Positions 1-64,000 of a DNA stretch of 64,000 bases are shown here, one piece after another (positions within the stretch are counted from its first letter, which is position 1; each line of letters begins with the position of its first letter). The DNA is taken from the NCBI RefSeq assembly GCF_014696385.1, contig NZ_JACJQB010000017.1, positions 1 to 64,000 of the forward strand. Reading direction: 5' to 3'. The translations under genes were made by a program, and so were the position numbers. This DNA is from Pseudanabaena mucicola FACHB-723. Its GTDB lineage: Bacteria > Cyanobacteriota > Cyanobacteriia > Pseudanabaenales > Pseudanabaenaceae. Below the pieces are notes generated by a model. The model ran no database searches. It had not been told where the DNA came from and saw only the letters and a program-made list of their open reading frames with translations.

Positions 1-25
1 AAGTGGCTCAATTAGTCTCACAGTA

Positions 26-75
26 ATTAGTTCGGATATGGTGATTCTTAGAATCTTCCCATTAGTTCGGATATG
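26..75. repeat. 15-bp direct repeat upstream of lysA
   Basis: The 15-mer ATTAGTTCGGATATG occurs at 26-40 and again at 61-75, 35 bp apart, about 100 bp before the chosen lysA start. It could be a duplicated regulatory site or a chance or slippage duplication; nothing in the sequence decides between these. Confidence 0.5.
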
Positions 76-178
76 TGTAAATAATTCTGCATGGCTACTT
101 ACAAAGCATATATGGCGCTTTGCACCTTATTTTTTTATAATAGCTTTAGAAAGCTTTGCAAAATTTTATTGGTACTTA

Positions 179-1597
179 ATGACAACTGTTTTACCGAGTC
201 TTCGTGAAGATGCGATCGCAACCAGTGCAATAGGCAATGTTGAATCTAGCCTAGATAAACTATCTCCTAATCAACAACTTCTGCCGTTAACTGCCGTAGT
301 TAATTCCCATGATCACCTCGAAATTGGTGGTTGTGATGTCGTTGAATTAGTACAGCAATATGGTTCTCCGCTTTATATTTTGGATGAAGTCAGTCTGAGA
401 ACTGGTTGTCAACAATATCGTGATGCTTTTACAAAGCATTATCAAGGCAAAGCACAGGTCTTGTATGCTTCCAAAGCTTGGAGTTGCCTTGCAGTTTGCG
501 CTATTGTTGGCGCAGAAGGATTGGGCATTGATGTCGTTTCCGCAGGTGAAATTTTAACTGCTCTTAGATCTGGCGTTTCACCGAGCTTGATTTATTTCCA
601 TGGCAACAATAAATCCGTAGATGAGCTGATCTATGCCCTAGAGTCTAACTGCACGATCGTAGTAGACAACTGGCATGAGTTAAAAAATCTGGCGCGTCTT
701 GCTGAAGAACAATCCATCGAAGCCAGCTTCGCAGCACCAAGGATCATGTTGCGCTTGACCCCTGGTATTGAATGTCACACCCATGAATATATTCAAACGG
801 GGCATATTGATAGCAAATTTGGCTTTGATCCCAATGAAATCGAAACGGTATTCGCCTTTGTTGCTGATTCTAAACTCAATTGCATTGGCATTCACGCCCA
901 TATAGGCTCCCAAATTTTTGAACTGCAACCACATCAAGATATTGGTGGTGTAATGGTTGAGTGGTTCAAGTTGGCGGGAGATAAATATGGCTTAAAGTTC
1001 ACTGAGCTAAATATTGGTGGTGGGTTAGGAATTCGCTATGTGGAATCCGATGATCCACCTAGCATTGAAGACTGGGTGAAGACTGTATGTGCAGGTGTCA
1101 CTGATGCTTTTAATCATGCAGGTTTAGCTTTACCCAAATTACTCTGTGAACCTGGACGCTCATTAGTGGGGGCAACTTGTGTCACTGCTTACACGATTGG
1201 TGGTAGTAAAACCGTGCCTGACATTCGCACCTACATCACCGTTGATGGTGGTATGTCAGACAATCCTCGCCCAATCACCTATCAATCCAAGTATCGCGCT
1301 GTGGTTGCTAATCATATGAGTGCTGCCTTGACTCAAACTGTGACGATCGCAGGTAAGCATTGTGAATCAGGCGATATTTTAATTAAAGATATCCAAATGC
1401 CTGAAACTCAGGCTGGTGATACACTTGTTGTCTTCGGCACAGGAGCTTACAACTACAGCATGGCATCCAATTACAATCGTTTGCCAAAGCCTGCGGCAGT
1501 TGTTGTCAAGGGTGGTGAGTCCAGCTTGATCATCAAACGGGAAACTCGTGAAGATCTATTACGTCAAGACTGTTTGCCAGAAAGACTGCGTCAGTAG
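179..1597 (+). CDS. lysA: Diaminopimelate decarboxylase LysA
   Basis: PLP-dependent fold-III decarboxylase that converts meso-diaminopimelate to L-lysine in the cytoplasm. The protein is 472 residues from the ATG at 179. The frame is open upstream to 38, but those 47 residues are hydrophobic and unlike the family, so the internal ATG is preferred. The PLP lysine lies in VLYASKA (K99), followed by the glycine-rich NIGGGLGIRY loop, the CEPGRS phosphate-binding segment and the C-terminal GAYNYSMASNYN motif. It is followed by cdaA and uppS on the same strand, a neighbourhood common in cyanobacteria. A 15-bp hairpin after the stop suggests that at least part of the transcription ends before cdaA. 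Confidence 0.96.
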   Translation: MTTVLPSLREDAIATSAIGNVESSLDKLSPNQQLLPLTAVVNSHDHLEIGGCDVVELVQQYGSPLYILDEVSLRTGCQQYRDAFTKHYQGKAQVLYASKAWSCLAVCAIVGAEGLGIDVVSAGEILTALRSGVSPSLIYFHGNNKSVDELIYALESNCTIVVDNWHELKNLARLAEEQSIEASFAAPRIMLRLTPGIECHTHEYIQTGHIDSKFGFDPNEIETVFAFVADSKLNCIGIHAHIGSQIFELQPHQDIGGVMVEWFKLAGDKYGLKFTELNIGGGLGIRYVESDDPPSIEDWVKTVCAGVTDAFNHAGLALPKLLCEPGRSLVGATCVTAYTIGGSKTVPDIRTYITVDGGMSDNPRPITYQSKYRAVVANHMSAALTQTVTIAGKHCESGDILIKDIQMPETQAGDTLVVFGTGAYNYSMASNYNRLPKPAAVVVKGGESSLIIKRETREDLLRQDCLPERLRQ

Positions 1598-1665
1598 TCG
1601 CATTGCAACATGAGTGTTGTTGTTACGCTTTTGTGAGTTCAACAACCAATCCAATAATGACTTTC

Positions 1666-1698
1666 AAAACTAAAAATGGCTATGCCATTTTTAGTTTT
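1666..1698. terminator. Hairpin after lysA
   Basis: Perfect 15-bp inverted repeat (arms 1666-1680 and 1684-1698, loop TAT). The left arm is A-rich and the right arm ends in TTTT, as expected for an intrinsic terminator. It lies between lysA and cdaA, 46 bp before the cdaA start. Confidence 0.75.
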
Positions 1699-1744
1699 GG
1701 TATAAGTGCTGTATATTTTTCAGTTGTGAACGAGAGGGCTATGG

Positions 1745-2635
1745 ATGCAGTGGTTTATCAACATCAACTCAATTGCATTCATCACAAGGATGATCGATAT
1801 CCTTGCTGTATTTGGATTGATCTACTTAATGCTGTCTCTCAGCAACGATCGCCGCACTTTGTTGATGGTGCGCGGCATTATTTTCCTTCTCATTGCTAGT
1901 GTTGTTAGCGATCGCTTTGGGCTCAGATTACTTAACTTTGTTCTTGATAAACTATTAGTAGGCGCAGCCGTTGCCATGGCCGTAATTTTGCAACCAGAAT
2001 TGCGAAGGTTTCTAGAGCGGCTAGGACGAGGAGATTTACTTTCCTTAATTCAATCCACAACTAATCGTCGGTCTCCTGTAGAAACTGACTCAGTGGTTGA
2101 AGAGGTTATTGATGCTGTGATTGAACTATCTCAAAATCGGACGGGAGCATTGATGATTGTCGAGACGGGTGAACCGATTGATGATCGCGATTTTTCGGTG
2201 CCAGGGGTACGCCTGAACGCTTTATTATCAAAGGAGCTATTGCATACAATTTTTCAAACCTCAACCCTGTTACATGATGGAGCAGTGTTAATTCGTGAGG
2301 ATCGTATTCTTGCTGCTGGTGTGATTTTACCAATTTCTGAAAGAGCAGCTTCAAGGGAGATTGGGACTCGACATCGGGCGGCTATGGGCATTACCGATCG
2401 TGTTAGAAATTGCTTTTGCATTGTTGTCTCTGAAGAAACAGGTTCAATTGCGATCGCAGAAAATGGCATATTAGATCGTCCCTTATCGAGCAGCCGCTTG
2501 CGTGAAATATTAGAAACTAAGCTGGGCAATTATCGTCCAACAACATTAGGAAGAACCGTACCAAGATTTAACTGGCTTTTGTCAAACTTAAATCTCAAAA
2601 ATATAGTAAGTCGAAAATCGTCAGAAAAGAAATGA
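1745..2635 (+). CDS. cdaA: Diadenylate cyclase CdaA (c-di-AMP synthase)
   Basis: Membrane-anchored DisA_N-domain enzyme that condenses two ATP into cyclic di-AMP, a messenger linked to potassium and osmotic homeostasis and cell-wall control. Residues 10-85 contain three hydrophobic segments (membrane anchor), followed by the catalytic domain with both signature motifs: DGA in LLHDGAVLI (178-180) and RHR in GTRHRAAMG (209-211). The length of 296 residues is normal for CdaA. The stop codon overlaps the uppS start (ATGA at 2632-2635), so the two are probably translationally coupled. No CdaR-like gene is next to it, unlike in Firmicutes. Confidence 0.95.
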
Positions 2636-3375
2636 CTGCTAAGCTATTACAAACTTTGCCACCTGATCTCGACCGCCAACGCCTACCCAAACATGTTGCC
2701 GTAATTATGGATGGCAATGGTCGCTGGGCAAAGCAAAGGGGATTGCCAAGAATTGCTGGACATAAGCAGGGGGTCGATGCCCTTAAGGATTTACTGCGCT
2801 GTTGCAAAGATTGGGGAATTGCTGCACTAACAGTCTATGCTTTTTCAACGGAAAATTGGAGTCGTCCTGCCCAAGAAGTTGATTTCTTGATGGTTCTATT
2901 TGAGCGGATGTTGCGCCGTGAACTGGATGAAATGTGTAGTGAAGGGGTACGCATTTCCTTTGTTGGCGATCTCGATACTTTGTCTGATTCTTTGCGATCG
3001 GAAATTTTGCGATCGCAAACTGCTACAGCCAATAATCAAGCTATTCATTTCACAGTGGCAATCAACTATGGCAGTCGTCGTGAAATCGTCAGAGTTTGCC
3101 GCCAAATCGCTGAAGACGTTCTTCATGGGGATATTAAACCTGAAAATATTGATGAAAATCTGTTTGAGCAGCATCTCTATACCGCAGGAACTAATCATCC
3201 CGATCTCCTAATTCGTACTAGTGGGGAAATGCGCTTGAGTAATTTTTTACTTTGGCAAATGGCATATACAGAGATGTATTTCACCAATACCCTTTGGCCA
3301 GATTTTAATCGCAAAGAATTTCATCTGGCTTTAATCGATTACCAAGAACGTGATCGTCGATTTGGTAAAGTCTAA
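2632..3375 (+). CDS. uppS: Isoprenyl transferase (undecaprenyl diphosphate synthase)
   Basis: cis-Prenyltransferase that extends farnesyl diphosphate with isopentenyl diphosphate to make the C55 lipid carrier for peptidoglycan and other glycans. Residues 24-45 carry the family signature [11 protein letters not shown] with the Mg-binding aspartate D27. The C-terminal signature [15 protein letters not shown] is intact. At 247 residues it is full length. The start ATG overlaps the cdaA stop, and no other start fits. The transcript probably ends at the hairpin that begins 11 nt after the stop. Confidence 0.96.
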
Positions 3376-3385
3376 AAAATATTTA

Positions 3386-3420
3386 AAAACTAAAATCTCA
3401 CGTAGTGAGATTTTAGTTTT
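3386..3420. terminator. Bidirectional terminator between uppS and the HPP gene
   Basis: Perfect 15-bp stem (3386-3400 and 3406-3420, loop CGTAG) whose outer parts are A-rich on the left and T-rich on the right, so it can end transcripts from both sides. The stop codon of the minus-strand HPP gene (3419-3421) lies partly inside the right arm. Confidence 0.85.
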
Positions 3421-3976
3421 ACAACCAATGTTTTGGATAAGTGCGGTCTTCAGCAAAATTATTAAAGATTACAGCGCATGTTACCAGAATTATTGAGCCT
3501 TCCAATGTCGGTGTGACGAGAAATTGCCAGTTAGGTTTAGTCATCATGACGACTAGAGCCACTGCACCTGAAGGAGGATGTAGGGTATTAGTAATTTGCA
3601 TTGTGGCGATTACTGTGGCTACAGCTAAGCCCATGGACAAAGGAGAAGATCCAAAAATACTGAGAATCGTCAAGGCGATTAGCGCCGCTAAGAGATTTCC
3701 CCCGATCACATTGCGAGGCTGCGCGAAAGGACTTTCAGGTATGCCGAAGATTAAAACACTAGTAGCTCCAAAGGGAGCCATGATCAAAGGAGAATTGCTA
3801 ATTGTCGCTAAATATGCCGTTATGGCGATCGCACAGCAACTGCCGAACCAACTCCAAAAAACATGCTTGCGATGTGGTCTTTCAATCGGACAAGTGATGG
3901 GACACGATCGCCATCTGCCAAAAAGTTTAAACCAGTAAGTCTGCCATTTTGATTGTAATTTTCGGAAATTCAACAT
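3419..3976 (-). CDS. HPP family integral membrane protein
   Basis: Multi-spanning membrane protein of the HPP family. The defining motif is visible in NTLHPPSGAVALV, and hydrophobic segments make up most of the chain (about four to five helices). Some members of this family have been linked to nitrite transport in plastids and cyanobacteria, but the substrate here cannot be read from the sequence. I chose the ATG at 3976 (185 residues). A TTG at 4033 would add 19 residues that look unlike a coding N-terminus; neither start has a clear ribosome-binding site. It is a single gene, convergent with uppS. Confidence 0.85.
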   Translation of the reverse strand: MLNFRKLQSKWQTYWFKLFGRWRSCPITCPIERPHRKHVFWSWFGSCCAIAITAYLATISNSPLIMAPFGATSVLIFGIPESPFAQPRNVIGGNLLAALIALTILSIFGSSPLSMGLAVATVIATMQITNTLHPPSGAVALVVMMTKPNWQFLVTPTLEGSIILVTCAVIFNNFAEDRTYPKHWL

Positions 3977-4152
3977 GGATGGATGAGAAATATGGGAGTA
4001 AAATGTTATAATTCTTTGACATTTTACTCTCAAAATCAGAAATTTAGTTCTGCGAATGTAGCGATTTTTACAGATTTTTTGTGCTAAGTTATATGCCTTT
4101 AATTAAAAATAGATGGCTTAGCGAAGTCTCAGCTCTATTTTTTATTTGAATT

Positions 4153-4250
4153 ATCTATAAGTAAATTGGCATAATTAAAACCCTAAAACCTGTAGCGCAC
4201 ACGCTGCGTGCGTCACAGGTTTTAGGGTTTTATATTTAATTGCGCCCAGT
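4153..4250. repeat. Dispersed palindromic repeat, copy 1 (downstream of flv3)
   Basis: A 17-bp perfect inverted repeat (4177-4193 and 4215-4231) around a GC-rich, partly palindromic centre, followed by a conserved tail. The 26-mer at 4225-4250 occurs exactly, on the other strand, at 6872-6897. A diverged relative lies at 15303-15365, sharing TCTATAAGTA, the ACAGGTTTTAGG arm and the ATTTTATATTTAA tail. It lies just past the end of flv3 and may also act as its terminator. No coding sequence is seen in 3977-4265. Confidence 0.7.
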
Positions 4251-4265
4251 TGCTTAATCAATTTT

Positions 4266-6014
4266 TTAGTAATGATTACCAATTTTGCGGTGATGGGCAG
4301 CAGTCAGCGAATCAGGTTTAGAAACTCGACCTTCTTCCGCGATCGCATAGATAATCCAATGATCACTGCATTCCATTCTACTCATGACTTCACACTCGAT
4401 AAAGGCAAGAGCATCAGTTAGGATTGGTGCGCCAAAGGACGATAACTGAGTCTTGACTCCTTCAAAACGATCAGCGCCGGGGGCAAATCGTTTTAGAAAA
4501 TGTTGCATCAATTTGGAATAATTACCATCTTCGAGAACATTTAAGACAAAGCGATCACCCACCTGCATAAACGATTCGATCGCCCGATCCTTTGCTACAG
4601 CAACGGTAAAGCCAAGAGGTTTGAAACTAGCTTGAGCCACCCAAGAAGCCAACATCGCGCTACGTGCGCCGCCTTTAGCCGCCGAGATAATATACAAACC
4701 ACCTGCTAAACGCCCCAAAGCTTTATCAAGATCGGCATCAATTGCCTTTAGTTGTTTGATATTTTGCTTACGGGTGAGTAACTGTCCCATATCTGTACCA
4801 GCTTCATCACAGGTTTGGTAAGTCGCTTCGTTAGGATTTTCGCGAACACGAATAGCAGGGAAAGCATTAACCACCCCCAGATCCTTAAATCGGTTATTTA
4901 GCAGATCAATGGATGAGTCTTGATCACCGTGAGGTTCATACAGACCGATTACTTGCTTTTCACTTGCTGAGGCAAGAATTGCGCCGATCGCAGTTTCCAC
5001 ATGACTATTCGATGCAGGGGGCGTGCAAACAACCAAGCCTGACGCATGACCAACTAATTCCCGTAATTCCTGTAAGTCAATTGCCTTGAGATCAACCATT
5101 TCTACGGCAACACCAGTTTTGGCAACCCCACGGGCAATAGATTGCGATAAGCGATCGCAATATCCATAGTCTGACACATAGCAAACCACGACATTGGTTT
5201 CACCCTTGGTTTGCGCTTGACTCCATTGGCGATAGTTTTCCGTTAGTTCTTTAACGTTATGTCGTAGCAAAGGTCCATGCCCATTGGCAACGATTTCCGC
5301 CTGTGGCAATTCATCCATCCGCTTCATGGCCGAGATAACCGATCGCGCATTGGGAGCCATCAAGCATTCATAATAAAAGCGATAATCGGGAGTAATTCTC
5401 TTTAGATCCTCGTCGTAGACAGCATCACTGCAATAGTGCATTCCAAAAATATCGCAGGTATACAGGATCGATGTCCCCAAATCAAAGGTCATCATCGTGT
5501 CTGGCCAGTGCAGATTCGGTGCATTCACAAACTGCAAAATGTGACCATTACCTAAATCAACCTGATCACTATTTTTGACAACCTGCTGCTTAAACGGCTG
5601 ATTGATCAGCTCACCCAAGAATTGCAATGCTACCTTTGTCGCCACCACGGTGACATTGGGCGCTAACTCCAAAATTTCCTTCACCAATCCGCTATGGTCT
5701 GGCTCGGTATGGCTAATTACTAAATAATCAATCTGTGCAGGATCGATTTGCTCTTTGATTGTTTTGAGATATAGCTCACGAAACTTAGCATGGGATGTAT
5801 CGACGAGAGCTAGTTTTTCGCCACGAATGATATAGGAGTTGTAAGTAGTACCATTTTGCAAACCAAATTCTATATCAAAACGATCTCGATCCCAGTCTAG
5901 CGATCGGATTGTGGTTGTGTCTGCGGCAATCTCAGCAACCTGAATTGTAAGTCTCTTTTCAGAAGGCTTTTCGGTCATTTCTGCATTAGACGGAATCTCA
6001 ATAACAGCTACCAC
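4266..6014 (-). CDS. flv3: Flavodiiron protein Flv3 (class C, with flavin reductase domain)
   Basis: Oxygen photoreduction enzyme that takes electrons from photosystem I and reduces O2 to water. Domains in order: metallo-beta-lactamase-like diiron domain (about 35-270), flavodoxin domain (about 275-420) and C-terminal flavin reductase domain (about 430-582). All diiron ligands are present: H102, E104, D106 and H107 in SHTEPDHSG, H169 in NLHWPDT, D188 in CDIFG and H246 in NGHGPLL. That points to Flv3 (or Flv4) rather than Flv1/Flv2, which lack them; overall wording closely follows Synechocystis Flv3. The start is GTG, with GGGAGA about 7 nt upstream. No flv1 partner is in the window. Confidence 0.94.
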   Translation of the reverse strand: MVAVIEIPSNAEMTEKPSEKRLTIQVAEIAADTTTIRSLDWDRDRFDIEFGLQNGTTYNSYIIRGEKLALVDTSHAKFRELYLKTIKEQIDPAQIDYLVISHTEPDHSGLVKEILELAPNVTVVATKVALQFLGELINQPFKQQVVKNSDQVDLGNGHILQFVNAPNLHWPDTMMTFDLGTSILYTCDIFGMHYCSDAVYDEDLKRITPDYRFYYECLMAPNARSVISAMKRMDELPQAEIVANGHGPLLRHNVKELTENYRQWSQAQTKGETNVVVCYVSDYGYCDRLSQSIARGVAKTGVAVEMVDLKAIDLQELRELVGHASGLVVCTPPASNSHVETAIGAILASASEKQVIGLYEPHGDQDSSIDLLNNRFKDLGVVNAFPAIRVRENPNEATYQTCDEAGTDMGQLLTRKQNIKQLKAIDADLDKALGRLAGGLYIISAAKGGARSAMLASWVAQASFKPLGFTVAVAKDRAIESFMQVGDRFVLNVLEDGNYSKLMQHFLKRFAPGADRFEGVKTQLSSFGAPILTDALAFIECEVMSRMECSDHWIIYAIAEEGRVSKPDSLTAAHHRKIGNHY

Positions 6015-6100
6015 AGTTTTGTCTCCCTATCTCGTTTTTATCTCCCTCCAGTCTAATCCCTACTTTTAAACAAGTCCAATTGAATGTCCTGATTGGTATT

Positions 6101-6144
6101 ATAAATAAGTAGAGGGGTCGCTAGCGACCCCTCTACTTATTTAT
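6101..6144. repeat. 44-bp perfect palindrome between divergent genes
   Basis: Positions 6101-6122 are the exact reverse complement of 6123-6144, centred on CTAG. It lies between flv3 (starts at 6014, leftward) and the phosphoribosyltransferase gene (ATG at 6156, rightward), so no annotated transcript ends here. Its right edge is 11 bp from the start codon, where a ribosome-binding site would be. Confidence 0.85.
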
Positions 6145-6155
6145 GATTTGCCACT

Positions 6156-6650
6156 ATGTCAGACCTTTACATTTCATGGGACGAATATCACGCCAAGATT
6201 GAACTTTTGGCAGTCCAAATCTATCGATCACAATGGGAATTTGATCAAATTCTTTGTTTAGCTAGGGGTGGCTTACGCATCGGTGACACGCTCTCACGCA
6301 TTTATAACAAACCTTTGGCGATTCTCTCGACTTCTTCCTATGGTGGCAAAGACTTTCAAGAACGTGGGAAATTGACGATCGCAAATAATATCACTATGAC
6401 AACAGCGACACTAGGCAAGAAGATTTTGCTAGTAGATGATTTGGTGGATTCGGGTGTAACCCTTGCCAGAATTCTTGAATGGTTAAAGGAACATGAAGAG
6501 TTTGCAGTTACTGAAGTGCGATCGGCAGTTATCTGGTTTAAGGCTGTTTCTATCGCCAAGCCCGATTATTATGTAGACTTTTTATCCGACAATCCTTGGA
6601 TTCATCAGCCTTTTGAGAAATATGAAAAGATGAATCTCGGTGAACTATAA
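6156..6650 (+). CDS. Phosphoribosyltransferase (xanthine/hypoxanthine type)
   Basis: Type I phosphoribosyltransferase fold, which uses PRPP to salvage a purine base. The PRPP-binding motif is ILLVDDLVDSGVTL at about residues 89-102, and the N-terminal CLARGGLRIGD matches the purine PRTase loop. The C-terminal DNPWIHQPFE resembles xanthine-guanine enzymes, so a xanthine/hypoxanthine/guanine substrate is likely but not proven. The length of 164 residues fits the family. The upstream palindrome ends 11 bp before the ATG and leaves no recognisable Shine-Dalgarno sequence. Confidence 0.88.
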   Translation: MSDLYISWDEYHAKIELLAVQIYRSQWEFDQILCLARGGLRIGDTLSRIYNKPLAILSTSSYGGKDFQERGKLTIANNITMTTATLGKKILLVDDLVDSGVTLARILEWLKEHEEFAVTEVRSAVIWFKAVSIAKPDYYVDFLSDNPWIHQPFEKYEKMNLGEL

Positions 6651-6853
6651 GCTTTGGTTGGTGTGTAACATTTGTTGAATTAGAGCATTTGATAAAAATG
6701 CCAAACCTATATCAGCATTTTTTTATAATCTATGCTTATTGTTTTTTCTCCAACAAATATGAAACACTGCCCAATATATTATGGTCAACCTTCCCGAATA
6801 GGCGATCGCAGCCGCAAATAACAGGAGCTTCTTTAAGCTTAGAACAAGATCAG

Positions 6854-6897
6854 CCCAGTTACTTACAAGTTACTGGGCGCAATTAAATATAAAACCC
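6854..6897. repeat. Dispersed palindromic repeat, copy 2 (reverse orientation)
   Basis: The 26-mer at 6872-6897 is the exact reverse complement of 4225-4250. Just left of it, CCCAGT (6854-6859) can pair with ACTGGG (6872-6877) through a nearly complementary interior. It lies past the 3' end of the antiporter gene. The rest of 6651-6926 holds no supported gene. Confidence 0.75.
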
Positions 6898-6926
6898 AGC
6901 GCTAATTATGTGATTTGCAAACATGT

Positions 6927-8117
6927 TTATTGCGTTAAATCTGGAATCTCTCCCATCGCCTTAAGCATCGGCTGCATCGTTAGCCCTTGCACAAATACCG
7001 AAAAGGCAACTACTCCAAACGTAACCGTAATAATTTCCGTGCGGTGGGGGATCTCTACGGGTAGTCCTAAGGCTAGGGCAAGCGCTAAAGCACCACGCAG
7101 ACCACCCCAAAATAGAGCATGTTGATGGGTCATTTTTATCCGCAAATCCGACCAAGAGAATAGCGCACATAAGGGATAGATTGCTAAAGCTCTACCAAGT
7201 AATACCACTGCGATCGCAATCACAATTGGCACAATAAACAGACCAAAAGATTCTTGAGATTCTTGAATGCCAATCAAGATGAAAATTAAAGAATTAACTA
7301 CAAAGGTCGCATATTCCCAAAATGCTTCTACGGACTTGCGTCCGCGATCGGAAATAGAGCCAAGAGAACCTAAATTTCCGACCATTAGCCCTGCCGTTAG
7401 TGAGGCAAGTACGCCTGAACAATGAAAATATTCAGCAAGAAAAAAAGAACCATAGGCTGCCACGGTTGTGAATGTAATCTCAACTAGGGGATCTTCAGTT
7501 TGCCCTGCTAATAGAAGCAGTCCACCTGCAACGATCGCACCACTGAGAATACCGCCACCAATGGTTGTGACTAGCAACATAACCGTGCTAGATAAATCGG
7601 TGGGTTGTCCCATAGCAAAGGCAACTGCGATACCAAAACCCACGGCAGCCGTACTGTCATTAAATAGACTTTCTGCTTCTACCAATAGCCTTAGACGACC
7701 TTCTACACCTGTCTCCTTAAAGGTGGCAATGACCGCTACAGGATCAGTTGCTGTGATTAGAATGCCAAAAACCATCGCTATTTGCCATGACCATCCTGCT
7801 AGATAGTGCATTCCTGTGGCGATAACTCCTGCGGACAACAACACGCCCACCGTAGCAAGGGTTAGTACAACCAGAAAATCTTCTTTTAATTCTTGCCATC
7901 GAATATAAAACGCTGCCTCAAATACAAGGGCGGGCAGAAAAATTACAAAAATTAGTTCTTTGGATAGTCCGACATCGCTAGAAAAAGGAATGAAGGCGAT
8001 CGCCAGCCCCGCGATCACTAAGCCAATGGTATAAGGAATCTTAATTAGTCTTGCCACCATCGCTACAATCGCCGCGATAAATAGAAAGAACTCAACTTGC
8101 TCAATATTTAAATTCAT
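6927..8117 (-). CDS. Na+/H+ antiporter, CPA1 (NhaP-like) family
   Basis: Polytopic inner-membrane antiporter that exchanges monovalent cations for protons. The 396-residue chain has about 10-12 hydrophobic segments. CPA1 signatures are visible: the ITATDPVAVIATFK segment with the ion-binding aspartate, and EAESLFNDSTA with the conserved asparagine-aspartate pair. There is almost no cytoplasmic C-terminal tail, unlike long NhaP/NHE proteins. It is transcribed leftward as a single gene. Which cyanobacterial NhaS number it corresponds to cannot be told here. Confidence 0.92.
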   Translation of the reverse strand: MNLNIEQVEFFLFIAAIVAMVARLIKIPYTIGLVIAGLAIAFIPFSSDVGLSKELIFVIFLPALVFEAAFYIRWQELKEDFLVVLTLATVGVLLSAGVIATGMHYLAGWSWQIAMVFGILITATDPVAVIATFKETGVEGRLRLLVEAESLFNDSTAAVGFGIAVAFAMGQPTDLSSTVMLLVTTIGGGILSGAIVAGGLLLLAGQTEDPLVEITFTTVAAYGSFFLAEYFHCSGVLASLTAGLMVGNLGSLGSISDRGRKSVEAFWEYATFVVNSLIFILIGIQESQESFGLFIVPIVIAIAVVLLGRALAIYPLCALFSWSDLRIKMTHQHALFWGGLRGALALALALGLPVEIPHRTEIITVTFGVVAFSVFVQGLTMQPMLKAMGEIPDLTQ

Positions 8118-8173
8118 ATTTGGCTGTTGGTGATGTTCAGCATGACTCTGGTTCTATTCTAATGAGCGTATCT

Positions 8174-10840
8174 TTACTCTTGTGCTGCGATCGCTTGATT
8201 AAGGTGCAGTAGCTTTTCGAGTAGGTCGTCACTGTCGCTAAAGCCGTAAAGTTGCATTACCAGTTTGTCGAGCTTGGCATGAAGTTTATAGAGTTGGCTA
8301 GCGGGTTCGTGAAAATATTCGTTATAAAGTTTGGTGATACCCCATTGTTTGCTCTCCATCTGCTCTGTGCGATATTGATGTAGCTCTTGCATCGCGGTGC
8401 GAATTTTAGCGACTAGAGGACTAGTTTTATTTTGTGGAAATGGGAATGTCTCGAAGCAAGTGTTATGGGTATAGCGTGTTGTTTCGCCTAATGATGAGCT
8501 TTGAGCTTTTACCCATAGTCTATGAGCTTGTGATGTCAAAATCCCAAGCTTATAGAAATCATCAGAAGCGAAAACTATATTCAAGTCACCTGCTAACCAA
8601 TTTTTAGGAAAAGGAATAAAAACCGCCCATTTAGAAACTCTTGGCACTGCAAAGGCAAATTCTAAAGGTGCGAGTGCTTTTCTCATTGCTTCATTAGTAC
8701 GTTTAAATCGCCACCATTTCTCTCTCATGACAGCTTCACGATTATTTTCACGCTCAGGTTTAACATTTGTTTTTACATGAGCAAACGGTAATTTATATTC
8801 ACTGACATCTTCTAAAGCAAGATTAGAAAAGTCGATAATCCATCTCTCAGGTTGACCATGTGGATTTGATGCTAAGTTATCTCCCATTGAAAAAAGTTTG
8901 AGAACTTCTTGATTTTTAGGATCTGCTTTAATCCATGCTTTAACTTTATCTTCAGTCACGATAAATCCTTTACCTACAGGAATTACACCTTGAAAACATT
9001 GATTTGAATTTGCTTTGAGTTTTGCTGCTTTAGTTACATCTATTTCAGCTTTTAGCGATGAATTAATAAATAAAACTTCTTTACTATCGAGAAATTTACG
9101 ACTGGTTTCTTGCTTACACCAATTAACAATACTCACATAGACAGCCGCATCACCAGACCATTCTTGACTTGATACAGCATCATGAATAACACCACCATGA
9201 TCGACTGCATACTCTAGCGAGACTTTACGGCTTTTACCTTGACTAATTGAGTTTGTACCAACTAAACCAGCTCTAGTATTTTCTGAAAGCAGATCATGAG
9301 TTAGGCGAAACCAGTAAGCACAAAAATCTACATCTTTGATATCTGGAAACTTAGCAAAAATGCGATCAATGTACTCATCACTGAGATTTAACCTCATGTG
9401 CTTTGCGCCCAAAAATGGCGGGTTGCCAATAATTGCATCAGCCTCAAACCAATCCGAAAACAAAGCATCCTGACAAACAATATTTTTATCCAACGTATCC
9501 AAAGGTAAAGCAGGTTCAGATAGACCATGCTTATCGATCGCCACTTTACGAGCGATCATCAAAGTTACCCTAGCCAACTCAACCGCAAACGGGTTTATAT
9601 CCATGCCAAAAAACTGATTAGGCGTAACTAACCCCATTTGGACTTGCTGCGAGATTGTTTTTTGCTTACTGGCTAACTTGGCTAATAACATCACCTCGAT
9701 CCGCTTTAGCTCTTGGTAAGCAAGATATAGGAAGTTTCCAGAACCACAGGCAGGATCTAAAACTCGATAGGCTTGTAACTCTAACTGCAAAGCATTGAGA
9801 TCAGCGATCGTATTCGCCGCGTCGATCTTCTCTTCCCAATACCGTGTGATTGTCGGTACGACAATCTTCATGATGTCCACTTCAGACGTGAAATGCATCC
9901 CCCTTGCATGACGTTCCTTAGAGTCTGAAGTAGCCTCAAAAATACTGCCAAAAATAGCAGGTCTAATTTTGCCCCAATTTTCTCTAGCCGCTGTATCTAA
10001 AATTTTTAATTCTTCATAATTTAATTCGATTGGATAAATTTCTGCAAACAAACCACCATTAAAATAATCAACACCCTTATAACGTCCTGCGGGTGTAATG
10101 CCCTTAAGGTTCATCTCTTGAAATAAACGACCCAAAAGATCGTAAGAACTTTCCCCATTGAGGCAATCTTGCACACAGGCAACAAACAGATCATCAGGCA
10201 ATAGCCCCCGATCTTCTGCAAACATCGCTAACACACATTGCAAAATAAACTTTTGAGCAATTAGCTCTGTAAACCCATCCTTAGCGGCTCTAGTCTTAAG
10301 TAACCGATAAAGCTCTCCTAACCTTTTAGCAGTGTTGATCGTCACCTCAACCTGATTATTTCTAAATACAGGTGTCGTATTGACCGCAATTTCCATAAAG
10401 CGAAACGCACTAGACCGATCTGGTAAGTCAGCGATCGCAATAGTATCTACAGGCGTATCAACTTGCAGATTAAAGTCATAAATCCAAAACTCATCAAAAT
10501 TGCATAGCACTACATATCTGGGGCGATCGGGTACAAGATAAGTCCAATATTGAAAAGCTTGCGAATAATGCTTATTGAGATCCTCACCCCGTTTTTTCAT
10601 CTCGATCAAAACGCCGCCCTTGCCATTACTCTCAGGACGTTTCCAGACTAGATCGGCAAAGCCCGTCTTCCCCTTAGCACTACCCTTTTTAACCCTTTGC
10701 TCATACACAGCCCCCGCTTCAATCGCGCCCTTATGATGAAATGCTTGAAAAAAACGATCTAAAAATATCTGAGATTCTGACTTTTCATCACCATTTAAAG
10801 TGGCATGGAACTTAACAAAGTCTTGGAGAGCATCGGGCAT
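8174..10840 (-). CDS. MmeI-like type IIL/IIG restriction-modification enzyme
   Basis: Single-chain enzyme combining endonuclease, adenine methyltransferase and target recognition. The N-terminal nuclease domain has the PD-(D/E)XK pattern (D63, E80, K82 in GVLIEMKK). A helical spacer (about 170-300) leads to the methyltransferase domain with motif I VLDPACGSGNF (about 360-370) and motif IV NPPF (about 473). A target recognition region (about 600-780) and a short C-terminal helical domain follow. The 888 residues match the MmeI family (about 900). Such enzymes methylate one strand and cut about 20 bp away; no separate methylase or specificity gene is needed, and none is adjacent. All catalytic motifs look intact. 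Confidence 0.9.
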   Translation of the reverse strand: MPDALQDFVKFHATLNGDEKSESQIFLDRFFQAFHHKGAIEAGAVYEQRVKKGSAKGKTGFADLVWKRPESNGKGGVLIEMKKRGEDLNKHYSQAFQYWTYLVPDRPRYVVLCNFDEFWIYDFNLQVDTPVDTIAIADLPDRSSAFRFMEIAVNTTPVFRNNQVEVTINTAKRLGELYRLLKTRAAKDGFTELIAQKFILQCVLAMFAEDRGLLPDDLFVACVQDCLNGESSYDLLGRLFQEMNLKGITPAGRYKGVDYFNGGLFAEIYPIELNYEELKILDTAARENWGKIRPAIFGSIFEATSDSKERHARGMHFTSEVDIMKIVVPTITRYWEEKIDAANTIADLNALQLELQAYRVLDPACGSGNFLYLAYQELKRIEVMLLAKLASKQKTISQQVQMGLVTPNQFFGMDINPFAVELARVTLMIARKVAIDKHGLSEPALPLDTLDKNIVCQDALFSDWFEADAIIGNPPFLGAKHMRLNLSDEYIDRIFAKFPDIKDVDFCAYWFRLTHDLLSENTRAGLVGTNSISQGKSRKVSLEYAVDHGGVIHDAVSSQEWSGDAAVYVSIVNWCKQETSRKFLDSKEVLFINSSLKAEIDVTKAAKLKANSNQCFQGVIPVGKGFIVTEDKVKAWIKADPKNQEVLKLFSMGDNLASNPHGQPERWIIDFSNLALEDVSEYKLPFAHVKTNVKPERENNREAVMREKWWRFKRTNEAMRKALAPLEFAFAVPRVSKWAVFIPFPKNWLAGDLNIVFASDDFYKLGILTSQAHRLWVKAQSSSLGETTRYTHNTCFETFPFPQNKTSPLVAKIRTAMQELHQYRTEQMESKQWGITKLYNEYFHEPASQLYKLHAKLDKLVMQLYGFSDSDDLLEKLLHLNQAIAAQE

Positions 10841-10941
10841 TTTGATTTTGGCTTGCTTTAATGCATTCAGATATTAATCAGGTATTAAATTAACACTTCT
10901 GCCATGCGATCGCAAATTGACTTAATCAATTTACCCTCAGT

Positions 10942-11448
10942 CTACCAAGATAAAAATGCCGCTTCAATGCCTTGTTCACGCTTAATCTTGGCATCTCGCT
11001 CCACCCACTTGAGGATCTGTTCTACGGTCAAGTCTTCAATGTGAGTGTTATAAGACTTCGCGATCGCAATTAATGCTTGCATCGCCGAAATTACCATGCG
11101 GGTGAGAAATTTTTCATGACTGGAAAGATTGGCAGGTGTAACTTCATCCTGCCGCGTATCCGCAAACTCCAAATCAGCATCAGGATGAGGCGAAGCCCAT
11201 TTCAAAAAAGCTGCCTCTTCACCTTGCTCTTTGCGTATTAATGAATCTCGTTCAATCCATAGCACAATCTGTTTAGCCGATAGATCTTCTCCGTGAATTT
11301 GGATGTCTTGGGCAATTTTGGTGATGATCCGCAAAGAGGAAATGGTGATGCGGGTCATGAATTTTTCCATAGTTGACAGCAGAGCGCCATCAATGGCGTG
11401 AGCTTCCGCTAAGGTCAAAAACTGCATGGGATCTTGGGATGTTGTCAT
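10942..11448 (-). CDS. Unrecognised protein with two tandem 60-residue repeats
   Basis: I do not recognise the family. From the ATG at 11448 (AAGGTG ribosome-binding site about 6 nt upstream) it is 168 residues. Residues 25-84 and 109-168 align without gaps: both have EKF-T-R at the start, a hydrophobic helix, a LS/T-x-(K/E)QI stretch and W(I/V)ERD, KREQG and EAAFL-W at the end. This is an internal duplication separated by an acidic linker. It is predicted soluble and mostly helical. It lies just upstream of the MmeI-like gene on the same strand (101 bp gap), so co-transcription is possible. Confidence 0.7.
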   Translation of the reverse strand: MTTSQDPMQFLTLAEAHAIDGALLSTMEKFMTRITISSLRIITKIAQDIQIHGEDLSAKQIVLWIERDSLIRKEQGEEAAFLKWASPHPDADLEFADTRQDEVTPANLSSHEKFLTRMVISAMQALIAIAKSYNTHIEDLTVEQILKWVERDAKIKREQGIEAAFLSW

Positions 11449-11464
11449 AAAGTCACCTTCACAC

Positions 11465-11501
11465 AATAAATGCGGGGACACAACGTGTCCCCGCATTTAT
11501 T
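11465..11501. terminator. Hairpin between hli and the duplicated-repeat gene
   Basis: Perfect 17-bp stem (11465-11481, 11485-11501; loop AAC) with a GC-rich core and A/T outer arms. It follows the leftward hli gene by 9 bp and lies 16 bp upstream of the next start, so it probably terminates the hli transcript. Confidence 0.75.
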
Positions 11502-11510
11502 TGATTTTGC

Positions 11511-11744
11511 TTAACCGATAATTTGTAACAAACCTTTGCCAGTTACTAGCTCAATTACAATCAAACCGACAAACCCTAACATTGCCAAGCGACCGTTGAT
11601 TAGCTCAGCATATTCAGTAAATCCAAAGCGATTGCTGCTTTGCTCATCAACATACATTTTGGGTTCGATTGCCCAGTTGTTCAAAATGCCACGATCGTCT
11701 TTAGTAAAGGCTGTGCGAGGCTTGGTAGTAGTTTGTTCAGTCAT
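11511..11744 (-). CDS. High-light-inducible (Hli/Scp) chlorophyll a/b-binding-like protein
   Basis: Small thylakoid protein with one transmembrane helix of the light-harvesting superfamily. The chlorophyll-binding motif is AELINGRLAMLGFVGLIVIE (about 45-65), with the conserved E, N-x-R and G. The soluble N-terminal half (about 40 residues) is longer than in HliC/HliD. Such proteins protect photosystem assembly intermediates and chlorophyll under high light. It is a single gene with its own terminator hairpin; a second hli is at 45974-46126. Confidence 0.92.
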   Translation of the reverse strand: MTEQTTTKPRTAFTKDDRGILNNWAIEPKMYVDEQSSNRFGFTEYAELINGRLAMLGFVGLIVIELVTGKGLLQIIG

Positions 11745-11986
11745 GAATGTTTACCTTGTGTAAGTCTTTAAATTTTTATTTTTATAGCTAGCAAACTAGG
11801 ACAAATCTTGAGAATTTACGATCAAAAACCTGACTCTTTACAATTGCTTAGTATTGCTACATGAATCTTAATCTCCAAACAATCTTAGCGCTTAATGCCA
11901 AAAATCCACAAATATCCAAGGAGGTAGATTGCGATCGCTAGTAAAGTAGAGATCGCGCAAAGCGCAGTATTTACTTGATCTTTTTT

Positions 11987-12670
11987 ATGTCCCACTTTTC
12001 CCATTTATGTGACCATTGGCAAACCACCCTTAACTGGTTGCCAACCCCTGAGCAACTTGCCCAATTTGAAAAGCTATACGAATTGGTTTTAGAGGGCAAT
12101 AGTAAGCAAAATCTCACGCGGATTACGGAACCAGATGATTTTTGGGAAAAGCATTTATGGGATTCTTTGCGTGGTGTATTAGCTTTTTGGGATCGCGAAA
12201 ATATTAAGGTGATCGATATTGGTACAGGCGCAGGCTTTCCGGGGATACCGATTGCGATCGCAAAACCATCATGGCAAGTCACCTTAGTTGATAGCAAACA
12301 AAAAAAAGTTGCCTTTGCCGCGGAAACAATTGAAAACTTACAGCTACCGAATGCCATTGCCCAGTGGGGGCGTGGAGAAGACATTAATAAACTTGCACAG
12401 TACAAAAAAAAGTACGACTTGGCGGTTGTACGGGCAGTGGGCAAGCCAGATCTTTGCGCGAGCTATTGTTTGCCATTTCTAAAAAGAAGCGGCACAGCAG
12501 TCCTATATCGTGGTCAATGGCTACCCGAAGAAAGTGAACAGCTAGATATCTTTTGTAATCAGGAAGAGTTACAAGTTGTCAAGCAGGATCGCTTTCAAAC
12601 TCCACTTACAGAGGGGATTCGGCATAGCGTTTATCTCTCACCGCGATCCACCTCCATCTCGAATTCGTAG
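11987..12670 (+). CDS. rsmG: 16S rRNA (guanine-N7) methyltransferase RsmG
   Basis: SAM-dependent methyltransferase that modifies a guanine near position 527 of 16S rRNA. The SAM-binding loop is VIDIGTGAGFPGIPIAI (about 76-92), and the N-terminal NLTRITEPDDFWEKHLWDS matches the family. The ATG at 11987 is chosen over a TTG at 11975 (227 residues). The last 40 bp overlap the 3' end of the opposite-strand gene at 12631-12891. Confidence 0.95.
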   Translation: MSHFSHLCDHWQTTLNWLPTPEQLAQFEKLYELVLEGNSKQNLTRITEPDDFWEKHLWDSLRGVLAFWDRENIKVIDIGTGAGFPGIPIAIAKPSWQVTLVDSKQKKVAFAAETIENLQLPNAIAQWGRGEDINKLAQYKKKYDLAVVRAVGKPDLCASYCLPFLKRSGTAVLYRGQWLPEESEQLDIFCNQEELQVVKQDRFQTPLTEGIRHSVYLSPRSTSISNS

Positions 12671-12891
12671 GGGGAGGCGAAGTTAGAGGAGTCATACAAA
12701 AATCGGATGACTTCTTCTTCGAGGCGGTGAATGTTATGCACTTCCATGGCGTTGGCAAAGCGCAGGGCCGATAAGTAACCATCTAAAAAGAGTCTCATTT
12801 CATCGGTCGTGCGATAACCACGTTCTGACATTTCGACTAAGGAGTCTGTGATCTTTTGGTAATGACGAATGGCGATCGCGTCTTGAAGCAT
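12631..12891 (-). CDS. Small conserved cyanobacterial protein (DUF6761-like)
   Basis: 86-residue acidic, helical protein with AIRHYQKITDSL, LFLDGYLSALR and HRLEEEVIRFLYD. The pattern recalls a small family found in cyanobacteria (I believe DUF6761), with no known function. It overlaps the end of rsmG tail to tail by 40 bp, so its last residues are encoded antisense to the rsmG C-terminus. The stretch 12892-13131 holds no supported gene; a degraded GC-rich inverted repeat sits near 13091-13109. Confidence 0.75.
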   Translation of the reverse strand: MLQDAIAIRHYQKITDSLVEMSERGYRTTDEMRLFLDGYLSALRFANAMEVHNIHRLEEEVIRFLYDSSNFASPYEFEMEVDRGER

Positions 12892-13131
12892 AGGTCAAGC
12901 TGGAATAACTACCGTCTTAGGTGGATTTGCTGAGGTAATAAAATGGTTCCCCTCTAATCCTAGCTAGCGATCGCTAGTTAAGAAAATTCAACTTTTATGA
13001 TCCCTTAGCATCGTAATTCTACCACTTTACAAGGCTACAGGAGGGTGACGGATTTACACACCCTAAAAAACTAAATACGAAAAATGATTGGCAGCGCATC
13101 GCGCCGCTGATCACTTCTCTAATTGCTAATA

Positions 13132-13156
13132 AAAAAGGGCGCGATGCGCCCTTTTT
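13132..13156. terminator. tsaB terminator
   Basis: Perfect 11-bp stem (13132-13142, 13146-13156; loop GAT) with A5 and T5 ends. It lies 4 bp beyond the tsaB stop codon on the leftward strand. Confidence 0.85.
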
Positions 13157-13160
13157 ATAA

Positions 13161-13613
13161 CTATTCATAGATTGGCAAAATATCTTGCCAACTAGGATAA
13201 ATTCCTGATTGCCATTGCTCATGGGCAATCGATAACAAACTTTCAGACAGCGATAGCGGTGGCTCGGATTGTTGTGATTGCCGCTCAATCGTATTGCAGT
13301 CAATTCCGTATAGAGGAACATTTAACTGCTCGGCGATGGTTCTGGCAACCACAACACCGATCCTTGTACCAGTAAAACTACCGATACCCGTTGCGATCGC
13401 TAAAAAGGCGACATCAATCCAAGCAATATCATCCATAAACACACTCAAGCAGTCATGTAACTGTACAGATAGCTCTCTGCCTAGTTCCCATGACTGCTGC
13501 TTACGGATGATGTAAATCTGAGAACTGCGATCAGAATTTGGGTTAACTTCTGCGATCGCAAGCTCTAATTTGGTAGTCGTCGTATGTAAGGCAAGGGCAA
13601 ATTTTTGGGTCAT
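13161..13613 (-). CDS. tsaB: tRNA t6A biosynthesis protein TsaB, short form
   Basis: Partner of TsaD in making N6-threonylcarbamoyl-adenosine at A37 of ANN-decoding tRNAs. The N-terminal ASKHA-like half is clear, with LAIATGIGSFTGTRIGV (about 71-87). At 150 residues it is well below typical bacterial TsaB (about 200-230). The second lobe is shortened, but the end (SWQDILPIYE) looks like a natural C-terminus, so this is probably an internally shortened functional form and not a truncation. Another t6A-type gene (Sua5/YrdC) is at 54519. Confidence 0.85.
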   Translation of the reverse strand: MTQKFALALHTTTTKLELAIAEVNPNSDRSSQIYIIRKQQSWELGRELSVQLHDCLSVFMDDIAWIDVAFLAIATGIGSFTGTRIGVVVARTIAEQLNVPLYGIDCNTIERQSQQSEPPLSLSESLLSIAHEQWQSGIYPSWQDILPIYE

Positions 13614-13652
13614 GATCTCTAGAATACTGGGATAAAATCACCAGAATCCGAG

Positions 13653-13868
13653 TTAGAACTTGCCAATGCCAGCGCCAGTATCCGCAGCACCAGTATCGGC
13701 TGCACCAGTATCCGCAGCTCCATTGGATTCAGAATCTTCAGGATCGTTATAGCTGCCCATTGGTCTTCTGCGTCCAAAGCGACCCATAGGGGTGCGCTTA
13801 CGAAACTTACGCGCATACGCTTGGTTGCGAAGAGCTTTTTCTTTTTTCTGATTGCGGCGCTTAGCCAT
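13653..13868 (-). CDS. Small basic conserved protein with GAADT repeats
   Basis: 71 residues. The N-terminal half is strongly basic (MAKRRNQKKEKALRNQ, then RKFRKRTPMGRFGRRRP) and looks nucleic-acid-binding; similar N-termini occur in short cyanobacterial proteins of unknown function. The C-terminal third is a tandem repeat of GAADT (three units plus a partial one), encoded by a 15-bp DNA repeat at about 13674-13723. It lies 39 bp upstream of tsaB on the same strand. Confidence 0.75.
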   Translation of the reverse strand: MAKRRNQKKEKALRNQAYARKFRKRTPMGRFGRRRPMGSYNDPEDSESNGAADTGAADTGAADTGAGIGKF

Positions 13869-13975
13869 TTTAACCTACTGTACCCCTTAGAGATTGAGTC
13901 TACTTAAGCTAACACAAAACGAGAACTAGACAAAGCTAAATTTTTCTATAGACTTGCTATTTTGCCCTTAATTGC

Positions 13976-14500
13976 CTAATCAATCCATTCGTTATCCAGC
14001 TTTTCATCACGAAACAAAATGCGATCAAAGCCTTCACTAAGACTAGGAGGGTGATAGGTTAGGGTGCGATACATATCCACCACGACATCTTCAGGAACAA
14101 TGCGATCGCGATTTTCATTACGCGATAGACAAATCCATAGAGGTACATTGAGCCAAATTCCTGTAATCGGTTTGAAGCCATGCTCTTTAGCAAGGTCAAT
14201 CACATCTTTGCGGTATTCACGCCGATAGTTTGTGGCATCATATATTACAGATTGTTGCGATTTTGCTGCATTTGTAAATTCCTGTTGCACCTGCGCCCAA
14301 ATCTCTGCCCAATTGCCCTGCGTGGCGGCTGAGCCATACAAAGAGGCACGAATGCGATCGGGACTGATTAACTGAGTCTGCCCATGGGTGAGGCTGCTAC
14401 TATCACGATCGGCACTCCGATTAGATGCACGTAGCATTTGTTCCGCAAGGCTAGATTTGCCACTTGCAGGTACACCAATCAGGATAATTACACTTGCCAT
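13976..14500 (-). CDS. P-loop kinase-like ATPase (AAA_33 type)
   Basis: 174-residue protein with an N-terminal Walker A motif, IILIGVPASGKSSLAEQ (residues 5-21). A possible Walker B/substrate segment is VIYDATNYRREYRKDVIDLA (about 85-104), as in polynucleotide kinase and zeta-toxin-like enzymes. It probably phosphorylates a nucleic acid end or small molecule; the substrate is unknown. It is a single gene, divergent from the glutathione peroxidase gene. Confidence 0.8.
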   Translation of the reverse strand: MASVIILIGVPASGKSSLAEQMLRASNRSADRDSSSLTHGQTQLISPDRIRASLYGSAATQGNWAEIWAQVQQEFTNAAKSQQSVIYDATNYRREYRKDVIDLAKEHGFKPITGIWLNVPLWICLSRNENRDRIVPEDVVVDMYRTLTYHPPSLSEGFDRILFRDEKLDNEWID

Positions 14501-14566
14501 GAAGATCGCAACGAAACGCTAAGTAAATGATGTTAGCAATTCTCAAACCCAGCTCACAAGGAAAAT

Positions 14567-15040
14567 ATGTCCACACTTTACGATCTCAAAGTTACCAATA
14601 TCGACGGGCAACCAGTTGATCTCAGCCAATACAAAGGTAAGGTTGCTCTTGTCGTCAACGTTGCCTCTAAATGTGGTTATACCAAGCAATATAAGGGTCT
14701 AGAAGCTCTGTATCGTGAATACAAAGACAAGGGTTTCGAGATTCTTGGCTTCCCTAGCAATGACTTTGGCGCACAGGAGCCTGCTCCCGAAGCAGAAATC
14801 AAAAATTTCTGCTCACTCAACTATGATGTTACCTTTGATATGTTCAGCAAAGTGAAAGTCAGTGGCACAGGCATGACTGAAGCTTACAAGTACCTGACGG
14901 AAACGACAGGTAATCAAGTGCAATGGAACTTCAATAAGTTCTTGGTTGATAAAGAAGGCAAGGTCGTGAAATACTATCCTTCCAGCGTTGCTCCTGAAGA
15001 TGCAGATCTGCGTAAGGATATTGACGCGCTTTTAGGCTAG
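14567..15040 (+). CDS. gpx: Glutathione peroxidase-family (thiol) peroxidase
   Basis: Reduces H2O2 and lipid hydroperoxides. The catalytic residue is cysteine, not selenocysteine, in NVASKCGYTKQY (about 29-40). The second motif is FPSNDFGAQEP, and WNFNKFLVD supplies the tryptophan and asparagine of the catalytic tetrad. At 157 residues it is normal for bacterial enzymes. AAGGA lies about 7 nt before the ATG. In cyanobacteria such enzymes usually use NADPH or thioredoxin rather than glutathione; that is known for the family and not visible here. Confidence 0.93.
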   Translation: MSTLYDLKVTNIDGQPVDLSQYKGKVALVVNVASKCGYTKQYKGLEALYREYKDKGFEILGFPSNDFGAQEPAPEAEIKNFCSLNYDVTFDMFSKVKVSGTGMTEAYKYLTETTGNQVQWNFNKFLVDKEGKVVKYYPSSVAPEDADLRKDIDALLG

Positions 15041-15567
15041 GTTTTTGCAATATAGCTGCCGCCAATCGCTTTTGGGATTTTGAATTATCCTAGTGCATGT
15101 GACTACAGCTATATATCAAGTAAATAAAGAACAATGAAAATAGTCTGATATTCCTAAAAAGGAAAGGATTTATTGTAGTAAGGATGGGCGGCGCTTTGCG
15201 CCGCCCATCCTTACTTATTTAGCACTACCAATAGTCTCAATCATCGCCCTTTATTTACTTGATGGTGTTTAAGCTCACACAGTAATTTTCCATATTTCGC
15301 TAGTCTATAAGTATCTAAAAACCTCTGATGCGAGCGCCACAGGTTTTAGGATTTTATATTTAACCGAGCTATTTATAGCGGTTTTTAGTTTAGTAAGACA
15401 CACATGGTTTTATCTAAGCTAGCTGAACAAAGGGCTTAAGCCACCTGTCTATAACTCACCTGTATGAGAATAGCTATATCAATAGAAATGTAAATTAGTT
15501 ACTTTTCATTTGGAAAATAGCTGAGAATTAGTTAAACACAATAAATTAAGACGGTATCTTGATCTGT
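15041..15567. other. Long intergenic region with hairpin and diverged dispersed repeat
   Basis: No gene is supported in these 527 bp. They hold a perfect 18-bp hairpin (15177-15194 and 15198-15215, loop TTT, core GGGCGGCGC). They also hold a diverged copy of the dispersed palindromic repeat (15303-15365) seen at 4153-4250, with an imperfect AAAACCT/AGGTTTT stem and the same ATTTTATATTTAA tail. The last 200 bp before ppk are A/T-rich and probably carry its promoter, but no clear -35/-10 pair stands out. Confidence 0.6.
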
Positions 15568-17817
15568 ATGCCTAGACCTAAAAAAGATGTAAGCCAAATA
15601 AGTGTAGAAGTTAACCCAGCAGAATCTGACATAGTTGCGATTAAAACTGAGTCGGCAGAGGTCTCAGTATCTAAACTAGAAAAAGCGGTCAAAGGTACAA
15701 ATTCAAACACAAATTTAAGCAAGTTAGAATTAATTGAGCCAGAATTTGAAACATCCCTAGATCAGTCAATTCCCTTGTTTAATCGTGAGCTAAGTTGGAT
15801 TGCTTTTAATAAGAGGGTTTTAAGTGAGGGTATTGACTCTCGCACATCCTTACTAGAACGGGCTAAGTTTTTTGCGATTTTTAGCACTAACCTTGATGAG
15901 TTTTTTATGGTTAGAGTGGCAAGGGTCAAGAAAAAATTGGCTGAACAAATTGATGTTGTCTCCGACGACGGTCTCAGCCCTGAACAACAACTAGCGTTAA
16001 TTCGTGAAGCACTAGTCCCGTTGATCACGATGCAGCATGAATTTTTTGAGAATACCCTGCGTCCTGAGTTATATAAACATGGTGTAAAGCTGCTGGACTA
16101 TAAGGATATTGATAAAAAACATCAACGCTATCTCAAGAATTATTTCCAAGACAAGCTATTTCCTGTACTGACCCCCTTAGCTGTCGATCCTGCTCACCCA
16201 TTTCCATATATTTCTAATCTCAGTCTCAATTTAGTGGTGATCGTTTGCGATCGCGAAACCAAGGAAAAAAACTTTGCGCGGGTCAAAGTCCCCAATGTAT
16301 TGCCCAGATTTGTCAAAATCCCTGAAACCGATGACCATACCTTTGTCCCCCTAGAGCAGGTCATTGCCCATAACCTCGAAGCCTTATTTCCGGGTATGGA
16401 AATAGTCAGTTACTATCCATTTCGGATTACCCGCGATGCTCAGTTGGACATCGAAGAAGAAGAAGCTGACGATCTCATTTCCGCACTACAAGAGGAACTA
16501 CGCAAGCAAAAGTTTGGATCTGTGGTGCGGATGGAAATTGCTAAGGATGTTCCCCCAGAAATTCGGAAGGAATTGATTGAACAACTGGGAATTACCGAAG
16601 CGGATGTCTATGATATTCCGGGGCTAATTGGCTTAGGTGGGTTGATGTCGATCGCATTTTTACCGATGGAAGAGTATCAAGACAAACCTTGGAAATCAGT
16701 CACCCATCCACGCCTCAAGGAAGGCTATGAAGAGGATAAAAGTTTTTTTGAAATCATCCAAGAAGGTGATTTTCTTGTCCATCATCCCTATCAATCCTTT
16801 ACGACGACGGTACAGCGTTTTATCGAAGAAGCTGCCAATGATCCTGATGTCTTAGCGATTAAGCAAACCCTGTATCGCACCTCTGGCGACTCACCGATCG
16901 TTCATGCCTTGGTACGTGCTGCTGAAAATGGTAAGCAAGTAGCGGTGTTGGTCGAACTGAAGGCAAGATTTGATGAAGCAAATAATATTCTTTGGGCAAA
17001 GAAGCTAGAAAATGCAGGTGTGCATGTAGTTTATGGATTGAAAAATCTCAAAACTCACACCAAAACTGCTTTAGTTGTGCGTCAAGAAGGTGATCGCTTA
17101 GTTCGCTATGTCCATATCGGTACTGGCAATTACAATCCTAAAACAGCAAGATTTTATAGTGATCTAGGTATTTTTAGCTGTAATGATGATTTAGGCGCTG
17201 ATCTTACCGATTTATTCAACTATTTGACTGGTTATTCGCGTCAGCGTAACTATCGCAAATTGCTCGTTGCTCCTGTGAATATGCGTGAGAAATTCTTGAA
17301 GCTAATTCATCGCGAAATTGAGCATCAAAGGCAGGGATATCCTTCCTATATCATTGCCAAGATGAATTCTTTGGTTGATCCTGAAATTATTAATGCCCTC
17401 TATGAAGCTTCACAGGTTGGTGTAAATATTGATTTAATTATTCGCGGTATTTGCTGCATTCGCCCAAAAGTAAAGGGACTAAGCGATCGCATTCGCGTCA
17501 TTAGCGTAATTGGACGATTCCTAGAACATTCACGTATCTTTTACTTTAGCAATGCTGGCGAAGAGCAGGTGTATATCGGTAGTGCGGACTGGATGCCTCG
17601 AAACCTTGATGCAAGGGTTGAGGTAATTACACCCGTTGAAAGTCCAATTTTGGTAAAGGAACTCAAACAGATTCTGGAAATCATTCTTGCGGATAATCGT
17701 CAAGCTTGGGATCTTAAGGCAGATGGAACATATGTTCAGCGAATTCCACAACAGGGAGAACCAGAAATGAGTTCGCAAAAACATTTCATGTCTCAAGGCA
17801 GACCCGAATTCGCATAA
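15568..17817 (+). CDS. ppk: Polyphosphate kinase 1
   Basis: Reversibly polymerises the gamma-phosphate of ATP into polyphosphate. The 749-residue chain starts at the ATG at 15568 (a TTG nine bases upstream is the alternative). It has a 70-residue disordered N-terminal extension, then the conserved N domain starting at LFNRELSWIAFNKRVL. The head domain and two phospholipase D-like C domains follow, with the motifs KTHTKTALVVR and YVHIGTGNYNPKTA containing the phosphohistidine region. The last codons and stop lie inside a 50-bp palindrome shared with bioB. Confidence 0.95.
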   Translation: MPRPKKDVSQISVEVNPAESDIVAIKTESAEVSVSKLEKAVKGTNSNTNLSKLELIEPEFETSLDQSIPLFNRELSWIAFNKRVLSEGIDSRTSLLERAKFFAIFSTNLDEFFMVRVARVKKKLAEQIDVVSDDGLSPEQQLALIREALVPLITMQHEFFENTLRPELYKHGVKLLDYKDIDKKHQRYLKNYFQDKLFPVLTPLAVDPAHPFPYISNLSLNLVVIVCDRETKEKNFARVKVPNVLPRFVKIPETDDHTFVPLEQVIAHNLEALFPGMEIVSYYPFRITRDAQLDIEEEEADDLISALQEELRKQKFGSVVRMEIAKDVPPEIRKELIEQLGITEADVYDIPGLIGLGGLMSIAFLPMEEYQDKPWKSVTHPRLKEGYEEDKSFFEIIQEGDFLVHHPYQSFTTTVQRFIEEAANDPDVLAIKQTLYRTSGDSPIVHALVRAAENGKQVAVLVELKARFDEANNILWAKKLENAGVHVVYGLKNLKTHTKTALVVRQEGDRLVRYVHIGTGNYNPKTARFYSDLGIFSCNDDLGADLTDLFNYLTGYSRQRNYRKLLVAPVNMREKFLKLIHREIEHQRQGYPSYIIAKMNSLVDPEIINALYEASQVGVNIDLIIRGICCIRPKVKGLSDRIRVISVIGRFLEHSRIFYFSNAGEEQVYIGSADWMPRNLDARVEVITPVESPILVKELKQILEIILADNRQAWDLKADGTYVQRIPQQGEPEMSSQKHFMSQGRPEFA

Positions 17818-17855
17818 AAAAAGCTCCCCTAGGGGAGCTTTTTTTATGCGAATTC
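17806..17855. terminator. 50-bp perfect palindrome spanning both stop codons of ppk and bioB
   Basis: Positions 17806-17830 are the exact reverse complement of 17831-17855. The centre is a GC-rich CCCCTAGGGG with A7/T7 tracts outside it, a classic bidirectional terminator. The outermost 12 bp on each side are coding: both convergent genes finish with GAA TTC GCA TAA, so both proteins end in Glu-Phe-Ala. Confidence 0.93.
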
Positions 17856-18782
17856 CTTGGGTTTCACACCAAGTTTTTCAAACATAGCCACATCATCTTG
17901 CCAATCGGGATTGGCAGTTGTGAGTAATTTCTCGCTGGAAAAGATGGAGTTTGCACCAGCAAGGAAGCATAGGGCTTGATCGGATACACTGAGGCGATCG
18001 CGACCTGCGGATAGTCTCACCACCGCTTTTGGCATCAATATCCTCGCGGTTGCAACCATTCGCACTAACACTAGCGGATCAATTTCGGGAATATCGCCAA
18101 AGGGTGTACCTTCTACGGCAGAGAGGGCGTTAATGGGTACGGATTCTGGCTGTGGGTTGAGATTGGCGAGAGTGTGCAGAAGATCAATGCGATCGCAATC
18201 AGTTTCACCCATACCAACGATGCCACCACAGCAAACTTGAATACCTGCATCGGCAACATGCTGAATTGTTTCGAGACGCTCGCGATAGGTGCGCGTCGTA
18301 ATGATTTCGGGATAGAAACTTTCAGAAGTGTCGAGATTGTGGTTGTAAGCGGTTAAACCTGCTTGAGCTAAACGTTGTGCTTGATCAGGACGCAACATCC
18401 CCATCGTCACACAGGCTTCCATTCCCATGCCTGCAACTGCTTCCACCATTTGTAATACCCGCTCAAACTCTTCACCATCAGGAGCATTGCGCCATGCTGC
18501 ACCCATGCAAAATCTAGTCGCGCCATGCTGTTTGGCTTCTTGGGCTTGACTGATTACTTCATCAAGGGGCAATAGAGGATAATTTTCTACCCCCGTTGGA
18601 TAGCGAGCGCTCTGAGGACAATACTTGCAATCTTCAGGACACCGCCCTGATTTAATATTCGATAAAGTACACATCTGCACGGCATCGGTTTGATGGTACT
18701 GGCGATGGATAGTCTGAGCCTCAAAGATCAGAGACAGCAGAGGACGATGGTAAATTTCGGTGACTAGTTCAAGGGAAATCAA
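17844..18782 (-). CDS. bioB: Biotin synthase BioB
   Basis: Radical-SAM enzyme that inserts sulfur into dethiobiotin. The 4Fe-4S radical-SAM motif is SGRCPEDCKYCPQS (about 46-59, CxxxCxxC). Later conserved cysteines and the asparagine-rich YNHNLDTS segment for the 2Fe-2S cluster and substrate are present. The 312 residues are full length. The only plausible start near the family N-terminus is TTG at 18782, with no strong ribosome-binding site, which may mean low translation. It depends on Fe-S assembly, as supplied by the suf genes about 6 kb away. Confidence 0.95.
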   Translation of the reverse strand: MISLELVTEIYHRPLLSLIFEAQTIHRQYHQTDAVQMCTLSNIKSGRCPEDCKYCPQSARYPTGVENYPLLPLDEVISQAQEAKQHGATRFCMGAAWRNAPDGEEFERVLQMVEAVAGMGMEACVTMGMLRPDQAQRLAQAGLTAYNHNLDTSESFYPEIITTRTYRERLETIQHVADAGIQVCCGGIVGMGETDCDRIDLLHTLANLNPQPESVPINALSAVEGTPFGDIPEIDPLVLVRMVATARILMPKAVVRLSAGRDRLSVSDQALCFLAGANSIFSSEKLLTTANPDWQDDVAMFEKLGVKPKEFA

Positions 18783-18960
18783 GAGAGTATTTATGCTTAC
18801 GACACAATGATTGCGATCGTTATTGTACTGCGAAGCAATGCCGTAGTCTTAGACACAAAGGTAAAAGTTTGTTAAATTAGGATGAGATGGGATGGCTTAA
18901 TCGCATACATCTAAAACGAACGGGGAAACTTTCGTGTAGCATACTCATGCTGAGATTTAA

Positions 18961-21900
18961 ATGATTCCTGCCCAAGAACCAACCAATGAACTAGAAAGGA
19001 TCGCCGCTTTATATGAGTGCAGCATCCTAGATACCGAATCAGAGCAGGGCTTTGACGATATCACACAACTAGCTGCGGATATTTGTAAAACACCGATCGC
19101 ATTGGTCAGTTTGATCGACAAGGATCGACAATGGTTTAAATCTAGGGTGGGTCTGGGTCAGACAGAAACCTCTAGACAGGTATCATTCTGCGCCCATGCC
19201 ATTCTTCAAGATGACATTTTTATCGTTCATGACACTTTAACCGATCCAAGATTTGCGACAAATCCGCTAACTCTAGAACCACCCCATATCCGATTTTATG
19301 CAGGCGTGCCGATCAAAACTAGCGCAGGATATCCATTAGGTACACTCTGCATAATTGATCATCAACCTAGAGACTTGAATCAAGAGCAAATTAACGCACT
19401 TAAGGCTCTTGCCCGTCAGGTTGCTTATATTATTGATTCCCGTCGCAGCCTCTTAGCAATCAACCATTCAGTCCCCATCAGCGATCTTCAGAGCAATGTC
19501 CCTAAGGGAACTTTTGTGAAGAAAATTGCGTTATGGAGCATTACAGCGGCGGCGATGGTGACTGGTATGGGCATAACTGCCTTAATGAATATTGGCTATG
19601 TCGAGAAATCAAATAATGCAGTTATTCAGCAAAATGAGACTCTAAGTAAAATCAATCAGCCCCTCAATCATCTGCGCGATCTAAAAGTAGAGACTACTAA
19701 CTATATTTTGTCAGGTAGTCCTGAAAGTTTATCAAAGCAGAAAATTTTGATTAAAAACTTAGAACTAGAATTAAAAGAACTAAAGGCAATATCTCAAGAT
19801 TCGGGTTTAAAAAAATACACTCAATTACTAGAAAATCCTAAGTATAAGGCTCGGTTTCAATCAACAGTCTCTTTGTTGGCTGAGCAAATTGAGAAACAGT
19901 TAAATGAATCTCAGCAGATATCTATGCTGTATCAATCCGCAGGAACTGAGGCTATTCGCAAAAAAATATTTGATCTCAATAGTAGCTCTAATGAATTCAA
20001 CATTGCTGTTACACAGTTAGAAGATCTAGTTGAGATCGAGAGCGCTGATTTAACAAAGCTACAGAAAGAAATTCAAGATTTGACTAGTAATTCTATACGC
20101 ATTTCTATATTTACGTTAATTGCAACCTTGGGGGTAATCGGTCTATTATTTTACCTCGTACAACGGGAAGTCACTGCCCGTCGGCACCTAGCCAATAGAC
20201 TAAAGCAGGAACGTGATTTTACAATTACGATTTTAGATAATGTCAGCGCACTGGCTTTTGTTTTAGATGCCAATGGACATATCATCAGATTTAATCGTGA
20301 ATGCGAGAAAGTAACGGGCTATCACTACGAAGAGATTAGAAATCAATCCTTTTGTAAAATTCTTTTATTGCCTGAAGATGTTGATTCGGTTAGCAGTAGT
20401 CTTAGCAAGCCAGCACATAATAAAAAGCTTCTCAATTCCCTTGAAAATTATTGGGTCACAAAAAGTGGTGAGCATCGCTTGATTTCTTGGTCAACGACAG
20501 TATTGGTCAATCAGAATAATGAAACTCAATTTATTATTGGTACTGGCGTAGACATTAGCGATCGCAAACGGGTGGAAGAAGAAATCCGCCTTCAAAATTG
20601 GCGCGCCCTTGTTTCATCGCAAATCACCTTAAAGATTAGACAATCTCTTGACGTTGGGGAAATTTTGAGTACCACAGTCTCAGAGGTGCGAAAATTTCTC
20701 AGAGCTGATCGAGTCATTGTTTACAGCTTTAATGGCGAATGGGAAGGCAATGTAGAGGTGGAGTCGGTCATAGAGCCTTGGACTCCATCATTAGGTACAG
20801 AGGTAAAAGATTTATGCTTCCGTCATGGTCTATGGAGTGACTATCGCCAAGGTCGCAAGGTGGTCAATTCCGATGTTCCTAATTCCGATACGCCAGATTG
20901 CTACAAAAAATTGATGGCCCAGTTCCAAGTCCAAGCAAATATTGTTGTTCCTATTTTAGAGAGTGATCGTCTTTGGGGACTCCTGATTGCTCACCAATGC
21001 AGTGAGCCAAGACAATGGCGCAGTTTTGAAGTGGATTTTCTGACAGAAACAGCTAGCCAAGTGGGGATTGCCCTCTACCAAGCAACCCTACTAGAGCAAG
21101 AAACTTTACGCCGTAAGCAGCTTGCCCAGCAAAATATTGAATTAGAAGAAGCACGCCATCAAGCCGAAATTGCTACTCGCATGAAGAGCTCTTTCCTTGC
21201 CACGATGAGCCATGAAATTCGGACTCCTATGAATGCTGTGTTGGGGATGACGGGATTGTTGGCGGATACCGAGCTGTCTCAGTTGCAGCGTGACTTTGTC
21301 GAAACAGTGCGAATCAGTGGGGAGAATCTACTGACATTAATTAATGAAATTCTGGACTTTTCTAAGCTTGAAGCAAATGAAATGGAACTAGAGGAGATTA
21401 ATTTTGATTTAAATACCTGTGTCGAAGAAGTAACCGATTTGTTAGCGATGTTGGCACAGTCAAAGGGCATAGAACTCGCTTCTTTAATCCATCAGAATGT
21501 GCCTATTTATCTGTGTGGTGATGTATCACGATTACGGCAAATATTAACTAATCTCGTTAGTAATGCAATCAAATTTACAGCCCAAGGCGAAGTTATAGTC
21601 AAAGTTTCGCTATTAGGTGAAACAGCATCGAATGCCAATATTGAATTTCGGGTTATTGACACAGGTATTGGGATATCTCCAGAATCACAGAAGAAACTTT
21701 TTCAGCCCTTTACTCAAGTTGATGCTTCTACAACCCGCAAGTATGGTGGCACTGGCTTAGGCTTGGCAATTTGCAAACAAATTGTTGATTTAATGGGTGG
21801 AGAAATCGGTATTGATAGCGAAGAAGGTAAAGGTTCACAGTTTTGGTTCAAGCTCCCGTTTGTTAAGCAGTCAGAAGCAGCAATCGTGGCTCGTAAACCA

Positions 21901-23142
21901 AGGCGAGATGTTGCTCTCAAAGATATTCGGGTTTTAGTAGTTGACGATAATAAGACGAATTGTAAAATTCTCTCCTATCAGCTTACTGCTTGGCAAATGC
22001 GCGTAGATGCAGTGCAGAGCGCCGTGGAAGCAATTCCGATCATCCGTGCCGCCATTACCGCAGGCGATCCTTACCAAATTGCCATTTTAGATATGCAGAT
22101 GCCAGATCTTGATGGTGAAATGTTGGGCGCACAGATCAAGTCCGATCCCAGTCTTAAAGATACAAAGTTAATTATGCTCACCTCTTTAAATCAACGGGGT
22201 GGTGTACATCGCGTCAAAGAGATGGGCTTTGAATTCTATCTTGTCAAGCCAGTTAAGCAATCTCGTTTATTTGATGTCTTAATGGAAGTTGCTTCCTCCA
22301 ATGCTCAACTTAATACAATCATGGATATTCCTACCCAGCCTGTGCCTCAACCAAAACCTACTAGTACATCTAAGCTCAAGATATTGATAGCTGAAGATAG
22401 TCCGATTAATCAAAAAGTGGCGCTACACCAATTACGCAATTTTGGCTACGACGCTGATGTTGCAGGTAATGGACATGAAGTTTTGCAATTGCTTGAGCAT
22501 ATCCACTATGACTTGATTTTGATGGATTGCCAAATGCCAGAGATGGATGGCTATGAAGCCACTAGGGCAATTCGGAATCTTGATTCTGAGAAGAGCAAAA
22601 TTGCAATTGTGGCGATGACTGCTAATGCGATGAAAGAAGATCGCGATCGCTGTCTTGCCTGTGGTATGGATGATTATGTGAGCAAGCCCATTCGTAAAGA
22701 GGATCTTGCTCAGAAGATTGCTGAATGGGAGAAAAAAATCAATTCTAAGAATGTAAATATTGTGACTGAAGATAGTGCTTGCAGTCTTGACATCCACAAG
22801 TACGATGCTGTGCCGCTAATTGATTGGGACTATATTGATAGTCTGGTTGATGGTAATGACCATTTTAAAGAAGAGATATTTCAGACTTTTTGTGATGCGA
22901 TCGCAAAAAACATAGGGCAGTTAGAGCAGCAGATTATGGCTAATGATTGGGGCGAAATCAAAAAAACTGCCCATATGATCAAAGGTTCTTGCAGTAGTTT
23001 AGGGGTTTTATCGATTGCTGCGATCGCATCTGATATCGAGAAAATGGGACAAGGTGAAAACCAAAGTAATCTCACCTCCTTATTCTTAAAAATGCAAGAA
23101 TTCTTTGCTCAAATCCAAGACATTTACAAAAATGGATTCTAA
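18961..23142 (+). CDS. Hybrid histidine kinase with a probable DXCF-type cyanobacteriochrome GAF domain
   Basis: 1393-residue multidomain sensor. Order: GAF (1-165), transmembrane helix (189-210), extracytoplasmic helical region (about 211-378), transmembrane helix (381-400), PAS (417-533), GAF (546-710), HisKA with H751 in [10 protein letters not shown], HATPase (about 845-965), receiver 1 (D1044 in [10 protein letters not shown]), receiver 2 (D1189 in [10 protein letters not shown]) and Hpt (H1338 in [12 protein letters not shown]). All phosphorelay residues are intact. The second GAF has DLCF (C619), YRQGR and DCYKKL (C647): two cysteines 28 residues apart, as in TePixJ-type cyanobacteriochromes, so it may bind a bilin. 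The gene stands alone; no output regulator is adjacent. Confidence 0.92.
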
Positions 23143-23200
23143 GCAAAAAAACAAAGAGAGTTGCGGCGCTTCGCGCCGCAACTCTCTTTGTTTTTTTGCT
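23142..23200. terminator. 28-bp hairpin between the hybrid kinase and nfu
   Basis: Perfect 28-bp stem (23142-23169, 23173-23200; loop TTC) with core GTTGCGGCGC and A7/T7 outer tracts. It separates convergent genes and can end both. The core is shared with hairpins at 39364 and 45191, while the outer arms differ. Confidence 0.88.
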
Positions 23201-23210
23201 GTAGCTATAC

Positions 23211-23447
23211 CTAGAAAACTTGTTCGATTTCAGCAATTTCAGGAATCTCTTCCTTCAACTTGCGCTCAATTCCCATTCTTAAAGTCATAGCCGAGCTAGG
23301 ACAAGAGCCACAAGCACCTTGCAAACGCAATCTGACAATTGGGCCTTCAATTTCAACTAGTTCTACATTCCCACCATCAGACATGAGATAGGGACGCAAT
23401 TCATCGAGAACATTTTCAACGTTATCTTTGGTTAAAGTTAAACTCAT
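23211..23447 (-). CDS. nfu: NifU C-terminal-domain Fe-S scaffold (Nfu)
   Basis: 78-residue stand-alone NifU_C domain that holds a transient Fe-S cluster on the CxxC motif in [14 protein letters not shown] (about 45-58) and delivers it to apo-proteins, in cyanobacteria including photosystem I. It is full length for a stand-alone Nfu. It lies next to sufR, so the Fe-S assembly genes are clustered here. Two hairpins (23470-23518 and about 23530-23552) separate it from sufR, suggesting its own promoter. Confidence 0.93.
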
Positions 23448-23469
23448 ATTTTTTCCTGTTGTGTTTTTT

Positions 23470-23518
23470 AACCGAGATATCGTACTGCCTGCGTAGCAGG
23501 CAGTACGATATCTCGGTT
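23470..23518. terminator. sufR terminator hairpin
   Basis: Perfect 23-bp stem (23470-23492, 23496-23518; loop GTA), 57 bp downstream of the sufR stop on the leftward strand. A smaller 11-bp inverted repeat (CAATGCTAATT type) lies at about 23530-23552, just before it. Confidence 0.8.
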
Positions 23519-23574
23519 TTGGTTTATACCAATGCTAATTCAATTAGCATTGTTTGTGGATGTAAAGCGAATAA

Positions 23575-24291
23575 CTAACAGCTATTCGCTTGATCATGGA
23601 TTAAGTAACCACAGCGATGTTCTCCATCCACCATCCAGTGAGTCCGTTCCACAGGACAATCTAGGACTGTCGCAAACATTTCTAGCTCATGTCCACACAC
23701 GCTAGGGAATGATTCGGCAACATGGGCAATCGCACAGTTATATTCTGTAAATATAAAATTCTGCTTTTGTTGATCATTTCCCTCAACAGGGAACCACTCT
23801 GTCACATAGCCCTCAGCGCGGCGAATTTCAGCTAATTTTTCTAGTCTGTGTTTGAGTGAACCGCTACCCAGTTGAGATTTGTAATGCTGGGCTTTGCGTT
23901 GCCATTGCTTCTGCAATACTTCAGATACTTGTTCTTTACCTAAAGTATCAATTAGCGTATCGAGGAAATTTACAGCAAATTGATTATAACTATCAGGAAA
24001 GCGATCTCGCCCCGCCGCCGTCAACGCGTAGATAAATTGAGGACGACCCATGCCCAACTGCTCAGCCGTATGATAAATCAATCCTTCAGTTTCTAAATCC
24101 TTTAAATGTTTCCGAATTGCCTGTGGGCTAATATCTAGCTTTTCTGCCAAGTCCTGCGCTGTGACCTCCCCACGTTTCAGCAAGTGCTGCAAAATATCAT
24201 GCTTTGTGTCGTGCTTAGCATCTTGTTTGTGGTCTAGCTTTAGGTCTGGGTTACTGGAAATCATCTCAGCAACACCGATGGGAGTTTTCAT
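23575..24291 (-). CDS. sufR: Fe-S-cluster-sensing repressor SufR
   Basis: DeoR/ArsR-like winged-helix repressor of the suf operon that binds a 4Fe-4S cluster. The N-terminal helix-turn-helix region is EVTAQDLAEKLDISPQAIRK (about 42-61). The C-terminal cysteine set is visible in EYNCAIAHVAE, VCGHELEM, LDCPVERTHW and EHRCGYLI, matching the cluster ligands of cyanobacterial SufR. At 238 residues it is slightly longer than usual because of a disordered N-terminal stretch. It is divergent from sufB, with an operator between them. Confidence 0.95.
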   Translation of the reverse strand: MKTPIGVAEMISSNPDLKLDHKQDAKHDTKHDILQHLLKRGEVTAQDLAEKLDISPQAIRKHLKDLETEGLIYHTAEQLGMGRPQFIYALTAAGRDRFPDSYNQFAVNFLDTLIDTLGKEQVSEVLQKQWQRKAQHYKSQLGSGSLKHRLEKLAEIRRAEGYVTEWFPVEGNDQQKQNFIFTEYNCAIAHVAESFPSVCGHELEMFATVLDCPVERTHWMVDGEHRCGYLIHDQANSC

Positions 24292-24377
24292 GAATTATAA
24301 GCTCCTGATGGCAACTGACCCTATCCATAGAGTCAAAACTCAATTAAGTTACAAAGTCATCAGAAAATTGACTTTGA

Positions 24378-24391
24378 CAACTCGTATGTTG
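24378..24391. promoter_or_regulatory. SufR operator CAAC-N6-GTTG
   Basis: CAAC at 24378-24381, six bases, then GTTG at 24388-24391. This is the perfect inverted repeat described for SufR binding in Synechocystis. It lies in the sufR-sufB intergenic region, just after a TTGACT (24368-24373) that could be a -35 element. No matching site occurs in the 74 bp before sufC. Confidence 0.8.
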
Positions 24392-24497
24392 TTAATGTAA
24401 CCTACAATTAGTAAAGAAACAAGCAAGTTGTTTTAATCCCGTGATTACTGCGCTTCGCGCCTTAATCACCCATAAACTATCAGGAGCCTTAACTGAC

Positions 24498-25934
24498 ATG
24501 ACTGCAACGGTTCAAGCACTTGTCAACCAACCATACAAATATGGATTTGTTACGTCCATTGAGTCGGACACTATCCCTCGCGGACTGAGCGAAGATGTCG
24601 TCCGCATGATTTCGGCTAAGAAAAATGAGCCAGAATATATGCTGGAATTCCGACTCAAAGCGTATCGCCAATGGTTAAAGATGCAAGAACCGACTTGGGC
24701 GCATGTGGATTATCCTGCGATCGATTATCAAGATATCGTTTACTATTCCGCACCCAAGCAGTCCAAGAAAAAGGCAAGTCTCGATGAAGTCGATCCCGAA
24801 TTATTGGACACCTTTGAGAAGTTAGGTATTTCTCTCAACGAGCAAAAGCGTCTCGCCAATGTCGCCGTAGATGCGATCTTTGACAGCGTTTCTGTTGCCA
24901 CGACATTTAAAAAAGATTTAGCCAAGGTCGGCGTGATCTTCTGCTCGATTTCCGAGGCAATGCACGAATATCCTGAACTAATCAAAAAATATTTAGGCAG
25001 TGTCGTACCAATCGCTGACAACTACTTCTCGGCACTAAACGCTGCCGTATTTAGCGATGGTTCTTTCGTATATATCCCTAAAGGCGTGAAATGTCCGATG
25101 GACTTGTCCACCTATTTCCGCATTAACAATGGGGATTCGGGACAGTTCGAGCGCACCCTGATCGTTGCTGAAGAAGGGGCCTATGTCAGCTATCTCGAAG
25201 GCTGTACTGCGCCAATGTTTGATACCAATCAACTTCATGCGGCCGTTGTCGAAATCGTTGCCCTTGATGATGCTGAGGTCAAATATTCCACAGTGCAGAA
25301 CTGGTACGCTGGCGATAAAAATGGCAAAGGTGGAATTTATAACTTTGTGACCAAGCGCGGCTTGTGCCAAGGCAAAAACTCCAAAATCTCTTGGACGCAA
25401 GTAGAAACTGGCTCAGCGATTACTTGGAAATATCCAAGTTGTGTATTAGTTGGTGAAAATTCTGTTGGTGAGTTTTATTCGGTTGCTCTCACAAATAACA
25501 AGCAACAAGCGGATACAGGCTCAAAAATGGTGCATATTGGCAAAAATACCCGCAGCAAGATTGTTTCTAAGGGTATTTCCGCAGGTGGCTCGCAAAATAG
25601 CTACCGTGGCTTAGTAAAAATTTCGCCTAAAGCGGAAGGTGCAAGGAATTATTCACAATGTGACTCGATGCTAATCGGCGACTGCTCTCAGGCTAATACT
25701 TTCCCCTATATCCAAGTTCAAAACAATACGGCTAGGGTCGAGCATGAAGCTTCTACTTCCAAAATTGGTGAGGAGCAACTGTTTTACTTCCAACAACGTG
25801 GGATTGCGATGGAAGATGCTGTGTCTATGATCATTAGCGGATTTTGTAAGGAAGTATTTAATGTACTACCTATGGAGTTTGCAGTGGAAGCAGACAAGCT
25901 TTTAGCGTTGAAGCTAGAGAATAGCGTGGGTTAA
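24498..25934 (+). CDS. sufB: Fe-S cluster assembly protein SufB
   Basis: Scaffold component of the SufBCD complex, which assembles Fe-S clusters in the cytoplasm. It is 478 residues from the ATG at 24498 (AGGAG about 11 nt upstream); a GTG at 24441 would add 19 unlikely residues. The beta-helix core is recognisable in [25 protein letters not shown] and the C-terminal [19 protein letters not shown]. It is first in the suf cluster, but sufC follows only after a gap of about 4.1 kb occupied by other genes, which is unusual. Confidence 0.96.
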
Positions 25935-26246
25935 AATAAAGTTGATGCTTTGCGTCAACTTTGCAGCTACTAACCACAAGTTAACAGGAGAGAAGTTAGA
26001 TCAATTCGAGTCAACCTTAAAGCTGACTGGGATACGATGGCGATTAATTTATTTTTAGTTTGCTGAAGTTGCCCCATCTTTACTAAAGCATGGTCAGACA
26101 GAAGAGACTACAGCTCCGCTATTCGAGGCTTTGTTAAGATCAGAACGTCAAACTATGAATTGCAGTAATGCGATCGGCTATAGCACAATCTCTATTATTC
26201 AAAAGTGCTAAAATCTTGTCATGACTGTATCTGCAAACTAAAAGAC
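25935..26246. other. sufB-downstream region: weak hairpin and possible gene relic
   Basis: An 11-bp stem with one G-T pair (25938-25948, 25952-25962) just after sufB may be its terminator. From 25978 to 26211 one frame reads as protein-like sequence, with a single internal TAG at 26056-26058 (start: KLTGEKLDQFESTLKLTG; after the TAG: FAEVAPSLLKHGQTEE). It has no start codon and may be a remnant of a decayed gene. I do not recognise it. Confidence 0.4.
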
Positions 26247-26819
26247 ATGAATACGGTAACGCTAAATCTTGCACCAATCGCGAAGTTGGCTGATGAGCAG
26301 TTTTATGAGTTATGTCTAGCCAATCCTGATATCAAGTTTGAGCGCAATTCTAGAGGAGAGATAGTTATTTTGGCTCCTACGGGTGGAGAGACAGGAATTT
26401 ATAATGCAGGTTTGATTGCTCAGTTTTGGATTTGGAATAATCGCCTTAAGCTTGGAAAAGTGTTTGATTCATCGACTTGTTTTAAGTTGCCTAATAATGC
26501 TAATCGATCGCCTGATGTGTCGTGGATTAGTTTAGAGCGATGGAATGCGTTAACTAATTCTCAAAAAGAAAAGTTTCCACCGATTACACCTGATTTTGTT
26601 TTGGAGTTGATGTCACCAATGGATACGCGCAAGGAGACTCAAGCGAAAATGCAGGAATATGTCGAAAATGGCGCAAGGTTAGTTTGGTTACTAGATCGCA
26701 GGAAAAATATTGTTGAGATTTATCGCCAAAATCAAGCGGTGGAAGTTCTCACTAATCCTGATGTGTTATCTGGTGAGGATGTCTTGCCTGAGTTTAGTTT
26801 AGACTTGCGATCAATTTGA
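26247..26819 (+). CDS. Uma2-family (DUF820) putative endonuclease
   Basis: 190-residue protein of the Uma2 family, which has a PD-(D/E)XK restriction-endonuclease-like fold and is greatly expanded in cyanobacteria; the role is unknown. Visible core: NRSPDVSWIS (about 91-100), then DFVLELMSPMDTRKETQAKM (about 118-137) with the D, E and K positions, then GARLVWLLDRR. The start at 26247 is preferred over an upstream TTG at 26205. It is the first gene of the segment between sufB and sufC. A second, divergent Uma2 protein is at 57986. Confidence 0.88.
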   Translation: MNTVTLNLAPIAKLADEQFYELCLANPDIKFERNSRGEIVILAPTGGETGIYNAGLIAQFWIWNNRLKLGKVFDSSTCFKLPNNANRSPDVSWISLERWNALTNSQKEKFPPITPDFVLELMSPMDTRKETQAKMQEYVENGARLVWLLDRRKNIVEIYRQNQAVEVLTNPDVLSGEDVLPEFSLDLRSI

Positions 26820-26878
26820 GAATAAATGTAGTAATGAGCTATGCAAACTGGAAAAATCTCCAAAAACTATGATTGTAA

Positions 26879-27580
26879 TTAAAGCATCATAAAATCATCG
26901 ATATAACTAATGAATTTCCCAAGACTAGGAATAATACCAGCAAGCTGCAAGTATAAAAATTCGTAATCTAAGTTTGAAACCACTCTATTTACCTGATTCT
27001 CTTTCTTTCTATAAGATTTACCCACAAGCTGATAAGCTTGATGTAAATCTTCGGCAGGATGATTTCTATTCTCCATATTGTCTACCTCAGGATTAAATCC
27101 CAGATTTGACTGGATTAACGATGTGGTGAGGTTTACGTCAATCTTCAAAAAGTGCTTCCACTCTGCCAAGAACCATGCTTCTACTTCCATTATAGCAAGT
27201 ACTATATGTGAAGAAACACTTCCTCTTGGTAGTACTGTGCGTAAACTTCCCTCTAAAATACCCTTGTCTGCAATTGGAATTGGATAAACATCTCTTAAGC
27301 CAATTATCTTACTGTAACCAGAGCTAACCAAGCTAGCATACTGATCACGGATATCAGAAACAACACTATTATCACTGCCAGAATTACATATTAGAACGTA
27401 ATATTTGGTTTGAGCAGTAACAGGATCACTCATAGTCAATACTGTGAATCTACTATTCTGTTTGCCTTGCATATCTTGCTCAGCAATAGCAATGTTGCTT
27501 TTACCTGCGATCTCTTCAAGCAATTTTCTAACAAAAATTTTCTCTGTTTGTCCCTCTACAAAAATCGCAAGTCTTTTCAC
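26879..27580 (-). CDS. TOPRIM/DUF4276-like protein, partner of the upstream ATPase
   Basis: 233 residues. The N-terminus LAIFVEGQTEKIFVRKLL (4-21) is the first TOPRIM-type motif (E9, E13), and GLRDVYP (94-100) is a candidate second acidic motif. IMEVEAWFLAE is typical of DUF4276 proteins. Such proteins act as nuclease or toxin partners of ABC-type ATPases. The GTG start overlaps the ATPase stop by 1 nt (TAGTG), so the two are translationally coupled. The catalytic assignment is an inference from motifs. No complete HIP1 octamer is seen in this gene, consistent with recent acquisition. Confidence 0.78.
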   Translation of the reverse strand: MKRLAIFVEGQTEKIFVRKLLEEIAGKSNIAIAEQDMQGKQNSRFTVLTMSDPVTAQTKYYVLICNSGSDNSVVSDIRDQYASLVSSGYSKIIGLRDVYPIPIADKGILEGSLRTVLPRGSVSSHIVLAIMEVEAWFLAEWKHFLKIDVNLTTSLIQSNLGFNPEVDNMENRNHPAEDLHQAYQLVGKSYRKKENQVNRVVSNLDYEFLYLQLAGIIPSLGKFISYIDDFMML

Positions 27581-28764
27581 TAATTTTCTATCTCCTCTTC
27601 ACCAAACCCGTCAAGATAAAACTGAGAAGAGAAAAAGTCAAAATTGTTCAACCCCGTAAACTTGAAGTCATCAAAAATTTGTTTTGAATTATACATGTTA
27701 TGTAGTTTTGCTAAGCTAGATTTACGCTCAATTACTGACCAGTACTCAAGAGGAACACCATTCATAATAAAGCGATCGTTAGTTGTCATTATTAGTTGCA
27801 CTAAACCAGATTCTGCTTTGCTAATCAGTACTTTAATCATAGCTGAAGCTCTCTCAAAATCAAGACCTTCGCCAATGTCATCAATTAATATACAGCTAGG
27901 TTTTTCAGCAAGAAGTGAATAGTTAATTTGAATTATTAGAGATAATGCTCTGAACATTCCTTGTGACATAGATCCCTGTTCAGTTTTTTCTGTCAGATCA
28001 ACTTCCTGAACATATAAACATTGAGCTTCTCCTTCTGACCAAACCTCCTCACTTTCATTAAGTATAAATGAAGGGATCTTAGTTCCAATATCAGATATTG
28101 TATAACCTACGAGCTTCATATCCAACTTTATATTTTCAATAAAACTATCTCCCAATTCTTCTCCTAACTTGAAAATACCAATTACTTGATCGGCATCTTT
28201 AAAGTTTATACTTTCTCTGATAGCATCAAGTTTTTGGGTTCTCATAACGATCAAGCTAGATCTACCTAAATCTGTTCCAAATTGATAGTATCTTAAAGAA
28301 CTAGCCCAATTATAGATTTCCTCAAAAAAAGGATGTTGAATAGAGTCCCTTCGTTTTAGAGCAGCTACTTCATCAACTGGAGTTTGAAAATCTATATCCT
28401 GATTTAATCTCTCCGCCCAAACTTTACCTATACCAGATGTTTGTCGATTTAGGTATTGCTTTGCTCCAACAGTAAAACTCTCTTCAACTACTTTCCCAGA
28501 CTCGATTTTTAATACATACACTTTTTTGTTTTCTTCGTCATGAGTGTCAAAGAAAAGCTTCCACTTTCTTGAACCTCGGCTCGGTTTAAGATCTGCTTCA
28601 CCTGATAATATTCCTGCTATAAGGTTAATAGCTCTAAGAATTTTGGTTTTGCCTGATGCATTTTTACCAACAATTAAGTTGATATTACCTAACTGACATC
28701 CTTCTAGAAGCCACTTGTCAGGTAAACCATCATTTTGGCAGTAATACATTAAATCTAGTTTCAT
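27580..28764 (-). CDS. ABC/OLD-type AAA ATPase (AAA_21-like)
   Basis: 394-residue ATPase of the SMC/ABC-like AAA_15/AAA_21 class. Walker A is GKNASGKT (33-40) in INLIVGKNASGKTKILRA. An ABC-signature-like MSQGMFRALSL (about 262-272) is followed by Walker B CILIDDIGEGLD (about 290-301) and a switch region LIMTTND. There is no transporter partner. It is the first gene of a two-gene unit with the TOPRIM-like protein, an architecture shared with OLD, AbiL and PARIS-type anti-phage systems. It could also be a DNA-repair or plasmid-maintenance pair. Confidence 0.85.
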   Translation of the reverse strand: MKLDLMYYCQNDGLPDKWLLEGCQLGNINLIVGKNASGKTKILRAINLIAGILSGEADLKPSRGSRKWKLFFDTHDEENKKVYVLKIESGKVVEESFTVGAKQYLNRQTSGIGKVWAERLNQDIDFQTPVDEVAALKRRDSIQHPFFEEIYNWASSLRYYQFGTDLGRSSLIVMRTQKLDAIRESINFKDADQVIGIFKLGEELGDSFIENIKLDMKLVGYTISDIGTKIPSFILNESEEVWSEGEAQCLYVQEVDLTEKTEQGSMSQGMFRALSLIIQINYSLLAEKPSCILIDDIGEGLDFERASAMIKVLISKAESGLVQLIMTTNDRFIMNGVPLEYWSVIERKSSLAKLHNMYNSKQIFDDFKFTGLNNFDFFSSQFYLDGFGEEEIEN

Positions 28765-29030
28765 ATGGCATTATCTCGTTAAAATCTCTTTTTAGATATG
28801 GATTTAAAACATTTTGATAAAATTTAGATGCTATCTACTAAATTTTACCAAGCTAATATCTAGCATCCACTAACTTACAGCCCATTCTATTTGGAAATAC
28901 CTTATTAGCGTTTTTGATGGTTGGAAATAGAGAAACTACGATTAGCTCATTATCTAAGCAAATCTTATCGACATCATTAAAGACTATACTGTAAAAATAT
29001 GACAACTTAGTTAAAGAAAAGCAAAATATC

Positions 29031-29342
29031 ATGTTAGCTCTAAGTTATCCACATATCGAAAAAAGCGACAACCAACCCGCAAGACTACAACGTTTACCGC
29101 GCATTCGAGTAGCGCAAATCGTCATGGACTATCTCGCCTATGGTTGGTCAGTCGAAGAAATATGTCGTCAGCACCTTTACCTAACACCCGCCGAAGCTCA
29201 TGCAGCAATGGGTTATTACTTCGATCATCAAAAAGAGATTGGCCAAGAAATCAAAGAAGAATGGGAGAAAGTCCAAGGAAGTACTAGCCAATCTATGCGA
29301 TCGCCATTTTATATCAGGATGAAAGCTCAAGGAGTTCCCTAA
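29031..29342 (+). CDS. DUF433 protein (VapB-like antitoxin), orphan
   Basis: 103 residues; the DUF433 helix-turn-helix core is RIRVAQIVMDYLAYGWSVEEICRQ... with YLTPAEAHAAMGYYFDHQ (about 64-80). DUF433 proteins usually precede a PIN-like DUF5615 toxin on the same strand, but the next gene here is on the other strand and is not a PIN protein, so this is an orphan. A TATACT at 28985-28990 could be its -10 element. No gene is seen between 28765 and 29030. Confidence 0.88.
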   Translation: MLALSYPHIEKSDNQPARLQRLPRIRVAQIVMDYLAYGWSVEEICRQHLYLTPAEAHAAMGYYFDHQKEIGQEIKEEWEKVQGSTSQSMRSPFYIRMKAQGVP

Positions 29343-29356
29343 ATCAACTGAACTGT

Positions 29357-29980
29357 TTAACAGAGATCTCGATCGTCAAAATTTGGTTTACACATCCATG
29401 CCAAAGCATTTAGCAACCAGTCCACAGGAGGGACTACATATTCTTCTAAATCTATAGTTAAATTTTGTTCCTTTAGTTGTAAAAACAGCCAGCGATTCCC
29501 ACTAGTCACACAGCCAAAAATCCTGTCAATAGTATTCTCTCTATTCAAGTTAAATCTTTGTGCGGCAACCATTTCAGCAATACATTGACCTAAACCTGAC
29601 TTCAAGTCATCCTTTTTCGCTTCCACGATCGCAACTACAGGTGCTTCTACAAAAAGTTGCTCGGTTGAACGACTAACCAAGAAATCACAAACCCCATTTA
29701 AACCAATGCTTTCATCAACATTAAACTCCTCTCCTGAAAAAAAGCTAATTTGACGATTAAGCTGTTTTCTCACTTCAAATAGAATTGGCGAAATAATTAA
29801 TTCTGATCGTGCTTTTTCTGATCCCATCGCGATCGCCAAAGGAATACTTTCCTGTAGAAACTCAATCAAATTAGCACTGGGAGTAATTACATTTAAGTCA
29901 GGTAAAAATCTCACCCCTTCGACAAAATTGAGATTTAATTCTTCCTTAGCTTTGCGTAACGTAAAAGCGCTGTAAGCCAT
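29357..29980 (-). CDS. PD-(D/E)XK nuclease-like protein
   Basis: 207-residue protein. The core GVCDFLVS (D99), then VVAIVEAKKDDL (E120, K122) and GLGQCIAEMVAA (Q132) is a complete PD-(D/E)XK-Q pattern, as in restriction-type nucleases. Similar stand-alone proteins are common in cyanobacteria without known function. There is no methylase beside it. It starts 74 bp from sufC, on the opposite strand, so the sufC promoter and its own must share a short divergent region. Confidence 0.75.
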   Translation of the reverse strand: MAYSAFTLRKAKEELNLNFVEGVRFLPDLNVITPSANLIEFLQESIPLAIAMGSEKARSELIISPILFEVRKQLNRQISFFSGEEFNVDESIGLNGVCDFLVSRSTEQLFVEAPVVAIVEAKKDDLKSGLGQCIAEMVAAQRFNLNRENTIDRIFGCVTSGNRWLFLQLKEQNLTIDLEEYVVPPVDWLLNALAWMCKPNFDDRDLC

Positions 29981-30054
29981 AGTTTCTCTCCCTTTTTATG
30001 CCAATATCTGTCCACTACATATTACAATATGAGATAGCCGTTAACAAAAAAGAA

Positions 30055-30837
30055 ATGATTGTCGAAAATAGTGAAGTGATTTTATCAGTCAAGGATTTGA
30101 CTGCCGAAGTTGATGGAGTCCAGATTCTCAAGGGGCTAAATCTAGAGATTAAAGCTGGAGAAGTCCATGCAATTATGGGACCCAATGGATCTGGCAAAAG
30201 TACATTCTCGAAGATTTTAGCAGGACATCCTGCCTATACAGTCACAGGTGGCGAGATTATCTATAAAGGTAAAAATCTTTTAGATTTAGAACCTGAAATT
30301 AGATCCAGAGAAGGTGTATTCCTTGCCTTCCAATATCCTCTCGAAATTCCAGGGGTAACTAACTCTGACTTCTTGCGCTTGTCCTACAACAATTTGAGAA
30401 AGCACAAGGGCTTAGAAGAATTGGATATCATTGATTTTGATGATTTCATCCAAGAAAAACTGGAAATTGTAGAAATGAATCCTTCTTTCTTGAGCCGTAG
30501 TGTTAATGAAGGATTTTCTGGAGGAGAAAAGAAGCGCAATGAGATTTTGCAAATGGCAATTCTAGAACCCACCTTGGCGATTCTTGATGAAACTGACTCA
30601 GGCTTAGATATTGATGCTTTGAGAATTGTGGCGGGTGGTGTTAATAAGCTTTCCACTCCCCAAAATTCTTCATTGGTAATCACTCACTATCAGCGCTTGC
30701 TCAACTACATCATTCCAGACTTCATTCATGTAATGGAGAATGGCAAGATTATTCTTACGGGTGGCAAAGACTTGGCACTAGAACTCGAAGAAAAAGGCTA
30801 TGACTGGCTCAAGGAAGAAGAGGCGGTGTTAGCGTAA
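30055..30837 (+). CDS. sufC: Fe-S cluster assembly ATPase SufC
   Basis: ABC-type ATPase of the SufBCD complex. It is 260 residues from the ATG at 30055; an ATG at 29998 would add 19 residues outside the family. Walker A is GPNGSGKST, the signature [10 protein letters not shown] and Walker [13 protein letters not shown], all intact. The stop overlaps the sufD start by 1 nt (TAATG), indicating coupling. It is separated from sufB by 4.1 kb that includes genes on both strands, so it needs its own promoter, probably within 29981-30054. Confidence 0.96.
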
Positions 30838-32225
30838 TGACTATTCAAGTTTCTGAACAATTGGCAGACCAAGCAGAATTTAAAGGTGCTTCTAGTAATC
30901 GCAGTAAATTAGCAGTAAATGGTCAACAATTTGTGAATCAAATTGTCAATTTAGGTGCTGATATCTCTGCGGGTCAAGATACCAGTAACTTTGTCAAAGA
31001 GTTACGTCAATTGGCTAGTGATCATCTAGCGACGCTGCCTTTCCCAACTACCAAGGATGAAGAATGGAAATATACCGATATTTCTAGCTTAGGGAGGTTT
31101 CAGTTTACTGAGCATGAGCTGTCCTCACCTAAGGCAGAGGAACTATTGGCGACACATATGGCTCCTGAAGCAATTGGAAATTGCTTAGTGTTTGTGAATG
31201 GCAAATATAGTCAAGAATTCTCAGATCTGACCAATGTAAGTGAAGGCTTAATATTTGGAACTTTGTCTACCTTGGGCGATCGCATTTTGCCAAAACTGCG
31301 ATCACATTTAGCGCAGCATCCCGATGCGAATGACTATTTTGCGAGTCTGAATACAGCTTGTCTGTCAGATGTTGCTGTAATTATTGTTCCTAAAAATTTA
31401 GTTGTCGAAAACCCAATTCAGATTTTATCGATCGCAGTTCCCAAAGAAGGCGATACAACCCTAGTCACCCAACCCCGCTGCTTAGTAATCGCAGAAAATC
31501 ATAGCGAGTTGACCTTTATTCAAACCTTTGTTGGTAATGACGATCAGCCATATTTTAGTAATGCGGTGACCGAAGTTTGGTTGGCTGAGGGCGCACAAAT
31601 AAACCATACCAAGGTGCAGCGGCAGGGCAACGAGGCGATCCACATTAATACAACTGCGATCGCACAGGCAAACAATAGTGTTTATAAAAACCAATCGATT
31701 GGATTTGGGGCGAAGATCTCGCGCCAGAATTTGCTAGTGCAGCAGATGGCTGAGCAGACGGAAACATCCCTAACTGGTTTGGCAATTACAGATGGTGAAC
31801 AACTTGCCGATACACATTCTGCGATCGCCCACAATTATCCCCATGGCTCTAGTAAGCAGTTGCATAAGTGTATTGCGGATGGACGTTCCCATGCTGTTTT
31901 TAGCGGCAAAATCCAAGTTGCGAAATTAGCACAACAAACTGATTCGGCGCAGCTTAGTCGCAATTTATTGCTATCGGGCAAGGCGAGAATTGATACGAAG
32001 CCACAATTAGAAATTTTTGCGGATAATGTCAAATGCGCCCATGGGGCAACAGTCAGCCAGTTAGATGCTGATGAGATCTTCTATTTACAAAGTCGTGCCA
32101 TTGATGCGGAGAGTGCTGCTAAGTTGCTCACCTATGCTTTTGCTGCGGAAGCAATCAGCCAAATTCCGATTGTGTCTGTCCAGAGATCATTAAGTAACTT
32201 TGTACTGGAAAAAACAAAGGCTTAA
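30837..32225 (+). CDS. sufD: Fe-S cluster assembly protein SufD
   Basis: Third member of the SufBCD scaffold, needed for iron acquisition by the complex. 462 residues with the SufD/SufB beta-helix region; typical segments are FPTTKDEEWKYTDIS near the N-terminus and HGATVSQLDADEIFYLQSRA near the C-terminus. It is coupled to sufC by a 1-nt overlap. The usual next gene, sufS (cysteine desulfurase), is absent from the window; a terminator and an R-M system follow instead. Confidence 0.96.
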   Translation: MTIQVSEQLADQAEFKGASSNRSKLAVNGQQFVNQIVNLGADISAGQDTSNFVKELRQLASDHLATLPFPTTKDEEWKYTDISSLGRFQFTEHELSSPKAEELLATHMAPEAIGNCLVFVNGKYSQEFSDLTNVSEGLIFGTLSTLGDRILPKLRSHLAQHPDANDYFASLNTACLSDVAVIIVPKNLVVENPIQILSIAVPKEGDTTLVTQPRCLVIAENHSELTFIQTFVGNDDQPYFSNAVTEVWLAEGAQINHTKVQRQGNEAIHINTTAIAQANNSVYKNQSIGFGAKISRQNLLVQQMAEQTETSLTGLAITDGEQLADTHSAIAHNYPHGSSKQLHKCIADGRSHAVFSGKIQVAKLAQQTDSAQLSRNLLLSGKARIDTKPQLEIFADNVKCAHGATVSQLDADEIFYLQSRAIDAESAAKLLTYAFAAEAISQIPIVSVQRSLSNFVLEKTKA

Positions 32226-32230
32226 GATAT

Positions 32231-32279
32231 TAGCAACAAAAAAGAGTTACTGCTCAGCAGTAGCTCTTTTTTGTTGCTA
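32231..32279. terminator. Terminator between sufD and the DNA methyltransferase
   Basis: 24-bp near-perfect stem (32231-32254, 32256-32279; one G-T pair) with A6/T6 tracts, between convergent genes, 5 bp after the sufD stop and 14 bp before the methyltransferase stop. Confidence 0.88.
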
Positions 32280-32293
32280 GTTCTAAGGAATGA

Positions 32294-33352
32294 CTATACA
32301 AGGCTAGGGCTGATTAATATGATTTGTTCAGGATAACTTAGTTGGCGCAATCGTCGGCAAATTCCAATGGATTGATAATCTTGAATATCTACAATAATCT
32401 TGCTAGCAATAGCCTCGGCAAAGTTCACTGGTACAGCATTTCCCACCATCTTATAGCCATCATTAATATTTTTATATTTAAAAATAAATTCGTCGGGAAA
32501 ACTTTGAATTCTTGCACATTCTCTAACTGATAAACGACGGTAAGGCTTAGGTGAATGAGGATCAAATATGCGCTTATCTTTCCCCATAAGTATCATTTTA
32601 TTTGCTTGAGGATGAATTGGCGCATGTCTACCTCCTGCTTGAATTGTAAATGATGGCTCATTCCAAGTTCTCACCCGATTTCTAGACATGTAAATACTCG
32701 AAAAGCTACTATCTAAATATTCATGATTCGGAATTGGCGACACAATGTGACTTGAGCTTTTACTAGCAATCGGCTCAACTAAACTTAGATCATAGATAAC
32801 ATCTCTAAGCGTAGGAATTTTAGTATTTTCTTTCGGGAACTCGAAAACACCTCCAATATCACTACGATAGCCCACAATAATTACTCTTTTGCGGTCCTGA
32901 GCAACGTTAAAATTAGCAGCATTTAGTAATTTATAAGTTACTTCATAACCAGAATCCCTAAACATTCCCAAAATATTAGTAAAAGCTTGATGATGTTTTT
33001 CGGCTAGAATACCACTAACATTTTCAGCGACAAAAAATAATGGCTTTTTATCATTGACAATCCTTATATATTCATAAAAGACCTCTCCTCTTGAGTCATT
33101 AATTCCTCTCCCCGCACCAGCTTCACTCCAACTTTGACAAGGTGGTCCCCCAATAATACCAATACAATCAGGTATGTCTGAAGATGGGATATCTCTAATA
33201 TTTCTGCGATCTAAGTGGCTATTTATATGGTTAGCTTCATAAGTTTCCCAGATTGATTTGTCATATTCGTTAGCAAAGATAATATTAAATCCTGCTTTTT
33301 GAAAACCAAGGTCTAAACCACCACATCCAGAAAATAGCGATACAATATTCAT
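32294..33352 (-). CDS. DNA (cytosine-5) methyltransferase, probably GGCC-specific
   Basis: C5-methyltransferase with the full motif set in the 352-residue chain: motif I SLFSGCGGLDLGF (5-17), catalytic motif IV GGPPCQSWS (C72), motif VI ENV (about 110-112), motif VIII QDRKRVIIVG (about 152-161), and the final GNAVPV near the C-terminus. It starts 2 nt after the stop of the NgoPII-like endonuclease gene and protects against it. GGCC specificity is inferred from the partner endonuclease. It has no HIP1 octamer that I can see. Confidence 0.93.
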   Translation of the reverse strand: MNIVSLFSGCGGLDLGFQKAGFNIIFANEYDKSIWETYEANHINSHLDRRNIRDIPSSDIPDCIGIIGGPPCQSWSEAGAGRGINDSRGEVFYEYIRIVNDKKPLFFVAENVSGILAEKHHQAFTNILGMFRDSGYEVTYKLLNAANFNVAQDRKRVIIVGYRSDIGGVFEFPKENTKIPTLRDVIYDLSLVEPIASKSSSHIVSPIPNHEYLDSSFSSIYMSRNRVRTWNEPSFTIQAGGRHAPIHPQANKMILMGKDKRIFDPHSPKPYRRLSVRECARIQSFPDEFIFKYKNINDGYKMVGNAVPVNFAEAIASKIIVDIQDYQSIGICRRLRQLSYPEQIILISPSLV

Positions 33353-33354
33353 CT

Positions 33355-34215
33355 TTATTTTTTGTAAATAATTATTTTTGAATTTAGGATTTTAGCAGGA
33401 TTATTTGGAGACTTAATCTTAATATCTCTAATTTTGATTTGATTAGTATCAGCTAGATTTTCTATTGCTTGCCTGTGTTGTTTAGAAAAAGATAAATACT
33501 TGCTTTCTTGCATGATAGCAATCATTTGAAAATTGCAGCTTTCATCATATTCTAAATCAAGATAATTATAGATACTGATAGGGTTTTCTATTCCCCACAT
33601 ACCCCTAACTCTTAGGTAGGTTATACCTAGAGGATCAACCCGATTAACCCTTGCTAGCTCATTAGTCTCGGCAAATTCAATCCCTGCGATTTGATTGACC
33701 CCATCGCAAATACCATTTCTAATTCTTTCATAGACTTGTTTTTCGGCGGCAAAGCAATCTCCATATACAAACCAGAGGAATTTTAAACGATTTTGTTGCT
33801 TAGGGACTACACCTATGGTGTAAATAATATCTTTTACCTTCCACGCATTTTCACAACTCCGACAGGCATTCGTAATCATGGAATCATTCGCAAAAAGCTG
33901 TGCCTTGGGATATGAGCTGTTTAATGCGATCGCAGTCTTCAGTGACTCTATTTTCTTAACCTCTACGGCATCCCCATCTTTTAAAATTAAATCGGGAGGA
34001 TTATTGGAATTTCCTTCATAGGAGAAAAACTGCGGATAAACGTTGACACTTTTTTGTTTAATCTCCAGATTAAAAGAGTTACAGAAAGCATCTTTGATGA
34101 AAAACTCTAAACCGTCACCCACAGCATTAATTCTATTGTTGCTTTTAAAATAACTAGTTAAACTCAACTGATTGTTATTTACAATATTGATGATTGCAGT
34201 TAGTAAGTTAGTCAT
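33355..34215 (-). CDS. NgoPII-family type II restriction endonuclease
   Basis: 286-residue endonuclease whose wording closely follows R.NgoPII, a family that cuts GGCC. PD-(D/E)XK active site: NNPPDLIL (D75), then DAVEVKKIE (E85, K87). Other family blocks are ALNSSYPKAQLF, VDPLGITYLRVRGMWGI and IKSPNNPAKIL. It precedes its methyltransferase on the same strand with a 2-bp gap, so the endonuclease is the promoter-proximal gene. All active-site residues are intact. Confidence 0.9.
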   Translation of the reverse strand: MTNLLTAIINIVNNNQLSLTSYFKSNNRINAVGDGLEFFIKDAFCNSFNLEIKQKSVNVYPQFFSYEGNSNNPPDLILKDGDAVEVKKIESLKTAIALNSSYPKAQLFANDSMITNACRSCENAWKVKDIIYTIGVVPKQQNRLKFLWFVYGDCFAAEKQVYERIRNGICDGVNQIAGIEFAETNELARVNRVDPLGITYLRVRGMWGIENPISIYNYLDLEYDESCNFQMIAIMQESKYLSFSKQHRQAIENLADTNQIKIRDIKIKSPNNPAKILNSKIIIYKK

Positions 34216-34252
34216 GCTTCTAAATGGATCTAGAGTTTAGTCAAAAATATTT

Positions 34253-34606
34253 ATGCAAAATACTCGTCTTAGCACAATTGTTAGTGTCAGTGCTGCCCAA
34301 CTCGCCAGATGGTCTAATAATCCTTGGCGGCGGACTTCTTTGATCATCATTAGCTTACTCGCAGGATTCTTTTTAGCATCTGTGATTTCTACATTTTCAG
34401 GAGTAAAATCTGAGCAAGATGTTGTCTCTGCTGCCATTGTGTTACTGCTAGTAGAACTGACTAATCGCTATGTCTATAGCACTAGGCGGATTCCCCTCAG
34501 TGATGGCAGCTTAGCACCAAGACTACTGACAACAGAAATATTGAATTCTATTAAATTGGGATTAGTATATGGTCTATTTCTCGAAGCCTTTAAGCTTGGC
34601 TCATAG
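34253..34606 (+). CDS. ycf20: Ycf20-like protein (DUF565)
   Basis: 117-residue membrane protein of the Ycf20/DUF565 family, found in cyanobacteria and plastids, where plant relatives affect photoprotective quenching. Two to three hydrophobic segments are seen (about 28-48, 58-72, 98-113). Family blocks: NPWRRTSLIIISLLAGFF, VELTNRYVY and LNSIKLGLVYGLFLEAFKLGS. It starts 37 bp from the R-M endonuclease gene, divergently. Confidence 0.88.
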   Translation: MQNTRLSTIVSVSAAQLARWSNNPWRRTSLIIISLLAGFFLASVISTFSGVKSEQDVVSAAIVLLLVELTNRYVYSTRRIPLSDGSLAPRLLTTEILNSIKLGLVYGLFLEAFKLGS

Positions 34607-34647
34607 ATACTAACGATTAGCAACGCTTTGCCAATCGATTCTAGGTT

Positions 34648-35133
34648 TTAATTGCGCCGATGCGTAACTTGATCAGCATAGTCCGCCACACTCGTTGGCA
34701 TTGATGAACCTGTGACAATAATATTGACCTTAGGCGATCGCATTTTTAGCACTTCTAACAACTCTTCTTCAGTAATTAGCGATCGCAATACCAATAAGTT
34801 CGCTTCATCAAGAATCACCAAACCTGCGCCCGCCGATTCAATGATTTTTTTAGCATAATGCCACAGTTCCAGCACTGCCGACTTTTCCGTATCAGTTAAG
34901 TCAATCCCATCCTTGGATATGTCACGCTCAGCTTCACAGCGCAGCCATTGCAAATTTTCGACAAGCTGTCTGGGATTGCCTAAGCCTTGGCTGATTCCTG
35001 TCTGAAAAAATTGAACTAGTAAAACCTGTGTACCCTGTCCTGCTACGCGCAGACCTTGGGCAATAATATCAGTGTAGAGATTACGGTGGGGTGCAATAAA
35101 CACCTGTACGTTGCCTTGAAGTTGAGCCACCAT
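34648..35133 (-). CDS. CobO/CobP-like P-loop protein with degenerate P-loop
   Basis: 161 residues from the ATG at 35133; a GTG at 35160 is possible. It matches the ATP:corrinoid adenosyltransferase (CobO/BtuR) fold in QALRVAGQGTQVLLVQF-like sequence, ENLQWLRCEAE, LVILDEANLLVLRSLI (Walker B) and IIVTGSSMP. The N-terminal phosphate loop, normally GNGKGKTT, reads APHRNLYTDII here, so ATP binding in the usual way is doubtful. Related cyanobacterial proteins look the same. The function may have shifted from cobalamin adenosylation. Confidence 0.75.
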   Translation of the reverse strand: MVAQLQGNVQVFIAPHRNLYTDIIAQGLRVAGQGTQVLLVQFFQTGISQGLGNPRQLVENLQWLRCEAERDISKDGIDLTDTEKSAVLELWHYAKKIIESAGAGLVILDEANLLVLRSLITEEELLEVLKMRSPKVNIIVTGSSMPTSVADYADQVTHRRN

Positions 35134-35425
35134 AAACAAATTTAGCTTGTAAATTTCCACACAGGATCATAGCAGATGCGAAACTCAAAACGTCCTTTAA
35201 GCAGGCAAGAATCGTCAACCAAAACTCTAGATCTGACTTCTCTTCTTACTTTCTCTAATTCCACCAGAATTAAGTAGTTCAGCATAAACAACCTTAAACC
35301 CCAGAAGCGTGATTCGATTGCGAAACGAGCAAATCACGCTCTGATTTTTGGTTTTAATTATGTTTAGCCACTTAACAATTCATTGTATGATCTAAACCAG
35401 TTCATAACCTCATCAAGATTTTAAT

Positions 35426-36028
35426 ATGCTAGACAATCGTGACTATACGCTGATCATCGATAAAAGCGGCAGCATGTCGAACACCGATAGAGGCACAAAC
35501 AAAAGTCGTTGGGAAATTGTTAAGGAGTCAACTCTTGCCCTTGCACGCAAATGTGATCAATTAGATCCTGATGGAATTACTGTCTATCTCTTTTCAGGTA
35601 AATTTAAGCGCTATGACAAAGTGACAGCCGCCAAGGTAGAGCAGATATTCCAAGAGAATGAACCGATGGGCGGAACCAACTTAACTGCTGTCCTCCAAGA
35701 TGCTGTTAATCAGTTTTTTCAGCGTAAAAAAGCTGGTCAAGCCAAGGGGGGAGAGACAATTCTCATTATTACGGATGGAGAACCTGACGATCGTCGCTCT
35801 GTTTTTGAGGTGATTATTGAGACAACTAAACGGATGGATTCTGATGAGGAATTGGGACTTTCTTTCATTCAAGTTGGTTCAGATTCTGGTGCGACAGACT
35901 TTCTCAAAGCATTAGATGACCGACTCATGAGCATTGGTGCTAACTTCGATATTGTTGATACTGTAACCATCAGCGATATGGAAGATATGACCATTGCCGA
36001 AGTATTACTGAGTGCTATTAGTGACTAA
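35426..36028 (+). CDS. VWA-domain protein
   Basis: 200-residue single von Willebrand A domain. The MIDAS metal site is complete: DKSGSMS (12-18), the threonine in GGTNLTA (about 83-89) and the aspartate in ITDGEPDD (about 114-121). No signal peptide or membrane segment, so it is cytoplasmic; it resembles TerY-type stand-alone VWA proteins. No MoxR-type ATPase or ter gene lies nearby. The 265-bp gap upstream has a 9-bp inverted repeat at 35306-35340 but no gene. Confidence 0.85.
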   Translation: MLDNRDYTLIIDKSGSMSNTDRGTNKSRWEIVKESTLALARKCDQLDPDGITVYLFSGKFKRYDKVTAAKVEQIFQENEPMGGTNLTAVLQDAVNQFFQRKKAGQAKGGETILIITDGEPDDRRSVFEVIIETTKRMDSDEELGLSFIQVGSDSGATDFLKALDDRLMSIGANFDIVDTVTISDMEDMTIAEVLLSAISD

Positions 36029-36039
36029 ATAATCATTAT

Positions 36040-36062
36040 AGATGCCTGCTAATCGGGCATCT
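36040..36062. terminator. Short hairpin between VWA and UbiB-family genes
   Basis: 7-bp stem AGATGCC/GGCATCT (36040-36046, 36056-36062) in the 41-bp space between convergent genes. It has no long T tract, so it is a weak terminator candidate. Confidence 0.5.
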
Positions 36063-36069
36063 GTAATGG

Positions 36070-37761
36070 CTACTGCTCAGCAAGGCTATCGATTTTTTCA
36101 CGAATTGATAACTGAACTAGAGAGCGAATTAATCCTAATCCAGAGAACCCTGCTCCCATAAAAATAGCTATTGCCCAGCCTCCATAAGCGTTAGTTCCTA
36201 CCAATAACACAGCACCTGACAAAGCCAGAAATCCTGTTAAACAAGCATAAATTAGTGCTTTCACGGCAATATTAATACGTTTAAGGGTGCGATCGCTTTC
36301 TATGGACTTAACCTGAATCATCAATTCTCCGCGTTCTAGTCTTTCCTCCAATCGATCCAATAAAATTTCCATGCGACTAGGCTTGTTGAGTTGATAAATC
36401 AGGAAATCTTTTGCTTGTTGTGCCAAAGCACCCAAGGTGTTTCCTCTTCCCTTTGCCAATACAATGCTCTTGACAAATGGCTGAGCCGCAGTCGTAAAGT
36501 TATATTCTGGATCGAGAATTCTAGCGATACCATCGAGAGTTGTGAGAGATTTGAGCAAATAGGTCATTTGCGGTGGCAAACGGAAGGGCTGTTTTTCAAA
36601 AATAGCGACTACTTCCCCTTTAATTTGTTCAAATTCATAGATATTCACAGGACGCTCGGTAAAGCGATCTAAAACGAATTTAAGCATTCTTTTCACTGGA
36701 CTCATATCTGCCACTGGCTCAATGAAACCCATACTCATCAAAGTGTCAACCACTTCATTTGTGTCCTTCCGCAACACCGCAAAGAAAGTCTTCACCATTT
36801 GATCCTTTGCCATGGTTTTCACTTCTGCCATCATGCCGTAGTCATAGAAAATTAGGCTTCCATCTTGACTAACGGCAAGATTGCCAGGATGAGGGTCAGC
36901 ATGGAAAAAACCATCCTGTAGTAATTGTTTAAGATAGCAACAAATTCCCAATTGATTGATTTCTTTGGGATTTAGTCCACAGGCTTCCAGCGCTTGTCGA
37001 TCATCAATCTTGATGCCTGGAACATATTCTAAGGTCAATACTTTGGATGTAGAATATTCCCAATAGACCTTAGGAACAACTATCCGTGGATAGCCTTCAA
37101 AATTTTTACGGAAGCGATCAGCATTATTCCCCTCGATCACATAATCAATTTCTTGATAAAGCACTGTAAAAAATTCTTTGTAAATCCCCTCAAGATTATA
37201 TTTACGAGTCCAAGGCAAATAGCGGCGAAATATTTTGAGGAGCTTACCAACTGCGAGAAGATCTAGATCGAATAGATTCTTTAATCCTGCCCGCTGCACT
37301 TTAACGACAACCTCTTCGCCTGTGTGTAGCGTGGCGCGATGTACCTGTCCTAGACTTGCGGCGGCAAGTGGCACTTCATCAAAATCACGATAAATGATGT
37401 ACAGAGACTTGCCTAACTCTAGTTCGATGATATCCCTAGCTTCTTTGGCACTAAAGGCAGGAACTTTATCCTGAAGTTGCGACAAATTACTAATGTACTC
37501 AACGGGTAGCAAATCCACACGGGTTGACAGGGACTGACCAATTTTGATGAAGGTTGGTCCCAATTCGAGCATGTTCCGCACTAGCCACTCGGCTCTTTTA
37601 TTGCGGCTATAGGGTGTATCAATTTGCCAAAATTTATCCCACCAAATAAAAAACAAAAAAGTAAAAGAGGCTAGAAAAACTTCACGTTGTCGCGCAAGTG
37701 ACGAATTTTTGAGTCTTTGCCAGCGTAGTTTTTTGGGAAATGATGTGGCGATCGCAGACAT
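36070..37761 (-). CDS. ABC1/UbiB (AarF) family atypical kinase
   Basis: 563-residue member of the UbiB/ADCK family, linked to prenyl-quinone metabolism. The family-specific KxGQ motif is in FIKIGQSLSTR (about 71-81), the alanine-rich nucleotide loop in AAASLGQVHRATLH, and the catalytic segments HADPHPGNLAV and IFYDYGMMAEV follow. Two hydrophobic helices at the C-terminus (about 510-550) anchor it to a membrane. Cyanobacteria carry several paralogues, so its exact substrate is unknown. A hairpin lies upstream, past ahcY. Confidence 0.92.
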   Translation of the reverse strand: MSAIATSFPKKLRWQRLKNSSLARQREVFLASFTFLFFIWWDKFWQIDTPYSRNKRAEWLVRNMLELGPTFIKIGQSLSTRVDLLPVEYISNLSQLQDKVPAFSAKEARDIIELELGKSLYIIYRDFDEVPLAAASLGQVHRATLHTGEEVVVKVQRAGLKNLFDLDLLAVGKLLKIFRRYLPWTRKYNLEGIYKEFFTVLYQEIDYVIEGNNADRFRKNFEGYPRIVVPKVYWEYSTSKVLTLEYVPGIKIDDRQALEACGLNPKEINQLGICCYLKQLLQDGFFHADPHPGNLAVSQDGSLIFYDYGMMAEVKTMAKDQMVKTFFAVLRKDTNEVVDTLMSMGFIEPVADMSPVKRMLKFVLDRFTERPVNIYEFEQIKGEVVAIFEKQPFRLPPQMTYLLKSLTTLDGIARILDPEYNFTTAAQPFVKSIVLAKGRGNTLGALAQQAKDFLIYQLNKPSRMEILLDRLEERLERGELMIQVKSIESDRTLKRINIAVKALIYACLTGFLALSGAVLLVGTNAYGGWAIAIFMGAGFSGLGLIRSLVQLSIREKIDSLAEQ

Positions 37762-37848
37762 GATGTGCCGAACCAGATTTGTTTTTTAATTCCCAAAGAT
37801 ATCGTCACATTTTTGGGGATTGGTATGTAGCGCTTTTCAATCAAGGGG

Positions 37849-37887
37849 CAGAGTTGCTGCACCGCATTTGACGGTGCAGCAACTCTG
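37849..37887. terminator. Hairpin downstream of ahcY
   Basis: Perfect 16-bp stem (37849-37864, 37872-37887; 7-nt loop), 78 bp past the ahcY stop on the leftward strand and 88 bp upstream of the UbiB-family start. Outer flanks carry an imperfect AGCG...CGCT extension. No T tract adjoins it. Confidence 0.6.
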
Positions 37888-37965
37888 AGTCAGAAACGCT
37901 ATAACTAGCATGACAGAGATTCGTAAAGTTAGCTGCTCATCGCCAACTTTACGGATAGGAATTGA

Positions 37966-39297
<1,332 letters not shown>

Positions 39298-39363
39298 TCA
39301 CGCTCTCCAGATTACAGAGCTTGGCACTGAATTAAAACGCAGAGAAATTTTTGCTTAGGAAAT

Positions 39364-39418
39364 AAACCCAAGAAGATGAGTTGCGGCGCGAATCGCCGCA
39401 ACTCATCTTCTTGGGTTT
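39364..39418. repeat. 25-bp hairpin between divergent ahcY and polA
   Basis: Perfect 25-bp stem (39364-39388, 39394-39418; loop CGAAT) with core GTTGCGGCG and T3 end. It lies in a divergent intergenic region, 42 bp before the polA start, so no annotated gene ends there. The core is the same as in hairpins at 23142 and 45191. Confidence 0.85.
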
Positions 39419-39460
39419 TAGGCTAAAATAAGCAACCCAGAAGCACCTCACAATTCTCCC

Positions 39461-42298
39461 ATGGACGCAAACGCACAAAATCATCCCACATTCCTATTAG
39501 TTGACGGACATTCCCTCGCGTTTAGAGCCTTTTATGCGTTTGGAAAACATCCTGAGGGTGGTTTGCGAACTTCGACGGGTATTCCGACTAGTATTTGTTT
39601 TGGCTTTTTGAAAGCATTGATCGAGATGCTCGATCGCGAAAAACCCACGGCAGTTGCGATCGCATTTGATCTGGCAACGCCAACATTTCGCCATGAAATT
39701 GATGACACCTATAAAGCCAATCGTGCCGAAACTCCTGAAAGTTTTATTCCTGATATGCAAAACTTGCAGCGAGTTTTAGCAGCAATGAATTTGCCTGCCA
39801 TTACTCAAGCAGGTTTTGAGGCTGATGACGTTCTGGGGACTCTATCGCAAGCGGCGAGTGCCGAAGGCTACACCGTCAAAATTTTGAGTGGCGATCGCGA
39901 TTTATTTCAATTAATTGATGCCGATAAGCGTATCTCTGTGTTGAACTTGGGACAGAAAGACAAGATTGTGGAATATCATGCGGATCAAGTCAAAGAGAGG
40001 CTGGGCGTATTACCCGCCCAAGTTGTTGACTACAAAGCACTCTGTGGTGATGCTTCCGATAATATTGCAGGTGTCAGGGGCATCGGGGAGAAAACCGCAG
40101 TTAAATTAATTGAAGAATATGGCAGTTTAGAGAATATTTTGGCAGCAGTTCCCCAGATGAAGGGAGCGATAAAAACTAAGCTAGAGCAGGGGATTGAAGC
40201 GGCAAAACATTCGCAGTTTATGGCGAGAATTAAAACCGATGTGCCGTTACCAATTGCGATCGCAGATTGTAAGTTGACGGGTTTTGATACTAATGAGTTA
40301 GTACCGTTATTGGAAGAACTAGAGCTAAAAGCCTTTGTCAATCGTGTGGATCAGATTCAATCTAAGCTATCGGGAAATTACGAAAAATCCTCGCCACAGG
40401 TTAAACATCAGGTTGTCCCCAAGTCTGAGCCAACAGAAGATGACGAGTTATGGTTTGATTTTGCTAAGCAGGAAGCAGAATCTGCGATCGCAAACTCTGC
40501 TTCTCTAAAACTAGATGTACAGATTATTGACACGAGCGCCAAATTGGAAAAGCTATGTGCAGATCTTCGCAATAGCAAAGAGCCTGTCGCATGGGATACG
40601 GAAACCTCGGCGCTCAATCCCTTTGACGCAGAATTAGTCGGAATTGGCTGCTGTTGGGGGAATGACATTGATCAGATTGCCTATATTCCGCTCAGTCATC
40701 AAGAGGGAAAAAATCTGCCATGGTCAGAGGCCAGAGATTTTCTCAAACCCATCCTCGAAGATGCCAGTTATCCAAAATACTTACAAAATGCTAAGTTCGA
40801 TCGGCTGATGTTTAAGTCCGCAGGGATTGAACTAGCAGGCGTAGTTTTTGACACAATGATTGCCAGTTATGTGATCGACCCCGAAGCCAGTCATAAACTC
40901 GATGATCTGGCGATGGATTTACTCCAGATTCGCACCGTTAGTTACAAAAATCTGGTGGGCAAGCGTAAATCTATTGCGGAAGTAGATATTCCATCGGTTG
41001 CTCAATATTGCGGTATGGATACCTACATCACCTATCAGCTTGTGCCGATTTTGCGATCGCAATTAATTGCCGTGCCAGAACTTTGGGATTTGTTCCAAAA
41101 TCTCGAAATGCCCCTAGAGCCACTTTTGGCAGCAATGGAATGGCGCGGCATCAGAATCGACAAAGACTATTTAGGTCTATTTTCCCAAGAACTCGAAAAA
41201 GATTTAGATAAGCTGGCGATCGCTGCTTATGCACAGGCAGGTCGAGAGTTTAACCTCAATTCCCCTAAGCAATTGAGCGAAATTTTAGTGGAGAAGCTGG
41301 GTGAAAAATTTACTAAGAAATCACGCAAAAGTAAAACGGGTTACTCCACCGATGTCGTGGTACTTAATAAGCTGGAAGGTGAAGATCCTCTCATTGACAC
41401 CATTCTCGAAAACCGTACCCTTGCCAAACTTAAATCTACCTACGTGGATGCTTTACCATCACTGGTGCAGACTCAAACAGGGCGAGTACATACTGACTTC
41501 AATCAAACGGTTACAGCGACAGGTAGATTGAGTAGTTCCAATCCTAATTTACAAAATATTCCCATTCGCACTGCTTTTAGTAAGCGCATCAGAGCAGGGT
41601 TTATTCCTGAACAGAATTGGGTTTTAATGGCTGCCGATTATTCGCAAATAGAGCTGCGGATTTTGGCACACCTAAGTCAAGAGCCTGAACTAATTCGCGC
41701 TTTTAACGCGGGCGAAGATGTGCATACAGTCACGGCTCAGCTTCTATTAGAAAAACAAGAAGTTAGTAGCGAAGATCGTCGCCTTGCCAAAATTATTAAC
41801 TATGGCGTGATTTATGGCATGGGCGCACAAAAATTTAGTCGTGATATCGGTGTTCCCATCAAGGTTGCCAAGCAATTCATCGAGAAATTTAACCAGCGCT
41901 ACGAACGCATCTTTACCTACATGCAAAGCGTAGAAGTGGAAGCAGAACGCGATGGCTATGTGAAGACAGTATTAGGACGGCGGCGTTATTTCCGTGGGTT
42001 AAGTCAAATCAATGGCTATCAGAAAGCTGCTTTATTGCGATCGGCAGTCAACGCTCCAATTCAGGGAACTAGCGCTGATATCATCAAAGTGGCGATGCTG
42101 CGGGTAGATGATATTTTGCAAAACTATCAAGCTCGCCTATTGTTACAAGTGCATGATGAACTCGTATTTGAAGTTCCCCCTGACGAGGTTGATGAGTTAC
42201 AACCCAAAATCAAAGCAGCGATGGAATCAGCCGTCGAGCTTTCCGTTAAGCTGGAAGTAGATATTCATACGGGCAGAAATTGGATGGAGGCGAAGTAA
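39461..42298 (+). CDS. polA: DNA polymerase I
   Basis: Replication and repair polymerase, 945 residues. The N-terminal 5'-3' exonuclease (about 8-300) begins FLLVDGHSLAFRAFYAF. The 3'-5' proofreading domain (about 365-540) keeps its acidic residues, D379 and E381 in AWDTETSALNP, plus YCGMDTYIT. The polymerase domain carries MAADYSQIELRILAH, INYGVIYGMG and LLQVHDELVFEVP. It is therefore a three-activity enzyme. A 49-bp gap leads to the phosphohexomutase gene, with no terminator between them, so the two may be co-transcribed. Confidence 0.96.
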   Translation: MDANAQNHPTFLLVDGHSLAFRAFYAFGKHPEGGLRTSTGIPTSICFGFLKALIEMLDREKPTAVAIAFDLATPTFRHEIDDTYKANRAETPESFIPDMQNLQRVLAAMNLPAITQAGFEADDVLGTLSQAASAEGYTVKILSGDRDLFQLIDADKRISVLNLGQKDKIVEYHADQVKERLGVLPAQVVDYKALCGDASDNIAGVRGIGEKTAVKLIEEYGSLENILAAVPQMKGAIKTKLEQGIEAAKHSQFMARIKTDVPLPIAIADCKLTGFDTNELVPLLEELELKAFVNRVDQIQSKLSGNYEKSSPQVKHQVVPKSEPTEDDELWFDFAKQEAESAIANSASLKLDVQIIDTSAKLEKLCADLRNSKEPVAWDTETSALNPFDAELVGIGCCWGNDIDQIAYIPLSHQEGKNLPWSEARDFLKPILEDASYPKYLQNAKFDRLMFKSAGIELAGVVFDTMIASYVIDPEASHKLDDLAMDLLQIRTVSYKNLVGKRKSIAEVDIPSVAQYCGMDTYITYQLVPILRSQLIAVPELWDLFQNLEMPLEPLLAAMEWRGIRIDKDYLGLFSQELEKDLDKLAIAAYAQAGREFNLNSPKQLSEILVEKLGEKFTKKSRKSKTGYSTDVVVLNKLEGEDPLIDTILENRTLAKLKSTYVDALPSLVQTQTGRVHTDFNQTVTATGRLSSSNPNLQNIPIRTAFSKRIRAGFIPEQNWVLMAADYSQIELRILAHLSQEPELIRAFNAGEDVHTVTAQLLLEKQEVSSEDRRLAKIINYGVIYGMGAQKFSRDIGVPIKVAKQFIEKFNQRYERIFTYMQSVEVEAERDGYVKTVLGRRRYFRGLSQINGYQKAALLRSAVNAPIQGTSADIIKVAMLRVDDILQNYQARLLLQVHDELVFEVPPDEVDELQPKIKAAMESAVELSVKLEVDIHTGRNWMEAK

Positions 42299-42347
42299 TC
42301 CATTCGCGATAAACTCTACTTAGCAAAAACTAGCAAAAATCCCTATC

Positions 42348-43826
42348 ATGCAAGGCAAATCTATACTGAATCCCCCGATCCACTTTGGTACTGACGGCTG
42401 GAGAGGGATCATTGCCGACGATTTTACATTTGATCGTCTTGCTGCGGTTGCCCCCATCGCCGCCCATATTTTAAAACAAACCTATGGTGCATCGGGCAGT
42501 AATACGATTATTGTTGGCTACGATCGCAGATTCATGTCCGATGCCTTTGCCCAAAAAACTGCCGCAGCCGTGGCGGCGATTGGCTTCGATGTCTTGATTG
42601 CTGAGGACTTTGCGCCCACCCCCGCCTTCAGTTGGGCAGCCTGCGATCGCAAAGCCCTCGGCGCATTAGTAATTACCGCTAGTCATAACCCTGCCAATTA
42701 TTCGGGTTTAAAAATTAAGGGTGCTTTTGGCGGTTCTGTATCTCCTGATATCACTGCCAAAGTCGAGGAAATTCTCGCAAGCGGAGACTTTGTTTATAGC
42801 AGCAATCAAGCAGGTACGATCACCACCTTTGACCCATGGGCGAGCTATTGCCAAGCCTTACGCAGCAAAGTAAATATTGATGCCATCAAAACTGCGATCG
42901 CAGATGGCAAGTTAACCGTTTTCGCTGATGTGATGCACGGAGCGGCTGCTAGCGGTTTATCTCGCATTTTAGAACTACCATCCGCAACTGCTAAAAATCT
43001 AATTGAAATTAATGGCAACAGCGATCCTCTCTTCGGCGGCGGCGCACCTGAGCCACTTCCACGTTATATTGCCGAGCTATTCCGTCAAGTCAAAACCTAC
43101 CATCGTGACCACCCAGAGAAAACACTAGTTGGTTTTGTGTTTGATGGCGATGCTGACCGCATTGCCGCCGTTGATAGTGAAGGTAATTTCCTCAGCTCTC
43201 AAATCCTGATCCCAATCCTACTAGAACATCTCGCCAAACATCGTGGATTTAAAGGGGAATTAATCAAAACCATTAGTGGTTCTGACCTAATGCCCAAGGT
43301 CGCTGCATGTTTTGATCTTCCCGTTTACGAAACTCCCGTTGGATACAAATACATTGCCGAGAGAATGCTATCAGGGATTCCTTGCCTCCTTGGTGGCGAA
43401 GAATCTGGGGGCATCGGCTATGGCAATCACATTCCTGAGCGTGATGCTCTACTCTCGGCTCTGTATGTATTAGAAGCGATCGCAATATCAGGCAAAGATT
43501 TAAGTGTGTTGTATCGCAATTTGCAAGCGCAAACCAACTTCTTTTCTCACTATGATCGCATCGACAAAAAATTGTCAGGCATGGCTGCTCGCTCAAGGTT
43601 AGTTAAAAACCTTGAGCAATCATCATTACAGGAAATTGCAGGCATTAAAGTGATCGATGTCCAAGCCCCCGATGGTTTCAAGTTTCGGCTAGAAGATGGC
43701 AGTTGGCTATTGATTCGCTTTAGCGGTACTGAGCCTTTGCTACGCCTATATTGCGAAGCTGCTACTCCTGAACTTGTGCATCAAAGTCTTCATTGGATTT
43801 CCAATTGGGCAGAACAATTTAACTAG
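42348..43826 (+). CDS. Phosphoglucomutase/phosphomannomutase family protein
   Basis: Alpha-D-phosphohexomutase, 492 residues. Active-site serine loop VITASHNPANYSGLKIK (about 105-121), Mg loop FDGDADRIAAVD (about 265-276), sugar-binding GGEESGGIGYGN (about 351-362) and phosphate-binding RFSGTEPLLRLY (about 456-467) are all intact. The substrate (glucose, mannose or glucosamine phosphate) cannot be told from motifs alone. It follows polA on the same strand. Confidence 0.92.
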   Translation: MQGKSILNPPIHFGTDGWRGIIADDFTFDRLAAVAPIAAHILKQTYGASGSNTIIVGYDRRFMSDAFAQKTAAAVAAIGFDVLIAEDFAPTPAFSWAACDRKALGALVITASHNPANYSGLKIKGAFGGSVSPDITAKVEEILASGDFVYSSNQAGTITTFDPWASYCQALRSKVNIDAIKTAIADGKLTVFADVMHGAAASGLSRILELPSATAKNLIEINGNSDPLFGGGAPEPLPRYIAELFRQVKTYHRDHPEKTLVGFVFDGDADRIAAVDSEGNFLSSQILIPILLEHLAKHRGFKGELIKTISGSDLMPKVAACFDLPVYETPVGYKYIAERMLSGIPCLLGGEESGGIGYGNHIPERDALLSALYVLEAIAISGKDLSVLYRNLQAQTNFFSHYDRIDKKLSGMAARSRLVKNLEQSSLQEIAGIKVIDVQAPDGFKFRLEDGSWLLIRFSGTEPLLRLYCEAATPELVHQSLHWISNWAEQFN

Positions 43827-43848
43827 GAAGACTAGAAGATTGTAAAGC

Positions 43849-43893
43849 CCACATAAATGAAGGCGGCACAAAGCGTTGTCTTCATTTATGTGG
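43849..43893. terminator. Convergent hairpin between phosphohexomutase and response regulator-kinase genes
   Basis: 14-bp perfect outer stem (43849-43862, 43880-43893) around an imperfect GC-rich interior. The right arm contains the stop codon of the minus-strand gene (43886-43888). Confidence 0.7.
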
Positions 43894-45049
43894 CGATTTC
43901 TTGCATGGCTAAAGAAGCAGATTTTTTAGATAGGGAGAGATCTGAAGGTAAAACAACGGTAAACTTTGTGCCCATATTAACTTCGCTTTCTACAGTAATC
44001 TTGCCATGGTGTGCTTCCACTGCTTGCTTGACAATATACAGCCCCATGCCCAAGCCTTTGATACTACCAACATTTTCTGCTCTCAGAAATGGCAGGAACA
44101 AATCATTGAGATATTGCTCAGGAATACCAATACCCTGATCGGCAATACTTAAAACCAAGCTTTTATCAGTACATTCAATCTCAATCTCAATAGTTCCGCC
44201 ATTGTAAGAATATTTGATTGCATTAGAAATTAAGTTCATAAAGATATGCCAAAGCAGCTTTTTATCAACCTTGATTTTTTGGCATTCTCCCTTACTATGA
44301 AATTTAATTTGACATTTACGCGAATTCTCTTCGGTTTGGAGATTTTCAACTAGTTGTTGGCAATAGCTAATGGCATCAACACTTTCAGGCTTAAATGGAA
44401 ATTTTCCCGATTCAGAACAAGCAATAAATTTAATTTCTTCAAGCAACCAATTAATATCTTTAATCGCTGACTGAATAGAATCGAAGTTTTTAGCTCTTCC
44501 CTCCTTTGTGAGTTGCTCTTCAAAGTTTTGCAATTTCCAGATCAATAACCGAATCACTGACATTGGCGTGGAAAATTCATGGGAAGCCATGGCAAGTAAA
44601 CGTGACTTGAGAATATGTAATTCTTTCTCTTTTTCTAATGCTTCCTGTAGTAGTTGTTCTTCACGATGCTTTTTTAAAGCCAGCATAATTGCGACATTAA
44701 CTTCACCATACCTTAGGGGCTTGGTGAGATATCCATAGGGAGAAGTTGCGATCGCTTTTTGCAAAGTATCCGCATCACTAAAGGCAGTTAAATAAATAAC
44801 AGGAACTGGCGAAATTTTATGGATTTCATTGGTGGCAATGATGCCACTATCCGCTCCCTTTAGCTTGATGTCCATTAAAATAACATCTGGCATATGAGCC
44901 TTGGCCGCACTGATTGCTTTATCGCTGCTATCAACTATCTCTAGAACTTTATACCCTAAATCTGATAGGACATCAGCAAGTGCGTTTGCCGTTACTAGTT
45001 CATCTTCAACTATCAACACATCAGCGATCGTATCGGTTTTCACTGCCAT
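43886..45049 (-). CDS. Response regulator-histidine kinase fusion
   Basis: 387-residue soluble two-component protein. N-terminal receiver (8-125) has the phospho-acceptor D60 in VILMDIKLKG and the conserved LTK-P (K110). The HisKA dimerisation helix has H157 in MASHEFSTPMSV. The HATPase domain has N, G1 and G2 boxes: NLISNAIKYS, DQGIGIPEQ and GLGMGLYIVK. Receiver-first kinases like this usually take a phosphoryl group from another kinase or act as relay nodes. There is no partner gene adjacent. Confidence 0.92.
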   Translation of the reverse strand: MAVKTDTIADVLIVEDELVTANALADVLSDLGYKVLEIVDSSDKAISAAKAHMPDVILMDIKLKGADSGIIATNEIHKISPVPVIYLTAFSDADTLQKAIATSPYGYLTKPLRYGEVNVAIMLALKKHREEQLLQEALEKEKELHILKSRLLAMASHEFSTPMSVIRLLIWKLQNFEEQLTKEGRAKNFDSIQSAIKDINWLLEEIKFIACSESGKFPFKPESVDAISYCQQLVENLQTEENSRKCQIKFHSKGECQKIKVDKKLLWHIFMNLISNAIKYSYNGGTIEIEIECTDKSLVLSIADQGIGIPEQYLNDLFLPFLRAENVGSIKGLGMGLYIVKQAVEAHHGKITVESEVNMGTKFTVVLPSDLSLSKKSASLAMQEIAT

Positions 45050-45508
45050 GTTCTTTAACCTATCTTTAGTGATATCAGAATATAAAAATCTAAAAATTAC
45101 TTATATTTTAATTATACGATTAATATATAAAATTAGGAAATGTGACGGAGCTGTAAATCAATCTATGGCTGTAGGCAAGTAAGTTAAGCCCAAAAGCCAA
45201 ATAGAGAGTTGCGGCGCTTTGCGCCGCAACTCTCTATTTGGCTTTTGTTTTTGTCCTAACATAATTAGCTGTAAAGATATATATTCCATATTACTTAACC
45301 ATACCCTAAATAATCGTGAAAGTCTTCACATCTAAGGTTTTGAGGATATTTATTTGCTCTAGCTAGCGTCTGTATTGCTATGCGCTCAGGGCTGTAAAAA
45401 ATATTAATCAATGCTCCTAACAGGATATAATAGTAAATCCTTGCTTCTAAACTTTAAAATAATTAAAGCTAACTGAAGCCAAAATACTGACCGTAAGGAA
45501 GAAATTAA
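45050..45508. other. Divergent intergenic region before rpsF, with 26-bp hairpin
   Basis: 459 bp without a supported gene between two divergent genes. A perfect 26-bp hairpin lies at 45191-45216/45220-45245 (loop TTT, core GTTGCGGCGC) followed by GTTTTTG. It would end a rightward transcript from 45050-45190 if one exists. A TATAAT at 45426-45431 is a likely -10 box for rpsF, without an obvious -35. Confidence 0.65.
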
Positions 45509-45877
45509 ATGACAGTTAAGCGTTTGTACGAAACCATGTATATCTTGCGTCCTGACCTTCCTGATCAGGAAGCCGACGCAGCGATCGCAAAATATCAAGA
45601 CTTCTTAGTACAGCAAGAAGCTGAAGATATCACGATTCAGCACCGTGGTAGACGGAGATTAGCCTATGACATTAAGGGGCATCGTGAAGGTATTTACATT
45701 CAAGTAAATTACACCGCAACTCCACAAACCATTGAAAGCTTAGAGAAATCAATGCGTTTGGCTGACGATGTAATTCGTTATATGACAATCAAACTCGATC
45801 CAGAAGCTCTTGAAGTAGAAGATGCTGAAGCAGTTATCCCTGATGCTGAAGAGCCAGTAGCTGTTGCTGCTGAATAA
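45509..45877 (+). CDS. rpsF: 30S ribosomal protein S6
   Basis: 122-residue S6 protein of the small subunit, binding S18 and 16S rRNA. The core [13 protein letters not shown] and [20 protein letters not shown] is typical. The acidic C-terminal tail (from about 102) rich in Glu, Ala and Val is as in other cyanobacterial S6. AAGGAAG lies about 8 nt before the ATG. There is no rpsR or ssb beside it, unlike in many bacteria. Two stacked hairpins follow. Confidence 0.96.
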
Positions 45878-45882
45878 AAACA

Positions 45883-45961
45883 AAATCTAAGTATTGGCTT
45901 GCAATACTTAGATTTCGAGCATAAAAAAGCCGCGCAATGCGCGGCTTTTTTATGCTCGAAA
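45883..45961. terminator. Two adjoining hairpins between rpsF and hli
   Basis: The first is a 14-bp stem (45883-45896, 45902-45915). The second is a 23-bp perfect stem (45913-45935, 45939-45961; loop AAT) with core GCCGCGC and A6/T6 tracts. They share 3 bp. The second serves as a strong bidirectional terminator for the convergent pair. Confidence 0.88.
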
Positions 45962-45973
45962 TATCAAAAAGAC

Positions 45974-46126
45974 TTATAGAAGACCCCAGAAGTGGAGTAC
46001 GCCTTGACCGCTAATTAGTTCAATTGCTAATGCTGATACAAAGCCAATCATTGCTAGGCGACCATTCCAGTTTTCTGCACCAGAAGTAAAGCCCCAATTC
46101 CATACATTACGGTTTTCGTCAGACAT
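45974..46126 (-). CDS. Small high-light-inducible protein (HliC/HliD-like)
   Basis: 50-residue one-helix protein, read directly from the minus strand. It starts [18 protein letters not shown], then the chlorophyll-binding helix [20 protein letters not shown] and the end [12 protein letters not shown]. The E-x-x-N-x-R and G residues of the motif are present. Size and sequence fit the short HliC/HliD type that binds chlorophyll-assembly factors in the thylakoid. It is separate from the longer Hli at 11511. Confidence 0.9.
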
Positions 46127-46340
46127 AATCGAATTACTTTGTTTGTGAGTTTACTTACATCTAGAAATGTAACAGATAGCTTTATGATTCGCAATCTTTC
46201 TTCATGTTTTCTGCCTTTAGGCAGATAAAATTGATATTCGTAAAGTAAGTCAAATACTATCTTTAGCTGCGATCGCTAACTTATTGGGTAGAATCTCAAA
46301 GACATTACCCACAATAATCGACGCAAGGAAGAACTTAACT

Positions 46341-47876
46341 ATGCGAAAAATATGGATGAGGCTGCTAGCTGGATGCTTAGCGGTGTTGCTGAATCTCACC
46401 ACCACAGGCTCAGCATGGGCTGCTATGCCTCAAAGGACTGGAGATCCTAAGTTTCAGGGCATACCTCTTCAGTGTTTTGTGTCATTGGCAGATGCAAGTC
46501 CATCCCCTGAGTCTAAAGTTGCTGCCTATACGGAAATTTCAGGTAAGTATCTGGAATTAGGGAAACCAGAGCAATCCAAGAAGGTTTTAGAAAAGAGCTT
46601 AGTTGCATCTAAGGATATTACGACACCATCCCTAAAAGCTTTTGCCTTGTTAGATACCGCAGGTCGTCTTACGAAAGCATCTCAAACCAAGTTGGCAGTG
46701 AGCGCCCTTGATGATGCACTGGCGATCGCAAAAACGTTACCTGAACCTGTTGATCGAGTTTTTGCCAATATCAAAATTGCTCAAGCCTATGGTGATGCTG
46801 GTAAGAAGGAGAAAGCGCAAAATCTTCTTGCTGATGCCACTCAAGGTACACCTGAGATCATTGATGCCTATGCTCGCTCTAGGGCTTTTGCCGCGATTGC
46901 CAATGTTTATACAGAACTTGGTGATGACTTCAACTCAGAAGCTTCTATTTCCGCTGCAACGGACTTGTTGCCGATGATAGACGATCGCAATACTAAAGCA
47001 AGAGCCAGAGTAGAAATTGCTGGTAGCTATGCTCAAGCAGGGAATCATGCGAAGGCAGTTGCTTCATTGGATGCCGTATTTCAAGAATTCGATGCAATTC
47101 GTGACAATGTAATTACATCCGCCAAAGAAGCTGCTAGCAAAGCCGCCAAGAATATCAAAAAAACTGCACCGAAGTTAGCCAACAAAGCTTTAAAGGATAG
47201 TGTACCCACTAAAGACGTAACTCCCGCCGATCCTAAAGTTGTGGAACAAACTGCCAATGCTAATGCCGAGATGCTAAAAATGCGATCGCTATTTTTAGTG
47301 GCTAGCCAATATATTACTTCCAAGCAATATGACAAAGCTTTAGAGGTAATCGGCAATCTTGATCAAAACTCCGTTGAGAAAAGTGTTGGTATCGCTAATG
47401 TGGCGATTGCCTATGCCAAGGACAAAAAAACAGATGAGGCAATCAAATTATTTGATCAAAGTCTTCAAGGTTTAAGTACGATGAATCCTTCAATCGATGT
47501 GTTCACGCTATTGGTTGAGGTTGGTCGTCAGTATCACAATATTCAGGCTACTGAACTTGCCAACAAAGCTTTTGAGCAATCTCTCACCATCGCCCAAAAG
47601 CTAACCCAACCGATTGATCGTCTTTTTGCTCTGAATATTATTGGTAGCACCTATGGTGAGTTCGGCATCACGGATAAAGTAGATGCAATTTTGCAAGATA
47701 GCCTTGCGATCGCAAAAACTGCCCCCGATCCAAACATTCGCTCCAGAGCTTACTCCGATATCAGCAGTGCCTATTGGTCAATAGGTCAACGGGATAAAGC
47801 CAAAGAAATCGCTCAAACTATCGAAAATCCTAGCGAAAAAGAACAGCTAGAAAAGTTATTTGCCTGTGCTAAGTAG
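46341..47876 (+). CDS. Exported TPR-like helical-repeat protein
   Basis: 511 residues from the ATG at 46341 (AAGGAAG ribosome-binding site upstream). A signal peptide is clear: MRKIWMRLLAGCLAVLLNL, then TTTGSAWA with cleavage likely after AWA (about 27). The rest consists of helical repeats of about 36-40 residues with patterns such as ALDDALAIAKTL-PVDRVFA and IAQAYGDAGKKEKA, resembling TPRs. It is probably a periplasmic or cell-surface scaffold; function unknown. It stands alone, ended by a strong hairpin. Confidence 0.8.
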   Translation: MRKIWMRLLAGCLAVLLNLTTTGSAWAAMPQRTGDPKFQGIPLQCFVSLADASPSPESKVAAYTEISGKYLELGKPEQSKKVLEKSLVASKDITTPSLKAFALLDTAGRLTKASQTKLAVSALDDALAIAKTLPEPVDRVFANIKIAQAYGDAGKKEKAQNLLADATQGTPEIIDAYARSRAFAAIANVYTELGDDFNSEASISAATDLLPMIDDRNTKARARVEIAGSYAQAGNHAKAVASLDAVFQEFDAIRDNVITSAKEAASKAAKNIKKTAPKLANKALKDSVPTKDVTPADPKVVEQTANANAEMLKMRSLFLVASQYITSKQYDKALEVIGNLDQNSVEKSVGIANVAIAYAKDKKTDEAIKLFDQSLQGLSTMNPSIDVFTLLVEVGRQYHNIQATELANKAFEQSLTIAQKLTQPIDRLFALNIIGSTYGEFGITDKVDAILQDSLAIAKTAPDPNIRSRAYSDISSAYWSIGQRDKAKEIAQTIENPSEKEQLEKLFACAK

Positions 47877-47889
47877 CTGAGTGCAATTA

Positions 47890-47924
47890 AATAAAAAAGC
47901 GGCGCATCGCGCCGCTTTTTTATT
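47890..47924. terminator. Bidirectional terminator, TPR-like gene / DUF177 gene
   Basis: Perfect 16-bp stem (47890-47905, 47909-47924; loop ATC) with core GCGGCGC and A6/T6 tracts, covering the stop codon (47920-47922) of the minus-strand gene. Confidence 0.88.
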
Positions 47925-48417
47925 CAAACAATTTTAGGGAATTTAACGCAGCCCATCGCTTGTCTACAGTAGTTTCTGAATTGGTAGCAGCATCAGTTAC
48001 CTCAAGCGCTGGGGCATCAGGGGCAATTTTAGGATAGGGAATCGCCAATATTAATTGCTCGTATAACCAAGCCAAAGGATCAAAGTAGCCATTAGGCGAT
48101 AATGACTCCAGCAGATCATCAGATTCAATTTCCCTCTCTTTGGGATATTCTCCCTCAGGCAAAGGCTCGGCTAAGCAAATCATCTCGGAATTATCGATCG
48201 CTAAACGGTAGTTGAACTGCACCAAAGTGCGATCGCAAGTCAAAGTAATAATCGTAGAAGCCTTGGCAGTCACTTCTAAAAACGAGCCAACATGGCGGAC
48301 ACTGATCACGCCACTGACGGGAGTTAAGGTTTCTAACCCTTCAATAAATTCTTTAAATTCAAAGGTTTCCGTTGCTTCTACAGCTCTAGCAATCTGAGGT
48401 ATATATAATTTTTCCAT
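47920..48417 (-). CDS. DUF177 (YceD-like) protein
   Basis: 165-residue protein of the DUF177/YceD family, associated in other bacteria with 23S rRNA and ribosome assembly. Central blocks: GVISVRHVGSFLEVTAKAS and LTCDRTLVQFNYRL, then an acidic segment and KRWAALNSLKLF at the end, similar to the WAAL-L tail of the family. The usual rpmF partner is absent. The start overlaps the khpB stop by 1 nt, making it the last gene of the rpmH cluster. Confidence 0.87.
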   Translation of the reverse strand: MEKLYIPQIARAVEATETFEFKEFIEGLETLTPVSGVISVRHVGSFLEVTAKASTIITLTCDRTLVQFNYRLAIDNSEMICLAEPLPEGEYPKEREIESDDLLESLSPNGYFDPLAWLYEQLILAIPYPKIAPDAPALEVTDAATNSETTVDKRWAALNSLKLFE

Positions 48418-48947
48418 TAGCTTTGCACTAACTTAACGACCAAATGACGATTAGGTTCTTTGCCTTGACTTTGGGTACTGATATCAGCAAATTCCTCTAA
48501 AAGCTGATGAATATATCGACGATCCGCAGCAGATAGCTGTTTAATCGCAAATTCAGCACCAGTTTCCCTCACTTGCTGCACAGCATTATCTGCCAAAGCC
48601 TGTAAGTTAGCGATGCGCTTTGTCTGATAACCATCTAACTCAACCGTATAAAAATTACGATTTAAATTACGATCTAGAGATGATTCGCTATCTGTTGTTA
48701 GAGGATAATTTAAAAGAACGCTAGCGAGATATTGCAAAGAATCAATCACTGCGCCATCTTTACCAATCAAGCTCTGAATCTGTGCATCCTGTAAAGTATG
48801 CGTATTAATCTCTAGCCAGTAGTTCTGGGAGTTAGGATCAGGTTTTGGGGTTAATGCTTCTACAATTCGAGCATCAACCGAAGTTTCATAACCCATTAAT
48901 CCTAAAAGCTCTTGCAGCCAATTTGCACTTGTTGAAGCATTGTCCAT
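48417..48947 (-). CDS. khpB: Jag/KhpB-type RNA-binding protein (KH-R3H)
   Basis: 176-residue RNA-binding protein with a KH domain, LIGKDGAVIDSLQYLASV (about 60-77), and a C-terminal R3H domain, LSAADRRYIHQLLEE...EPNRHLVVKLV. The N-terminal Jag domain is very short here, as usual in cyanobacteria. It lies downstream of yidC, the same neighbourhood as in most bacteria, though a 22-bp hairpin separates them. Confidence 0.9.
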   Translation of the reverse strand: MDNASTSANWLQELLGLMGYETSVDARIVEALTPKPDPNSQNYWLEINTHTLQDAQIQSLIGKDGAVIDSLQYLASVLLNYPLTTDSESSLDRNLNRNFYTVELDGYQTKRIANLQALADNAVQQVRETGAEFAIKQLSAADRRYIHQLLEEFADISTQSQGKEPNRHLVVKLVQS

Positions 48948-49017
48948 ACTGACCTAACCAATCGATTTCAACGCAAATATATTCAATAATACAGCGCTTC
49001 TTGCTGAATTAAAACAA

Positions 49018-49066
49018 AGATAAACATTAGAAAGCGCCGCTAAACGGCGCTTTCTAATGTTTATCT
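49018..49066. terminator. Hairpin between yidC and khpB
   Basis: Perfect 22-bp stem (49018-49039, 49045-49066; loop CTAAA), 8 bp past the yidC stop, with core AAGCGCCG. It may terminate or attenuate transcription between yidC and khpB. Confidence 0.8.
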
Positions 49067-49074
49067 AGACTAAA

Positions 49075-50376
49075 TTATGAACCCTTTTTCTTTTTCTTAG
49101 AAGAGTTTGGCTCAAAGGGCAGAGCCGATTTGGTTGGAGACTTACTGTCTTTATCTTTATTGTCAACCACAGTTGCTGGCTTAGACTTTGGATCCAATGG
49201 GATTTTGCTTGCTTCAGTCTTACCTGATGTGATCGCTTTGTTATCTGACTTAGAGCTAGACTGACCCGACGCACTAGAAGACACTGCAACTAGCTTTTGG
49301 AGGTTTTCAGGCAATGGCTCTTTTGCCACAATAAACGCTTGCAATGTCTGGAAAATATTAGCAATCAACATGTAAAGCATTACGCCAGATGGCAAAGGGA
49401 AGAACAAAAACATACCAGAAAAAATAATTGGTGTGAGTTTGTTCATGGTTTCCTGTTGAGATGTCTCAGGAGATGGCTCACTAGATTTAGGGGTTGAGCC
49501 ACTGGAAATAGTTTGGTTAGCATAAAGGCTAAGTCCAAATCCCAAAACCATAATCACAATGTCCCAGTTAATGCTGCCATCGGTATTAGTAACACCAGTT
49601 TTACCAAGAGCTTTAATAAACAGGAATCCCTTATTAGATGCAAGTCCGGGAACTGTCGCTTGAACTGTTACATCACCTGCTTGCTTCGCAACTACAGTAC
49701 CATCCTCTAAAACTTCAACTAGATCTTCACCCTTGGTAACTTTCCATCGTGTTTTCAAGTCCACATCTGGATATTCTGTAGCGAGAACTTGGAAATCCTG
49801 ACCTTGAGCAGTTTGTAAAATAATCTTTGATTGTTCGCCCACTGCTAGGGTTGTGCCATTAGTCGCAGTTGCTAAAACTGGGTAATGGACGCGATCGGCA
49901 AAGTAAACGTTTTGGCTAGGCGAGGTGAATGGCTGATGCTGGAGTTGTGCAGCGTTATCAGGATTAGAAATTTGGAAATTGAGGGAGTAGTTGATGTCTG
50001 CGAAGGGCGATCCTCTCAAGGTTGCAAACAAAGCAAACAGGATTGGCAATTGAACGATGGCAGGTAGGCATCCCGATAGAGGATTTCCAAATTCTTTGAA
50101 ATTTGCCGAGTTGACCTTCGCTAGCTCTTCTTGCTGCTTAGCGGGATCATTCTTGTATCTCTCTTGAACTTCCTTGATCCTTTTTTGCATTACGGGGTTA
50201 GCGATCTTCATGCGACGCATACTGCGAAGCTGATTGGCACTAACGGGAAACAACACAAAACGTACAACCAACGTTAATGCAATAATTGCCAATCCATAGT
50301 TCGGCACGATGCCGTAGAAAAAATCTAGGAAAGGCAACATTATGTTGTTGGAAAGAAAACCTACACCGAAATCCAT
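49075..50376 (-). CDS. yidC: Membrane protein insertase YidC/Oxa1
   Basis: Inserts and folds thylakoid and plasma membrane proteins. 433 residues: hydrophobic segments at about 20-45 and 95-115, YidC core with MRRMKIANPVMQKRIKEVQE and the later helices. Between the second and third helices (about 150-255) is a soluble insert with KVTKGEDLVEVLEDGTVVAK and AGDVTVQATVPGLA, like a bacterial Ig-like (Big_2) fold; other cyanobacterial YidC proteins have it too. The lysine-rich C-terminal tail (from about 360) may bind ribosomes. Confidence 0.94.
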   Translation of the reverse strand: MDFGVGFLSNNIMLPFLDFFYGIVPNYGLAIIALTLVVRFVLFPVSANQLRSMRRMKIANPVMQKRIKEVQERYKNDPAKQQEELAKVNSANFKEFGNPLSGCLPAIVQLPILFALFATLRGSPFADINYSLNFQISNPDNAAQLQHQPFTSPSQNVYFADRVHYPVLATATNGTTLAVGEQSKIILQTAQGQDFQVLATEYPDVDLKTRWKVTKGEDLVEVLEDGTVVAKQAGDVTVQATVPGLASNKGFLFIKALGKTGVTNTDGSINWDIVIMVLGFGLSLYANQTISSGSTPKSSEPSPETSQQETMNKLTPIIFSGMFLFFPLPSGVMLYMLIANIFQTLQAFIVAKEPLPENLQKLVAVSSSASGQSSSKSDNKAITSGKTEASKIPLDPKSKPATVVDNKDKDSKSPTKSALPFEPNSSKKKKKGS

Positions 50377-50495
50377 TTTCTACTTTACTGTTGGGTTTGC
50401 ATCCGAGTGATAACAATATCACTCATGAAAATTAGACATTCATTAACAATGAGGATCGTTCAGGATTTAATTCCCAAGAACGATCCATCCATGTT

Positions 50496-50894
50496 TTAGG
50501 CTTTGCCACCGATCGCGCCACTTACATCTTGCGCTTTCAGGCTTAGCTTTGATTCAATGTATTCGTATGTTTCACGAAATTTTGGCAAAGATTTAAGTTC
50601 TAGACGAGAACCATCTTTAAGCGTTAGTACCATATCGCCCCAAGTGCCTAAACCACGAGGAACTGTGACGATCTTGGCAATTTCCGCATACACGATGTCA
50701 GTACGGGTGTTTCCCATCCATCCACCTGTGACAGTAATCCGTCGGTTAGTAATGCGATAACGTAACCATAATGCTCTTGTAATAGCGGCAATACCAAAGG
50801 GAATTGTGATCACAAAAATACTCATCAGCAAGCTGATGATTAGATCACCAATGTGAGGTGCGCCTTCGTAATAAACTTCCTCGTTAATTGCCAT
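50496..50894 (-). CDS. Bacterial PH-domain membrane protein
   Basis: 132-residue protein with a hydrophobic hairpin (about 15-45) and a bPH2-type domain, RYRITNRRITVTGGWMGNTR and DIVYAEIAKIVTVPRGLGTWGD. Cyanobacterial genomes often place this gene between rnpA and yidC. Its role is unknown; membrane association is inferred. Its start lies 11 bp inside the rnpA 3' end, so the two are coupled. Confidence 0.87.
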   Translation of the reverse strand: MAINEEVYYEGAPHIGDLIISLLMSIFVITIPFGIAAITRALWLRYRITNRRITVTGGWMGNTRTDIVYAEIAKIVTVPRGLGTWGDMVLTLKDGSRLELKSLPKFRETYEYIESKLSLKAQDVSGAIGGKA

Positions 50895-51234
50895 GCAGAA
50901 CCTTCGCCTTTGCTAATATATTCTTGAGATCATCCCCAAGTTCTTGATAATTCGGCTTGCTTGCAACAGTAGTAACTGTTACAACTATTTGCAATCCATC
51001 TTTTAATTGTGACAGAAGTTGACGAAAAATGGCGCGAAGTTGGCGCTTAAATCGGTTACGGGTTACCGCCAACTTGCTGACTTTTTTGCTTACAACTATG
51101 CCAATCCTTGTATATGTGGTATTGCTATCAAACAGAATCTTCAAGCTTAAGTATGTGCCTCTGTAGCGATCGCCCTTAGCATATACTTTTGCGAAGTCTT
51201 CTCGCCGCCTTAGACGGTTTTGATTAGGAAGCAC
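50884..51234 (-). CDS. rnpA: Ribonuclease P protein component
   Basis: 116-residue basic protein subunit of RNase P, which matures tRNA 5' ends. Starts LPNQNRLRRREDFAKVYAKG; the RNR-type signature is KLAVTRNRFKRQLRAIFR (about 55-72). The start codon is GTG. It follows rpmH with a 92-bp gap, the near-universal bacterial order. Confidence 0.95.
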   Translation of the reverse strand: MLPNQNRLRRREDFAKVYAKGDRYRGTYLSLKILFDSNTTYTRIGIVVSKKVSKLAVTRNRFKRQLRAIFRQLLSQLKDGLQIVVTVTTVASKPNYQELGDDLKNILAKAKVLHGN

Positions 51235-51326
51235 AGGAAAGTTAATTAAAAAATTAACAAGAAAATTAACAAATACAAATAGGTTGATCAGCTAGATTTG
51301 GCAATCGCTGGTCTATTGAAACTAAC

Positions 51327-51467
51327 TTATACAGTTGTGAGGCGAACACGACCTCTGCTACGACGAGCTTTGATGACTCGACGACCTGTAGGGGTTTCCA
51401 TTCTGGCACGAAATCCAGAGGTGCGCTTCTTTTTGCGGACACTACCGCGTAGAGTACGTTTTGTCAT
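51327..51467 (-). CDS. rpmH: 50S ribosomal protein L34
   Basis: 46-residue very basic protein read from the minus strand: [19 protein letters not shown], then [20 protein letters not shown] and RVRLTTV. This is the standard L34 sequence pattern. It is first in the rpmH-rnpA-PH-yidC-khpB-DUF177 cluster; its promoter should lie in 51468-51739, where I see no other gene. Confidence 0.96.
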
Positions 51468-51739
51468 AACCGTTACTTACTTATTTAGTTTCAAAGGATG
51501 TCATTTTTTCACAGGCTTCTCAGTATAACATCTCTGTTTAGCCTATGTACAGTTTTATTCATAATCTCTATCCCGCAAGTCAAAAATCAATTTACAAAGT
51601 AAGGCACTGGAATGTTAAAGAGTGATAAGTCGCTTGAAGTATTTCTGGGTAAACTTTTCACAGATATTGCCACTCAATCATCATAAATTTTTACTGGATA
51701 AGCCTTGTAGCTATTCATCACTTTTTTAGCAACCAGTGC

Positions 51740-52054
51740 CTAGTTTCTCAGGCTAGGCGACTGACTCAAAATACCGATTATTTCAAATCGAGTGCGATCA
51801 ATAGTGATTTCCCATCCTGCATAGTCATACTCGCTTTTAACATAGCAACGCTTGAGTAAATGTTCGAGAAGTTTTGGTAGCCTTCCTCTTAACTCGCGCC
51901 GATCTCTACCTGCCAAGCCTTCCAACTCCTCTACCAGATTTTCAATATCGAGGTTTTCCAAATTGCCACTTTTTAATTGCGCGATCGCTGTTTCCAGCCA
52001 CAAATTAAGATCTTGATCATAAAGTGATATTTTTCTTGCAACTGTTTGAGTCAT
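51740..52054 (-). CDS. DUF29 protein, probably C-terminally truncated
   Basis: 104-residue DUF29 protein, a family common in cyanobacteria with no known function. The core YDQDLNLWLETAIAQLKSG and LDIENLVEELEGLAGRDRRE is typical. Full-length members are about 140-150 residues; this frame stops at TAG right after SPSLRN. Reading on gives about 21 further residues (ALVAKKVMNSY...), slightly like a DUF29 tail, before a TGA, so it may be a decaying gene. Confidence 0.8.
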   Translation of the reverse strand: MTQTVARKISLYDQDLNLWLETAIAQLKSGNLENLDIENLVEELEGLAGRDRRELRGRLPKLLEHLLKRCYVKSEYDYAGWEITIDRTRFEIIGILSQSPSLRN

Positions 52055-52211
52055 CGGGTTTACTCCTGTGATCGCTTACCCCAGTTTATTCTAAATCTCG
52101 ATTTAATTATGAGCGATCGCTTTTACAGCAATTATCCAAATAACGATTTAGCGACAATCTCATAAAACAAACGCTTGTTTACTCTCTTTCCACTGAGGAA
52201 ATAGGCATATA

Positions 52212-52264
52212 CAGCCAAGAAATAGAGATGCACGGCGAAGCCGTGCATCTCTATTTCTTGGCTG
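52212..52264. terminator. Hairpin downstream of sigA
   Basis: Perfect 25-bp stem (52212-52236, 52240-52264; loop GAA), 87 bp past the sigma-factor stop and 157 bp before the DUF29 start. Outer arm wording (AGCCAA...AATAGAGA) resembles the hairpin at 45191-45245. The rest of 52055-52351 holds no gene. Confidence 0.75.
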
Positions 52265-52351
52265 GGAAGTAATTAACATCATTTAAAGCGATCGCAATTT
52301 TACTTTTAGCAAATTGCGATCACAGCAATCATTCCAGTAAGTCGCAACAAA

Positions 52352-53539
52352 TTAGCGAATGTACTCTTTTAAAACGCTATTACGATTAGGATGGCGCAAC
52401 TTACGAAGAGCCTTAGCTTCAATTTGACGAATGCGTTCACGGGTGACGTTAAAGATTTGACCGATCTCTTCAAGGGTCTTCATCCGACCATCATCCAATC
52501 CATAGCGCAGACGTAAGACATCACGTTCTCTAGGGCTGAGAGTGCCTAATACACTTTCCAGATCTTCACGTAGGAGGCTCTTGGCAACTTGATCATCAGG
52601 GGTTTCACCTTCGGACTCAATAAAGTCACCGAGGCGAGAATCTTCTTCCTTACCGATGGGGGTTTCGAGGGAGATCGGTAACTGAGCAGATTTGGCAATA
52701 AACCGCAGCTTTTCGATCGTCATCTCCATACGGGTGGCGATTTCCTCTTCAGTTGGCTTGCGTCCCATTTCCTGCGATAGCAACTTAGTAGTTTTCTTAA
52801 TCCGCGAAATGGTTTCGTAAAGGTGAACAGGCAGACGGATTGTGCGTGATTGGTCAGCGATTGCACGGGTAATAGCTTGACGAATCCACCATGTCGCGTA
52901 GGTGGAGAACTTGTAACCCTTTTCATGATCAAATTTCTCAGCCGCACGAATCAAACCTAAACTGCCTTCTTGGATCAGATCTTGGAAAGACAAGCCACGA
53001 TTCATGTATTTTTTGGCGATCGATACCACCAGTCTTAGGTTAGACTGCACCATTTTGTCTTTGGCGCGACGACCCGAGTGGAGGCGTTTACGAAATTCGC
53101 CAAGGGGCATCCCCATCTTGACAGCCCAGTCTGGCTCTCTGACATCATCAGGATGGCAGTCAACTTCAGTAGCTAACTCTTCGCGTTTTAGCTCTAGTTC
53201 TAGTAAATCGGCAATTTTACGAGCTAATTCAATTTCTTCGTCGGCTCTAAGTAGGCGAATACGACCGATTTCTTGTAGGTAAAGACGAATTGAGTCTTCG
53301 GTAAAATGCTTTTTCTTAGTTTGACTGGCTCTTTTTTTAGTCCCCCTCGCTTTGCCAGTTTTATCAGGGTCGTCGTCAATGTCAGAGTCTTCGTCTGAGT
53401 CATCAATTAAGTCATCCTTTTCGAGTTCAATGTCATCATCTAAGTCGTCAAGGTCTTCTTCAATTTCTTCAATATCTCCAGCAAGCTTACCAACAGGTAA
53501 CTTGATGTCAATAGGTAGGTCGATGGCTGCTTTGCTCAT
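52352..53539 (-). CDS. sigA: Principal RNA polymerase sigma factor SigA (RpoD)
   Basis: Group 1 sigma-70 factor. From the ATG at 53539, preceded by GAGGA at the right spacing, it is 395 residues; a TTG at 53614 would add 25. An acidic stretch (about 20-60) precedes region 1.2 ([16 protein letters not shown]). Region 2 reads [20 protein letters not shown], then [16 protein letters not shown]. Region 3 and region 4 with the -35-binding helix [20 protein letters not shown] follow. It is complete, and transcribed leftward alone. Confidence 0.95.
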
Positions 53540-53862
53540 GCCAGATTCCTCAGATCCGTAGTCTCTAAAACTTTTTTTGCGGGGAATTACACCTAGATGA
53601 TTGTAGCTTGCCAAATATAAAAATGGTGATATGAGCTACTTAGAATTGTGAAAAACCAGTCTAAAGGGTAATTTACAATTCTAGAATTTAGTTATTGTGA
53701 TGTAATTCCTACTTATACATTTATAGTCTAAGCATGGTAATCCTTGTTATAAAAATTTTTAGACTGACAGCTTAGAAGGGGATTTTCACGATATCAAAAA
53801 AAATATTTGCGAAATAGCTACACCTAACAGATACATTTATTAAGTATTATTAATTTTTGATC
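53540..53862. promoter_or_regulatory. Divergent promoter region of sigA and the DUF2854 gene
   Basis: 323 A/T-rich bp with no gene. An inverted repeat AGAATTGT (53641-53648) / ACAATTCT (53676-53683) is visible. ACTTATACATTTATAG at about 53710-53725 contains -10-like hexamers. I cannot assign specific promoters. Confidence 0.35.
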
Positions 53863-54444
53863 ATGCTTAGACTCAACAAGATATCACTAGCTTCAATTGG
53901 TTTATATGTCGGCGGTGTTTTATTTTTAGTTGGATTTTGGGCTTACTCTAAGGGTAACTCAACCTTGAATTTAGTCGGTTTTTTCTATGGATTTCCGATT
54001 TTATTAGGTGGATTTGCCTTTAAGTCTTCAGAGGTTACTCCTGTACCTGTATTAGTGCCTGAATCTGCAGAAATTGTGGCTTTGCGTCAAGCACAAGAAA
54101 CTCCGACCCAAAAGCAACTGCGTAAGGATGTTACTCGTTATCGCTATGGCATCAAGGCGCATCTTGATGAGGTTTTAGAAAAGCTGGGCATGAGTCCTAC
54201 TGATGAGGAGCGTCCTGTGTTAGTGGGTATCTATGAAGAAATTTCACAGGCTGAAGCAACTAAAGATGCTTATAGTTTAGTTTTGAGATTTGATTCGCCT
54301 TTGATGGACTTTGCCGCTTGGCAAGAAAAGCAGGAAAAGTTGACGCGATTTTTTGGCCCTGGAATTGTGGCTGTGGTATCGGAGTTAGATAACAAACAGG
54401 TTGATGTACGCTTGATTTCAGAATCTGCGATCGCAGTTGCTTAG
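53863..54444 (+). CDS. DUF2854 membrane protein
   Basis: 193-residue protein from the ATG at 53863 (a TTG six bases upstream is less likely). Two N-terminal hydrophobic helices (about 10-28 and 36-54), then a soluble domain with RYGIKAHLDEVLEKLGMSP and FFGPGIVAVVSELD. It matches the DUF2854 family of cyanobacteria and chloroplasts, function unknown. It is followed after 74 bp by the Sua5-like gene on the same strand. Confidence 0.83.
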   Translation: MLRLNKISLASIGLYVGGVLFLVGFWAYSKGNSTLNLVGFFYGFPILLGGFAFKSSEVTPVPVLVPESAEIVALRQAQETPTQKQLRKDVTRYRYGIKAHLDEVLEKLGMSPTDEERPVLVGIYEEISQAEATKDAYSLVLRFDSPLMDFAAWQEKQEKLTRFFGPGIVAVVSELDNKQVDVRLISESAIAVA

Positions 54445-54518
54445 ATCGTTAGCGTAAATTATCAATTAGCAAAAAATGTGGCGGTAGCATTAGGGAAATT
54501 AGGAGAAAATCAGGAATA

Positions 54519-55100
54519 GTGGCTTTAGTTTCTTTTGCAAGTCTAGTCGCAGGGGCAAGATCGGGTAAATTAGTGAGTTTCCCCACCGATACTGTTCCTG
54601 CTTTGGCAGTGCGTCCCGATCGCAGTGCGGATGTGTTTCAACTAAAACAGCGATCGCAAGATAAACCACTGATCTTGATGGCATCAAATTGGGAGAGTTT
54701 TTTACCGTTTTTAGATACTGATCATCCTGCTTTGTCGGTATGGCAACAAATGGCACAGCAGTATTTTGCGGGTGCAGTTACGCTAGTTTTACCAGCTAGC
54801 CAGCGTGGTGGTAAACTAAACCAAGGTTTTAAAACCTTGGGAGTCCGTATTCCTGACAACAAGATTGCGATCGCAATCCTGCAACAGACAGGGGCAATGT
54901 TAACAACTAGTGCGAATAAAAGTAATCAGCCACCATTACGGAAAATGCTGGAAATCAGTACAAGTTTTCCCTCAGTCAATACATTGGGTGATGGCATTGA
55001 TATTAACGAGCTAACGGGAAGTGGTTTACCCTCAACTGTAATTGAATGGACAATGGAGGGTTGGCTAGTACGTCGTCAGGGGGCTGTCCAAATTGGCTAG
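54519..55100 (+). CDS. Sua5/YrdC/YwlC-family protein (TsaC-like)
   Basis: 193-residue YrdC-fold protein. Threonylcarbamoyl-AMP synthase makes the intermediate for t6A in tRNA from threonine, bicarbonate and ATP. Blocks: GKLVSFPTDTVPALAVRPD (about 16-34), KQRSQDKPLILMAS, AGAVTLVLPAS and LTTSANKSNQPP. The start is GTG with AGGA close upstream. The loop residues differ somewhat from classic TsaC, so a related YrdC role is possible. It may act with TsaB (13161); tsaD and tsaE are not in the window. Confidence 0.87.
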   Translation: MALVSFASLVAGARSGKLVSFPTDTVPALAVRPDRSADVFQLKQRSQDKPLILMASNWESFLPFLDTDHPALSVWQQMAQQYFAGAVTLVLPASQRGGKLNQGFKTLGVRIPDNKIAIAILQQTGAMLTTSANKSNQPPLRKMLEISTSFPSVNTLGDGIDINELTGSGLPSTVIEWTMEGWLVRRQGAVQIG

Positions 55101-55135
55101 ATCAAAACAAGCTTGCGCTGCAAGCTTGTTTTGAT
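55101..55135. terminator. Terminator between the Sua5-like and peptidoglycan-binding genes
   Basis: Perfect 16-bp stem (55101-55116, 55120-55135; loop GCT) directly after the stop codon, followed by GTTTTT. The genes are convergent. Confidence 0.88.
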
Positions 55136-55145
55136 GTTTTTGAGA

Positions 55146-55538
55146 TTAGGTAGAAGCTTTTGAGGGATTGCTTGTGGGAATAAAGATGGATGCGATGGGC
55201 TTTGGGAAAGGCTCTTTGGTATTGTCCACTGAATCTAAACTCTCTTCGTTAAGGGATATTTGAGGAGCTAATTCCTGTAGCTTTTGCCATGTCTGAGCAC
55301 CGACTTTACCATCAATAGTTAAACTATTTGCCCTTTGAAAAGCGACAATCGCATCCCTTGTCTTCATGCCAAAGTCGCCATCAACTTGACCTTGGTAATA
55401 GCCCTGATTCTTGAGTAATTGTTGAGCTTGAGCAACTGCTGTACCTGTAGCACCCGATAGCAATATTGGTAATAAGGATGATGTTGGTGCAGTAGTTGAA
55501 TTACTAACACTACTGCCCTGATTTGATGTTGCATCCAT
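55146..55538 (-). CDS. Peptidoglycan-binding domain protein
   Basis: 130 residues with one PG_binding_1 domain: GATGTAVAQAQQLLKNQGYY, DGDFGMKTRDAIVAFQ and DGKVGAQTWQKL (about 29-92). There is no recognisable signal peptide; the N-terminus is Ser/Thr-rich and the C-terminus is disordered. It may be exported by another route or be a shortened cell-wall hydrolase. It lies 29 bp downstream of the SPOR-like gene on the same strand, so the two may form an operon. Confidence 0.85.
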   Translation of the reverse strand: MDATSNQGSSVSNSTTAPTSSLLPILLSGATGTAVAQAQQLLKNQGYYQGQVDGDFGMKTRDAIVAFQRANSLTIDGKVGAQTWQKLQELAPQISLNEESLDSVDNTKEPFPKPIASIFIPTSNPSKAST

Positions 55539-55567
55539 AAGGTAGTCCAGAATTTTCGATGTTTTGA

Positions 55568-56173
55568 CTAAAAGTAAAGCACCCTTGCATCGACTCCTTG
55601 CGATCGCAAAAAATGCTTTAAGGACTCCGCCGCATCTCTATTTGTATAGCCACCCGCATAGATATAATCACCCAGCTCAGACTTTGAGATAAAAGCATTG
55701 GGAATAAATTGTCTTATTCTTGCTAGAGATGTCATATCGCCAGAGCGAACGGGAACACCAGTGATATAGCGATATTGGCTAGGATTATTATTAATAGCGG
55801 CTGGGCTGGTGGGCAAGTAGCTAGGCAATGTCACATAGGGATTATTACTAACTGGTTGGTTAGGCTGAAACATCGCAGAGTTTTGATAGCCTAACTGGGC
55901 AGCTAATCCACGTCTTTGTAATTCTCTGGCCACAAAATCTGCAGTTTGAGCATCAAACGAGCCAGCGACAATCGAAGTTCTCCCATTGACCGAGGCAATG
56001 ATCGGATTGGTAACCACCTGTCTAGTGACATCGAGGGTCACAGGATTATTGCCTGCTATATATACGACCACGTTGCCAACTTGGGCATTCACCTCTGCGA
56101 TCGCAATATTCATAAAACCTAAACTTGCGATCACCATGGGAATAGATTGTTTTAGCCAGCCAAACGTCCTCAT
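55568..56173 (-). CDS. Exported protein with SPOR-like domains
   Basis: 201 residues with a signal peptide (MRTFGWLKQSIPMVIASLGF, then MNIAIAEVNAQ; cleavage likely near residue 31). Two stretches resemble SPOR domains that bind glycan strands: SIVAGSFDAQTADFVARELQ (about 66-85) and YIYAGGYTNRDAAESLKHFL (about 170-189). Proline/asparagine-rich sequence joins them. It is probably periplasmic and cell-wall associated. It is upstream of the peptidoglycan-binding gene. Confidence 0.78.
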   Translation of the reverse strand: MRTFGWLKQSIPMVIASLGFMNIAIAEVNAQVGNVVVYIAGNNPVTLDVTRQVVTNPIIASVNGRTSIVAGSFDAQTADFVARELQRRGLAAQLGYQNSAMFQPNQPVSNNPYVTLPSYLPTSPAAINNNPSQYRYITGVPVRSGDMTSLARIRQFIPNAFISKSELGDYIYAGGYTNRDAAESLKHFLRSQGVDARVLYF

Positions 56174-56265
56174 ATTTTCAGACCTAATGCTAGAGCGACT
56201 TAAATGTTCATGAACCTAATTTAATTCTATCGCAAGAAGTCAGTTGCAAGATGACGCTCTGGGGC

Positions 56266-56808
56266 TTAGTTCAATTGCCAACCTTTAGCTCGTAATTGAT
56301 GCGATATTGACTGCTCCCAGTTTGCTAGCACGATACCAAATTCTTCTGTATGTAAGCCTTTGCACCATAAAACTAGGGCATCTTCTCCCGTTACTTCATA
56401 ATATTTCTCTCTTCTGCCAATTGTCTTAAAGCCAAATTTCTCATAAATTGCGATCGCAATTTGATTAGATGCTCGTACTTCTAGGGTTGCCCATTCTAAA
56501 TTGCGATCGCGGGCTTGCTTGAGCAATCCCCAGACAAGCGCTTTACCCAGTCCCTGTCCCTGATATTCGGGGCGAACTGCTAAAACTGTAATATGTGCCT
56601 CCTCAAGAATTTCCCACAAGCAACCAAATCCCAATAATTCATGGTTATCCGTAGTTAGTCCCAAAACATGGCTACGCGGACTATCAATTTCCTGCTGATA
56701 GGTTTTCAAACTCCAAAAATCCCCAAGGCAAGCACAATCGATTGCCCGCAACTGTGATAAAAACTTTTGGTTAATTTCACTCAAATAAATTTGGGTCAAT
56801 GGATTCAT
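56266..56808 (-). CDS. rimI: Ribosomal-protein-alanine N-acetyltransferase RimI
   Basis: GNAT acetyltransferase, 180 residues. The acetyl-CoA loop is VRPEYQGQGLGKALVWGLL (about 77-95), followed by LEVRASNQIAIAIYEKFGF (about 106-124), the typical RimI signature. C-terminal EDALVLWCKGL also fits. It acetylates the N-terminus of S18 in model bacteria; in many genomes rimI is next to tsaB, but here they are 43 kb apart. Confidence 0.9.
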   Translation of the reverse strand: MNPLTQIYLSEINQKFLSQLRAIDCACLGDFWSLKTYQQEIDSPRSHVLGLTTDNHELLGFGCLWEILEEAHITVLAVRPEYQGQGLGKALVWGLLKQARDRNLEWATLEVRASNQIAIAIYEKFGFKTIGRREKYYEVTGEDALVLWCKGLHTEEFGIVLANWEQSISHQLRAKGWQLN

Positions 56809-56922
56809 GTGGTAATAAATATTTAGCTCAATTTAGCTCAACAAAAGCAATCTCAAGTTTAGGATGGTTAGCACCCAAACTTTGTAGTCTATCCACATAG
56901 AACGGAAAGGTATTGTTTATAA

Positions 56923-57837
56923 ATGTCAGAAATTATGCCAATTGTCTATCTCAGTGTGGTTAGCTTTTTTTCTTGGATTGTGAGTACCTTGGCTGGTGGG
57001 GGCAGTCCCTTCATTTTAATTCCGCTAGTTAACCTCCTGATGGGCGCAGCCGCAGTCCCCCCCGTCATTACGATTGGCATGTTTTTGGGAAATGCCCATC
57101 GAGTTTTACTATTCTGGCGTGACATCGACTGGTTATTAACAGCTTGGTATACCCCGGGAGCGATCGCAGGAGCTATTTTGGGTGCATATACCTTTACGCG
57201 CATTCATCTGGACTGGCTGCAAATAGTAATCGCCATATTTCTGATTGTGAGTGCCGTTTTATTTGAATTAGAAAAAAATCCTGCCAAAGTCCTCGATGAA
57301 GACAATGTCAAACATATAAAACTCACCGATAACTCCCAAGAACTAGAAGATCTAGAGGCGCTTATTGAAATCAATCAGCTAGGTGAGTTGAGTGAATTGA
57401 TCGCTATAGAGAAATCAGAACTAATACCTGCTCAGGTAAAACCCAAGTTTCAACTTCAAGCTTGGCATATTCTGCCCGCAGGTTTCCTCAAAGCCTATGT
57501 ATCTGGTTTAGTCGGCACAACGGGACCAGTGTTAAATCCTTTCTATCTGCGCTATGGCTTAGTTAAGGAAAAAATGCTAGCTACCAAGGCGGCTCACATG
57601 ACGATTATTCATCTAGTTAAAATCTTTGCCTATGGTGCGTTGGCCGTTATGTCTCAGCAATATATTGTGGCAGGATTAGCGATTGGTTTAGCCGCAATAC
57701 CTGCCAACCTTGTTGGCAAATATCTGCTCAGTCGCATGAGTCCCCAGCAATTTCGCCAAGTTGTCCTTGCTTTTATGTTGATCGGAGGATCATGGATGTT
57801 ATGGGGGCAAAGAGGCTTATTTTTAAATATCTTGTAG
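56923..57837 (+). CDS. TSUP (TauE/SafE) family transporter
   Basis: 304-residue membrane protein with two TauE/SafE-like halves: STLAGGGSPFILIPLV (about 21-36) and VSGLVGTTGPVLNPFYLRYG (about 197-216), each followed by hydrophobic helices. A hydrophilic loop of about 60 acidic residues (120-185) separates the halves. The family exports or imports sulfonates, sulfite or sulfate; the substrate here is unknown. It is a single gene with no terminator visible before the convergent Uma2 gene. Confidence 0.9.
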   Translation: MSEIMPIVYLSVVSFFSWIVSTLAGGGSPFILIPLVNLLMGAAAVPPVITIGMFLGNAHRVLLFWRDIDWLLTAWYTPGAIAGAILGAYTFTRIHLDWLQIVIAIFLIVSAVLFELEKNPAKVLDEDNVKHIKLTDNSQELEDLEALIEINQLGELSELIAIEKSELIPAQVKPKFQLQAWHILPAGFLKAYVSGLVGTTGPVLNPFYLRYGLVKEKMLATKAAHMTIIHLVKIFAYGALAVMSQQYIVAGLAIGLAAIPANLVGKYLLSRMSPQQFRQVVLAFMLIGGSWMLWGQRGLFLNIL

Positions 57838-57985
57838 TTAAAGCTAAATATTGCTGTGGTGGCACTGGTTAGCTAATGGGGAATTGACCCTTAATCGCCC
57901 ATTTCATGACAACAAAAAAGATGCAAATTACGACGATCACGATTTAGCTGATCAGTGCCTTTGTCTGTTTTTTGTATGTTTGAGC

Positions 57986-58627
57986 TTATAGCGTTGGTTT
58001 TAACCGAGATTTGAGATGACGTAACATCCTGCTGGTTCCCTGCTTAATGGCTTGCAGCACTAGCGTGGGAATTAACTCAGTTATCGGTAAATCAGGAAAA
58101 ATCAGACTCGTATTTGTTTCTATATAGCGATCGCTCTGCAAAACGTGAATGACTAATTTCTGATTGCTATAAATCCAGACCTCAGGAACAAGAATAGATT
58201 CATAAGCTTGCAGTGCAGTTTTGGACATGACATCTGACTCAATCGCTAGGTCAGGTGGTGGATAAATCGATAGATCCATACTCGTACAATCGCGCACAAG
58301 TTCAGCATTTTGAATATAAAAGCAAGTATCTGGTTCTACTCCTGCAACATCAGGACGCTTAAAGATAGTAGAGCCGAAATCTTCCCAGTCTCGTTCTTGG
58401 ATTTCTAAAATCGTTTTGACAATATCAGCAATGATTCGATGGGGACGTTCGTGCGAAGCCAACGGCGACATGATTTCTAGAGTCCCTTTGTAATAAGCCA
58501 TCCTTGTATTTCTATTTTCACCAGTACCTAAAAGAAGTTGCTCGAAATCTTGCCACGTCAAATTACTGATGCTAATTCGGCTGCCTGCACCAAGGGCGAT
58601 CGCTTTAATAGGAGTGGTTACGATCAT
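57986..58627 (-). CDS. Uma2-family (DUF820) putative endonuclease
   Basis: 213-residue Uma2 protein with a PD-(D/E)XK fold: YYKGTLEIMSP (about 45-55), EPDTCFYIQN (about 97-106), PDLAIESDVMSKTALQAYES (about 124-143) and VPEVWIY. It is only distantly similar to the copy at 26247. Function is unknown. It is a single gene, upstream of and divergent from clpC. Confidence 0.88.
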   Translation of the reverse strand: MIVTTPIKAIALGAGSRISISNLTWQDFEQLLLGTGENRNTRMAYYKGTLEIMSPLASHERPHRIIADIVKTILEIQERDWEDFGSTIFKRPDVAGVEPDTCFYIQNAELVRDCTSMDLSIYPPPDLAIESDVMSKTALQAYESILVPEVWIYSNQKLVIHVLQSDRYIETNTSLIFPDLPITELIPTLVLQAIKQGTSRMLRHLKSRLKPTL

Positions 58628-58900
58628 GAAGTCCTGATATTAGCCTCATAATTTTAGCTAAAAACCGCACTCTAGTCATACCCTAACATCTTCCTACAGC
58701 AAAGAGCCTCTTTAATTGGTTGCAAGGGTAACAAAAAGCTAAAAATATTGAGTTGAAATGCCCCATAAAAGCCAACATGATCCCTAAGAGAGATCTTAAC
58801 AATTTGGGTGAAAAGGAGTGAAAGCCGTACACACAGAATGCTGCTAATGCTGTGCTAGTATTTACTTTAACCAGAACGCAGCAAAGTATGGGGAAACGCC

Positions 58901-61390
58901 ATGTTTGAACGCTTTACAGAAAAAGCAATTAAAGTCATCATGCTGGCTCAAGAGGAAGCTCGCCGCCTCGGTCATAACTTTGTCGGCACAGAGCAAATCC
59001 TATTGGGTCTGATCGGAGAAGGAACTGGCGTTGCCGCCAAAGTACTGAAGTCGATGGGTGTAAACCTCAAAGATGCCCGCATTGAGGTTGAAAAGATCAT
59101 CGGACGCGGCTCTGGTTTTGTCGCAGTCGAAATTCCTTTCACACCTCGCGCCAAGAGAGTCCTAGAGTTGTCCTTAGAAGAAGCTCGCCAGTTGGGACAC
59201 AACTACATCGGTACTGAGCATTTATTGCTAGGACTAATTCGCGAAGGCGAAGGTGTCGCCGCCAGAGTTTTAGAAAACTTGGGCGTTGATCTATCCAAAG
59301 TTCGCACTCAAGTAATCAGGATGCTCGGCGAGACTGCCGAAGTCTCCGCAGGTGGCGGTTCATCAGGACGCACCAAAACGCCAACCCTCGACGAGTTTGG
59401 CTCAAATTTGACCCAGCTTGCCCAAGATGGCAAACTCGATCCTGTTGTGGGTCGTGAAAAAGAAATTGAACGAGTGATTCAAATCCTCGGTCGCCGCACC
59501 AAAAACAACCCTGTTTTGATTGGTGAACCTGGAGTCGGTAAAACTGCGATCGCAGAAGGTTTAGCGCAGCGCATTTCTAACAGTGATATTCCCGACATCT
59601 TACAAGAGAAAAGAGTTGTCACTCTAGATATTGGCTTGTTAGTTGCAGGTACAAAATATCGTGGTGAATTTGAGGAACGCCTCAAGAAGATCATGGAAGA
59701 GATCCGCACCGCAGGTAATGTGATCTTGGTCATCGATGAAGTTCACACCTTGATCGGTGCTGGTGCTGCCGAAGGTGCGATCGATGCCGCCAATATCCTC
59801 AAGCCAGCCCTTGCCCGTGGCGAACTCCAGTGTATCGGCGCAACCACCCTTGATGAGTACCGTAAACATATTGAGCGAGATGCCGCCCTTGAGCGTCGCT
59901 TCCAGCCTGTCATGGTTGGTGAGCCAAGTGTCGAAGAAACCATCGAAATCTTGATCGGTTTACGCCAGCGTTACGAAGAACACCACAAGCTCAAGATTGA
60001 TGATGATGCATTAGTTGCTGCCGCTAAGCTTGCCGATCGATATATCAGCGATCGCTTCTTGCCCGACAAAGCGATCGATTTGATTGACGAAGCTGGTTCT
60101 CGCGTACGTTTGATTAACTCGCAACTACCTCCTGCCGCCAAGGAACTTGATAAAGAATTGCGTCAAACCCTTAAAGATAAGGATGATGCTGTTCGTAAGC
60201 AAGACTTTGACAAAGCTGCGGAACTGCGTGATAAGGAGATTGATCTCAAGCAACAAATTCGCGCCCTCAGCCAAACTAAAAAAGCCGAGACTCCTGCTGA
60301 AGACTTGCCTGAAATTCGCGTAACTGAGGAAGATATTGCTTATATCGTTAGTTCTTGGACTGGCGTACCCGTTCTCAAGATTACCGAGTCTGAGTCTGCC
60401 AAGCTCATGCAGATGGAAGAAACTCTCCATGGTCGTGTAATTGGTCAAGACGAAGCCGTCAAAGCGATTTCTCGCGCCATCCGTCGCGCCCGAGTTGGTC
60501 TCAAGAGTCCTGATCGACCCATCGCTAGCTTTATCTTCTCAGGGCCCACAGGTGTTGGTAAGACTGAGCTAACCAAAGCCCTTGCCTCTTACTTCTTCGG
60601 TTCTGAAGATGCAATGATTCGTCTTGACATGTCCGAGTACATGGAGCGGCACACCGTTTCCAAGTTGATTGGTTCACCCCCTGGTTATGTCGGCTACAAC
60701 GAAGGCGGTCAACTTACCGAGGCTGTTCGTCGTCGTCCCTATACCGTTGTCTTATTTGACGAAATCGAAAAAGCACACCCCGATGTCTTCAACCTATTGT
60801 TGCAAGTGCTAGAAGACGGTCGATTGACTGACTCTAAAGGTCGCACCGTTGACTTCAAGAATACCTTGCTAATCATGACTTCCAACGTTGGCTCTAAGGT
60901 CATCGAAAAAGGTGGCGGCGGACTTGGTTTCGACTTTGCCGCTAATCAAGAAGACGGTCTCTACACTCGCATTCGTTCGTTAGTCAATGAGGAACTGAAG
61001 CAATACTTCCGTCCAGAGTTCTTAAACCGTCTGGATGAAATCATTGTCTTCCGTCAGTTGACCAAGCCCGAAGTCAAAGAGATCGCCGACCTCATGCTCA
61101 ACGAGTTCTTCAAGCGCATGTTGGCTAAGGACATCGTTCTTACCGTAACCGAGCGCTTTAAGGATCTCCTTGTCCAAGAGGGATATAATCCTAGCTACGG
61201 TGCACGTCCATTGCGTAGAGCAATTATGCGCTTATTAGAAGATTCCCTTGCTGAAGAGATTCTTACTGGTAAGGTGCGTGAAGGTGCATCGGTTACTGTT
61301 GATGTCGATGATGATGGCAAAGTCAAAGTTATTGAACAACCATCTCTAAATGGTTCAGACAATAGCCTTCAGTTGTTACCTTCCGCTTAA
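58901..61390 (+). CDS. clpC: ATP-dependent Clp protease ATPase subunit ClpC
   Basis: Hsp100 unfoldase that feeds ClpP/ClpR, 829 residues. Two N-terminal Clp_N repeats (about 3-75 and 78-150), AAA module 1 with Walker [14 protein letters not shown] (about 208-220) and Walker [12 protein letters not shown], then a UVR-type middle region [20 protein letters not shown] (about 428-447). AAA module 2 has [14 protein letters not shown] (about 549-562). The C-terminal domain has the R-motif-like [16 protein letters not shown] lies about 7 nt before the ATG. 58628-58900 holds no other gene. Confidence 0.96.
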
Positions 61391-61408
61391 ATCAAGCGTC
61401 ACAAAATC

Positions 61409-61445
61409 AATAGCAAGATTTGTGTTAAGCACAAGTCTTGCTATT
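61409..61445. terminator. clpC terminator hairpin
   Basis: 16-bp stem with one G-T pair (61409-61424, 61430-61445), 18 bp after the clpC stop, ahead of minC. Confidence 0.75.
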
Positions 61446-61485
61446 TCGATAATTCAGAGCTTTGCGCTAACGTCTAAACAGCCTC

Positions 61486-62586
61486 ATGAATGCCAATTCG
61501 CTTAATAGCTCCAAGTCAAATCCTCTGCCTCCTTCCAAACCAAAGTCGGGTGCAGGGGATTTGTCATCTGCGGAGATGCCCGAAGTAATTGTTGAATCAT
61601 CACAGGATGATGAATCAAAGGGCAATATTCCTGCTCCTTTGACCGTTGCTGATGTGGAGGGGGGGGAATTAAAGCCAATTTCTCGTAAAGTTGATCCACA
61701 AAAGCCCAATCCCCAAGATTTCCCGATTGATCCTGAAATTGCACAGGTAAGATTTAAGACTCTAGATGGCAGGCTGAATCTATTGCTACCATCAGAACCA
61801 AGAATTAGTCATTACTTTGCTGAAAAACAAGAAGCCGACAATACTGTGGGTGAAGCCCCATCAGATCCTCAAGCAGAAGGGGGCATCAAGGATGAAGCCC
61901 TGAATCTTGACGCAAAACTAGAAGATGCCAAGCCCTTAGCTTGTGTGCCTTGGGAAGAGCTGATGACGCAGTTAGAGCAGAGGATGGCTGCGAGTGGGCA
62001 TGACTGGAAACCAAGGACACAGGTATATCTCCAATCAGGCGATCGCCTTTTGGATACTAGACAACTACACCAAATTGCAGAGGCGTTAGACAACCATCAG
62101 CTTTTACTACATTGTGTGGTTACCAATCGTCGTCAGACGGCAATTAATGCCGCTAGCATGGGCTTTTCAGTTGAGCAAGGCACAATTTTTAAGGAGTTAT
62201 TAGGCTTTAATCCACTGCCTGATGCTCCTATGGATGATCCTTTGTATGTCAAAACTACGGTCAGGTCTGGCACTGAAATCCGACATTCTGGCAGTATTAT
62301 TATTTTCGGTGATGTCAATGCTGGTGCAGAGCTAATCTCTGAGAGTGACATTATCGTGTGGGGCAAACTCAAGGGTATGGCTCATGCGGGTGTAAAAGGT
62401 AATACTAAAGCGGTAGTAATGGCTTTACATTTAGATGCTACTCAGATTAGAATTGCAGGCCTGATTGCCCGTGTTGAGAGCCCCAGCACCTACTTTTCTC
62501 CAGAGGTTGCTTTTATCGGTAATCAAGATTCGCCTGAAATTCAAATTGTGCAGGCTGTTGATTATTCTTCTAAAAATCGAGATTAG
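61486..62586 (+). CDS. minC: Septum-site determining protein MinC
   Basis: FtsZ-assembly inhibitor, part of the Min system for mid-cell division. 366 residues, longer than the usual 230-270 because of a disordered, Pro/Ser/Lys-rich N-terminal region of about 90 residues. The C-terminal beta-helix domain that binds MinD is clear: TTVRSGTEIRHSGSIIIFGD, AGAELISESDIIVWGKLKG and GLIARVESPSTYFSPEVAFI. It is first of minC-minD-minE. Confidence 0.94.
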   Translation: MNANSLNSSKSNPLPPSKPKSGAGDLSSAEMPEVIVESSQDDESKGNIPAPLTVADVEGGELKPISRKVDPQKPNPQDFPIDPEIAQVRFKTLDGRLNLLLPSEPRISHYFAEKQEADNTVGEAPSDPQAEGGIKDEALNLDAKLEDAKPLACVPWEELMTQLEQRMAASGHDWKPRTQVYLQSGDRLLDTRQLHQIAEALDNHQLLLHCVVTNRRQTAINAASMGFSVEQGTIFKELLGFNPLPDAPMDDPLYVKTTVRSGTEIRHSGSIIIFGDVNAGAELISESDIIVWGKLKGMAHAGVKGNTKAVVMALHLDATQIRIAGLIARVESPSTYFSPEVAFIGNQDSPEIQIVQAVDYSSKNRD

Positions 62587-62647
62587 TAAGTCAAGGCACT
62601 GCTAATCTGGAATATACTTATCCCTCGTTAATCAGTAATTTGTAAAC

Positions 62648-63451
62648 ATGAGTCGCATTATCGTTGTTACCTCTGGTAAAGGTGGTGTCGGCAAGACCAC
62701 ATCTTCAGCAAATCTCGGTATGGCACTCGCCAAACTTGGGCGCAAAGTGGTTTTAGTAGACGCTGACTTTGGCTTGCGAAATCTGGATCTTTTACTAGGT
62801 TTAGAAAATCGAATTGTCTATACGGCTCTAGAGGTGATTGCACGAGAATGTAAGCTGGATCAAGCTTTGGTCAAGGATAAGCGGCAACCGAATCTATCAT
62901 TACTGGCTGCGCCGCAAACCCGCAATAAAACAGCGATTACGGCTGCCCATATGAAAGCATTGGTTGAGGTTTTAAGTCGCTATTTTGATTATGTTTTAAT
63001 TGACTGTCCCGCAGGGATTGAGTCGGGATTTCAAAATGCGATCGCAGGAGCAAAGGAAGCCATTGTGGTGACAACTCCTGAGATATCGGCGGTTCGTGAT
63101 GCTGATCGTGTTGTTGGACTATTGGAGGCAAACCGCGTTACTGATATTAAACTGATATTAAATCGGGTGCGTCCTGCTATGATCAAAAACAACGACATGA
63201 TGAGTGTCGAAGATGTTTTAGACATTTTATCGGTAAAGTTAATTGGCGTAGTTCCTGATGATGAACAGGTGATCGTTTCCACTAATAAAGGAGAACCACT
63301 GGTTTTATCGGATAAGCCTTCGCTGGCTGGCACTGCTTACACAAATGTGGCAAAGCGCCTTGAAGGAATGGATGTCGAGTTTTTGCAAATCGAAGTTCCC
63401 CCTAAAGGTTTCTTTTCGCGGCTATCGAGTTGGATTAGTGGAAATTCTTGA
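62648..63451 (+). CDS. minD: Septum-site determining ATPase MinD
   Basis: ParA/MinD-type ATPase that recruits MinC to the membrane. 267 residues with deviant Walker A SGKGGVGKTTSSAN (9-22), Walker A' LVDADFGLRNLDLLLG and Walker B YVLIDCPAGIE. The C-terminal amphipathic membrane-targeting helix is visible in KGFFSRLSSWISGN. It is 61 bp after minC, followed 8 bp later by minE. Confidence 0.96.
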   Translation: MSRIIVVTSGKGGVGKTTSSANLGMALAKLGRKVVLVDADFGLRNLDLLLGLENRIVYTALEVIARECKLDQALVKDKRQPNLSLLAAPQTRNKTAITAAHMKALVEVLSRYFDYVLIDCPAGIESGFQNAIAGAKEAIVVTTPEISAVRDADRVVGLLEANRVTDIKLILNRVRPAMIKNNDMMSVEDVLDILSVKLIGVVPDDEQVIVSTNKGEPLVLSDKPSLAGTAYTNVAKRLEGMDVEFLQIEVPPKGFFSRLSSWISGNS

Positions 63452-63459
63452 GGTTTGAG

Positions 63460-64000
63460 ATGATTTCAAAATTGCTTGATCGCCTATTTCAAAGAAGTAA
63501 TATCCCCAGTGGAACTCAGGTTAAGCATCGTTTGAAGTTTATCTTGGCGCATGATCGAGCGGCAATTGAGCCGAAGGTATTTGATAATATGCGCTATGAA
63601 ATTATGCGTGTGGTTTCCAAGTATGTGGAACTTGATGAGGGTTCGCTCGATATTCGTTTAGAGTCGGACAAGCGCATGACTGCTTTGATTGCAAATTTAC
63701 CAATTCGGATGGTGCGTGAAGAGTTATCTGATTTGGCGGAAATCTTTAATCAATCAGATGTAGATTTGCAAGTAGTTGATGATGCAGACCAACCTGATGC
63801 GCTGATGCTAGAAATGGATTTGTCGGTAGAAGCTGCCCTTGATGCGATCGCCGCTAAGGATGGCCTAAAATCCACATCCAATGAGGATAGCTCTGTGACC
63901 GAAGGCATTACTGACACTGATGGTGTTGATACTGATCTGGACAAACGCAACGCAGAAGTAAGCATCAAGTTAAGAAATGCCGCAAATAAGGCGCAAGATT
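63460..64000 (+). CDS. minE: Cell-division topological factor MinE, with C-terminal extension (partial at window end)
   Basis: Open to the window end: at least 180 residues from the ATG at 63460. Residues 1-100 are MinE: MISKLLDRLFQRSN, the anti-MinCD helix KHRLKFILAHDRAAIEPKVF and topological-specificity part KYVELDEGSLDIRL with MTALIANLPIRM. MinE normally ends near residue 90-100. Here an acidic, Asp/Ser/Thr-rich tail of more than 75 residues continues in frame with no stop. It may be a lineage-specific extension or a fusion. Confidence 0.88.
   Translation, partial: MISKLLDRLFQRSNIPSGTQVKHRLKFILAHDRAAIEPKVFDNMRYEIMRVVSKYVELDEGSLDIRLESDKRMTALIANLPIRMVREELSDLAEIFNQSDVDLQVVDDADQPDALMLEMDLSVEAALDAIAAKDGLKSTSNEDSSVTEGITDTDGVDTDLDKRNAEVSIKLRNAANKAQD

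What the first reader, a model, noticed from the sequence alone, without database searches (positions are those of the whole stretch)
17806..17855. One 50-bp palindrome encodes the same C-terminus for two convergent genes
Seen: 17806-17855 is a perfect palindrome that includes the last four codons of both ppk and bioB. Each ends GAA TTC GCA TAA, so polyphosphate kinase and biotin synthase both end in Glu-Phe-Ala. Known: intrinsic terminators can serve convergent genes, but rarely extend in perfect symmetry into both reading frames. Inferred: a mechanism that copies one arm onto the other (for example template switching in a hairpin) or insertion of a preformed palindrome may have rewritten both protein ends.
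Basis: seen in the sequence. Interest (0 to 1): 0.65.

Follow-up and report, generated by a model that had tools for sequence, protein, structure and literature searches.

The report
DNA hairpin rewrote a neighbour's tail
In this cyanobacterium a terminator-like DNA hairpin between two head-on genes spreads into both of them, and comparison with relatives suggests that the end of one gene (ppk) was copied, in mirror image, onto the end of the other (bioB), so that a DNA-copying slip rather than selection changed a protein.

Summary
In detail: 17806-17855 is a perfect 50-bp palindrome covering the last four codons (stop included) of ppk and bioB. The inference is half right. In 25 of 25 genus members with both genes, ppk ends in RPEFA, palindrome or not; bioB ends in KEFA in only 8 of 25, each with the palindrome or a split remnant. 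So only bioB's tail looks derived, with ppk as donor. In four relatives the ppk tail is mirrored into non-coding DNA, following that genome's own synonymous codons. Best explanation: a bidirectional terminator-type hairpin whose arms are extended and homogenised by replication template switching. Support: pairing runs far beyond the T-run; symmetric double changes; loops flipped between sister species and, between strains 0.6% apart, in 10 of 40 hairpins. Such hairpins abound here, but of 251 convergent pairs surveyed only ppk-bioB shares its last 12 nt. Unsettled: one origin with losses or several origins, and whether the last step was in-place conversion or a junction onto an existing mirror. 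Terminator function is untested.

The parts
17806..17855 (.). perfect 50-bp palindrome (two 25-nt arms, no loop)
17823..17838 (.). G+C core of the hairpin, GCTCCCCTAGGGGAGC; most relatives with this hairpin have a 3-nt loop that is AAA in some and TTT in others
17839..17845 (+). T-run (7 T) after the core on the + strand: expected 3' end of ppk transcripts
   Evidence: function inferred
17816..17822 (-). A-run (7 A), read as T-run on the - strand: expected 3' end of bioB transcripts; it overlaps the ppk stop codon
   Evidence: function inferred
17806..17817 (+). last four codons of ppk, GAA TTC GCA TAA (donor arm); the EFA tail is found in 25 of 25 genus members
17844..17855 (-). last four codons of bioB, GAA TTC GCA TAA (recipient arm); EFA in 8 of 25 genus members
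15559..17817 (+). ppk, polyphosphate kinase 1 (last Pfam domain ends at residue 740 of 752)
17844..18782 (-). bioB, biotin synthase (last Pfam domain ends at residue 306 of 312)

Best explanation
A bidirectional intrinsic-terminator-type hairpin sits between two convergent genes. During replication the polymerase repeatedly switches template inside such hairpins, copying one arm from the other. This keeps the arms complementary, flips the loop, and lengthens the arms outward past the functional T-run. At ppk the outward growth ran over the stop codon into the gene, so a mirror copy of the ppk tail (EFA-stop) lies on the far side of the hairpin. Where bioB ends directly there, its last codons are that mirror, which changed its tail from a KELV-like end to KEFA. 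Shown: the palindrome, the genus-wide ppk tail, the restricted bioB tail, mirror copies in non-coding DNA, symmetric changes, flipped loops. Inferred: replication template switching as the agent, the ppk-to-bioB direction in this very lineage, and terminator function.
For: (1) ppk ends SQGRPEFA in 25 of 25 genus genomes, but EFA in 0 of the 8 ppk loci fetched from other cyanobacterial families. (2) bioB ends KEFA in 8 of 25; 6 of these have both gene ends in one palindrome (G013 with an N-gap in the core), and 2 (G003, G006) have it split by an inserted hairpin or a ~130-bp insert. (3) G022, G005, G012 and G038 carry the ppk-tail mirror in non-coding DNA. A mirror of the last 12 ppk nt with <=1 mismatch close after ppk occurs in 11 of 25 (in 7 of them it is bioB's own end, in 4 non-coding); <=2 mismatches in 7 of 5000 control stretches. 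(4) The mirror tracks synonymous ppk codons (TTC/GAA versus TTT/AAA; GAA versus GAG): on 9 hairpins 7 of 26 pairs change on both sides, 98.7% of cells pair, 0 of 500 shuffles as high on four of five measures, slid controls without any such pair. (5) In 205 hairpins pairing continues past the last T-run by 2.81 bp on average, expected 0.36; >=8 bp in 23, expected 0.005; RNA ending in the T-run lacks the outer 3' arm, so termination cannot select for it (inference). (6) G017 carries a symmetric change inside both T-runs. (7) Loops flip between sister species at this hairpin (G018/G008, G005/G012) and after rpoB and secA; between G039 and G040 at 0.62% divergence 10 of 40 hairpins have inverted loops, with 2 symmetric doubles and 5 single-arm changes.
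Against: KEFA needs 4-6 changes by Fitch, or one gain with 4-5 losses, and several deeper nodes are weak (30-81%). G019 (KELV, no palindrome, other ORFs between ppk and bioB) is nested with 97-99% support among palindrome genomes and needs recombination, loss or retained ancestry. One of five covariation measures (further pair types) is not above shuffles (156 of 500). No abutting KELV genome with the same hairpin was found, so the conversion itself was not caught. bioB tails outside the genus were not obtained. Genes for ExoVII (xseA) and SbcD are present in 26 of 26 genomes, so no simple repair defect explains the abundance. No transcript data; no raw reads.
Confidence: 0.7

Rival explanations
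1. Selection for a longer RNA stem (termination or 3'-end protection) extended the hairpin by ordinary stepwise compensatory mutations; bioB's tail tolerated the change.
For: Hairpins lie between many convergent pairs (115 of 217 with gap -20..300 hold an arm >=12 repeat); covariation is what selection on a stem would also give; the C-terminal tails lie outside the Pfam domains.
Against: The outer 10 bp lie beyond the T-run and would be absent from a terminated transcript. Unpaired intermediates are rare (98.7% of cells paired). Loop inversions are not explained. Symmetric changes occur inside the T-runs. In E. coli, ribosomes repress terminators a few bp after a stop codon (PMC4824070, abstract and one section read), so growth over the stop codon is not an obvious gain.
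Confidence: 0.12
2. Variant of the best explanation for the last step only: bioB was not converted in place; a deletion or insertion joined its end to an already existing mirror of the ppk tail in the spacer, so bioB captured its last codons and stop from it.
For: Non-coding mirrors exist without adjacent bioB (G022, G005, G012, G038). Spacer content turns over a lot (a Uma2-type gene in G022, similar ORFs in G005 and G019, extra hairpins in G003 and G021). The palindrome ends at the same GAATTC in all 6 two-gene cases, as one junction would give.
Against: An in-frame join at the same codon several times is unlikely unless it happened once and then spread; KELV codons of G002, G022 and G019 differ from a KEFA version by only 2-4 nt, so in-place correction of a quasi-palindrome would be easy.
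Confidence: 0.35
3. A preformed palindrome or mobile hairpin element was inserted between the genes and brought both tails.
For: Dispersed hairpin repeats are common in the genus (16 distinct places in G022 match one hairpin of another locus).
Against: The 50-bp sequence occurs once in the genome; three other places match only 28-38 bp. The outer arms equal the genus-wide ppk tail and follow its codons from genome to genome.
Confidence: 0.03
4. Coincidence: both proteins independently conserve an EFA tail.
For: ppk's EFA is conserved across the genus.
Against: bioB's EFA is found only with the palindrome or its remnant (8 of 25), and not where the genes are apart; the identity reaches the codon level.
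Confidence: 0.02
5. Assembly artefact at a hairpin.
Against: The two-gene palindrome is seen in 4 further genomes without gaps, with lineage-specific cores; flipped loops occur also at arms of 11-18 bp, below usual assembly k-mers (recalled, no call).
Confidence: 0.02

Closest known systems
Quasipalindrome correction / short-range template switching in E. coli and yeast (PMC7202029 passages read; PMC8604942 abstract and one section read)
   Same: One arm of an inverted repeat is rewritten from the other; loop (spacer) inversion; amino-acid changes with repeated, parallel occurrence in yeast genes.
   Different: There the arms lie in one gene or in a reporter. Here donor and recipient arms are the ends of two different convergent genes, and the hairpin is terminator-like.
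Template switching creating and maintaining RNA hairpins (PMC8794818, abstract and passages read)
   Same: Perfect stems created or repaired by a single copying event, with loop inversions as footprint, some of them in bacterial rRNA.
   Different: Shown for microRNA and rRNA genes; the word terminator does not occur in that text.
Hairpin inversions in plastid genomes (PMC9653739, passages read)
   Same: Small loops between palindromic arms are said to flip commonly in plastids, the cyanobacterial descendants.
   Different: No copying of a protein end from gene to gene in the passages read.
Intrinsic terminators / inverted repeats after stop codons (PMC6060812 E. coli, PMC13155455 many genomes, PMC13289151 cyanobacteria; abstract and passages, or passages only, read)
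   Same: Stem plus T-run after genes. PMC13155455 reports more substitutions in spacers and fewer in arms of inverted repeats near terminators, which loop inversion could partly explain (my inference).
   Different: In E. coli the repeats are frequent after the stop codon and scarce before it; here the arms run 9 nt into both genes and pairing continues 10 bp past the T-run.
Coding palindromes in nematomorph mitochondria (PMC6649704, abstract read)
   Same: Perfect inverted repeats with both arms coding for protein.
   Different: Long repeats embedded within mitochondrial genes; no gene-to-gene transfer of a tail in the abstract.

Membership tests
Intrinsic (Rho-independent) terminator, bidirectional | G+C-rich stem-loop | tested here: met
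   core GCTCCCC/GGGGAGC, fold -43.9 kcal/mol, z -9.19
Intrinsic (Rho-independent) terminator, bidirectional | T-run directly after the core on both strands | tested here: met
   7 T on each strand
Intrinsic (Rho-independent) terminator, bidirectional | lies just beyond the ends of convergent genes | tested here: met
   26 nt between the stops; the core is outside both genes, the outer arms are inside
Intrinsic (Rho-independent) terminator, bidirectional | transcripts end in the T-run | not testable with these tools
   no RNA 3'-end data
Product of template switching (quasipalindrome correction) | reverse-complement copy of adjacent sequence, donor identifiable | tested here: met
   mirror of the genus-wide ppk tail with <=1 mismatch in 11 of 25 genomes: 7 times bioB's own end, 4 times non-coding
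Product of template switching (quasipalindrome correction) | symmetric changes on both arms | tested here: met
   7 of 26 pairs with change on both sides, 0 of 500 shuffles as high on four of five measures, 156 of 500 on the fifth; 2 symmetric doubles between G039 and G040
Product of template switching (quasipalindrome correction) | loop (spacer) inversion | tested here: met
   at this hairpin in sister pairs G018/G008 and G005/G012; 10 of 40 hairpins between G039 and G040. The window's own copy has no loop
Product of template switching (quasipalindrome correction) | ancestor with quasi-palindrome and descendant with perfect palindrome at this site | tested here: inconclusive
   no abutting KELV genome with the same hairpin; direction rests on tail distributions
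Product of template switching (quasipalindrome correction) | dependence on replication enzymes shown genetically | not testable with these tools
   needs experiment
Mobile palindromic element (REP/MITE type) | several near-identical copies of the whole element in the genome | tested here: not met
   one full copy; three other places match 28-38 bp at 89-96%
Mobile palindromic element (REP/MITE type) | target-site duplication at this locus | not tested
   no empty site was compared
Known structured RNA family | Rfam covariance model match | tested here: not met
   0 matches at gathering score in the whole window

The most novel reading that the evidence does not exclude
In the genus Pseudanabaena intergenic hairpins live in a permanent template-switching regime: loops flip at roughly 40 times the per-site substitution rate (10 of 40 hairpins at 0.62% divergence), arms are recopied and creep outward over stop codons, and this has rewritten protein C-termini, moving a tail from one gene to its convergent neighbour, possibly several times in parallel, without selection for the new residues.
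Probability: 0.5. Interest if true: 0.75.

Novelty: new variant of a known kind. Interest (0 to 1): 0.56.

Why it matters
Template switching in hairpins is known from reporters, yeast genes and RNA genes. Here it appears to work at terminator-like hairpins across a bacterial genus, fast enough to see between strains under 1% apart, and in one case to have given a protein the tail of an unrelated neighbour. That offers a natural system for measuring how often this copying happens, and a warning that covariation in a stem, usually read as proof of selection on RNA, can be produced by mutation alone.

Tried and rejected
Rejected: insertion of a preformed palindrome (one full copy only); coincidence of conserved tails (bioB tail distribution); known RNA family (0 Rfam matches); absence of two hairpin-related nucleases as the cause (xseA and sbcD in 26 of 26; that these restrain hairpins is recalled, and PMC7202029, which I searched for it, does not contain the word exonuclease).

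The G002/G021 pair is too diverged for a clean loop comparison (of 27 hairpins 16 unaligned, 11 changed). E. coli was used only for density: 1 and 2 repeats of arm >=12 in 50 kb each, too few to measure loop flips. The first version of the extension statistic (212 hairpins, mean 3.98) was biased by the arm >=12 filter and was redone. A row for L061 was dropped before the counts because it is the same contig as one of G039.

Literature: nine paper searches listed no report of a terminator palindrome moving a C-terminus between convergent genes, nor of loop flipping at bacterial terminators. Several lists were cut (20 of 168, 20 of 397, 20 of 37, 20 of 22 and 15 of 596 papers), and the library holds open-licence papers only, so this is not proof of absence.
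Full report
WHAT IS THERE. The window lies in a 3.96-Mb genome of 94 contigs. A bioB search of named genomes found 17 loci, 14 of them in records named Pseudanabaena (the others Phormidium tenue, an uncultured cyanobacterium and an Oscillatoriales cyanobacterium); the link between unnamed handles and names is by equal contig length, an inference. ppk (15559-17817, +) and bioB (17844-18782, -) converge with 26 nt between their stops. 17806-17855 is a perfect palindrome of two 25-nt arms without a loop. From the centre outward it has a G+C core (17823-17838), a T-run on each strand (17839-17845 on +; the A-run 17816-17822 read on -), and an outer part of 10 bp per arm (17806-17815 and 17846-17855). 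The arms reach 9 nt into each gene before its stop codon. Both genes end GAA TTC GCA TAA. Pfam and NCBIfam confirm polyphosphate kinase 1 and biotin synthase; the last Pfam domains end at residue 740 of 752 and 306 of 312, so the shared residues lie in tails outside the domains. No Rfam family matches in the window.

IS IT MORE THAN CHANCE. Yes. One first-order Markov resample each of the window and of a 260-kb contig gave 0 and 1 perfect inverted repeats of arm >=12. In 1.564 Mb of this genome there are 392, so the hairpin is one of a genome-wide class. In a first set of 1.164 Mb, 290 repeats of arm >=12 were found; 7 lay wholly inside ORFs, 30 reached at least 1 nt before a stop codon, and 4 of these did so in two convergent ORFs. 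ppk-bioB goes deepest of the four (9 nt on each side; the others 6, 4 and 2); one single-sided case goes 12 nt deep. Samples of three other cyanobacterial families had 9 in 200 kb, 9 in 100 kb and 0 in 100 kb, none reaching into an ORF end; E. coli had 1 and 2 in 50 kb each. ORFs in these counts are mechanical. Among 251 adjacent convergent ORF pairs in 1.564 Mb, 19 share the last residue, and one, ppk-bioB, shares the last three residues and the last 12 nt.

WHO COPIED WHOM. The genus holds 26 genomes in the collection, the window's own included; 25 have matches (G016, 76% complete, has none). In 25 of 25, ppk ends SQGRPEFA, whether or not a palindrome is present and also where ppk and bioB are apart (G040: about 85 kb on one contig; G020: about 9 kb; in G001, G012 and G039 they lie on different contigs). 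Of 15 genomes outside the genus, ppk loci were cut out for 8; 0 of these 8 end in EFA. bioB ends KEFA in 8 of 25 (G000, G018, G010, G008, G017, G013, G003, G006) and in KELV (7), KDLV, KELSR (3), KDLVSS, KK, KQ, KGSSIYS, KEASISSYSQVR or KELSLQP in the rest. Six of the eight have both gene ends inside one palindrome (G013 with an N-run in the core). In the other two it is split: G003 has a second hairpin after the ppk mirror, with near-repeats TTTTTATGCAAAT and TTTTTAGGCAAAT on its two sides, and G006 has about 130 bp inserted. So the ppk tail is old in the genus and the bioB tail looks derived.

THE MIRROR WITHOUT BIOB. In G022, G005, G012 and G038 the ppk tail is mirrored across the hairpin into non-coding DNA while bioB lies further off, or on another contig (G012), with another tail. 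In G022 a Uma2-type gene lies between (Pfam); G005 and G019 have ORFs of similar sequence there (by eye). A mirror of the last 12 nt of ppk with at most 1 mismatch, starting within 90 nt of the stop, occurs in 11 of 25 genomes: in 7 it is bioB's own end (G000, G018, G010, G008, G017, G013, G003), in 4 non-coding. Control stretches gave at most 2 mismatches in 7 of 5000. G003 has in addition a shorter perfect mirror next to the hairpin (7 coding nt). The mirror follows the genome's own synonymous codons: TTC faces GAA, TTT faces AAA, and in G038 GAG TTT faces AAACT. On an alignment of nine hairpins (G013 with its N-run and the split G003 and G006 left out), 7 of 26 pairs show a change on both sides and 98.7% of cells pair; 0 of 500 shuffles are as high on four measures, but 156 of 500 on the fifth (further pair types); slid controls have no pair with change on both sides (the structure comes from these sequences, so percent paired is partly built in, and the aligner put one row, G000, two columns off in the core). 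KEFA goes with a mirror of at least 7 coding nt in 7 of 8, against 4 of 17 without KEFA (Fisher p 0.007); this ignores relatedness and is partly built in, since an abutting KEFA tail is itself the mirror.

WHY A COPYING MECHANISM AND NOT SELECTION ON RNA. A transcript ending in the T-run never contains the outer 10 nt of the 3' arm, so intrinsic termination cannot select for their pairing (inference from the established termination mechanism). The excess is genome-wide: in 205 hairpins whose arm up to the end of the last T-run is at least 12, perfect pairing goes on for 2.81 bp on average against 0.36 expected; 23 go on for 8 bp or more against 0.005 expected. G017 carries a symmetric A-to-G / T-to-C change inside both T-runs, which should weaken termination both ways, yet stays perfectly paired. 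And loops flip, which stem selection does not explain: at this hairpin the loop is TTT in G018, G022 and G012 but AAA in G008, G017, G005, G006 and G038, with the sister pairs G018/G008 and G005/G012 differing (sister relations); G010 has TTG and the window's copy no loop. Two further examples: the hairpin after rpoB has gat in G008, G017 and G018 but atc in G019 and G005; the one after secA has t in G008 and a in G018, which a single substitution could also give.

A DIRECT LOOK AT RECENT CHANGE. G039 and G040 differ at 638 of 102,716 aligned sites (0.62%; blocks from 0.26 to 1.8%). Of 40 aligned perfect hairpins with arm >=12 and a loop whose inversion can be seen, 25 are identical, 10 have an inverted loop (some with further changes), 4 have arm changes only and 1 an indel; over all there are 2 symmetric double substitutions (about 0.01 expected by hand calculation) and 5 single-arm substitutions. 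Repeats of arm 7-11 inside ORFs: 0 of 35 inverted; non-coding ones: 2 of 22. An earlier pass with slightly different rules counted 43 aligned hairpins, 28 identical, 7 exact inversions, 8 other; 7 of the 50 hairpins in G039 could not be aligned.

HOW OFTEN AND BY WHICH LAST STEP. A tree of rpoB and secA, and one of four genes, put G019 (KELV, no palindrome, two ORFs over 200 aa in the spacer) inside the palindrome group with 97 and 99% support, and place KEFA genomes in several groups; several deeper nodes are weak (30-56% and 40-81%). Fitch parsimony needs 4-6 changes, a single gain needs 4-5 losses. KELV-like tails recur in deep lineages with different codons, which favours KELV as ancestral; the KEFA tail then either arose several times or spread by recombination. 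The KELV codons of G002, G022 and G019 differ from a KEFA version by 2, 3 and 4 nt (G002's bioB end differs from the mirror of its own ppk tail by 4), so in-place correction of a chance quasi-palindrome would be easy; but the existing non-coding mirrors also allow a deletion that joined bioB to a mirror. The constant outer edge (GAATTC in all six) would fit one junction, or the fact that both proteins have Glu there with Pro (ppk) or Lys (bioB) before it. I leave this open.

WHAT WAS NOT FOUND. Genes for exonuclease VII (xseA) and SbcD are present in 26 of 26 genomes, so their absence does not explain the abundance of hairpins.

COMPARISON WITH WHAT IS KNOWN. Arm homogenisation and loop inversion by template switching, with repeated occurrence and amino-acid changes, are described in yeast genes (PMC8604942: abstract and the section on spacer inversions read). 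Template switching that creates and maintains RNA hairpins, with loop inversions also in bacterial rRNA, is described for microRNA and rRNA genes (PMC8794818: abstract and passages). E. coli lacZ reporters measure quasipalindrome correction (PMC7202029: passages). Hairpin inversions are called common in plastid DNA (PMC9653739: passages). A survey of 118,019 genomes reports more substitutions in spacers and fewer in arms of inverted repeats near terminators (PMC13155455: passages). In E. coli, inverted repeats cluster after stop codons and are scarce before them (PMC6060812: abstract and passages), and ribosomes repress terminators a few bp after a stop codon (PMC4824070: abstract and one section). 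In the cyanobacterium of PMC13289151 (there called Syn) 22% of transcription units carry intrinsic-terminator signatures (passages). So the mechanism is known; new here, as far as I could find, are its setting at terminator-like hairpins of a bacterial genus, the strain-level rate, and the transfer of a protein tail between two convergent genes. Nine literature searches, several with cut lists, showed nothing that reports this.

VERDICT. Observation confirmed; interpretation partly supported (copying yes, both ends rewritten no). New variant of a known kind; interest 0.56.

Noticed in passing
window 23148-23194 and 23471-23517: Two further long hairpins close together just after the large sensor kinase gene (18961-23142); part of the same abundant class.
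   Followed up: no
window 45912-45962: 25-nt-arm hairpin whose pairing runs 11 bp past the T-run, one more than at ppk-bioB.
   Followed up: no
own genome C12:39434-39490, C78:94938-94970, C12:65697-65733 (L137, L175, L139): Three other perfect hairpins reach past the stop codons of two convergent ORFs (4, 6 and 2 nt); orthologues of the first two were located but could not be read.
   Followed up: partly
L042, L043, L036 (G022, G005, G019): A Uma2-type gene (Pfam for G022, similar ORFs in the others by eye) sits between ppk and bioB, suggesting turnover of the spacer by gene gain, loss or recombination.
   Followed up: partly
L045, L047, L036 (G011, G004, G019), ppk-bioB spacer: Hairpin units flanked by TAGCTGTCGCCA-like and GGACATAAAACC-like ends recur in these spacers and look like small mobile elements.
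   Followed up: no
G022, 16 places: One hairpin type (that of own-genome C12:39434) matches 16 distinct places in G022: a dispersed hairpin family.
   Followed up: no
L011 (G013), ppk-bioB spacer: A run of N inside the hairpin core: an assembly gap at a hairpin.
   Followed up: no
G039 versus G040, C148 block (L237, L244): This stretch is 1.8% diverged while the other blocks are 0.26-1.0%, perhaps imported by recombination.
   Followed up: no
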